A DNA stretch of 36,297 nt from an uncultured Clostridia bacterium (GTDB lineage: Bacteria > Bacillota > Clostridia > TANB77 > CAG-508): the NCBI GenBank assembly GCA_944390395.1, contig CALXPY010000013.1, positions 1-36,297 on the forward strand. The letters are read 5' to 3'. The notes beneath the pieces are model-generated. The model was not told where the DNA came from and made no database searches. It saw only the letters and a program-made list of their open reading frames with translations. Made by a program: the position numbers and the translations under genes. Shown in pieces: positions 1 to 36,297 of the stretch (positions are counted from its first letter, which is position 1; each line of letters begins with the position of its first letter).

Positions 1-50
1 AGCCCTTTGAGGCGGGGGTGTGACCCGTGAGCTTGGAGACCGTGTTTTTG
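1..50. other. GC-rich segment at the left edge, unidentified
   Basis: The first ~50 bases are far richer in G+C than anything nearby and contain a small hairpin (CGGG at 13-16 with CCCG at 24-27), followed by TTTTT at 45-49. No convincing protein reads through it: stops are met in every + frame within ~30 bases except one short frame. It looks like the tail of a structured RNA or of a mobile element whose body lies left of the window. A guide-RNA-type end of an IS200/IS605 (tnpB) element is one possibility, but this is a guess. Confidence 0.25.
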
Positions 51-149
51 AAAATAATATATATAACTTAGCTTGTACAGCAATTTTAAAAAGAAAAATA
101 TATTTCAAATATATCCACTAGTAAAATCCTGTGAAAAAAGCACACAAAA

Positions 150-179
150 AGAACGCATCAAATTGTTTAGATACGTTCT
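150..179. terminator. Hairpin terminator, better oriented for the minus strand
   Basis: Ten-base arms AGAACGCATC (150-159) and GATACGTTCT (170-179) pair with one mismatch around a 10-base loop. On the minus strand the hairpin is followed by TTTTTG; on the plus strand only by an A/T mixture. It may end a transcript whose gene lies elsewhere, or simply insulate the lemA-htpX unit. Confidence 0.5.
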
Positions 180-246
180 ATATTTTACATAATATATTTG
201 AATTTTAGGCACGAAAACTAAACCTGCTTTATTCTCTAAAACATAG

Positions 247-268
247 CTCTCTCTCTCTCTCTCTCTCT
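247..268. repeat. (CT)11 dinucleotide microsatellite
   Basis: An uninterrupted run of eleven CT units lies about 230 bases upstream of the lemA start. Perfect dinucleotide tracts of this length are uncommon in bacterial genomes and can slip during replication. It is not inside a recognisable ORF. Confidence 0.9.
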
Positions 269-500
269 ACAACTGCAACGGTTTTAGCTCTCATGTCTAT
301 TTTTTCTCCTTTATTTCTATTTATAATTATTTAATTTCTGTAATTCTTTTTCAATTATATTTTTATTATAACATTATTTTTTTAATTTTACTACATATTA
401 TTTATATTTTTTATATATAATATTATATTATTAAATATTGTACTATTTTTTATTTTATGTTATTATATATTTATTAGTTAAGGAAGGAGTTGAAAATTAT
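269..500. other. Gene-free, very AT-rich leader of lemA
   Basis: With the preceding features this completes a ~500-base stretch with no gene. From about 300 on it is almost pure A/T with several TATAAT-like strings (for example 416-421), so a lemA promoter is expected here, but no -35 element stands out and I do not call one. Confidence 0.5.
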
Positions 501-1055
501 ATGTTATGGATTATATTAGGTATAGTAGTTCTTTTAGTTATTATTGTTGTTGCTATATACAATAATTTAGTTACTTTAAGACAGAGAGTTGAAAATGCAT
601 GGAGTCAAATTGATGTTCAATTACAAAGAAGATTTGATTTAATTCCAAATTTAGTTGAAACTGTGAAAGGATATATGGAACATGAGAAAGAAGTTCTAAC
701 AAAGGTTACAGATCTTCGTTCATCATGGGCAGATGCTAAAACAGTTGAAGAAAAAGCTAATTTAGATAATCAACTTTCAAGTGCTTTAAAAACAATTATG
801 GCTGTTTCAGAAAATTACCCTGATTTAAAAGCTAGTCAAAACTTTTCTGAACTTCAAGAAGAATTACGTAATACAGAAAATAAAATTTCTTATTCAAGAC
901 AATTCTATAATGATAGTGTAACTAGATACAATACAAAATTGGAGCTTTTCCCATCTAATTTTATAGCTTCTATGTTTAAATTTACTCCAAAAACATTGTT
1001 TGAAGCTGAAAGTGAAGAAGCAAGAAAAAATGTAAAAGTAGATTTTAATAAATAG
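501..1055 (+). CDS. lemA: LemA family membrane protein
   Basis: LemA-type protein of 184 residues: one N-terminal membrane helix (about residues 2-19), then a long helical, coiled-coil-like domain facing outside. The family signature is clear: [13 protein letters not shown] and [13 protein letters not shown] near the membrane, then [21 protein letters not shown] and a closing [11 protein letters not shown] block. The ATG at 501 is chosen because AGGAAGGAG (481-489) lies 11 bases before it; the frame is open back to 438, but that extension has no ribosome site and lacks family similarity. htpX follows 8 bases downstream with its own AGGAG. LemA/HtpX pairs are a known arrangement in bacteria and suggest a joint role in membrane quality control; the biochemical function of LemA itself is poorly defined. 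Confidence 0.93.
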
Positions 1056-1063
1056 GAGAATAT

Positions 1064-1957
1064 ATGTACGCAGACATTACAAAAAATAAAATAAAAACTG
1101 GATTTATAATTAGTCTTTTTATACTTCTTATAACTTTAATAGTTTATTATATATGCATGGCTTTTGATTTAGGAAGTGTTTCTATAGTTATTGCTCTTAT
1201 ATTTTCAATTGCTTCTGCATGGTCTTCTTATTATTTTAGTGATAAAATTATTTTATCTATAAATAAAGCTAGACCTGCTACTCCTGAAGAAGACCAACAA
1301 TTAGTAAATATATTAGATGCTTTAATGGTTTCTTCTGGTTTGGAACACAGACCAAAGTTATATGTAGTAGAGGATAGACAACCAAATGCTTTTGCAACTG
1401 GAAGAAATCCTCAAAATTCAGTTATTTGTGTTACTACAGCTTTATTAGAAAAACTTGACTATTATGAGCTAGAAGGAGTTGTGGCTCATGAGTTATCTCA
1501 CATAAAAAATTATGATATTCGTTTATCTGCTGTAGTTACTGTAATGGTTGGATTTATAGTTATCCTTGCTGACTTTGGTTCAAGAATGTTATTCTGGTCA
1601 GGTGGAGATAGAGACAACGATAACAAAGCAAACCCAATTCTAATGGTTATTGGATTAATTTGTATGATTCTTGCTCCTATTTTTGGTCAATTGATGAAAT
1701 TGGCATTATCAAGAAGAAGAGAATTTTTAGCTGATGCTACAGCTGTTGAGTTTACAAGAAATCCAGATGGATTAATTTCTGCTTTGCAGAAGTTAGAAGC
1801 TGATCCTAATCAATTAAGAAATGCAAACAAAGCTACAGAGCAAATGTTTATTATAAATCCTTTTAAACGAAATAGAAGAAATGGAAAGACAACTAATATT
1901 TGGTCTACACACCCTTCTACAGAAGATAGAATTGAAGCTTTAAGAAATTTAAAATAA
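1064..1957 (+). CDS. htpX: HtpX-type M48 zinc metalloprotease
   Basis: Integral membrane zinc endopeptidase of the M48B (HtpX) family, 297 residues, the usual length. Two N-terminal membrane helices (about 13-33 and 37-57), the catalytic HELSH motif at 142-146, two further hydrophobic segments (about 154-172 and 191-212), and the third zinc ligand in REFLADA (E220). The C-terminal STHPSTEDRI block is typical of the family. It is expected to cleave misfolded membrane proteins at the cytoplasmic face. AGGAG at 1054-1058 overlaps the lemA stop, so the two genes are almost certainly co-transcribed. A hairpin terminator follows the stop. Confidence 0.95.
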   Translation: MYADITKNKIKTGFIISLFILLITLIVYYICMAFDLGSVSIVIALIFSIASAWSSYYFSDKIILSINKARPATPEEDQQLVNILDALMVSSGLEHRPKLYVVEDRQPNAFATGRNPQNSVICVTTALLEKLDYYELEGVVAHELSHIKNYDIRLSAVVTVMVGFIVILADFGSRMLFWSGGDRDNDNKANPILMVIGLICMILAPIFGQLMKLALSRRREFLADATAVEFTRNPDGLISALQKLEADPNQLRNANKATEQMFIINPFKRNRRNGKTTNIWSTHPSTEDRIEALRNLK

Positions 1958-1959
1958 GT

Positions 1960-1997
1960 AAAAAAAATTCTTAATGGAAAACATTAAGAATTTTTTT
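1960..1997. terminator. Bidirectional terminator between htpX and tatD
   Basis: Arms TTCTTAATG (1968-1976) and CATTAAGAA (1982-1990) flanked by an A-run on the left and TTTTTTT (1991-1997) on the right, so it can end both the plus-strand lemA-htpX and the minus-strand tatD transcripts. The hairpin includes the last codons and stop of tatD. Confidence 0.85.
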
Positions 1998-2778
1998 CTT
2001 TTATATTAAATAAATTAGCTGCGTTTTGATATGTTGCTTTTGCCACTTCTTCTAATGATATTCCTTTTACTTCTGCAATTTTTTGTGCTATGTATTTAAC
2101 ATTTCTTGAATCATTTCTTCTTCCTCTATTAGGCTCTGGTGAAAGATATGGACTATCTGTTTCTATTAAAATTCTATCTAAAGGAATTAATTTTATAATT
2201 TCATTTGCATTTTTTGAATTTTTAAATGTAACAGGTCCAGCACAAGAAATATAAAATCCCAATTTTAAACCTTCTGAAACTAAATCTTTATTTAATGGAC
2301 AACAGTGAAAAACTCCACATTTATCTGGTTTAACAACATTTTTTAATATATCTAAAGTATCATATATTGCTTCTCTAGTATGTATTACTATTGGTTTATT
2401 TAATTCTTTTGCTAATTTTATTTGATAAATAAATGCTTGTTTTTGTAATTCTTTATTTTCTTTATTCCAATAATAATCTAGTCCAATTTCTCCTATTGCT
2501 AGAACATCATAATTTATTGCCAAATTTTTTATTTCTTCAACTTGTTTTACTATATCTAATTCGTTATTTGCAATGTCATTGGGTGAGATTCCGCATACAG
2601 GATATACAAAATTTTTGTGTTTACTAGATATGTCTATTGCCATTTTTGATGATGGTATATCATATCCAGAGCAGATTAGCTTAGTAACACCACTTTCATA
2701 TATTTCCTTTAATACTTGTTCTCTATCGTCTTTAAATTTTTCGTCATTATAATGTGCGTGTGAATCAAAAAATTCCAT
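1984..2778 (-). CDS. tatD: TatD family metal-dependent hydrolase/DNase
   Basis: TatD-type amidohydrolase-fold enzyme of 264 residues, predicted two-metal 3'-exonuclease or related phosphoesterase in the cytoplasm. The metal-binding set is present: HAH near the N-terminus, E in GEIGLDYY, H in IVIHTREA, H in GVFHCC, and D in ETDSPYLSPEP; the RGRRN loop after it is also typical. The ATG at 2778 is preferred over the in-frame GTG at 2784 because AGGAG (2787-2791) is 8 bases before the ATG but only 2 before the GTG. It follows acpS by about 11 bases and is the last gene of a four-gene minus-strand unit. Close paralogues within this family cannot be separated by sequence alone. Confidence 0.93.
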   Translation of the reverse strand: MEFFDSHAHYNDEKFKDDREQVLKEIYESGVTKLICSGYDIPSSKMAIDISSKHKNFVYPVCGISPNDIANNELDIVKQVEEIKNLAINYDVLAIGEIGLDYYWNKENKELQKQAFIYQIKLAKELNKPIVIHTREAIYDTLDILKNVVKPDKCGVFHCCPLNKDLVSEGLKLGFYISCAGPVTFKNSKNANEIIKLIPLDRILIETDSPYLSPEPNRGRRNDSRNVKYIAQKIAEVKGISLEEVAKATYQNAANLFNIKEKNS

Positions 2779-2789
2779 AGCCACTACTC

Positions 2790-3167
2790 CTAATCTTTAA
2801 AAACTACTACTACATTAGCTATTGCTAATTCTTTAATATGTGAAATAGAAATATCTATTGAATCTATATCTTTACTTAATTTTATTCCTAAATTTATTTT
2901 AGGCCTTCCGTTATTATCATTTAAAACTTCAATTTTTCTCCAATATTCATTTTCATTGTCTTTTATAAACTCTGAAATTGCTTTAAACACTGCTTCCTTT
3001 GCAGCAAATCTTGCTGCAAAATGTTGGTACTCCATTTTTCCTGTATTTGAGCAATATTCAATTTCTTTTTCTGTATATATTTTTGATAAAAACTTATTGT
3101 TTTGTTCTTCAATTGCTTCTTTAACTCTTGAAACTTCGATAATATCTATTCCTGTAGTTATTTTCAT
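2790..3167 (-). CDS. acpS: Holo-[acyl-carrier-protein] synthase
   Basis: AcpS-type 4'-phosphopantetheinyl transferase, 125 residues: moves phosphopantetheine from coenzyme A onto a serine of acyl carrier protein, activating fatty acid synthesis. Visible motifs are GIDIIEVSR with the Mg-binding D8, the FAARFAAKEAVFKA block with E58, and ISISHIKELAIA near the end. The usual trimeric, cytosolic enzyme is about this size. AAAGGAAA lies at proper distance before the ATG. It sits 25 bases after the unknown gene upstream and about 11 before tatD, so it is probably translated from a shared mRNA. Confidence 0.95.
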   Translation of the reverse strand: MKITTGIDIIEVSRVKEAIEEQNNKFLSKIYTEKEIEYCSNTGKMEYQHFAARFAAKEAVFKAISEFIKDNENEYWRKIEVLNDNNGRPKINLGIKLSKDIDSIDISISHIKELAIANVVVVFKD

Positions 3168-3192
3168 AGTTATTTCCTTTCAGGGTAAGAAT

Positions 3193-4407
3193 TTAATTAT
3201 AGAAGAATACTAATATTATGATATTAATAATTAATAATAAAAATGTAATTCTTAATATATATTTGCTACTTCTAGTCGTTTTTTCTAAATTATAATCTTT
3301 ATATAGTACATCGTATTTACTTTTTAGTTTTATAAAGGTTTCTTCTGTTTTTAATGCTTCTTTTATTTTTTTATCTATTATCTGTCCATAATCATCATTT
3401 GTTACTTCTTCTATCCATATATCTGATGCAAAGTCAATAAATTTATTTTTTACTAATTCAATTTTTTTCTTTTTACTTAATTCATAATTTATCTTTTTTA
3501 AGTAAATTTTTTTATACAAATTAAGTATATAAGTGTACAAATATTCATTCTCAAATTTATATAAAATTTTTGTATAATTTTCTATATTTACGTCTGTTGT
3601 GAGTAATACCATTGAGCTATTTGAAAATCCACATCTTGTAAATTTATCTAATTCTATGGATCTATCTACTCTTTTATCTGTATCTTGCTTTGATTCTGGA
3701 TAGATATTTACATATTTAGCAAATTCTTTTGCCACAGTTTCTTCATTCCATGTTGATTGATCTATGCATGTATATGAATATGTTATAAATTTATCTGTTT
3801 GAACATTTATTTTTTTAGCTTCTATATTATTTCCTGCAATCTCTTTTATAAATTCTGTAAGATCTTTAGTATCTTTGAATCTACCTGTTTGCAATTTAAT
3901 ATTTTCATAATCTTTTAAATGATTATTTTCGGAATTAATTTCTCTAAATTTATAATTAAAGTTTAATACATCCGAAAAGCTACTAACCTGTGGTAGTATT
4001 GTTTTTAATAACAAAAAACATATTCCAGAATTAAAGCATACTAATTCTATTTTTTCTATATCAAAAAATATTCCGTTCTTTTCTCCTACCTTAGCTTGCA
4101 TGTCTTTTGTTAGTTCATATTCAAAAATATTACAATGATATTTTGATAATATAGCTGCTTTTGTTCTTACATTCATAGACTGTAATTCTTTAATTCTATT
4201 TTTTCTTAAATCAAAAGTCCAAAACATATACTCTTGAATTCTTGGTAAAAAATAATTATACATTCCTGGATATTTTTCCTGTTCAAAAATCTTTAGTTTA
4301 CACTTTTTATTTTTTAATAACTTATACATATAATTGGTATAATTATTTTCGTCTATTATATAAGGATATATAAAATATGTATATTGATACTTAGTCTTTA
4401 GTTCCAT
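3193..4407 (-). CDS. Unrecognised protein with a C-terminal membrane anchor
   Basis: A 404-residue protein I do not recognise. It has no N-terminal signal; the body is soluble-looking, rich in Lys, Asn, Tyr and aromatic residues, with a lysine-rich, helical stretch (about 290-375). The last ~22 residues (381-402) form one hydrophobic helix with only a few residues after it, so it is probably tail-anchored with the bulk in the cytoplasm. AAGGAAG precedes the ATG at good distance. It lies 31 bases after the WG-repeat gene and 25 before acpS, so it is likely co-expressed with an envelope-linked protein and lipid synthesis. No enzyme motif or nucleotide-binding loop is visible. Confidence 0.8.
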   Translation of the reverse strand: MELKTKYQYTYFIYPYIIDENNYTNYMYKLLKNKKCKLKIFEQEKYPGMYNYFLPRIQEYMFWTFDLRKNRIKELQSMNVRTKAAILSKYHCNIFEYELTKDMQAKVGEKNGIFFDIEKIELVCFNSGICFLLLKTILPQVSSFSDVLNFNYKFREINSENNHLKDYENIKLQTGRFKDTKDLTEFIKEIAGNNIEAKKINVQTDKFITYSYTCIDQSTWNEETVAKEFAKYVNIYPESKQDTDKRVDRSIELDKFTRCGFSNSSMVLLTTDVNIENYTKILYKFENEYLYTYILNLYKKIYLKKINYELSKKKKIELVKNKFIDFASDIWIEEVTNDDYGQIIDKKIKEALKTEETFIKLKSKYDVLYKDYNLEKTTRSSKYILRITFLLLIINIIILVFFYN

Positions 4408-4438
4408 ATAATTACTTCCTTTCTTTCTTCTTAAGTTA

Positions 4439-5965
4439 CTACATATCTGTATAATAATTTAAATTTAAATCTTCTCCTCTATGCCATTTGCCAATAAACT
4501 CTATTAAAGGACTATTTTCTAATTTATATGCAGGTGAAATTGTTAATTCTCCTTTAGAGTTTATACAACCCCATAAGCCATCTTTCTTTACGCTAGCATA
4601 GCCAAATTCATTTTGTTCTCTTGCGTCATCGTATATATAGTCAACAACAACGATTCCATCCTTATTAACGAAACCATATTTATCATCTTTTTTTGATAAG
4701 AATAATGTATTACCTGTTAATAAATCTCTATTTGTTTTTTCTTCAAATCTGAAATTATAATATTTATATTCATTTCCAACTCTTACATAAATATATCCAT
4801 TATCTACATTTATTTCAGAAAGAATACCTGTTAATTTTACATTAAATTCTCTATCTATAAAATCAGTATTTACGTTATCTTTTTCTCCTTCAAAAAATCC
4901 TGCATCACTTCTATAAATTAAGCTATTGTAGTCAAATTCTAAAACTTCTTTTTCAGTTAAATCAATTATTCCATATTTATCGTTCTTTTTTGCTATATAT
5001 TTATCATCAAAAGCATATTTTATATCTTGATAATCAAATTTTATTTTTGTTTCTCCATTTAAATTCATAACTCCATATTTGTTATCAGAATTTTTTATTA
5101 CTACATTCTCTCCATCAATAGAAATTACTTCTTCAAATTTATCTTTTAAATATACTTTTCCTTCTTTATCTACAATCTCCCAATCTCCATTTTCTTTGAC
5201 TACATATTTATCTCCACTTTTTAGTTGTTTAATATCATCATATTTTGTTTCTAATACTATGCTTTTATCTATTCCTACTACTCCATATTTGTTGTTATCT
5301 GCTTGTACTATATATCCATCTTCGAACTTAGTAGAAATTGCTTTAATATTCTTATAATTATTTTCTGCTATTACTCCTCCTACATTATCAACTAGACCTA
5401 ATTTGCCATCTTTTCTTGTAATTAAACTATTTTCTGTTCCTTTTAAAGCTTCAATACTATCATATTCACATTTAAGTAATTCTAATCCCTTATAGTCTAT
5501 AAGTCCATATTTTCCATCTTTTTTAACTTTTAAAACATCTTTTTCATACCATAAATTATTATTATCATCATAATTTTCTATAGCTTCTACTGTTTCATAA
5601 TTAGTCAAAATTTCCTCATTTTTTGAATTTAAAACCCTTGTTTTAAAAGTATTATCTGAATAATTAACATCATAAGTACATATAAACAAATCTTTTGTAT
5701 TATCTGGTATTATTATTGTTTCATCATAAGTTGGTTCAATTATTGTTTCTCCTTTTGAATTAATAACTCCCCATTTTCCATTCGTGTAAACCGGAAAATA
5801 TTTATTAGCAACTACTTTTTCTTCTTGCTTATCAGACTCTTTTATTAAAGTATTTATTCCAACTATAACCATTATTATAACAAATATCGCTATTATAACT
5901 GCAAATACTTTCTTCAAGTTCAGCTTTCTCTTTTGCCCATTATATCTTTTCCCTTTATTACTCAT
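4439..5965 (-). CDS. Membrane-anchored WG-repeat protein
   Basis: A 508-residue protein with a basic N-terminus, one membrane helix (about 20-42), and then about ten WG/KWG-type repeats, each of the form W/Y-G-hydrophobic-hydrophobic-D/N-x-x-G. Clear copies begin at WGVINSKGE, YGLIDYKGLE, LGLVDNVGG, YGVMNLNGE, YGIIDLTEKE, YGFVNKDGI and WGCINSKGE. WG repeats fold as beta-rich scaffolds that usually mediate binding; no enzymatic activity is implied. Orientation of the single helix suggests the repeats are outside the cell. It opens the four-gene unit that ends in tatD. A strong terminator (6015-6055) separates it from spoIIE, so it needs its own promoter in the short gap, which I could not define. 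Confidence 0.88.
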   Translation of the reverse strand: MSNKGKRYNGQKRKLNLKKVFAVIIAIFVIIMVIVGINTLIKESDKQEEKVVANKYFPVYTNGKWGVINSKGETIIEPTYDETIIIPDNTKDLFICTYDVNYSDNTFKTRVLNSKNEEILTNYETVEAIENYDDNNNLWYEKDVLKVKKDGKYGLIDYKGLELLKCEYDSIEALKGTENSLITRKDGKLGLVDNVGGVIAENNYKNIKAISTKFEDGYIVQADNNKYGVVGIDKSIVLETKYDDIKQLKSGDKYVVKENGDWEIVDKEGKVYLKDKFEEVISIDGENVVIKNSDNKYGVMNLNGETKIKFDYQDIKYAFDDKYIAKKNDKYGIIDLTEKEVLEFDYNSLIYRSDAGFFEGEKDNVNTDFIDREFNVKLTGILSEINVDNGYIYVRVGNEYKYYNFRFEEKTNRDLLTGNTLFLSKKDDKYGFVNKDGIVVVDYIYDDAREQNEFGYASVKKDGLWGCINSKGELTISPAYKLENSPLIEFIGKWHRGEDLNLNYYTDM

Positions 5966-6014
5966 TATTTATCAATCCTTCCCTTTTTGTTCAAAGATAT
6001 TGTTTTTTATATCA

Positions 6015-6055
6015 TAAAAAAATATAGTATAGACTTTTTCACATCTATACTATAT
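6015..6055 (-). terminator. Terminator of spoIIE
   Basis: A perfect 12-bp stem, ATATAGTATAGA (6022-6033) with its complement at 6044-6055, around a 10-base loop. On the minus strand it is followed by a run of Ts (complement of the A-run at 6015-6021). It lies just after the spoIIE stop. Confidence 0.9.
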
Positions 6056-6078
6056 CATATTTAGTTACATAAATCAAT

Positions 6079-8556
6079 TTATTTTTTTGTAATTTTTGTT
6101 ACAATTACTGTCATATCATCTTTTTTCATGCCATAGTTATTATCTATTGCTTCATTAAGGATAATATCTGCAATTTTCTGTGCATCTTCTATTTGAATAT
6201 CTTCTAATAAATATTTTACCCATAATTCTTTATTTAAATATTCTGAGTCTGATTCTATTATTCCATCACTACACATTACTAAAATATCTCCATCTTGAAG
6301 ATCATAGTCATAAACTACTAAATCTAGTTTATCTACTATTCCTGTTGGTAATGTTACTGATTTTAAAAGTTGCACATCTTTTTTTCTTTTTATGTATGTT
6401 GGACATGCTCCATTTTTTATAAATTCCATATTTCCTGCATATAAATCTAATATTTGCATATCTAATGTTGCATACATATCATCTTTAGCATTTACAGCTA
6501 ATGTGGAATTAATTAATTTTAGTGATACATTTTTATTAAATCCTGCACTAAGTAATCTTTCTAGCATTTTAATTGCAATCTTGCTGCTTTTCATTGCTTC
6601 TGGTCCAGATCCCATTCCATCACTAATCGCTAACAAATACTTTCCATCTTTTAGTTTTACTTGCAAACTTGAATCTCCTGAAACAGGTGAACCATCTTTA
6701 GTTGCTTTTGCTATTCCAATTTGCAATTTATATTTATCTTCTGATACATAACTAAATTTACATTCAGTTTTGTTTTCTCTTAATCCACATTCCTGTGCAT
6801 TAATTATAAAGTTATTATTAAATACTTTGTTTAATACTCTTAAAATCTTCTTTATGTCACATTTTTTTCCTTCTAAGTCATCACAAATATCTGTATATAC
6901 TTCAATTTCGTATTTGCCAGAACTATCTTGTTTTACAGTTAAGTCCCTTATTTTTATATCTTTTTGATCTAATAATAATCTTATTTCTTCTTTTTTCTCT
7001 ATATATTTATCTTTTTTAGCTTCTTTTATTTCATCTGCTAAATTTGAGATAACCTCTGAAACACCTTCTAATTGTGAGGATATATTCTTTTTATTTTCAT
7101 CCATTTTCTTTTTCCAAATAAAATTCATTTTGCTAATTCTATATGAATAATTAATTGCTTTTATCATTTTACTTATATCATTTTCAACTTGTTGATTCTT
7201 TTCTTTAAATCCTATTATATAGTTATTATGTGCTTCAAATATTTCTACTAGTTTTTTTTCTGTAATTATTTCTTCTTTTAATAAATATTTGAAAATATCT
7301 TCTATTATATTATCGGAATTATTATATATGTAATCATATAGAATATTATCTTCAAGTCCATCAAGATTTACTTTTAGTTCATCTATAAATATATTCTCAT
7401 TTGATAATTCTTGTTCTTTTAAGTCTTCCTCATCTAGAATAGTACTAGCTGCTTCTTGATAACTCTTTGCCATATCAGATACTGCATCTGAAATACTGTT
7501 TAATTTTAATATAGTTTCTCTATTTTCTTCTAAAGTTCTACCAGTTGTTTCTGGTAATAAACTTTCTTTTTTAATAAAATCATCTATACTAATTGATACT
7601 GTTTTTGGTATTGCTAAAAGTCCTAATGATGCTATTAAGATTTCTTGAAACATTATTATTGGTATAGTGTTACCATTATCTACATAACTTAACAAAATAT
7701 TTCCTAATATAAATCCTATAATTACTCCTATTTTTCCTAATTTATTAAATATTCCTGCTATCATTCCTGAAAGTGCATATGCTGCAATCATTATAGGTTC
7801 ATTGTTTGCAATTATTCCAATAACTACTCCTATTGTAACACCTGATGTAGCTCCAACTAATATTCCATTTTTCCATCCTAATACTAATACAATTAAAATA
7901 CTTAAAATATTTCTTATACTATATCCAAATATACTTAAATTTTCAAAAGCACAGATTGCAATACATAGAAGTAAGCTTGTCCCCATTACTTCTTCTACTG
8001 AAAATACTTTTTTATTTCCAAATTCTCTAATCATTAATATAGAATTACTAAAAATTTTATAAAAAATATATCCTGTTATTGCAAGCATTATACTGCTTAA
8101 CAAATCATAAACATAAAAGTTACCAAAAAACATTGGTAAAACTTGTACTACTAATATAGAAATAAATAAGTGCAAGCCTAATTTTCTTTGCTCATTAACA
8201 TTTTCTTGAAATTTAGGTCTAACTAATAAAACTCCAGCAAAAAATATTAACGATGTTATAAAATACATTAAAAAATTGTTAGTTCCAAATTTTATAAACG
8301 TACCTATTAATGTTAATATGTATATAATTCCAACAGGCATATTATTACTTAACATCGATGCTATAAATGCAATTGCAAAAGGACTTAGCGATAATATAAT
8401 ATTTTCTCTACTAAAGCCCACCATTGATATCATAAAAGCTATAATATATAAACTAACATTGGCTTTTGTAAATATTTTTTTCAATATTTCTTTATTACTA
8501 GACTGTGTTTTTGCCTCTGAATTTTCAATAAAATCCCTTGCTATATTTTGAAACAT
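6079..8556 (-). CDS. spoIIE: Stage II sporulation protein E, PP2C-type phosphatase
   Basis: SpoIIE, 825 residues, the family length. In spore formers it sits at the polar septum and dephosphorylates the anti-anti-sigma factor SpoIIAA, which releases sigma-F in the forespore. The first ~330 residues hold about ten membrane helices; a charged, helical regulatory region follows (about 340-600); the PP2C phosphatase domain ends the protein (about 610-823). Metal-binding aspartates are visible in AISDGMGSG (D646), CSDGIIES (D764) and KDDMTVIV (D813-D814). The ATG at 8556 has AGAGGTGG before it. It is a single-gene unit with a terminator right behind. spoIIA genes are not in the window. Confidence 0.96.
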   Translation of the reverse strand: MFQNIARDFIENSEAKTQSSNKEILKKIFTKANVSLYIIAFMISMVGFSRENIILSLSPFAIAFIASMLSNNMPVGIIYILTLIGTFIKFGTNNFLMYFITSLIFFAGVLLVRPKFQENVNEQRKLGLHLFISILVVQVLPMFFGNFYVYDLLSSIMLAITGYIFYKIFSNSILMIREFGNKKVFSVEEVMGTSLLLCIAICAFENLSIFGYSIRNILSILIVLVLGWKNGILVGATSGVTIGVVIGIIANNEPIMIAAYALSGMIAGIFNKLGKIGVIIGFILGNILLSYVDNGNTIPIIMFQEILIASLGLLAIPKTVSISIDDFIKKESLLPETTGRTLEENRETILKLNSISDAVSDMAKSYQEAASTILDEEDLKEQELSNENIFIDELKVNLDGLEDNILYDYIYNNSDNIIEDIFKYLLKEEIITEKKLVEIFEAHNNYIIGFKEKNQQVENDISKMIKAINYSYRISKMNFIWKKKMDENKKNISSQLEGVSEVISNLADEIKEAKKDKYIEKKEEIRLLLDQKDIKIRDLTVKQDSSGKYEIEVYTDICDDLEGKKCDIKKILRVLNKVFNNNFIINAQECGLRENKTECKFSYVSEDKYKLQIGIAKATKDGSPVSGDSSLQVKLKDGKYLLAISDGMGSGPEAMKSSKIAIKMLERLLSAGFNKNVSLKLINSTLAVNAKDDMYATLDMQILDLYAGNMEFIKNGACPTYIKRKKDVQLLKSVTLPTGIVDKLDLVVYDYDLQDGDILVMCSDGIIESDSEYLNKELWVKYLLEDIQIEDAQKIADIILNEAIDNNYGMKKDDMTVIVTKITKK

Positions 8557-8752
8557 TTCTAACCACCTCTAACTTTTTTACTATGTATAGATTGTAATAT
8601 AATTAAAATAAATAATTTGTCATTTTTAATACATAACATAAAAAAGTTTTTTACATTTTGCGATTTTTTCTATTTAATTTCTTTTGTTTAAGGTAAATTA
8701 TATATATAATTTTATCGTAAAATGAGCTATTTTACAAGGTTTTATGTTAAAA
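8557..8752. other. Intergenic leader of spoIIE
   Basis: About 200 bases without a gene, holding the spoIIE promoter. AT-rich strings resembling -10 elements occur (for example the complement of 8583-8600), but neither a good -35 nor a convincing Spo0A box is visible, so no site is called. Confidence 0.4.
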
Positions 8753-8779
8753 AAGAAGTGGATTTTTATTCCACTTCTT
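8747..8779 (-). terminator. Terminator of the giant surface protein operon
   Basis: Ten-base perfect arms AAGAAGTGGA (8753-8762) and TCCACTTCTT (8770-8779), loop of 7. On the minus strand a TTTTTT run follows. It lies 12 bases past the stop of the downstream surface protein gene. Confidence 0.88.
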
Positions 8780-8791
8780 TTTCTAGGTTAT

Positions 8792-11700
8792 TTATTTTTT
8801 AAGAACTTTCTTCTTAATTATAATTATACCTGCTATTAGTAATACTGCTACTACTGCTATTAATCCATAATATACTGTTTGTGATCCAAATGGTGGTAGG
8901 ATTATTACTCTTTCTGCCATTGCAGTATCTACTTCTGATGGTTTAGAAGCTAATGGATCTTGGTTTCCTACTACTGAGAATGCCATTCTTCTACCTACTG
9001 TATTAGATGTTTGTACAATTTCAACCATATTATCATAAGTCAAATCATCTTGTTCGTTTTCTGGTGTTATTAATTGTGTTAAAATAATTTGTTTTTCAAC
9101 TTCTTGTTCTGGTTGCAATGCTGTAGCAAAATCTCCAGTTTGTACAATTGTGTTGAACTTACTTGCATTTGTTGATAGTTCACTATTAATTAATCCGCTT
9201 TCTACAAGTTGTTCATCATCAATTGCTGCCCATCCACCATTATCTGAAGCATCAAATTTTAAATTATTTCCTATATAATCTATTACAGTATTTGTTGTTG
9301 TTGTTACTATATCTCCATTTGGTAAGCCTCTATAGTAGTAATCTTTTGAGTTATAGTCAACTTCACCCACATTTTTAATTTTTGTTTTATATGTTATTCT
9401 TATTGTAGAACCATGCATTAACTCTTCGTCCATTGTTAATTGTATTAAACCATTTGTGTCATTATACAATTCATCTATTCTCTTTAATGTTTCATCTCTA
9501 TATGAATATCTATGTTTTCCATCTTCCTTATAGTATTCTTCATATTTTCCATCTTTGATGTCTTCATTTAAATTATATTCTTTTCCTGGTCTCCATAATA
9601 CATTATCTGCTGATTTAGTTGCATCAAATAATACATTTCCATTTGCTAATGTTAATCTAACATTTAGTATTTGTTTAGATATCTCTAATTGTGCTTTTGG
9701 TCTTTCTGTTAATCCTATATCTATATTATTTAATACATAAATACCATTGTAGTCATTTCCATATTTATAATCGTCCGCCCCGTTACTTACTCCATCATCT
9801 CCATCTGTATCTTGTCTATTGTATTCGAACTCTACGATTATAATTCCAGTTTCTGCTGTCATTCCTGTATTATCAATAAGCTCTTGTAATAACGCTTCTA
9901 ATTCTTCATCAGTATAAGAATTTCCATTATATGAAGGTCTAATATATGGTGAAGCTAAAACTTCTGCAATATGGTTTGTTACATTGTTTGTACTGTAATT
10001 ATTTACTTCTTCTCTTCTCTCCCATATATCTCTTACGTCAGATACATTAGATTCAAAGGCATCAGATGCTTTTATATCATAGTATACATAGTTACCATTT
10101 TCATCTCTTTGGCTATAGTCTACTCTACTTACGTTTGTTATTTCTGAAACTGGTTCAATTGTCTGATTGTTATCCATATCTTTTTGATATGGTGTTGTTT
10201 TAAAGTCTTGACCGTTATATGATATTTGGTTTGATCCACCTTCTATACCTGTTGTAGTTGTATAGGTTGTTTCTTTGTTAGTACCATATCTAAATCTTAG
10301 AATATAGTTTCCTGGTATATAGTTTCTTATTTCATATCTACCATTTTCACCAGTTTTAACAGTCTGCCAAATGTACTCTCCACCATCTTCAAGTTTTTCT
10401 ACTAAGTCTATAGTTACACCTGCTATACCTATTTCATCATCTTGTCTTACACCATCACCTATAATAGAATCTCCAGAAGTATGTGTTCTTTCATCTTCCC
10501 ATGCTGTACCATTTATAACTCTTACGGCATCTGGATCTATTATAAATCTTACACTTGGTGCTCTATCTGTATCATCTTCGAAGTTGTGTTCAAATCTCTC
10601 TCCTTGTAAATCACTTGATTCTAAGTTACCTGGATTTGAATCTCTATCTACTAATCCTGGTGTATCTCCTGAACCTTTAGAAATTCCATTAGGTAATTGA
10701 GTACCATCTCTATAGAATGTTCTAAATCCATTTATTTCTGCTAAGTTTTGTTTACCGTCATCATTTTCATCTAGTATTGGTTTATTATTGCTTCCATTAT
10801 TTACTTTAAATGTTAAGTAAATATATGCACTTTCACCTGTTGCTAATTTTTTGTTTTCAAGTCCTCTTACATATACTGATCCAAATTCTCCTTCTAAGTC
10901 TGAATTTGTATCTGTTCCGTATCTACTGTCATCTGCACTATTAACATCTCTTGCATGTTCTATACTATTTATATCTAATGTATGAATTAAATCAAAGTAT
11001 TCATCATCAGTAACTCTTATTTGTTCATTGCTTGAACTTGCATCATCTTTGTACATTACCCATGATAGATCTTCCATATATGTAAGTTCTGTATCATAGT
11101 AGTCTACAACTTCTGTTATTTGCGTCATAACACTCTGAGATTGGTTTCTAACAGTAATTTTATATGTTACATATAATTCTAAGTCTTTTCCTGATTGATT
11201 TGTAAGAGCTGATGTATATTCATAATCATCTCTATACAATTCTCTGTTATAACCTACATTATAGTAATTATCATAATCGCTTACTCTTATATTAATATCC
11301 CAATATCCATCATCTGTTGTTCTTTTATCATATTTGTATACTTCTGTTTTACCATTTATTTTTAGTCCAACTTTGTATGCATCTTTTCTTAATGCTGCAT
11401 CAAATTCATGTCTTCTCCATAAACCTAAGTTAATATAATATTGTCCTGGATAAATTGGTTTATATTCTGTTCCTTCAACAGTAATTGTATCCATATTGTA
11501 TTGGCCTTCGCTAATCTCATTTAAGTAGAATTCATCATATACTGGATATGTATCTACACTTCCTGAACCTGTATATGCTTGAATCATGCAATCTTGTATA
11601 AATTGTAGCTTTCTCATTGTTTCCGCGTCTCCGCTAACAAGACTTGCTAAATTATCTGGAAGCTCTCCTCCTGATTCTACTATGCTACTTATAGCTCTAC

Positions 11701-13729
11701 CTAATTCACCTTCGAAGAATGCATCTGTTTCTACTATTACACCATCTTGTACATCATAGAATCCATCTAATAGTTGTTCTCCACTTCTTACATAGTCACC
11801 ATTTTCATTTAGTTCAAATCCTAATAATTCATAATATGAGAATGCTTCATTATATCCATCTATTCCAACTCCTAATGAACCACTTGTTGGATAGTTCTTA
11901 GGTGCTGATCCAATTTCTGCAAATTGTTGATCAAAAGCATTTCTTCTACTTTGTGACTCTGTAGCTTTTGATGTTATTTTCCATTCTTCAGTATTGTACA
12001 TTGATTCTATAGAACCACCTGTACTCATATACTCTGTTGGCATATAAATTTGTCCATTATATTCAAATACTACTACATATTTCTTTTGAGGATCTATTCC
12101 GTCAAATTCATAGTATCCATCTTCGTCTGTTGCTGTTGGATTTATGCAATGTGATGGATCTTCTGAAACTCCTTCTGCTAATTCTGCAATTGTTCCGCTA
12201 TTGCTATCTGGATTATAGTCATCTTCATATAATGTAACTTTTATGTTTTTTAATGGTTTATCTATTCCTTCTCCTGTTGTATTATTAACACCATCTGCTA
12301 AGCTCTCTTTATTTGCTACACCATCTTCCCATACATATCCTCCTAAGTTCATTACAATTTTACCTTTTTCTTCTGTATCAATTGTAAATTCTTGTTCATA
12401 TAATGTACGGCAAGCTTCAACAGCTGATTCATCTTGTACTGGAATTTCTACTAATTTGTAGTATCCTTGGCAAGTTATGTGATCTCCTTCTTCTCCACCA
12501 GGTCCTCCTAATTCAATATCATAAGGTGGTGAGTGTAATGGACAACTTCCTGGCGCACCATCTTCACATTCTGTATCTAGATAATAATATATACCATCCA
12601 TTTTAGAATATTTACCATTTGCAAGCATGAATTGGAATTTTACCTTTAAACCAATTCTTACTATTTTTTCTCCGCCATCTTTATTTGGGTCATCAAATAC
12701 GACTTCAAATTCTTGCTCTGGTTCTGGATATTTTTGTTCTGTTTCATCTACTTTTAATTCATTTGCTTCAAAATACTCTGGCTCAACTCTTTCATCGTTT
12801 ATAATGAATGCTTTAATTTCGATGTCATCCCTTATTATTCCTCCACCTGCATCATAACCAATTATAGTCATTTCTTGAATTCCACCAAATGTTTTACCAA
12901 TTTCTGTTCTACCATCAACATAATTTAATGTAAATGGCCCTGCTATGTATTCTCCTGTTGTTTGATTTACTTTTACCCAAAAGTCATCATAATTTGTTAA
13001 ATCTTCTGGCTTCATTCCTTCTGGTCTTACTCTAGTGTCAAACTTAGCATATTCTTCAGCTTCTTTTCCTAATGCACTTGATCTTCCATCTCCACTTGTC
13101 ATTAATCCACCGTCTAAGTCTATAGTTTGTCCGTCAACTGAAGTAGTTTTATCTGCTAAACCCCACATAGCATTTTGTTCATCTGCACTAAAGCTTGTAG
13201 ATAAATCTGATGTTTTTATGTACGCATACGCTGGTGATAAATCACCCTGTGCTATAACCTTGTAAATAATACCTTGTTTTCCAACGAATTCTCCATCATC
13301 ATGGTGTCCTTCTGTATATACGCAATCATGAGGTGGCGTTTCTAATGGTTGACCATCTAGAGCTAGTGCATCTTCATATTCAATATGATTATCTTTTAAT
13401 TTACTTTCACCATCTGAAATTGTATTTCCATATTCAAGACAGTTGTAATCCAATCCTCCAAATGTATACATGTACCATGGATCATCCATATATCCATCTG
13501 GCTTTACTAATCCTGAAACTGGATATGATAAACTATTTGGATCTTGTTCACCTTCTGTCATTGAAACAGAGCCAACTTCTGAAGAAGCTTTATAGTTTTT
13601 AGTACCTAATAGAGAATATTTATTTACCACTGAAGTTTCCGTAGTAATTATGTTCTTTATTATAATAGCTGCAGCAATTAATACTACTAAAATAACTATT
13701 AATAATAAACTTTTTTCTTTCTTACTCAT
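8792..13729 (-). CDS. Giant surface protein with SdrD_B-like modules (1645 aa)
   Basis: A very large membrane-anchored extracellular protein. Residues 7-28 form an N-terminal membrane helix without an obvious cleavage site. At least two SdrD_B/prealbumin-like beta-sandwich modules are visible: GGYVWEDGVAN about residue 460 and GTAWEDERT about residue 1070, each ending in the YEFDGI or YEIRNYIPGNY type turn. An acidic loop DENDDGKQN could bind calcium. Several cysteines lie in the first 700 residues. The C-terminus has LPPFGS (about 1608), a hydrophobic helix (about 1616-1638) and a KKK-rich tail, the layout of a sortase substrate but without a true LPXTG. Product acidic, rich in Tyr, Asn and Asp. 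AAAGGAGG precedes the ATG; the upstream gene ends 17 bases away, so both are made together. Likely an adhesin or surface fibre; ligand unknown. Confidence 0.85.
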   Translation of the reverse strand: MSKKEKSLLLIVILVVLIAAAIIIKNIITTETSVVNKYSLLGTKNYKASSEVGSVSMTEGEQDPNSLSYPVSGLVKPDGYMDDPWYMYTFGGLDYNCLEYGNTISDGESKLKDNHIEYEDALALDGQPLETPPHDCVYTEGHHDDGEFVGKQGIIYKVIAQGDLSPAYAYIKTSDLSTSFSADEQNAMWGLADKTTSVDGQTIDLDGGLMTSGDGRSSALGKEAEEYAKFDTRVRPEGMKPEDLTNYDDFWVKVNQTTGEYIAGPFTLNYVDGRTEIGKTFGGIQEMTIIGYDAGGGIIRDDIEIKAFIINDERVEPEYFEANELKVDETEQKYPEPEQEFEVVFDDPNKDGGEKIVRIGLKVKFQFMLANGKYSKMDGIYYYLDTECEDGAPGSCPLHSPPYDIELGGPGGEEGDHITCQGYYKLVEIPVQDESAVEACRTLYEQEFTIDTEEKGKIVMNLGGYVWEDGVANKESLADGVNNTTGEGIDKPLKNIKVTLYEDDYNPDSNSGTIAELAEGVSEDPSHCINPTATDEDGYYEFDGIDPQKKYVVVFEYNGQIYMPTEYMSTGGSIESMYNTEEWKITSKATESQSRRNAFDQQFAEIGSAPKNYPTSGSLGVGIDGYNEAFSYYELLGFELNENGDYVRSGEQLLDGFYDVQDGVIVETDAFFEGELGRAISSIVESGGELPDNLASLVSGDAETMRKLQFIQDCMIQAYTGSGSVDTYPVYDEFYLNEISEGQYNMDTITVEGTEYKPIYPGQYYINLGLWRRHEFDAALRKDAYKVGLKINGKTEVYKYDKRTTDDGYWDINIRVSDYDNYYNVGYNRELYRDDYEYTSALTNQSGKDLELYVTYKITVRNQSQSVMTQITEVVDYYDTELTYMEDLSWVMYKDDASSSNEQIRVTDDEYFDLIHTLDINSIEHARDVNSADDSRYGTDTNSDLEGEFGSVYVRGLENKKLATGESAYIYLTFKVNNGSNNKPILDENDDGKQNLAEINGFRTFYRDGTQLPNGISKGSGDTPGLVDRDSNPGNLESSDLQGERFEHNFEDDTDRAPSVRFIIDPDAVRVINGTAWEDERTHTSGDSIIGDGVRQDDEIGIAGVTIDLVEKLEDGGEYIWQTVKTGENGRYEIRNYIPGNYILRFRYGTNKETTYTTTTGIEGGSNQISYNGQDFKTTPYQKDMDNNQTIEPVSEITNVSRVDYSQRDENGNYVYYDIKASDAFESNVSDVRDIWERREEVNNYSTNNVTNHIAEVLASPYIRPSYNGNSYTDEELEALLQELIDNTGMTAETGIIIVEFEYNRQDTDGDDGVSNGADDYKYGNDYNGIYVLNNIDIGLTERPKAQLEISKQILNVRLTLANGNVLFDATKSADNVLWRPGKEYNLNEDIKDGKYEEYYKEDGKHRYSYRDETLKRIDELYNDTNGLIQLTMDEELMHGSTIRITYKTKIKNVGEVDYNSKDYYYRGLPNGDIVTTTTNTVIDYIGNNLKFDASDNGGWAAIDDEQLVESGLINSELSTNASKFNTIVQTGDFATALQPEQEVEKQIILTQLITPENEQDDLTYDNMVEIVQTSNTVGRRMAFSVVGNQDPLASKPSEVDTAMAERVIILPPFGSQTVYYGLIAVVAVLLIAGIIIIKKKVLKK

Positions 13730-13746
13730 TTTTATCCTCCTTTCTC

Positions 13747-16700
13747 TTATATTTTTTTAGGTAATACTTTCTTTTTAATAATAAATATTCCAACTCCTAA
13801 CATTGCAATAACAATAACTATTAATCCTGTATACATTGCTATCTCTCCACCTGTAACTACAGAAATTAGAATGTCTGCCTTAGAGTAATCATCTTCTGAT
13901 TCAAGTTTATTAGCTTCTGTTGAGTCCATATCTGGCATTCCTTGTTCATTATAGCTTTCATATATTTCTGCACTATTACTTAATAAGCCTGTTGAATTAA
14001 TTTGCTTTGTTAATACTAATGTTAATTCTTTTGTTTCTCCTGGATTTATTATTGTATCTGCTAAACTTGCATTGTATATGTTTCCATTTTCTGATAAATA
14101 CCAATCTCTATTTAGTTCTGTACTAAAGTTAACATCTTCTGGTAAATAGTCTACTATTTTTCTTGCATATCCTGGTATTGCGCCTTCGTTTGTAATTACT
14201 ATTTTGTATTCTATTACCATACTACTTTGTCCCATGTTTCTTGCTAAGACTTCTGTTTTTACACTTTGCTTATCGTCATAATTATAAGTTTTTGTACCTA
14301 TTGTTGGTGTTGTTAATGTTATTTTTGTAATATACTTATCTAATTTCAAATCAAATTTTTCTGAAACATATAAACCGATATCTATATCTCTAACATTTCC
14401 ATTTGTTACTTTTATTGTATCGCTTACACCAACTGTTCTATTTTGTCCATCAATATTCATGCTCATGCTTATTGCATCTGAATTTAAAGTTTCATCTGCT
14501 CCATCTTTTCTATATTCTGTAATGTCATATCTTGCTACATCATATAAGAATACTACTAGATATTCTCCTCTTGGAACATTTCTAAATTCATATTGACCTC
14601 TTGAATCAGTTGTAGTTCTAAATTCTTGATTATTGTCTGGATTTGTAGCTATGTTATTATTTGATTTATGTACTAAAATTACTTCTATTCCAGATAATAG
14701 TTCTTCTTCTGATTCTCTTTCTCCATTCTTGTTTGCGTCATTCCATGCAGTACCTGTTATTCTGTATTTGCTATCAACTCCTGGTGTATCAGTATTTCCA
14801 TTATGTGCATTTTCATCATATTCTATTATATTTGTAACTGTGTTTGTTTCATAATTATTATTTGAATATGATACTTGTACTTTATTTTCTATAGTCTTAT
14901 CATCTTCATTAGGTAATAAGCTTGCTTTTACACGTAATTGGAATTCTATTTCTTCACCTGCATCTAAAGCCACATGAGCTACAACTTTTCCATCTTCTAG
15001 TTTTCTTACTGTATTTTTTTCTCCATGCATCTCAAAAGTTAAATCTACAAATTCTACACCATCTGGTAATGAATCTGTTATTACTACATCTCCTGCATAA
15101 GCTTCAGAATCATTTTTAATTGCAAATGAATAACTAAATGTTTCTAATTCTTTAACATATCTTTTACTTGTTTCAAGTTCTGAAACTATTAAGTTTGCTT
15201 TGGCTACTTGATATTTTCTTGTATTTGAATAATGTACTATGCTGTCACCTTCAATTTGTACCTGTCCTCTTAATGTTATTTCACCTTCTACATCTGCCAC
15301 TTCTGTTTCTAAGAATACACAAACATTAGTTGGTGCATCAGGTATTGTAACTTCTACCGTATTTGTTTGTTCATTATATTGTGCTTGTATTTGTAATTCT
15401 TCTGAAAATTCATTTTCTCTTGCTGTTACATTTTTATATTTAAATCCATTGCCTAATGGTATTGTAACTTTAAGATTATTTGTTCTTCCGCCTGTAATTG
15501 ATTCAATACGGAATGTTTGTTTTACTGCGTCTCCTGGTTCTAAAACAACTGCATCTGTCACTAAATCATATACCTGCATTGTTAGTTTTCCCTCTTCTAT
15601 AGTAAAGTTATAATCTTCAAATGTTATTTCATTTTCTGATTCATTAGAAGAGATAGTTACTTTATTTTTTAATGTTGCTGGTAATTCTGATTTTATTAAA
15701 TCTTCTGCTTTAATATAATAACTTGTCGTGTATGTTTCCCCTGGTGCTATTTTATCTACAACTATTACTTTGTTTTGAGAACTTGCTGTAAAGAAACCTG
15801 TACCACTACTATAATTTACATGTTCTGCATTTTCTGGTTGTGGTATTGTTATCATTACATTATTTGCATCCATTGTACCATCATTTTTAATTTGTACAGT
15901 CATTTCTATAATTTGTCCTTCTCTAACAGTTGCATTTTTTTCAAAGTCTGATGTAAATGTTGCATTTAATACTGGTCCTTTTCCTGTTGTTAATCCTAAC
16001 ACTGGTGATTCTTTTGTTTCAGCTATTGTACCAACATCTGATTTATTATTGTAATAAATTTTATACATTTGATATACAGAATTGTTGAATTCTATATTTG
16101 CTGGTATTCTTACTGTATAACTAAATTCTATACTTTGTGAAGCTGACATTTCATAATTTTCTAACACTATTAAATATGAATACATATTAGATAAATTATC
16201 TGTATTTTCTGTCCATCCATTTTGATCATCTTGAAGATCCTTTGTAGCATTTTTATTTGCTGAATAATAAACTTTTACATTACTGCTATCTACTCCGCTT
16301 ACTTGTATTGCACTATTTAATATAGTATCAAATGTGCTACCTAAGTCTTCGTCACTATCTATTTTGGTATTTCCTTTAGAAGGAATTCTTCCTAAAATAG
16401 AAACTCCATCTATTGCATTTTGATAGTTGTTTATAATATTTCCTTTAATAGTAGCTATTTTTTCAGAAGTATTAACTTCTATTTTTCCTTCCAATTTCTC
16501 ATTTTCTACACTTGTTAGCTCATCACCATCATTATTGAATCCTGTCATAGTATTTGCTGCTACTATACCAACTGGAGAAACAAAATTTATTTCTGTAGTA
16601 GCTACTTGTCTATTTTGTGATCTAGCTAATGAATTTGTATTCTCGTTTGTATAATACATTTTTATTTCTGCTTTGTGACTTGGTGTTAATTTGTTTGCTG

Positions 16701-18717
16701 TTATATTAGCATTTATTACTATATTAATTCCCTTTATATCTTCATCTATGCTATATTTTGTTTGTGTTCCTTCTAATACTATTCTTATTGTTTTGTGACC
16801 ATTTTCTGTAATTAGTTTAGCTTCTTTTATTTTTAATTCATCTGTAAATAGCATATTAACACTTTTTACGTCTATTTTTTCTATGTAATCAGGTAGTTCT
16901 ATTTCTATAACTGGATTTTTATATAATGCATTATTCAAACTTGATGTATCTAAAATTGCTCTTATTTCTACATCTTTGTTTTCAACAACTGTAGATAAAT
17001 TTTTTCCTCTTTCATTTACTGTTATTTCTGCTTTTGTAACAGGTTCTTCTAATTTTATATTATTTGTTTTTGTATTTTCTCCAAATACTGATTTTACTTG
17101 TGTTTCTATTTTTATACTGCTAAAATCTTTCATTTGAGTTTTTGAATAATCTTGATCTGGTTTTATAGCTTTTATTATTTCTATTTCTATATTGCCTTCT
17201 GTTATTGGTTTTGATGTTTTTATTGTTATTTTATTAGTATTCTTATCAGCTATATTTAATACATAATTTCCGTTATCGTCTTTTGAAGTATCTTTGTTAA
17301 TTTCTGCGATTTTTTGATTATTCTCATCAAGAATTTCTATTTTGCCTTCTTCTCCAAGTAGTTTTTTAAATACTAATTCTGAAATTTTTATTTCTTTATT
17401 ATATATGTATTTATTTCCTGATATTACACTTGAATATTCATTTCCATCTTGTGAAATAAATTTTTCTTCTATTGTATTTAATTCTAATGAATCCATAAGT
17501 TCAGCATAATCAACTATCATGTTGTATTTTACACTATAAATAGTTTCTTGTTTTTCTTCTATATTTTGTTTTTGGTTTTGTTTTTCTGTCTTATCATAAT
17601 TTGCATATATATAACCTTTGCTTAAAGTTTCTGTACTTGTAATTTCAAATCCAACATTTTCTCCTACTGTATTTTTTAATTCGTATTTTGCTGTTCCTTC
17701 TATTGTTTTTACAGTTTCTTCATTATTATATAGTGTCATTGTGTTTTTTATGTTTATGTCTCCAGAAATTGAATTTTCTTGAACATAGTTATATACTTCT
17801 TGTCCTTTATATATATAAGTAATTAAATATTCATCTGTTGCGTTTTTCTTCCATGCTATTTCGCCTGCTTCATTAGATGCATTTTCAACTTTAATAGCTA
17901 AAGTCTCAGAATTTAATGAATAATTGTTACTTGAAAATTCTGTTCCGTTTTCTTTTCCATTTGTTGCTTTTGTATTATTTACTATTACATTAACTACTTC
18001 TGGTTTTACAGAATTTATTTCTGGTACATTTAATTCTAACATGTTTTCTTTAACAGGTAATAAATTATCTTTAACATTGCTTTGTACTTTTACTTGAAGC
18101 ATAACTCCATATTCTTCCCCAATGTGATATGGTAAATATTTAGAAACTTCTGCCTTTGTTTCTATCTCAGCTTCAGCTGTCCATTGTGCTTCAACATTTA
18201 TATTCTTTGCAATATTTTTTAAATTACCACCTTCGTTAATATATTCTGCAGTAAATTGTACCTCTGTTTGTTTTGAGAATATATCACTTGCTACTGAGTC
18301 CTTATTTAAAATTTTTATTGGCACTTCCAATATAATTTCTTCAGAACTATTATTTATTTGATTTAATATTATTTCATTTTCACTAGCAGATTTTATATAC
18401 TTATTCTGTAGGTTATTACTATCTATTTCAAAATTTGCATTATTGAATTTTATTACTCCACTATTTAAGTATCCTGCATTTTTTACTTTTAAACTCAAAT
18501 AAATCTTTGCTTCATCTTTGCTAATATCAAATACTTTGCTATGAGTTCCACCTTCGAAATAAGCATTAAATTCGATATTCGAGTTATTTGTTTTCGAATC
18601 TTGTTTTTCTAATTCACTTGTTGTAGCCATTACTTCTGTTCCTAAAAAAAGTAATTGTGTAGCCAACAACAAAATTACTAAAAACATTGATATAATTCTT
18701 TGTTCAACTTTTTTCAT
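13747..18717 (-). CDS. Giant surface protein with DUF11 and SdrD_B-like modules (1656 aa)
   Basis: Secreted, wall- or membrane-anchored protein. It begins with a classical signal peptide (basic start, hydrophobic 10-30, cleavage probably after the VMA region). The first ~800 residues are beta-rich, with low-complexity Lys/Asn/Glu stretches and no recognised family. DUF11-type repeats follow (about 880-1250; for example GDVVITDSLPDGVEF), then an SdrD_B-like module with GTAWNDANKNGERE (about 1319; EF-hand-like acidic loop), then another DUF11-like module with YARKIVDYLPEDVNF. A C-terminal helix (about 1625-1647) and KKKVLPKKI tail end it; SVVTGG stands where an LPXTG would be. It is the first gene of a two-gene operon. 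The pairing with an equally large partner suggests a joint surface structure; that is inference. Confidence 0.85.
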   Translation of the reverse strand: MKKVEQRIISMFLVILLLATQLLFLGTEVMATTSELEKQDSKTNNSNIEFNAYFEGGTHSKVFDISKDEAKIYLSLKVKNAGYLNSGVIKFNNANFEIDSNNLQNKYIKSASENEIILNQINNSSEEIILEVPIKILNKDSVASDIFSKQTEVQFTAEYINEGGNLKNIAKNINVEAQWTAEAEIETKAEVSKYLPYHIGEEYGVMLQVKVQSNVKDNLLPVKENMLELNVPEINSVKPEVVNVIVNNTKATNGKENGTEFSSNNYSLNSETLAIKVENASNEAGEIAWKKNATDEYLITYIYKGQEVYNYVQENSISGDINIKNTMTLYNNEETVKTIEGTAKYELKNTVGENVGFEITSTETLSKGYIYANYDKTEKQNQKQNIEEKQETIYSVKYNMIVDYAELMDSLELNTIEEKFISQDGNEYSSVISGNKYIYNKEIKISELVFKKLLGEEGKIEILDENNQKIAEINKDTSKDDNGNYVLNIADKNTNKITIKTSKPITEGNIEIEIIKAIKPDQDYSKTQMKDFSSIKIETQVKSVFGENTKTNNIKLEEPVTKAEITVNERGKNLSTVVENKDVEIRAILDTSSLNNALYKNPVIEIELPDYIEKIDVKSVNMLFTDELKIKEAKLITENGHKTIRIVLEGTQTKYSIDEDIKGINIVINANITANKLTPSHKAEIKMYYTNENTNSLARSQNRQVATTEINFVSPVGIVAANTMTGFNNDGDELTSVENEKLEGKIEVNTSEKIATIKGNIINNYQNAIDGVSILGRIPSKGNTKIDSDEDLGSTFDTILNSAIQVSGVDSSNVKVYYSANKNATKDLQDDQNGWTENTDNLSNMYSYLIVLENYEMSASQSIEFSYTVRIPANIEFNNSVYQMYKIYYNNKSDVGTIAETKESPVLGLTTGKGPVLNATFTSDFEKNATVREGQIIEMTVQIKNDGTMDANNVMITIPQPENAEHVNYSSGTGFFTASSQNKVIVVDKIAPGETYTTSYYIKAEDLIKSELPATLKNKVTISSNESENEITFEDYNFTIEEGKLTMQVYDLVTDAVVLEPGDAVKQTFRIESITGGRTNNLKVTIPLGNGFKYKNVTARENEFSEELQIQAQYNEQTNTVEVTIPDAPTNVCVFLETEVADVEGEITLRGQVQIEGDSIVHYSNTRKYQVAKANLIVSELETSKRYVKELETFSYSFAIKNDSEAYAGDVVITDSLPDGVEFVDLTFEMHGEKNTVRKLEDGKVVAHVALDAGEEIEFQLRVKASLLPNEDDKTIENKVQVSYSNNNYETNTVTNIIEYDENAHNGNTDTPGVDSKYRITGTAWNDANKNGERESEEELLSGIEVILVHKSNNNIATNPDNNQEFRTTTDSRGQYEFRNVPRGEYLVVFLYDVARYDITEYRKDGADETLNSDAISMSMNIDGQNRTVGVSDTIKVTNGNVRDIDIGLYVSEKFDLKLDKYITKITLTTPTIGTKTYNYDDKQSVKTEVLARNMGQSSMVIEYKIVITNEGAIPGYARKIVDYLPEDVNFSTELNRDWYLSENGNIYNASLADTIINPGETKELTLVLTKQINSTGLLSNSAEIYESYNEQGMPDMDSTEANKLESEDDYSKADILISVVTGGEIAMYTGLIVIVIAMLGVGIFIIKKKVLPKKI

Positions 18718-18748
18718 AATAACCTCCCATATACTTTCATCTTATTAT

Positions 18749-18777
18749 ATTATAAGACATTTTCCTTTATTTTTCAA
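18749..18777 (-). promoter_or_regulatory. Sigma-A promoter of the surface protein operon
   Basis: TTGAAA (-35, complement of 18772-18777), 17-base spacer, TATAAT (-10, complement of 18749-18754). Transcription would start near 18742, leaving a ~25-base leader with GGGAGG (18723-18728) before the ATG at 18717. A near-consensus vegetative promoter, so the operon is probably well expressed during growth. Confidence 0.8.
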
Positions 18778-18941
18778 TGGTTTGGAAATTATTTCTTATA
18801 TTTCAACCTACTTTTTTCCATTTTCACATACGGAAATTTGACTTTGAATAGAAATATTAAATTTTTATTACATTTTAGTAACATTTTTATTTATCATTAA
18901 TATAATAAAATAACATATATTATTATAGAGAGGGTGATACT

Positions 18942-19091
18942 ATGGATAATATGGATATGGCAAAATTAATGTCTATTCTTTCAAAATTGGATAAAAAAGA
19001 TTTAGAGGCTGGATTAGAAAAAGCTAATCAGATATTAAATTCTAAAGATAAAGATAATATCTTAAATAATCTTAAAAATATGAATAAGTAG
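18942..19091 (+). CDS. Small unknown protein, 49 aa, first of a trio
   Basis: A 49-residue ORF preceded by GAGAGGGTGA at proper distance from the ATG, and ending 8 bases before the next ATG, whose own ribosome site (AGGTGAT) overlaps this stop. The product is Lys/Asn/Leu-rich, helical and soluble-looking (pattern MAKLMSILSKLDKKDLEAGL). I do not recognise it. The tight spacing and clean Shine-Dalgarno make it a real gene rather than chance. Confidence 0.7.
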   Translation: MDNMDMAKLMSILSKLDKKDLEAGLEKANQILNSKDKDNILNNLKNMNK

Positions 19092-19099
19092 GTGATAAA

Positions 19100-19480
19100 A
19101 TGAGTGAAGATATGTCTGATTTAATAAATAAATTTAGTCAAATGTTAAAAAGTAATGATATGCCAGATGAGATAAAAAATGTGATAAACAATTTATCTTC
19201 TAGTAATTCAGATGTATCTTCTAAAAGTGCAGAAGACTCTGAATTAGGAAGTAATTCTTCACCCGAATTTGATATCAATACTATGCTAAAGATGAAATCA
19301 ATTATTGATGCAATGAATAAAGAAAAAAATGATCCCAGAGCCAATTTATTAAAATCCTTAAAGCCATATTTGAAAGAAAGTAGAAAAGAAAAAGTAGATC
19401 AATATATACAATTATTTAATATGGGAAAAGTATTTGAAATACTAAATCCTTTGGGTGGTGAGAAAAAAAATGATGTATAA
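19100..19480 (+). CDS. Conserved-looking unknown protein, 126 aa
   Basis: A 126-residue soluble protein. It has a helical start, a serine-rich linker (about 33-56), and a C-terminal domain with PRANLLKSLKPYLKES and EKVDQYIQLFNMGKVFE, the sort of DPR-LL-LKP-L-R-EK-D motif that I associate with small uncharacterised proteins of spore-forming Firmicutes; the family has no known function. Second gene of the trio; AGGTGATAAA precedes its ATG and its last codons overlap the start of the third gene by 11 bases, which indicates translational coupling. Confidence 0.75.
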   Translation: MSEDMSDLINKFSQMLKSNDMPDEIKNVINNLSSSNSDVSSKSAEDSELGSNSSPEFDINTMLKMKSIIDAMNKEKNDPRANLLKSLKPYLKESRKEKVDQYIQLFNMGKVFEILNPLGGEKKNDV

Positions 19481-19856
19481 TTATCCATTTTTTAATTTTC
19501 CAAGTTTTAGACGATACACGTACAGACCTACGGAAGATCATGTTTCAGCCTATTCTGGCATGTCAAATAGTACTCATAATAGTTATAATTCAAGAAATTA
19601 TAGTAGAAAAATTAACAAAAATAGTAACAACTTAAATTCAAATTCCAAACCTAATGTTAATACTAATTTTAAGTTAAATTCACAAACTATTTCCAATAAA
19701 AAAGATTCTGAAGATAGACAGGAACTCTTTGACTTTTTAGGTATAAAACTATATTTTGATGATGTATTATTAATATGCTTAATTTTCTTTCTATATAATG
19801 AAGGTGTTAAGGATCAATATCTTTTTATTTCTTTAATCATGCTATTATTAAGTTAA
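19470..19856 (+). CDS. Unknown protein with C-terminal hydrophobic segments, 128 aa
   Basis: A 128-residue protein with an aromatic, Asn/Ser-rich disordered-looking N-terminus (NYPFFNFPSFRRY, then poly-polar to about 80), and a compact C-terminal block FDFLGIKLYFDDVLLICLIFFLY followed by a second hydrophobic stretch to the end, likely a membrane hairpin or amphipathic pair. The ATG at 19470 (or the adjacent one at 19473) is preferred over the in-frame GTG at 19455 because GGTGGTGAG (19454-19461) lies just before it. It overlaps the previous gene by 11 bases and closes the trio. Function unknown; association with spores is only suggested by general context. Confidence 0.75.
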   Translation: MMYNYPFFNFPSFRRYTYRPTEDHVSAYSGMSNSTHNSYNSRNYSRKINKNSNNLNSNSKPNVNTNFKLNSQTISNKKDSEDRQELFDFLGIKLYFDDVLLICLIFFLYNEGVKDQYLFISLIMLLLS

Positions 19857-19894
19857 AAGCTTATTAAAAAATTAAAATTTTTTAATAAGCTTTT
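19855..19894. terminator. Bidirectional terminator between the small-gene trio and minC
   Basis: A perfect inverted repeat with 19-base arms (19855-19873 and 19876-19894). Its core AGCTTATT/AATAAGCT is flanked by A- and T-runs on both sides, so it serves both convergent transcripts. Confidence 0.88.
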
Positions 19895-19900
19895 ATTTAA

Positions 19901-20515
19901 TTATTCTATAACTACTTCGCCTTTTTCGTTTATATACGCATAAGTTTTGGCTTTATCGTTTTTCTCTTCTTTTTCTATTTCTTTAATTATATTTGAAATT
20001 CTGATTTGTGGTGATTCTATGGCTGAAGCAGCAATAATTGCATCTTTATTTCCTTTTGCTCCAGCATGTGCCATTCCCCTTAGAATTCCTAAAACAATAA
20101 TATTATCACTTGCTAATATCTCTGCACCACCATTGACATCTCCAATTATAACAAGACTTCCTTCAAATTCCAGTTTTTGCCCTGATCTAAGTGATCCTCT
20201 ATGAAATTTAGTTTCTGAAATTGCTATTTCTTTATTAAAAGTCTTTTTTATTCCAGAAAGACCTAATGTTGTAGGGCTTTCAAATTCTATGTCTACATCA
20301 ATATTTTCTTTTATAATATTTTGTATTTCTTCCATTTCTTTGTTTTTTAACACTTTTCCATTTATTAATATTGGTGTTTTATCATCTTTATACATTTTCT
20401 TTAATTCTTTTATTTTCTCTTGTAATTCTAAAACAATATCTTTTTGTAGTGCATTTTGCTCTATTTTTATTATTACTTTGTTACTTGTAGTATAAATATT
20501 AATACAACTTTTCAT
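19901..20515 (-). CDS. minC: Septum site-determining protein MinC
   Basis: MinC, 204 residues, inhibitor of FtsZ ring assembly away from midcell. The N-terminal domain (about 1-95) is the FtsZ-acting part; the C-terminal right-handed beta-helix is unmistakable: RGSLRSGQ, then GSLVIIGDVNGGAEILASDNIIVLG (part of one longer block), then RGMAHAGAKGN. GAGGGT precedes the ATG at 20515. It is the last gene of the shape operon, 55 bases after the penicillin-binding protein. MinC normally needs MinD for membrane recruitment, yet no minD follows: a terminator and a convergent gene come next. MinD may be encoded elsewhere. Confidence 0.93.
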   Translation of the reverse strand: MKSCINIYTTSNKVIIKIEQNALQKDIVLELQEKIKELKKMYKDDKTPILINGKVLKNKEMEEIQNIIKENIDVDIEFESPTTLGLSGIKKTFNKEIAISETKFHRGSLRSGQKLEFEGSLVIIGDVNGGAEILASDNIIVLGILRGMAHAGAKGNKDAIIAASAIESPQIRISNIIKEIEKEEKNDKAKTYAYINEKGEVVIE

Positions 20516-20570
20516 TTTACCCTCTTAAAATACATTAAATTTAGATTTTCTAAGGTAATAATCTATAAAC

Positions 20571-22664
20571 CTATCTAATAATCTCTGTGCTTGGTATAGC
20601 TGTTGTATCTTCTGTTACTTTTTTTGCATTCATCCCAAAGTATTCTTGCATAATTGTTTTAGCTACTTCTGCTGTATTTCCTCCAGATCCTGCATCTTCT
20701 ATTAAAACTACTACTGCTATTTCTGGATCATCATAAGGTGCAAATCCAGCAAACCATCCATTGACTTTTCCATCAATTTGGGTTTCTGCCGATCCTGTTT
20801 TTCCTGCTATATCCATTCCAAAATCTGAAAAAATATAATATGCAGTTCCACCAGGCTCACTTGTAACTCCTTTCATTCCTTCAAGTATAGCATCTAAATT
20901 TTCTTGTTTTATATTTAAATCTTCTAATTCTGTATCTGGATTTCCCAACATTCCATTTACATATTCCTCTATTTCGCTTTCTGATATTTCATTACCATCA
21001 GGATCTATTATTGATTTAACTATACTTACATCTACTGCTTTACCTCCATTTGCAAGCATACTTATATATCTTGCTATTTCAATTGGGGTAAAATTATTAT
21101 CACTTTGGCCTATTGCAGCCGATAAAGTATTTCCTGGTTGCCATACCTCCCCCATTTCTTCAGCAACTTTTGTACTTGCTATTAATCCAGTAGATTCACT
21201 TGGTAATTCAATTCCTGTTTTTTTATTTAATCCATAATATTCTGCATATTTGGCGAAAGTATCTACTCCCATTCTATAACCTATTTCATAAAAGAAATAA
21301 TTGCAAGAATGTTTTATTGCTTCTGTAAGATTTTGATAACCATGTCCTGTTCTATAAGTTGACCAATACCAACATACTGGTTGATGTGCATATGGATACA
21401 CTCCAGAATCATATATTTCAGTTTTAGTATCTATTGTTCCTGTTTCTAAAGCTGCAGTTGCTACAACCATTTTATAAATTGATCCAGGAGCATAGGTTCC
21501 ACTAATTGCTCTATTAAAAGTGCTACCATTCTTTTCGTATTCTTCTAATTTTTTTTGACTTATACCTTCAATATATAGTTCTGGCTCATATACAGGATTA
21601 CTTGCAAGTGCTAAAACTTCACCTGTTTTTACATTCATTACAATTGCTGCTCCCGCATCTGCATCATGTTTATCTCCATAATATCCTGATTGAATTTTTT
21701 TCATTCCTTCTTCTAAAGCACTCTCTACTGCTTTTTGCAAATTAGCATCTATAGTTAGTACTACATCGCATCCTTCAACTGCTTCTTTAGATATATATTC
21801 TCCTGTCACTTCTCCATCTACAGACATATCAATTTGTCTAATTCCATCTTGTCCCTTTAGGTACTTTTCAAACATATATTGAATGCCATCCCTGCCGATT
21901 ACATCGTTTATATCATATTCATCACTTTTTTCTGCATATTCTTCTGCACTTATTAAGCCCAAATACCCTAAAATATGTGATGCTAATGTTCCATATGGGT
22001 ATGTAACTATTGGTTCCGTTACTATTGCTGTTCCTGGTAATAAATGTCCTTGTTCTTCTATTTGTATTGAACTTTCTCTACTTATATCTTTTGCTACAAT
22101 AATTGGTCTAATATTACTGTATCCGTTCCTGTCAATTTCATATCTTACTACCATTATTTTTCTTATATCTTCTATGTTTTCTGATTGTATTTTATATTTT
22201 TCTTTTAAGGCATTAAAGCATTCTTCCGCATTTGCATTTTCATCTAAATCATATTCTTGCTTCCATTCTTTTTGTTCTTCTTCGCTTTCCATAGTGAATT
22301 TATATGGATTTATATCTATAGGCAAATTATCAATAACTTCATCTTTGTTTTCCTCTAATATTTCTGCCATCTTTAATATCATATTATTTAATTCTTTATC
22401 ATCAATTTTTGTTTTATATAATTCTAAACTAAAACCAGTTTTAGTAGTCACAAGCTTTACTCCAGATGAATCTGTAATATCTCCTCTTGCAGCCTTCAAA
22501 ACTGCTTCTCTAGTTAATCTTGTATTAGAAGTTTCTCTATACTCACTTCCATGAACTATTTGTAAATTAAAAAGTTGTAATAATAAAACAATTCCAACAA
22601 TATAAATTACTACATTTAATATATTATATCTTAGTCTAATGTTTTTATCTGAGATTTTATTCAA
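20571..22664 (-). CDS. mrdA: Penicillin-binding protein 2, elongation transpeptidase
   Basis: Class B penicillin-binding protein of the elongasome, 697 residues: cross-links peptidoglycan during cell elongation. One N-terminal membrane helix (about 14-33), a dimerisation domain (about 50-290), then the transpeptidase domain with the three active-site motifs SIYK (395-398; catalytic S395), SCN (453-455) and KTG (622-624). The start is a TTG at 22664 supported by GAGGTGA immediately upstream; no ATG lies nearby. It follows mreD by 15 bases. The position after mreBCD and before minC is the usual one in Clostridia. SpoVD-like or PBP3 roles are less likely because there is no PASTA domain and mreBCD are adjacent. 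Confidence 0.94.
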   Translation of the reverse strand: MNKISDKNIRLRYNILNVVIYIVGIVLLLQLFNLQIVHGSEYRETSNTRLTREAVLKAARGDITDSSGVKLVTTKTGFSLELYKTKIDDKELNNMILKMAEILEENKDEVIDNLPIDINPYKFTMESEEEQKEWKQEYDLDENANAEECFNALKEKYKIQSENIEDIRKIMVVRYEIDRNGYSNIRPIIVAKDISRESSIQIEEQGHLLPGTAIVTEPIVTYPYGTLASHILGYLGLISAEEYAEKSDEYDINDVIGRDGIQYMFEKYLKGQDGIRQIDMSVDGEVTGEYISKEAVEGCDVVLTIDANLQKAVESALEEGMKKIQSGYYGDKHDADAGAAIVMNVKTGEVLALASNPVYEPELYIEGISQKKLEEYEKNGSTFNRAISGTYAPGSIYKMVVATAALETGTIDTKTEIYDSGVYPYAHQPVCWYWSTYRTGHGYQNLTEAIKHSCNYFFYEIGYRMGVDTFAKYAEYYGLNKKTGIELPSESTGLIASTKVAEEMGEVWQPGNTLSAAIGQSDNNFTPIEIARYISMLANGGKAVDVSIVKSIIDPDGNEISESEIEEYVNGMLGNPDTELEDLNIKQENLDAILEGMKGVTSEPGGTAYYIFSDFGMDIAGKTGSAETQIDGKVNGWFAGFAPYDDPEIAVVVLIEDAGSGGNTAEVAKTIMQEYFGMNAKKVTEDTTAIPSTEIIR

Positions 22665-22679
22665 TTTTTCACCTCGCTT

Positions 22680-23213
22680 TTAAAAGTATCTAGTAAGTAT
22701 ATTTTTATTTTTAAATGCATTTTCCAAATAATATCCTGCTTTTTGTAATAGAGGATATAAAATAATTACAAGTATTGTATTATATATAGTTTCTATTAAT
22801 AGTATTTTTATAAATGCCCACACTTCTATCATCGCTTCATTTGCAAAAATTGAAAAAATATAAATTGAAGTTTCATAAATTATGGTACATGCTATTACCA
22901 TTAGCATAATTGTAATTCTACTTTCTTTTGAAAAGTTTCTATCTAAGCACTCTCCTAAATAGCCTATAATTCCTAAAACAATTCCAGAGATGCCCACATT
23001 TTTTCCTATTACAATATCTAAAAATATACCAAATAAAAATCCAAAAATAAGTCCCATTTTTTTTGTTGCAAACAAGCCTATAAATAATATAAAAATAACA
23101 AATAAATTTGGTTTTATTCCTGCTATAGTAAACCAGCTAAAAAAGTTAGATTGTAAAAAATACAGTAAAAAAAATACTATAATTATACCAACAATTGATA
23201 TTAATTTTTTCAA
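22680..23213 (-). CDS. mreD: Rod shape-determining protein MreD
   Basis: MreD, about 177 residues, almost entirely hydrophobic with five to six membrane helices; part of the elongasome that ties MreB filaments to wall synthesis. NLFVIFILFIGLF and GLIFGFLFGIFLDI are typical. I choose the TTG at 23213 because AGAGGTGA lies 8 bases before it; the in-frame GTG at 23222 is part of that ribosome site itself. If GTG were used the protein would gain three residues. The gene starts just after the mreC stop. Confidence 0.9.
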   Translation of the reverse strand: MKKLISIVGIIIVFFLLYFLQSNFFSWFTIAGIKPNLFVIFILFIGLFATKKMGLIFGFLFGIFLDIVIGKNVGISGIVLGIIGYLGECLDRNFSKESRITIMLMVIACTIIYETSIYIFSIFANEAMIEVWAFIKILLIETIYNTILVIILYPLLQKAGYYLENAFKNKNILTRYF

Positions 23214-23224
23214 TAATTTCACCT

Positions 23225-24043
23225 CTATTTATTTGTTATAACAAGTACAGTTTCAAGTTTATCAAAGTCTACTGATGTTTCAACTACTGCGTATCTATCT
23301 GTAATATTTTTTGTTTCTACAACTTGTGTTATTTTTCCTACCTGAATTCCCTTAGGGTATATTCCTCCTAATCCAGATGTTTCTATAATATCTCCTTGTG
23401 ATAGATTAGCATCTGTAGGTATAAAAGTAGCTTTTAAAGTATTATCTGATTCGATTGTACCATTAACAACTATAGGATCTCTTGATGTTCCTAACAATCC
23501 ACTTACAGAGGTGGAAGGGTCTATTATGGTTTGAACTTTTGCAGTAGTAGGAGTTGTTGATATAACAAATCCTACTAACCCTTTATCAGCTATTACTGTC
23601 ATATTTTCTTCTATTCCATCATCAGATCCAGCATTTATTATTATATTTTTTGAATAGTTACTTATATCTTTATTAATAATGTAAGCAGGAATTGTTTCAA
23701 ATTCCTTATATTTATCTTTTAAATTTACATACTCTTTTAATGTCTCATTTTCAGCTTTTAATATTTCAAATTCTCTTAGTTCTTGTTCTAATTCACTATT
23801 CTTTTTCTTTAATTCTTCGTTTTCTTGTCTTAGACTATTTACATCTGCAAAAAAACTATCATTACCAGATATTTTATTTTTTAAATATACTAACCCATTT
23901 TGAACTGGCATTACTAAAGAATTAAAAATATTCTCTATATATGATATATTTTTATTATCCATATTTGATATAAAAACTACTATAATTAGAATTATTATTG
24001 TAATTATAATTCCAATTAATCCTGTCTTCTTGTTTTTATACAT
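23225..24043 (-). CDS. mreC: Rod shape-determining protein MreC
   Basis: MreC, 272 residues: bitopic membrane protein that scaffolds the elongasome outside the membrane. One membrane helix (about 8-27), a coiled coil (about 65-105) rich in LRQENEELKKKNSELE, then the two-lobed beta-barrel domain with DKGLVGFV, VQTIIDPSTSVSG and GDIIETSGLGGIYPKGI, all family hallmarks. AGGAG lies before the ATG at 24043. It is placed 16 bases after mreB and 2 before the first possible mreD start. Confidence 0.95.
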   Translation of the reverse strand: MYKNKKTGLIGIIITIIILIIVVFISNMDNKNISYIENIFNSLVMPVQNGLVYLKNKISGNDSFFADVNSLRQENEELKKKNSELEQELREFEILKAENETLKEYVNLKDKYKEFETIPAYIINKDISNYSKNIIINAGSDDGIEENMTVIADKGLVGFVISTTPTTAKVQTIIDPSTSVSGLLGTSRDPIVVNGTIESDNTLKATFIPTDANLSQGDIIETSGLGGIYPKGIQVGKITQVVETKNITDRYAVVETSVDFDKLETVLVITNK

Positions 24044-24059
24044 AAATTTCTCCTATTTC

Positions 24060-25094
24060 TTAACTTCTTCTTCTTGAATTTATTAAAATTGTTCTTAATT
24101 TTTCTAAATCTTCTAGTGTTTTTAAAGTGCCTTTAGCAACACAATCTAATGGATCCTCTGCTATATATACTGGCATTTCAGTTCTTAATGATAAAAGCTT
24201 ATCTAAGTTTTTTATTAAAGCTCCTCCTCCTGCCAATATAATACCTTTTTCCATTATATCTGATGCTAATTCTGGTGGAGTTTTCTCCAATGTTAGTTTT
24301 ACAACATCTACTATTTTTTCAATTGATTCTTTTATTGCTTCTTCAACTTGTGTTGAAGTAATTACTACAGTTTCAGGAAGACCAGTTGATAAGTTTCTAC
24401 CTCTTACTTCCATACTTGCTTCTGCCATTAATGGCATTGCACAACCAATTTGCATTTTTATTTGTTCTGCAGTAGTATCTCCTATAGCCAAATTCATTTC
24501 TCTTTTTATATAATTAACTATATCTTCATCTAATTCATCTCCTGCAATTCTTAAAGAATTACTAACAACAATTCCTCCTAAAGAAATAACAGCTACTTCC
24601 GTTGTTCCACCACCTATATCTACTACAATACTTCCACTTGGCTCTGCTATATCTAAATTTGCCCCAATAGCTGCAGCCATTGGTTCTTCTATTAAATATA
24701 CTTCTCCTGCTCCAGCTTGTAAAACAGATTCTTCTACTGCTCTTTCTTCTACTTCTGTAATTCCAGAAGGAACGCCAACAACAACTCTTGGTTTTCTTAT
24801 ATTATATCTACTACATGCTTTACCAATTATATTTTTTAACATAAGTTGTGTTGCTGTAAAATCAGCAATAACTCCATCTTTAAGAGGTCTTATTGCTTTT
24901 ATTTGATCCGGAGTTCTACCTAACATTTCTTTTGCTTCATGTCCAGTAGCTAAAATTTCTCTTGTTCTCCTATCTATTGCAACAACAGATGGCTCATTTA
25001 ATATAATTCCCTTTCCTTTTAATGTTACTAAAAGATTAGCTGTTCCTAAGTCAACACCTAAATCTCTTGAATTCAACCCAAAAAATTTAAACAT
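24060..25094 (-). CDS. mreB: Rod shape-determining actin homologue MreB
   Basis: MreB, 344 residues: ATP-dependent actin-like filament protein that guides lateral wall growth. The actin-fold nucleotide motifs are present: [11 protein letters not shown] at the start, [15 protein letters not shown] near 160, and [14 protein letters not shown] near 290. [14 protein letters not shown] is also conserved. The ATG at 25094 uses AAAGGA, which lies within the last codons of radC, only 1 base separating the genes. Close paralogue Mbl cannot be fully excluded, but the mreBCD context decides. Confidence 0.96.
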
Positions 25095-25095
25095 T

Positions 25096-25803
25096 TTAAT
25101 CTTGTCCTTTCTTTAATTTATATGAAAAAATACTATTAAAATTATCATCCCCTATTACAATATGGTCTAACAATTCTAATCCTAATATTTCAGCTGACAT
25201 TTTCATTCTATCAGTAACTTTTAAGTCATTTATGCTTGGAGTAGAATCACCATTTGGATGATTATGTACTAAAATTATCTTTGGTGCACCTATTTTTATT
25301 GCTTCTAACAAAACATCTTTTGGACTCACAATTGCACTGCTTGTCCCACCTAATGATATATTTAAAATTTTGAGAATAACATTTTTTGAATTTAAAATTA
25401 TAACCTTCACTATTTCTCTTTTTTCTAGTTTCATCTCATTCATTAGTAAATTAGCAACATCTTCTGGACATCTTATTACAACATCTTGCTTACTTATTGG
25501 TTTAGATATTCTTTTTGTAAGTTCGCAAACTGCTTTAAGTTGTATTGCTTTTACTCTGCCTATTCCCTTTATAGACATAAAATCCTTAATTGTTAATTCT
25601 TGCAAAAATCTCAGGTTGTTTTCTTTGCAATCTTTTTCTTTTTGTAGTGAAAGTATTTTTTGAGCTAAAGCTACAGAACTTTCTTCCTTTGTTCCACTCT
25701 TAATTATAATCGCTAGTAATTCTGCATTAGATAATGAATTTTCACCATACATTTCTAATTTTTCATAAGGTCTTTCTGAGATTGGGAGCTTTTTAATTTT
25801 CAT
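25096..25803 (-). CDS. radC: RadC family JAMM-domain protein
   Basis: RadC-type protein of 235 residues with an N-terminal helix-hairpin-helix part ([10 protein letters not shown]) and a C-terminal JAB1/MPN/Mov34 metal-binding motif HNHPNGD...SINDLKVTD (H-x-H-x10-D). The old assignment as a DNA repair protein is doubtful in the family; actual substrate unknown. The ATG at 25803 is chosen: [12 protein letters not shown] is the normal family start and AAAGGA lies 8 bases before it; the frame is open to a TTG at 25833, but that segment only encodes the leader. It is directly followed by mreB, as in many Firmicutes. Confidence 0.94.
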
Positions 25804-25903
25804 ATTTATCATCCTTTCAAAAGCCCCCTCCAAATAATATTTGAATTAAATTTTTTCTATCTCTTTACATTTTATACATAAATACAATATTTAATCATAT
25901 TAT

Positions 25904-26161
25904 TTATATTTTTTTATAAATAAATATTGCAAGAACAATACCAATTATGCTAGCTATATTAATTTTGAACATTACTCCAAAAGTAAATTCTATAACACTT
26001 AAATCTATATGTATAGGCTCAGATATTCCAAACTGTTCCCCATAAGCGAGCCATGATAAAAAATCTACATTTGCTGCTACATCACCTAGCAATCCTCCCA
26101 CTACTATTCCGCTTAATATAAATAATATAAGTATCCATATACTTTTGTCTTTAACTGCCAC
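25904..26161 (-). CDS. DUF4321 family membrane protein
   Basis: An 85-residue protein with two membrane helices (about 9-27 and 64-83) and the family-type middle segment FLSWLAYGEQFGISEPIHIDL, then IEFTFGVMFKINIASIIG. This is the DUF4321 family, of unknown function, often encoded next to maf, radC and mreB in Firmicutes. The start is GTG at 26161, backed by AAAGGAGG 8 bases upstream. It lies 100 bases before radC and behind a good promoter, so it probably heads the shape operon. Confidence 0.85.
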   Translation of the reverse strand: MAVKDKSIWILILFILSGIVVGGLLGDVAANVDFLSWLAYGEQFGISEPIHIDLSVIEFTFGVMFKINIASIIGIVLAIFIYKKI

Positions 26162-26203
26162 GTATATTTCCTCCTTTGTTAAAAGATATTTTTATCCTTC
26201 AAT

Positions 26204-26232
26204 ATTATATATTCAAATTGCACATTTTTCAA
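26204..26232 (-). promoter_or_regulatory. Sigma-A promoter of the DUF4321-radC-mre operon
   Basis: TTGAAA (-35, complement of 26227-26232), 17-base spacer, TATAAT (-10, complement of 26204-26209), about 45 bases before the GTG start of the DUF4321 gene. Confidence 0.75.
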
Positions 26233-26290
26233 GATATTAATTAAATTTAGCGTTTAATTTTATTTTTTTATACATTAATATCAATAATAC

Positions 26291-26319
26291 TTTACAAGAG
26301 TAAATAATTAGTATATAAT
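26291..26319 (+). promoter_or_regulatory. Sigma-A promoter of mecA (distal)
   Basis: TTTACA (26291-26296), 17-base spacer, TATAAT (26314-26319). Start of transcription would be near 26326, giving a ~70-base leader to mecA. Confidence 0.7.
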
Positions 26320-26338
26320 CATTTCCATAAATTTACTG

Positions 26339-26367
26339 TTTAAAATTCTTTTTTAAAGTAGTATAAT
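26339..26367 (+). promoter_or_regulatory. Possible second mecA promoter (proximal)
   Basis: TTTAAA (26339-26344), 17-base spacer, TATAAT (26362-26367). The -10 is perfect but the -35 is weak. If used, the leader is ~25 bases and still contains GGAGG (26387-26391). Confidence 0.4.
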
Positions 26368-26397
26368 ATAATTATAGTTGAATTTTGGAGGCATTTA

Positions 26398-27024
26398 ATG
26401 AAATTCGAAAAAATTAATAAGGATAAAATTAAAATTACTCTGAATCTAAAAGATTTAGAAGAAAAAAATATTGACTTTCATTTGTTTATGTCTAATCCAA
26501 TAGAGTCACAACACATTCTACTAGATATGCTAGATGAGGCTAAAGAAAAAATTGGATTTGACACAAATAATTATAATATAAAAGTAGAAGCTCTAGTTAT
26601 GGCAGAATCAGATTTCATTTTTACTATAACCCGTATTTTACCCGATCAAGCTCCTATTAGAAAAAAAGCTAAAGTAAAAAGAAAAAAAATATCTACAAAT
26701 AAACTTACAACCATTTTCCGTTTTAATACATTTGAAGATTATTGTTTATTTTTAGATTCCATAACACCAAAAGAAGTTAATGATAATAAACGTTTTTTAA
26801 AAACTGCTCTTTTATATACATATAAAAATAACTATTATTTATGCTTAACTAAAAAAGAAGATGTTAATTCCAGTTTATTAGATAAACTATTTTTTTCATT
26901 GATAGAATTTTCTAAATACGTAAATAACCCTGAAATGTTTTATAGCAAGCTAAAAGAATGTGGTAAAATTGTTATAAAAAACAATGCTATAGAAATTGGA
27001 TATACATATTTTACAAAAAAATAA
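26398..27024 (+). CDS. mecA: MecA-type ClpC adaptor protein
   Basis: MecA homologue of 208 residues: adaptor that delivers substrates to the ClpC ATPase for unfolding and ClpP degradation, and helps ClpC hexamers assemble. The N-terminal substrate-binding domain (about 1-80) shows MKFEKINKDKIKITL, IDFHLFMSNPIESQHI and LLDMLDEAKEKIGF; a charged linker follows (85-105), then the C-terminal ClpC-binding domain (about 108-205) with TIFRFNTFEDYCLF. GGAGG is well placed. It is a single-gene unit between two promoters and a bidirectional terminator. No clp gene is in the window. The competence label comes from Bacillus; here general proteolysis is the safer role. Confidence 0.92.
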   Translation: MKFEKINKDKIKITLNLKDLEEKNIDFHLFMSNPIESQHILLDMLDEAKEKIGFDTNNYNIKVEALVMAESDFIFTITRILPDQAPIRKKAKVKRKKISTNKLTTIFRFNTFEDYCLFLDSITPKEVNDNKRFLKTALLYTYKNNYYLCLTKKEDVNSSLLDKLFFSLIEFSKYVNNPEMFYSKLKECGKIVIKNNAIEIGYTYFTKK

Positions 27025-27080
27025 CAAGATTTCTCGAGGCTACTGAAAAAGTAGCCTCGATTTCTCTTGTTATTTTTTTA
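27020..27080. terminator. Two-tier bidirectional terminator between mecA and the M23 gene
   Basis: An inner perfect 10-bp stem (CGAGGCTACT 27035-27044 with 27050-27059) sits inside an outer 9-bp stem (AATAACAAG 27020-27028 with 27066-27074), separated by an internal loop with the same six bases, ATTTCT, on both sides. T-runs occur on both strands. Confidence 0.9.
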
Positions 27081-28076
27081 ATATACATAATTTTGTGGAT
27101 TATATAGTACTCCGTTTTTACTAACTTCTAAATGTAAATGAGGTCCTGTTGAATTTCCTGTTGAACCCATTTTTGCAATAACTTGTCCTTGTGATACTGT
27201 ATCTCCTACTGATACCAATAATTGACTACAGTGCGCATATAAAGTTTCTACTCCATTACCATGTGAAATTCTTATATAATATCCATAAGAACTATTATAT
27301 GTAGATGTAACAACTGTTCCAGCCGCTACTGCTTTTATAGGTGTTCCTGTTGATCCTGCAATATCTATACCTCTATGTCCACTACTTCTTATACTTTCTC
27401 TGCTTCCGAATCTTGATGTTATTATTCCTGTAGTTGGAGTTACAAATGAAATTCCTAAATCAGTATATCCAGATGAAACTGTATCACCATAACTTGTTGA
27501 AGCATAAGTAATTACTTGTGGCTTTTCTTCATATAATCCTGCCACACATTTTTCTACACTTGTAAATTTTTTTGTTTTTGTATCGTATTTTTCAACTATA
27601 GCCAAATCAGATTGATTATTGCTATCTTTTTCTTTTAATTCTTGTATAACTTTTTCGGCATCTTTAAAATTTTCTAAATAATATTTTTCTTTTTTGTCAT
27701 CAGTTATTGCATAATATTTATAGTATTTTGTACCATTTTCTGTTACTTTTGCATATATTTCATCTTCATTTGTAACAATTCCTTTTTTTAATAAACATAG
27801 TTCGTATTCTGGTACTGAATCTATTTGTGCAAATGCAACTCCATCTGAATCTCCACTTTCCATATAAGTATTTATTTTGGCTTGTAATCCACTTTTGTCT
27901 GATGTATAACCTATTAGTTCATCATTTAAATAAACTGCATAAGTTGGTTTATAAAATAAAACAATTGCTGATATTATTAAAAGAATAGATACTACAACTA
28001 TTACTATAAATTTGACCGATAATCTCATTACCATTGCTAATCTTTTAAAAATATTAATAATAAACACTCCCATCAT
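27078..28076 (-). CDS. M23 family peptidoglycan endopeptidase, membrane-anchored
   Basis: Wall hydrolase or activator of the LytM/M23 type, about 332 residues. One N-terminal membrane helix (about 22-42), a divergent extracellular middle region (YLNDELIGYTSDKSGL and further; about 50-195), then the M23 domain with GHRGIDIAG (first zinc ligands H and D), YAHCSQL and HLHLE near the C-terminus. All zinc ligands are present, so it should be active. The start is uncertain: ATGs at 28076 and 28073 lack a good ribosome site, the frame is open to a TTG at 28091, and ATGs at 28034 and 28028 also fit a signal anchor. A promoter-like TTGTAA-17-TAAAAT lies just upstream. Context (spore coat genes beyond) allows, but does not prove, a sporulation role. 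Confidence 0.88.
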   Translation of the reverse strand: MMGVFIINIFKRLAMVMRLSVKFIVIVVVSILLIISAIVLFYKPTYAVYLNDELIGYTSDKSGLQAKINTYMESGDSDGVAFAQIDSVPEYELCLLKKGIVTNEDEIYAKVTENGTKYYKYYAITDDKKEKYYLENFKDAEKVIQELKEKDSNNQSDLAIVEKYDTKTKKFTSVEKCVAGLYEEKPQVITYASTSYGDTVSSGYTDLGISFVTPTTGIITSRFGSRESIRSSGHRGIDIAGSTGTPIKAVAAGTVVTSTYNSSYGYYIRISHGNGVETLYAHCSQLLVSVGDTVSQGQVIAKMGSTGNSTGPHLHLEVSKNGVLYNPQNYVY

Positions 28077-28095
28077 TTTTTTATTTAGCAACTAT

Positions 28096-28124
28096 ATTTT
28101 ATATTAAATTAATTTTTTTTACAA
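28096..28124 (-). promoter_or_regulatory. Possible promoter of the M23 peptidase gene
   Basis: TTGTAA (complement of 28119-28124), 17-base spacer, TAAAAT (complement of 28096-28101). Transcription would begin near 28089, only ~13 bases before the first ATG, which fits either a very short leader or use of a later start. Confidence 0.45.
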
Positions 28125-28204
28125 TTTCGTTTTTAAGCAATTTTCCTTCTTTTTAACTCAATTACTCATTTAATCTCTCATTTTCTCTTTATTTTCTTAT
28201 GCAA

Positions 28205-28361
28205 GAACAATAGCGGTTTTTTTATTTTATATTTTTATGACATTTGAAGCCCGCGTAATTGTTCGCGTGCCAATTTTACTTTAGTAAAATTGTGTACATC
28301 TGTTAGCGAAGCTTTTTATATAATAGGAAATTTCTCCGAAATTTCCTATTATATAAAAAGC
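28205..28361. repeat. Cluster of palindromes in a gene-free stretch
   Basis: The ~300 bases between the M23 gene and the coat gene hold no ORF but several nested inverted repeats: an imperfect one linking GAACAATAGCGG (28205-28216) with 28251-28264; a perfect 10-bp one (28271-28280 with 28283-28292, loop TT); and a perfect 24-bp one (28311-28334 with 28338-28361, loop TCC). The portion 28250-28270 is locally GC-rich. This could be a dispersed palindromic element (MITE or REP-like) or a structured RNA. No transposase is nearby. Confidence 0.75.
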
Positions 28362-28387
28362 CTTACGGAAAATCCGTATTAGGCCTT
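28361..28387 (-). terminator. Terminator of the coat protein pair
   Basis: On the minus strand GCCT-AA-TACGGA pairs with TCCGTA-AGGC around TTT, and a TTTTT run follows. The T-run is at the same time the end of the 24-bp palindrome. It begins just past the stop at 28388. Confidence 0.75.
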
Positions 28388-28633
28388 TTATTGTTGTAAT
28401 TGTGTTTTTACAGCTTGTATTTCTGTAACTGTAGCTTTTGCAGCTGGCATATAATATCCTTTTGATTCTGCTACCTTAAATAACTCATATTGAAAACTCT
28501 CATCATTATTTCTTATTTGTTGGAAAGTTTGTCTTAATTGCATATTCTCACATTCTGAAATTGCTGTTTGATATGCTGTAAGGCTTGCCTTTGTATTATT
28601 TAATATGTCATTTACCATTGTCTTTTCATCCAT
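28388..28633 (-). CDS. CotF-type spore coat protein, second of a pair
   Basis: An 81-residue helical protein of the coat F (ferritin-like helical) family: MVNDILNNTKASLTAYQTAISECENMQLRQTF (one conserved helix, in part), QIRNNDESFQYELFKVAESKGYYMPAAKA. The closing YY-P-AA motif is typical of the family. Likely a spore coat or spore-associated protein made in the mother cell. AAAGGA lies about 12 bases before the ATG. It lies 30 bases after the other family member, and a terminator follows. Confidence 0.82.
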   Translation of the reverse strand: MDEKTMVNDILNNTKASLTAYQTAISECENMQLRQTFQQIRNNDESFQYELFKVAESKGYYMPAAKATVTEIQAVKTQLQQ

Positions 28634-28663
28634 ATTTGTTCACATTCCTTTCACTAGATTTTT

Positions 28664-28852
28664 TTAATTATTTAAAAAAGATAATAATTTTTGTTTAGTA
28701 TTTAATGCATCTTGAGCTGATTTTGTAAATATTTGCTTTATTTGTGGATCAACAGCTTGTGAAGCATAGTTGTTTAACTTTTGATATGCTGTTTCATGGC
28801 TTCCTATTAGATGTCTTAAATTTTGTAATTCTGCTTGATTTAAATCTGGCAT
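28664..28852 (-). CDS. CotF-type spore coat protein, first of a pair
   Basis: A 62-residue helical protein with LNQAELQNLRHLIGSHETAY and LNNYASQAVDPQIKQIF, the pattern of the short partner in CotF-like gene pairs. The ATG at 28852 is chosen because AGGAAGGAT lies just before it; the frame is open to 28900, but that leader has no ribosome site. It begins the two-gene unit; a strong terminator of pcrA lies upstream, so it has its own promoter, which I could not define. Assigned by pattern; individual coat layer unknown. Confidence 0.78.
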   Translation of the reverse strand: MPDLNQAELQNLRHLIGSHETAYQKLNNYASQAVDPQIKQIFTKSAQDALNTKQKLLSFLNN

Positions 28853-28923
28853 TTTTATCCTTCCTTTCATATTTTTATTATACAATTGTATTATTGCCAT
28901 TTATTATTTTTTTATACAATCTA

Positions 28924-28964
28924 AAAAAATGAATATGATTAAATTTTTATCATATTCATTTTTT
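28924..28964 (-). terminator. Terminator of the pcrA unit
   Basis: A perfect 16-bp stem (28924-28939 with 28949-28964), 9-base loop, then a T7 run on the minus strand. It begins 4 bases after the pcrA stop. Confidence 0.9.
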
Positions 28965-28967
28965 AAA

Positions 28968-31247
28968 TTATATAATTTCTAATCCTGCAAATTTTGCCAT
29001 TAATCTTTTATGTCCTGCTTTATCAAAGTCTATATCTAATTTGTAGTCTTCTCCTTCTTCTTCTATTCTACTTATTGTTCCTTCGCCAAACTTTTTATGA
29101 TTTACTCTTTGACCTTCTTTATATATAGAAATATCAACTTCTTCATTCTTTTTCCTGTTATCTAAAGCACTTAAAAAGCTTTCTGCAGTTCTAAAATTAT
29201 AACTCACTTTTTCTTTGAAAATATTAGAACTTGGTTCAACACTATATACTTCTGTTTTTGCATTTCTATTTCCATAAGTCCATTCATAATTTGAATCTTT
29301 AAATTCTTGCTTATTATCTTCTACTTTTTCAACATTTAATACATCATCTGGTATTTCTTTAATAAATCTAGAAATTGCATTATAACTTGTTGAACCAAAT
29401 ATTGTTCTTCTTTGGGCACAAGTTAAATATAAAAATTGTTTTGCTCTTGTTATTCCTACATAAAATAATCTTCTTTCTTCTTCTAATTCGCTTTGTTCTC
29501 CTATAGATTTATATCCAGGGAAAATTCCTTCTTCCATTCCAACTAAAAATACTACAGGGAACTCAAGTCCTTTTGCACTATGTAATGTCATTAAAGTTAC
29601 AGAATCTTCTGTGTCTTCTAAGTTATCTACATCACTTGATAAAGAAATACTTTCTAAAAATTCTGCTAAACTTGTATCTACCATTTCTTCTTCAAATTCA
29701 ATTGCAACTGTTAAAAACTCTTCTAAGTTTTGTATTCTAGATTCTGCTTCTACAGTATTTTCGTCTTCCAATGCCTTTGTATATCCAGTCTTTTTTAATG
29801 TAAGTTTTATTAATTCTGAAATTTCTATTTTATCTTTCTCTTGTCTTAATTCTTCTATTACTCTTACAAATTCATCACTATTCTTTTTAATTCTTCCTAA
29901 TTCATATTCTTCTGCATTTTTTATTATATTAAACATAGAAATTCCCGTTTGTTCAGATATTGCCTGTATATTTTCTATACTTGTTTTTCCAATTCCTCTT
30001 TTAGGTTCATTTATAATTCTTTTTAAAGATAGATTATCTGATGTATTTTGAATTAATCTTAAATATGCAATTATGTCTTTAATTTCTTTTCTTTCATAGA
30101 ACTTTAAACCACCTATTATTTTATATGCTATATCTTCTCTTCTTAGAATATCTTCTATTGCTCTTGATTGTGCATTCATTCTATATAAAATAACAAAATC
30201 TGAAAGTTTTAAATATTCTTCTGTTTTTAAGTATTTTATTTGATCTACAATATAGTTTGCTTCATCATATTCATCTTCTGCTTGATATAAACAAGGTAAT
30301 GAGCCCTCTTCATTCTCTGTCCATAATTTTTTCTCATATTTATTTTCATTATGCTTAATAACAGCATTTGCTGCTTTTAAAATATTTCCTGTGCATCTAT
30401 AATTTTGCTCCAATTTAATTATTTTTGTTCCTGGAAAATCTTTTTCAAAATTTAAAATGTTTTTTATATCTGCACCTCTAAATTTATATATAGATTGATC
30501 ATTATCTCCAACAACAGTTATATTTCCATATCTAGATGCTAGTATAGAAATTAATGTAAATTGTGCTTTATTTGTATCTTGATATTCGTCTACTAATACA
30601 TATTTAAATTTTTCTGTGTAATATTCTAAAACATCTGGATTTTCTGTTAAAATTTTAATGGTATGATTTATTATATCATCAAAATCTACTGCATTATTCT
30701 CTTTAAGTCTTTTTTGATATAATTCATAAACTTCTCCAATTTTTTCTCTTCTAAAATCTCCTGCATACTTAACTTTATATGCTTTTGGTTCTAACATTTC
30801 GTTTTTTCCATTACTAATTTCTGCTAAAACGCTTCTATCCGTAAACATTTTATCATCTATATTAAGAGTTTTAAGACACTCTTTTATTAAAGTTTTTTGA
30901 TCTGATGTGTCGAAAATTAAAAATGAATTATCAAATCCGATTCTATCTATATATCTTCTTAAAATTTTTACACAAATAGAATGGAATGTTCCCATCCACA
31001 TTTCTTGTGCAGCATCTCCGATTAATTTTCCTACTCTTTCTTTCATTTCATTTGCTGCTTTATTGGTAAAAGTTATAGCCAAAATATTCCAAGGTTTTAC
31101 CTTCTTTTCTGAAATTAAATAAGCTATCTTATGAGTTAATACTTTAGTCTTGCCACTACCAGCGCCTGCTATAACTAAGCATGGTCCTTCTGTATTCAAA
31201 ACTGCTTCTTCTTGTTTATTATTCAATCCATTTAGTAAATTTTCCAT
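28968..31247 (-). CDS. pcrA: UvrD/PcrA-type ATP-dependent DNA helicase
   Basis: Superfamily 1A helicase moving 3' to 5', 759 residues, as usual for PcrA, which works in nucleotide excision repair and in clearing plasmid or stalled replication complexes. Motifs: AGAGSGKT (I, Walker A), LVDEYQDTN (II, Walker B), VGDNDQSIYKFRGAD (III), then LEQNYRC (IV), TLHSAKGLEFPVVF (V) and FYVGITRAK (VI). A C-terminal RNA-polymerase-binding Tudor-like piece (EGQRVNHKKFGEGTI) marks PcrA rather than Rep. It follows the phosphatase gene by 29 bases. The usual partner ligA is not adjacent here. Confidence 0.95.
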   Translation of the reverse strand: MENLLNGLNNKQEEAVLNTEGPCLVIAGAGSGKTKVLTHKIAYLISEKKVKPWNILAITFTNKAANEMKERVGKLIGDAAQEMWMGTFHSICVKILRRYIDRIGFDNSFLIFDTSDQKTLIKECLKTLNIDDKMFTDRSVLAEISNGKNEMLEPKAYKVKYAGDFRREKIGEVYELYQKRLKENNAVDFDDIINHTIKILTENPDVLEYYTEKFKYVLVDEYQDTNKAQFTLISILASRYGNITVVGDNDQSIYKFRGADIKNILNFEKDFPGTKIIKLEQNYRCTGNILKAANAVIKHNENKYEKKLWTENEEGSLPCLYQAEDEYDEANYIVDQIKYLKTEEYLKLSDFVILYRMNAQSRAIEDILRREDIAYKIIGGLKFYERKEIKDIIAYLRLIQNTSDNLSLKRIINEPKRGIGKTSIENIQAISEQTGISMFNIIKNAEEYELGRIKKNSDEFVRVIEELRQEKDKIEISELIKLTLKKTGYTKALEDENTVEAESRIQNLEEFLTVAIEFEEEMVDTSLAEFLESISLSSDVDNLEDTEDSVTLMTLHSAKGLEFPVVFLVGMEEGIFPGYKSIGEQSELEEERRLFYVGITRAKQFLYLTCAQRRTIFGSTSYNAISRFIKEIPDDVLNVEKVEDNKQEFKDSNYEWTYGNRNAKTEVYSVEPSSNIFKEKVSYNFRTAESFLSALDNRKKNEEVDISIYKEGQRVNHKKFGEGTISRIEEEGEDYKLDIDFDKAGHKRLMAKFAGLEII

Positions 31248-31276
31248 TATATATTATTCCATCCTTCCCGGTATTT

Positions 31277-31729
31277 CTATACTTTTTTTATTAATTCTTG
31301 TAAACAATTATAAATTTCTTTAGCTGATGCTTTGTAAGTTTCTAAATTGTATCCCCATGGATCTTTAATATCCATATCTTGTCCTTCTCTATCTAGCTTA
31401 ACATATTCTTTCATTGTAAATACTTTTCCTTCTAAACTTGGATACAATTGTAAAACTGCTCTTTTATGTGATAAAGTTGCACACAAAATAAGATCCATAT
31501 CTTTAATATCGGAATCCTCTATATATGTTGCTCTATGATTACTTAAATCTATTCCATATTCCTTCATTGCTTCAATTGCATTATATGTAGGTTCATCTCC
31601 AGTATACGCACTAATTCCAGATGAATAAACTTCTATATTTTTATTATTTTCTTCGACCATTTTTTGAAATAAGGCTTTCGCCATAGCACTTCTACATATA
31701 TTACCTGTACAAATAAACATTATTTTCAT
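31277..31729 (-). CDS. Low-molecular-weight protein phosphatase
   Basis: Cysteine-dependent phosphatase of 150 residues. The P-loop C-x5-R-S is CTGNICRS (C7, R13), and the general acid is D123 in KDPWG. In Bacillus YwlE, an arginine phosphatase, the position between N10 and C12 is threonine (T11); here it is isoleucine, as in true tyrosine phosphatases, so phosphotyrosine is the safer guess. The serine after the arginine is followed by Ala instead of the usual Pro. The ATG at 31729 is chosen because AGGAG lies 9 bases before it; the in-frame ATG at 31738 directly touches that AGGAG. It opens the unit with pcrA. The similar ArsC-type reductases lack this exact layout. Confidence 0.9.
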   Translation of the reverse strand: MKIMFICTGNICRSAMAKALFQKMVEENNKNIEVYSSGISAYTGDEPTYNAIEAMKEYGIDLSNHRATYIEDSDIKDMDLILCATLSHKRAVLQLYPSLEGKVFTMKEYVKLDREGQDMDIKDPWGYNLETYKASAKEIYNCLQELIKKV

Positions 31730-31806
31730 TTTTTTCATCTCCTATCTCCCAATTTATCTATAATAATAGATACAAAAATCTTTTCTTTACTTTATCCAAC
31801 ACAATT

Positions 31807-31835
31807 ATTTTACCATAAGTATACTTTTTTGTACA
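31807..31835 (-). promoter_or_regulatory. Possible promoter of the phosphatase-pcrA unit
   Basis: TGTACA (complement of 31830-31835), 17-base spacer, TAAAAT (complement of 31807-31812). -10 is good, -35 is fair. Confidence 0.4.
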
Positions 31836-31863
31836 TTAAAAAATATGTTTTTTATATTTAAGA

Positions 31864-31899
31864 AAAATAGATATGGTACATTAGTACCATATCTATTTT
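31864..31899 (-). terminator. Terminator of the LemA-like gene
   Basis: Perfect 16-bp stem (31864-31879 with 31884-31899) around ATTA. A T5 run follows on the minus strand. It lies 11 bases past the stop. Confidence 0.9.
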
Positions 31900-31909
31900 G
31901 TTTAGGTAT

Positions 31910-32440
31910 TTAGAATACATCACAATATTGCATATATTCATATCCATTTATTTTTGCTATAAACTTATGAAACTCTACAAGATTATTATATATCATAGCC
32001 TCCCTATTATAATTGCTAAGTTGATCGTACATAATACCTGTTGCTTCTTCAAAGTCGTATTTTAGTTCTTTAAATTCTCTATCCTCCTCAAATTCCACTT
32101 CAGCTTCTTTTAAGAATTCATTTAGTTTTTTGTTCATTTCTGTTGTATGACGTTCAACTCCTTGAACGTCTTTTTCTTTCAAATCACTTTTCAAGGTTTC
32201 CATTACTTCATCTAATCCCTCTACTTTTTCAATTGTATCAGAATTAGAAGTAACATAGCTTATTATTTCTTCTATTTTTCTAATCCGCGCTTCCGAAATT
32301 ACCTTTACTAATGTAAATTTTTCGAATACTACTGCGCTCTGAGTGTTGATTTCCTTACTTACTCTAAAGTAAGTATAGCTATGCAAGAGAACCTGAATAA
32401 CTAAAATAATTAGAATCGCAGCTGTAATTTGCTTTTTCAT
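31910..32440 (-). CDS. Divergent LemA-like membrane protein
   Basis: A 176-residue protein with one N-terminal membrane helix (about 5-23) and a long, charged helical domain outside. The C-terminal half recalls LemA: EDREFKELKYDFEEA, then LSNYNREAMIYNNLV, then AKINGYEYMQY, matching the YN-x-x-V-x-x-YN and G-Y/F-x-x-x-x-Y/F spacing of that family. Its N-terminal half has lost the usual NAWSQID block, so this is a distant or reduced member. GGAGG lies well placed before the ATG. It is a single-gene unit with terminators on both sides. No htpX adjacent. Alternative: a generic coiled-coil stress protein. Confidence 0.6.
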   Translation of the reverse strand: MKKQITAAILIILVIQVLLHSYTYFRVSKEINTQSAVVFEKFTLVKVISEARIRKIEEIISYVTSNSDTIEKVEGLDEVMETLKSDLKEKDVQGVERHTTEMNKKLNEFLKEAEVEFEEDREFKELKYDFEEATGIMYDQLSNYNREAMIYNNLVEFHKFIAKINGYEYMQYCDVF

Positions 32441-32551
32441 AATATTGCCTCCATTTTTCTTTAGTTAATTGTTGGTTTGTATTCTATTATACCTTTTTAA
32501 TAAGTTTCTCTTTCATTATTATAACATGTTTGACATAATATTACAAATGTT

Positions 32552-32586
32552 AAAAAAATTACCATTATTTAAATGGTAATTTTTTG
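32552..32586. terminator. Terminator of the sigma factor gene
   Basis: Arms ATTACCATT (32558-32566) and AATGGTAAT (32572-32580) with a 5-base loop, flanked by an A7 and a T-run. On the minus strand it closes the sigma factor transcript. Confidence 0.85.
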
Positions 32587-32590
32587 TATT

Positions 32591-33403
32591 TTATGATTCA
32601 TTTGCAATGTATTTACCTATACCATTAATAATGGTAGCTAAAAAGGGAAATGAATTTGAGTCTCGCGGCATATAAATTATAATTTGATTATTATCAATTT
32701 CTAATTTATATCTTTTAGAGTTCTTAGAAACGGTTATATCATTTGCAATTCTTATCGCTTCTTTCTTTGACTTTTCATTATCATTTAAAGTAATACTTAC
32801 TCTATACAGGTCTTTTTCTACAGACATAAAATAAGCTCCTTTAAATAACCGACCTCTTTCATAATAACATTTTATCTTTTTACATATAGTTTTTTCTAGT
32901 CTTGAAATTTGAGGCTGTGACAAATTTAATTGTTTTGCAATTTCTTTTTGTCTATATCCTGAAATTTTATATAACATAATCAGAATTTCCCTTTTTTCCA
33001 ATAAATTTAAAATTAAATTTATTAAAATTTCAAAGATATGTTCATCTTGATCTTCATAAATAGAATTACTACTAGAAGATAACAAGTCTTTTAAGTACAG
33101 TTCCTTTCCATTATCATTGACCTTAACTATATCTTCTAAAAACACTTCTTTCTTTTCAAAAGATTTATCCCTAAAACTTAAAAATAATTCATTTCTTATA
33201 CACTTAGCAGCATAAGATGCAAATTTTTTGTTTCTTGTCTTATCAAAATTTGCTGCCGCTTTAATTAGGCCAATTATTCCTATTGAAATCATATCATCAT
33301 AATTGCTTGGAGCAACTACGAATTTATTTACCCAATAGTATACAAGTCCAATGTTCTGCAGAACTAATTCTTGCTCTTCCAATGAAGTTAACCGTTTTTT
33401 CAT
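32591..33403 (-). CDS. SigE/SigK-like sigma-70 factor with a C-terminal extension
   Basis: A sigma-70 family protein of 270 residues. Region 2 (about 15-80) shows DDMISIGIIGLIKAAANFD and FASYAAKCIRNELF (core binding and -10 recognition); the linker KKEVFLEDIVKVNDNGKEL resembles that of sporulation sigma-E/sigma-K. Region 4 (about 145-190) holds the helix-turn-helix QKEIAKQLNLSQPQISRLEK. What is odd is what follows: about 80 further residues (from about 193) with GAYFMSVEKDLYRVSITLN and beta-alpha-beta-like character that standard sigma-E/K lack. No pro-sequence is apparent at the N-terminus. GGAAGGGG precedes the ATG. It is a monocistronic unit. The role as a sporulation sigma is likely from its similarity, but which one is not settled. 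Confidence 0.82.
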   Translation of the reverse strand: MKKRLTSLEEQELVLQNIGLVYYWVNKFVVAPSNYDDMISIGIIGLIKAAANFDKTRNKKFASYAAKCIRNELFLSFRDKSFEKKEVFLEDIVKVNDNGKELYLKDLLSSSSNSIYEDQDEHIFEILINLILNLLEKREILIMLYKISGYRQKEIAKQLNLSQPQISRLEKTICKKIKCYYERGRLFKGAYFMSVEKDLYRVSITLNDNEKSKKEAIRIANDITVSKNSKRYKLEIDNNQIIIYMPRDSNSFPFLATIINGIGKYIANES

Positions 33404-33525
33404 ATAATGCCCCTTCCCTCAATATTAATGTATACATTTTGAATTCTTGCAAAATAAAGTTTAAAATACTTATAAGGTTTTTATTCAAAACAAATTTTAC
33501 CATATATTTCCATTCAATGCAATAT

Positions 33526-33828
33526 CTATATACTCATTGCTATCAAACCTATTAATATTCCAATTATATTACCCAAAGCAGATATTCTACCATTATATAA
33601 TTTATTTGCCTCTGGTATAAGCTCTCCTGAAACAATATATATCATAGCTCCTGCTGCAAGTGACAAGCAAAGTGCAATTACTTCTTGTGATATTGTTCCT
33701 ACTAATGCTCCAAAAAAAGCACCTATTCCAGTCGTAATTCCAGATAATACTACTAAAAAAATTATTTTGCTACTTTTCATACCTCCATTTTTCATTGGTA
33801 CTGCCATAGATATTCCTTCTGGTAGATT
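33526..33828 (-). pseudogene. 3' remnant of a ZIP family metal transporter gene
   Basis: The frame reads NLPEG at 33828-33814 and continues through GISMAVPMKNGG, a hydrophobic helix, LSLAAGAMIYIVSGELIPEA and a last helix to the stop at 33526. This is the C-terminal part (from the family's H-N-x-PEG metal-binding helix on) of a ZIP zinc/iron permease; the 5' half, including the preceding histidine, is missing. An in-frame TAG (33829-33831) lies immediately before the NLPEG codons. The first ATG (33807) would give only 93 residues with about three helices, unlikely to transport. The break coincides with the end of an integrative element, so I read it as a gene split by insertion; the 5' half is expected beyond the right edge. 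Confidence 0.85.
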
Positions 33829-33847
33829 CTAAAGTAGACAGTTAGCT
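33823..33847. other. Probable attachment-site junction of the integrative element
   Basis: Homology to the ZIP gene stops at about 33823-33828 and the RhuM gene of the element ends at 33848, so the recombination junction must lie in these ~25 bases. The exact core cannot be read without the other junction or an empty site. Confidence 0.6.
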
Positions 33848-34870
33848 TTAATTTTTTCCTTCAATATTGTTTTTACATTCTTCTATTATTCTATCAAAAT
33901 CAGAAATATAATTTTTATCTTGCTCTTCTCTAAACTTCTCATACTCATTTTCTGCAAATTCTTTTGCCATCTCTGCTGAAATACTTCCTTTACCTTTTAA
34001 TATATCATACCTATTAGTTTTTAGCATAGTGTTTAATTCTTCAACCCAATCTTGCATTTTCATTGGTATTTGTCTTTTTGCCCTATTTTCTGCAATGTCT
34101 AAATACATATTTACTATGTCTTGTAAAAACTCTAATTCTTTTGATGTTAAATAGTTTTTTGCAATAGAGACATCACTTTTTAAAATTTTTCCATCAGGAG
34201 ATTGTTTCCAAGAAGTCAAGCCCATATGTTCTTTTTTACTGCTTGCTCTATGGTATATAATCTCAGCCGCAGTCTCGTTTGTAATAGCATAATGAAATTT
34301 ATTTTGAATAGTTGAATAAAAATCCTTTGCGATTTCAGAATTTTTATTATAATCAATACTGCATTCAGCAAAAATATCTGTTACTTTTTGATAAAATCTT
34401 CTTTCACTTGTTCTAATCTCCTTTATAATTTCTAATAATTCATCAAAATAATCTTTTCCATATTTTGCGGGATTTTTTAATTTTTCTTTATTTATGCTGT
34501 ATCCTTTTATAATATATGATTTTAATATTTCTGTAGCCCATTGCCTAAACTTTGTTGCTTTTTTTGAGTTTGCTCTATATCCCACAGCAATAATCATATC
34601 TAAATTATAATAATCTATATTTCTAGTAACTCTCCTTCCTCCTTCATTTTGAACTGTTGCAAATTTTGCAACAGTTGAATTTCTTTCAAGTTCTCCTTCC
34701 AGATATATATTGTTTATATGCCTAGAAATATCTGATTTATCTTTATCAAATAATTCTGCAATTTTATTGAGTGGTAACCAAATTGTTTCATTGTATAAAA
34801 AAGCTTCTACCTCTATTTTACTATTTTCATCTTCGTAAATAATTAAATCTCCTTTAGTTAATTCTTGCAT
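33848..34870 (-). CDS. RhuM family (virulence RhuM-like) protein
   Basis: A 340-residue protein of the RhuM family, common on mobile elements and of unclear biochemical role. The N-terminal part recalls Bro/KilA-type DNA-binding modules: IWLPLNKIAELFDKDKSDISRHINNI, then an RVTRNIDYYNLDMIIAVGYRANS block with TKFRQWATEILKSYIIKGYS. The later half is helical with YHRASSKKEHMGLTSW (typical of the family) and a charged C-terminus. AAAGGAGGG is well placed before the ATG. It has its own strong promoter behind the recombinase gene. Named after a Salmonella island gene; a toxin-like or regulatory role is possible but not shown. Confidence 0.88.
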   Translation of the reverse strand: MQELTKGDLIIYEDENSKIEVEAFLYNETIWLPLNKIAELFDKDKSDISRHINNIYLEGELERNSTVAKFATVQNEGGRRVTRNIDYYNLDMIIAVGYRANSKKATKFRQWATEILKSYIIKGYSINKEKLKNPAKYGKDYFDELLEIIKEIRTSERRFYQKVTDIFAECSIDYNKNSEIAKDFYSTIQNKFHYAITNETAAEIIYHRASSKKEHMGLTSWKQSPDGKILKSDVSIAKNYLTSKELEFLQDIVNMYLDIAENRAKRQIPMKMQDWVEELNTMLKTNRYDILKGKGSISAEMAKEFAENEYEKFREEQDKNYISDFDRIIEECKNNIEGKN

Positions 34871-34904
34871 TAGTGCCCTCCTTTTGTTGTGAACTTTTGT
34901 TTGT

Positions 34905-34933
34905 ATTTTATAGGCTTTTTATCTATTTGTCAA
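34905..34933 (-). promoter_or_regulatory. Strong promoter of the RhuM gene
   Basis: TTGACA (complement of 34928-34933), 17-base spacer, TAAAAT (complement of 34905-34910). A second TTGACA lies 12 bases upstream (34940-34945), and a small inverted repeat ATTCT-TTC-AGAAT at 34947-34959 could be an operator. Confidence 0.75.
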
Positions 34934-34989
34934 GAGTTCTGTCAAAATTCTTTCAGAATCGTATAAAAATATTATCTATTCAATTTAGA

Positions 34990-36297
34990 TTATTTATAAA
35001 TGATATTCAGTTTTTTAAAATTAAAAATTAGATCTATCTGTTTATCCTGATGTATTTCTATTCTGTTAATAAGTACTCTCATAATTTCTGGAGTAGGTTT
35101 TTCAAATTTTAGAAATTCTTTTACAATTTTTTCTATTTCTTCATCATTGTTGTCTATGCATTCCTCTGCCTCTTTTTTTAAATCTATGTACTCTGTTTCT
35201 TTATCCCTTTCAGCATTTTTCAATTTCTTGAAAAGTCTTTCATACATTTCTTCACTAAGTTTGTTATTTAGTTTATCAATATACATTTTATCAATATTAT
35301 TATTTATGATTTCAATTTCTTTTTCTATTTTGTTAAGCATTTTTTTGTAATCATATTTTGTCTTACTATTTTTAATATTTAACATAATTTTTTTATTGTC
35401 AATATCCATAAATATTTCCCTTATATAATCAATTATCTGTTTTTCTAATCGTTCATAACTAAAACCATGAGATGTGCATAAGTTAAGCTTTGAATTTCTG
35501 CGGTAATTATTACATATCATATCATAATGCCCATCTTTTCTCGTTCTAACTCCAATTTTGTGTTTACATTCATAACATATCAGCAATCCATCTAATAAAA
35601 AATGATTCTTTTTTTCGTTTCTAACATATTTCTGTACAATACCCATTTTTTGCACTCTATCAAAAACATTTTTATTAATAATTGGCTCGTGGGTATTTTC
35701 TACTATTTGCCATTGTTCTTTTGGATTTGCTCGAAGTTTTCTATTTTTATAGCTTATCCTACTCCTTTTATTTTGAATTGTAACACCAATATATGCTTTG
35801 TTTTGCAATATGAGTTTGACAGTTTTATTTTCCCAAAAAGTTGCTCTATTATACCTAATTTGGTTAGGTGTTGGAATATTATTGTTATTTAGATAATCTC
35901 TTATTACACCTACGTTATTCCCAGCCAACGCCATATTAAAAATAGTTCTGACAATTTTTGCTTCTTCACCACAAATAATTAAATGATTCTTATCTTTTGG
36001 ATCTTTCATATATCCCAAAGGTGTTTTACCTCCTACCCATTTTCCTTGTTTTTGCATAGTGTGTAATGCTGTTTTTATTTTTTTAGATAAATCTTTTGAA
36101 TACATATCATTTAATATTGATTTAAAAGGTGCAATATCATTATTTCCATTGTTTGTAGCAAAAGTATCTATGTTATCCGTTACAGAAACATATCTAACAT
36201 TATTTTCTGGAAACCACTTTTCTATATATTCTCCTGTTTCTATGTAATCACGACCTAGACGAGATAAATCCTTTGTTACAACCATATTTACCTTGCC
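34990..36297 (-). CDS. Large serine recombinase, 5' end outside the window
   Basis: Site-specific recombinase of the large serine family (resolvase-type catalysis, element integration and excision). The visible 435 residues start inside the catalytic domain at VNMVVTKDLSRLGRDYIETG; the catalytic serine region is beyond the right edge. Then come the Recombinase domain (about residues 85-200; GKWVGGKTPLGY), a zinc ribbon (about 235-280) with CYEC and two further cysteines (ICNN, LCTSH), a coiled coil of Lys/Glu/Asn-rich helices (about 295-370), and a short C-terminal domain. It is open to the window edge with no stop, so it is partial, not broken. It lies 119 bases before the RhuM gene. Confidence 0.93.
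   Translation of the reverse strand, partial: GKVNMVVTKDLSRLGRDYIETGEYIEKWFPENNVRYVSVTDNIDTFATNNGNNDIAPFKSILNDMYSKDLSKKIKTALHTMQKQGKWVGGKTPLGYMKDPKDKNHLIICGEEAKIVRTIFNMALAGNNVGVIRDYLNNNNIPTPNQIRYNRATFWENKTVKLILQNKAYIGVTIQNKRSRISYKNRKLRANPKEQWQIVENTHEPIINKNVFDRVQKMGIVQKYVRNEKKNHFLLDGLLICYECKHKIGVRTRKDGHYDMICNNYRRNSKLNLCTSHGFSYERLEKQIIDYIREIFMDIDNKKIMLNIKNSKTKYDYKKMLNKIEKEIEIINNNIDKMYIDKLNNKLSEEMYERLFKKLKNAERDKETEYIDLKKEAEECIDNNDEEIEKIVKEFLKFEKPTPEIMRVLINRIEIHQDKQIDLIFNFKKLNIIYK

Follow-up and report, generated by a model that had tools for sequence, protein, structure and literature searches.

Fused C-terminal regulatory domains are already known for ECF sigma factors, and the extension of ECF41 is SnoaL-like. 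The ECF41 extension is reported to be crucial for activity (PMC3426412), the extension of ECF56 is labelled SnoaL-like, AbiEi antitoxins are reported to repress their own operon via inverted repeats in the promoter (PMC7319586), and it is proposed that phage-encoded sporulation-like sigma factors could tap the sporulation network (PMC9429907). In the titles and abstract openings covered by the literature search, no fused C-terminal regulatory domain was described for a SigE/SigK-type sigma factor, and no fusion of a sigma factor with a winged helix of antitoxin type was mentioned.

The window, a stretch of 36,297 nucleotides from an uncultured Clostridia bacterium, encodes on the minus strand (32591..33403, stop codon included) a sigma factor of 270 aa with a C-terminal extension, identified from the list of open reading frames and by Pfam and NCBIfam. 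The gene is one unbroken frame with an ATG start and no internal stop codons. Sigma region 2 (residues 13-81; 33161..33367, minus strand) was delimited by Pfam (Sigma70_r2, E=6.6e-12) and by a fold match of the structure model to the SigE N-terminal domain 8b3z (Z 12.8); it was nearest to SigE/SigK and shared 36-45% identity with four SigE/SigK reference proteins from the order. Sigma region 4 (residues 121-183; 32855..33043, minus strand) was delimited by Pfam, the AlphaFold2 model and alignment to SigE, with the Pfam match (Sigma70_r4, E=4.4e-6) covering residues 137-178. Region 4.2 was 52% identical to that of the SigE of the same genome, which makes SigE/SigK-type target promoters plausible. 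The top NCBIfam models were SigK and SigE, aligned only over residues 11-179 and scoring far below their cut-offs, with 121 and 116 bits for SigK (cut-offs 252 and 298.65) and 113 and 105 bits for SigE (cut-offs 339 and 348.6). The cut-off of the sigma70-ECF superfamily model (42.9) was exceeded with 82.6 bits.

The window protein therefore resembles SigE and SigK (TIGR02835, TIGR02846) in the sequence of sigma 2 and sigma 4 and in the fold of the SigE N-terminal domain, but it differs from them at both ends, in its sub-cut-off scores and in its placement in a separate, weakly supported tree group. In the alignment, window residue 7 corresponds to residue 59 in SigE and to residue 50 in SigK, and ahead of this common column stand 6 residues in the window protein, 58 in SigE and 49 in SigK. 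The pro-peptide and region 1.2 of SigE and SigK are absent from the window protein and likewise from its relatives in genomes G343 and G050. At the other end, the SigE and SigK proteins of the order (231-246 aa) terminate a few residues past region 4.2, as the initial annotation had stated for ordinary sporulation sigma factors, so that window residues ∼184-270 are extra. The additional C-terminal part of about 80 residues described there was recovered as ∼85 residues beyond region 4 within the single 270-aa frame, and past residue ∼180 the Pfam scan gave no family at cut-off. A frameshift joining two genes, or a two-gene fusion, was ruled out, since the window frame is intact and the C-terminal domain (CTD) of the relatives lies in the frame of the sigma part. 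This was so in all seven relatives of alignment A1, at 18 of 20 loci on GTDB contigs (L090 and L099 are cut by the contig start) and in a further set of 12 CTD genes, among which G815 is truncated where its contig ends. A frameshift within region 4 interrupts one relative, G359b.

The extension is a real, conserved and separately folding domain. It was assigned to residues 188-266 (32606..32842, minus strand) from profiles and AlphaFold2, with a predicted beta-beta-alpha-beta-beta-alpha order; modelled with 18 relatives, the strands spanned residues 191-196, 199-206, 233-237 and 240-246 and the helices residues 210-226 and 249-265, with block pLDDT values of 72-90 across residues 191-270. The alternating strand and helix character expected from the initial annotation agrees with this model. 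Because the eight-extension profile A2 and the wider profile A3 both include the window sequence, a profile was remade without it; the window CTD matched this profile with 49.6 bits (E=4e-14), and the top score among 2000 shuffled window CTDs was 12.1 bits. Sequence searches with the CTD gave no confident Pfam or PDB family, the matches to uS10 and GTP cyclohydrolase being weak and partial, and none of 20 CTDs had a SnoaL-like Pfam match. When the whole model was searched with Foldseek and VIA-align, the matches lay mainly over residues ∼6-189, which is the sigma part.

Proteins alignable through the extension were found when 57 genomes, including that of the window, were searched with the window protein, so the domain is not confined to this copy, and an absence from all close homologues, named in the initial annotation as a refutation, does not hold. 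With profile A2 at E<=0.01, matches came from 5 of the 30 genus genomes, four of them with sigma fusions and one by a chance KH-like match. In the order, 42 of 385 genomes matched at E<=0.01, many by chance, and 22 of 385 at E<=1e-6. Profile A3 matched 26 of 390 genomes of the family at E<=1e-5, spread over 12 of 39 genera, and, at E<=1e-3, 2 of 391 genomes in a class sample, both from the same family as the window. The inspected matches with E>1e-4 were chance matches to unrelated proteins, judged by eye to be KH-like, RseP-like, MurF-like or of other kinds, with the exception of G200 (2.6e-4), a genuine tandem pair of CTD sigma factors. Judged from the sequences searched, a CTD behind a SigE/SigK-like sigma factor appears to be known so far only from one order of Clostridia. 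The scan of GTDB contigs gave 20 CTD loci, titled uncultured Clostridia or Clostridium and in one case 'Bacilli', some of them from chicken or 'Lapin' samples. Alignment A5 comprised 18 of these 20, leaving out L084 (the same protein as L082) and L090 (a truncated copy of L089). Of the 12 CTD genes added later, four repeated earlier loci (L090, L091, L097, L098) and eight were new.

In the phylogenetic tree, from which the broken G359b was excluded, the window protein grouped with the CTD family and apart from SigK. The node that separates the CTD sigma factors from SigE and SigK was weakly supported (81/65), and the nearest relative of the window protein was that of G343 (97/91). Tandem CTD sigma copies occur in single genomes at G028:C5, G200:C7 and G822:C5. 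In G359, a sigma gene is directly followed by a separate gene for a CTD-like protein that has two winged helices, and at locus L109 of this genome (4001-8154) stand-alone proteins with the Spo0A C-terminal DNA-binding domain, one of them with two copies of the domain, lie near tandem CTD sigma genes. A gene fission in G359 into separate sigma and CTD genes was considered and dropped, as the second pair turned out to be a frameshift inside region 4.

The CTD was highly conserved relative to the sigma part, with figures biased upward because the loci were fetched via CTD patterns: the dN/dS of the CTD was below that of the sigma part in 6 of 7 relative pairs, and among 136 pairs the CTD was more conserved by identity than sigma 4 in 135 and than sigma 2 in 87.

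Many relatives carry, behind the CTD, a disordered linker followed by a winged-helix domain in the structure model, a DNA-binding domain that goes beyond the initial annotation and is absent from the window copy. A winged helix was present in 27 of 43 tabulated CTD genes, namely 20 of 35 and seven of the eight new ones, with two copies in G814; the 20 of 35 count G359b as a winged-helix gene despite its frameshifted sigma part, and G376 likewise on the assumption that L118 and L099, which lie on two contigs, are one gene. The domain resembles the N-terminal domains of AbiEi antitoxins of type IV toxin-antitoxin systems: at a threshold of E<=0.1, 13 of 14 members matched one PADLOC AbiEi model, the best E-value over all PADLOC AbiEi models was 2.9e-6, and the match to Pfam AbiEi_4 was marginal (4 of 14 members, best E=0.019). 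Unlike in AbiEi, the domain of the relatives forms the C-terminal end of a protein that begins with a sigma factor. No AbiEii nucleotidyltransferase partner was present among the neighbours scanned, which were a minority of the relatives' neighbours. The nearest tree relative of the window protein, G343, has a winged helix, and leftover winged-helix DNA in G248 and L096 marks losses among the relatives. In close copies, the winged-helix ends were more diverged than the sigma part (dS 0.48 vs 0.13 for G206/G354 and 0.95 vs 0.15 for G024/L091), which suggests that 3' ends have been exchanged between copies.

The control region of the window gene was compared with that of the relatives. The closer relatives have in common a SigA-like promoter of the type TTGCAA-N17-TGATAAAAT, a leader and a strong ribosome binding site upstream of the gene. 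By alignment to this promoter, a putative SigA-type promoter, TTGCAT-N17-TAAAAT with a TG ahead of the -10 element, was placed at 33494..33522 on the minus strand of the window; a consensus promoter scan did not list it. The sequence further contains a purine-rich ribosome binding site, GAGGGAAGGGG (33410..33420, minus strand), and directly past the stop codon a terminator-like hairpin with a U run (32553..32585, minus strand; -12.7 kcal/mol, z -4.15), which was not listed by a terminator scan demanding G-C pairs.

An inverted repeat, TTTACATAA-N(10-12)-TTATTGTAAA, lies over the -35 element of the relatives' own promoter and is absent at the window promoter. With up to two mismatches allowed, it was present at 10 of 20 winged-helix genes, some of the 20 being near-identical (G024/G371, G206/G354), and at none of 15 genes without the winged helix, a count that leans towards winged-helix genes because the pattern was derived from those genes first; the other 10 of the 20 had no good repeat. 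A search of 12 genomes for the exact-type pattern gave four matches, all at the own promoter of a CTD sigma gene, and one match for the backward control. As a plain count the link between winged helix and repeat is strong; on the tree (33 rows, with G376 and G359b left out) it comprised three independent pairs on supported branches and had no significance, ancestry not being separable. A repeat at the own promoter is a further likeness to AbiEi, found in half of the winged-helix relatives. It suggests that these genes may be autorepressed, with the winged helix as the natural candidate for the repressor, since AbiEi is reported to repress in this manner.

The window copy, without winged helix or operator, could be read as a decaying gene, a relic that is shedding its C-terminal parts. 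Its CTD has a mean identity to the core family of 24%, vs 48% for sigma 2, and compared with G343 the differences at codon positions 1, 2 and 3 amount to 0.47, 0.41 and 0.66 in the CTD and to 0.36, 0.29 and 0.49 in the sigma part. That the CTD differs so much at the first and second codon positions would fit decay, and so would the losses in relatives, that is, the winged-helix remnants and the frameshifted gene described above. As the window CTD diverges faster than the sigma part, its role in this copy may be relaxed. However, codon position 2 is still less changed than position 3, the CTD is still compact in the AlphaFold2 model and matches the profile, and the copy has retained its intact 270-aa frame, promoter, ribosome binding site and strong terminator-like hairpin. 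We therefore regard decay as quite unlikely and regard the window copy rather as a probable derivative without winged helix and repeat, which would have kept sigma factor and CTD together with its own promoter and terminator.

The CTD sigma relatives occupy different genomic positions. In many pairs, DNA similarity was limited to the stretch from ∼110-160 bp before the start codon through ∼50 bp after the stop codon. Wider similarity was found as an exception in G024/G371, which come from different genera and are 97% identical over 2.1 kb, in L082/L087, which lie in a common element, and in L085/L092/L095 and L041/L091, which have more upstream DNA in common. The gene at L082 (G206) lies inside an integrated element with a tyrosine integrase, an excisionase-like HTH protein and a Mob_Pre relaxase, and at L087 (G354) there is a relative of this element in which the integrase is decayed and Mob_Pre is a remnant. 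Together with the scattered distribution and the mosaic 3' ends, these observations would fit a selfish or mobile sigma factor, in which the gene is one-gene cargo and CTD and winged helix serve the copy control of an element and not host regulation. On the other hand, several copies with both flanks visible lie between chromosomal genes, with no mobility gene recognised by eye, and the copies in G200, G211 and G214 have the same neighbours and therefore look vertically inherited. Nor was a CTD relative confirmed on viral contigs, and none of 89 matching phage records and none of 45 matching plasmid records covered 80% of the query. In our judgement a selfish or mobile sigma factor is somewhat unlikely. 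The window protein is comparable to the phage-encoded proteins in being an extra sporulation-like sigma factor and differs from them in that no viral relative with a CTD was found; a phage origin was looked for and not found, and the matches listed in a viral fold library were ordinary sigma-type proteins.

The sporulation sigma factors of the genome bear on a further reading, in which the window protein replaces a missing SigK in the late mother cell. The genome encodes SigE and a SigG-like protein (contig C33), SigF- and SigH-like proteins (C3) and RpoD (C52), the names other than SigE and SigK being given by eye. The SigG-like gene (G000:C33:8268-8934; L003, L007) is in two frames, which may be an assembly error or a broken gene. 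Of the ordinary sigE and sigK that the initial annotation proposed to look for, SigE was thus present, but the draft assembly (97.6% complete) yielded no SigK apart from SigE and the window protein, and 21 of 30 genomes of the genus, the window genome not among them, passed the SigK cut-off. Against this, other genomes with a CTD sigma factor retain SigK: G024 and G025 have both, with SigK over the cut-off, G032 has a SigK by tree position, and G028 has a SigK match below the cut-off. The CTD sigma factor is thus an addition and not generally a replacement. Moreover, the window protein groups in the tree with the CTD sigma factors and not with SigK, its promoter is SigA-type in appearance, and SigK may sit in an assembly gap, as illustrated by G023 and by G020, where SigK is in two contig-end pieces. 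In G023 (L159, G023:C69, 2254-6171), sigK is split by ∼3.2 kb with serine-recombinase-like pieces (recognised by eye), a skin-like element. A simple SigK substitute is very unlikely on this evidence.

The neighbourhood of the window gene was searched for separate regulators. No anti-sigma family was found among five flanking genes, all of which were searched with Pfam and four with NCBIfam. Between the sigma gene and a gene for a low-molecular-weight (LMW) phosphatase lies a gene (31910-32440) whose product, 176 aa long, has a hydrophobic N-terminal segment and no confident family, which leaves room for a partner of unrecognised type; the loci of genus-mates that were compared have none at that spot. 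The site next to the LMW phosphatase varies among genus-mates, and orthology between the window gene and G381 via this common neighbour was dismissed, as the two are only 30% identical and are not sisters in the tree. At many loci a contig end lies a short way upstream of the gene and hides the neighbours. A divergent two-gene operon lies beside the sigma gene at L085 (1736-4280) and L095 (864-2835). Its first gene has a PemK/MazF domain between other domains (E 1.4e-17 and 2.2e-18), and its second gene has a marginal one in L085 only. As a general partner this operon was rejected, being seen only at these two loci; it may be commoner, since L092 carries the same upstream DNA for ∼300 bp, as far as its contig reaches, and several other loci are truncated shortly before the gene. 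A likeness of the C-termini of these operon neighbours to Spo0A_C was weak (65% probability over 32 columns for one neighbour, 0.3% for the other).

With moderate confidence, we favour as the explanation of the whole an orphan alternative sigma factor, SigE/SigK-like, with a built-in regulatory or assembly CTD. The protein would be made without pro-peptide or region 1.2, with sigma 2 and sigma 4 as its only promoter-reading modules. The CTD would act as a regulatory or assembly module, most likely through protein-protein contacts (self- or partner-binding), and from its place beside sigma 4 it could control how core RNA polymerase or the -35 element is used; a role in dimerisation or in promoter assembly would be just as conceivable. 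Neither target genes nor a ligand were found. The initial annotation had proposed a built-in regulatory or sensing domain in place of a separate anti-sigma factor or pro-peptide control. This is supported in part, by the conserved separate domain, the absent pro-peptide and region 1.2, the gene's own terminator-like hairpin and the lack of a recognised anti-sigma family in the five flanking genes scanned, while the regulatory role of the CTD is what we infer, and a sensing function or the substitution for an anti-sigma factor is conjectural. In the relatives, the disordered linker would tether the AbiEi-like winged helix, which most likely binds TTTACATAA-N10/12-TTATTGTAAA where this lies over the SigA-type promoter of its own gene and thereby acts as a repressor; sigma factor and autorepressor would then be united in a single protein. 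ECF41 appears to be the nearest functional parallel, comparable in logic and with no homology implied: like it and other fused ECF sigma factors, the window protein combines sigma 2 and sigma 4 with a C-terminal extension and has no obvious anti-sigma gene, but its core is SigE/K-like, it has no SnoaL-like Pfam match and no co-transcribed partner was seen in the window. If this explanation is true, spore formers, or their elements, have a further way of acquiring a sigma factor that is free of pro-peptide and of separate anti-sigma control, and the family offers a small, testable, one-gene autoregulated sigma factor. A more extensive proposal is unlikely to hold in all its parts, namely a family of self-contained switches, each a SigE/SigK-type sigma factor with a regulatory domain that matched no known sequence family and a tethered AbiEi-like winged helix that silences its own gene, which would use promoters of the SigE/SigK class and spread between Clostridia as one promoter-gene-terminator unit with exchange of 3' ends.

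On the other side of the sigma gene, the window (33526-33840 and 33848-36297) encodes a ZIP metal transporter of which just the ∼100 C-terminal residues are present, adjoined by a serine recombinase gene and a RhuM gene. The N-terminal 148 residues of the transporter are encoded on another contig (G000:C14). In G012 the two ZIP halves, whose coordinates match, lie on separate contigs. In G022 the break point is the same, and the halves lie ∼13.8 kb apart on one contig with serine recombinase pieces beside the C-terminal half. From this arrangement, the ZIP gene looks as if it were split by a skin-like element.
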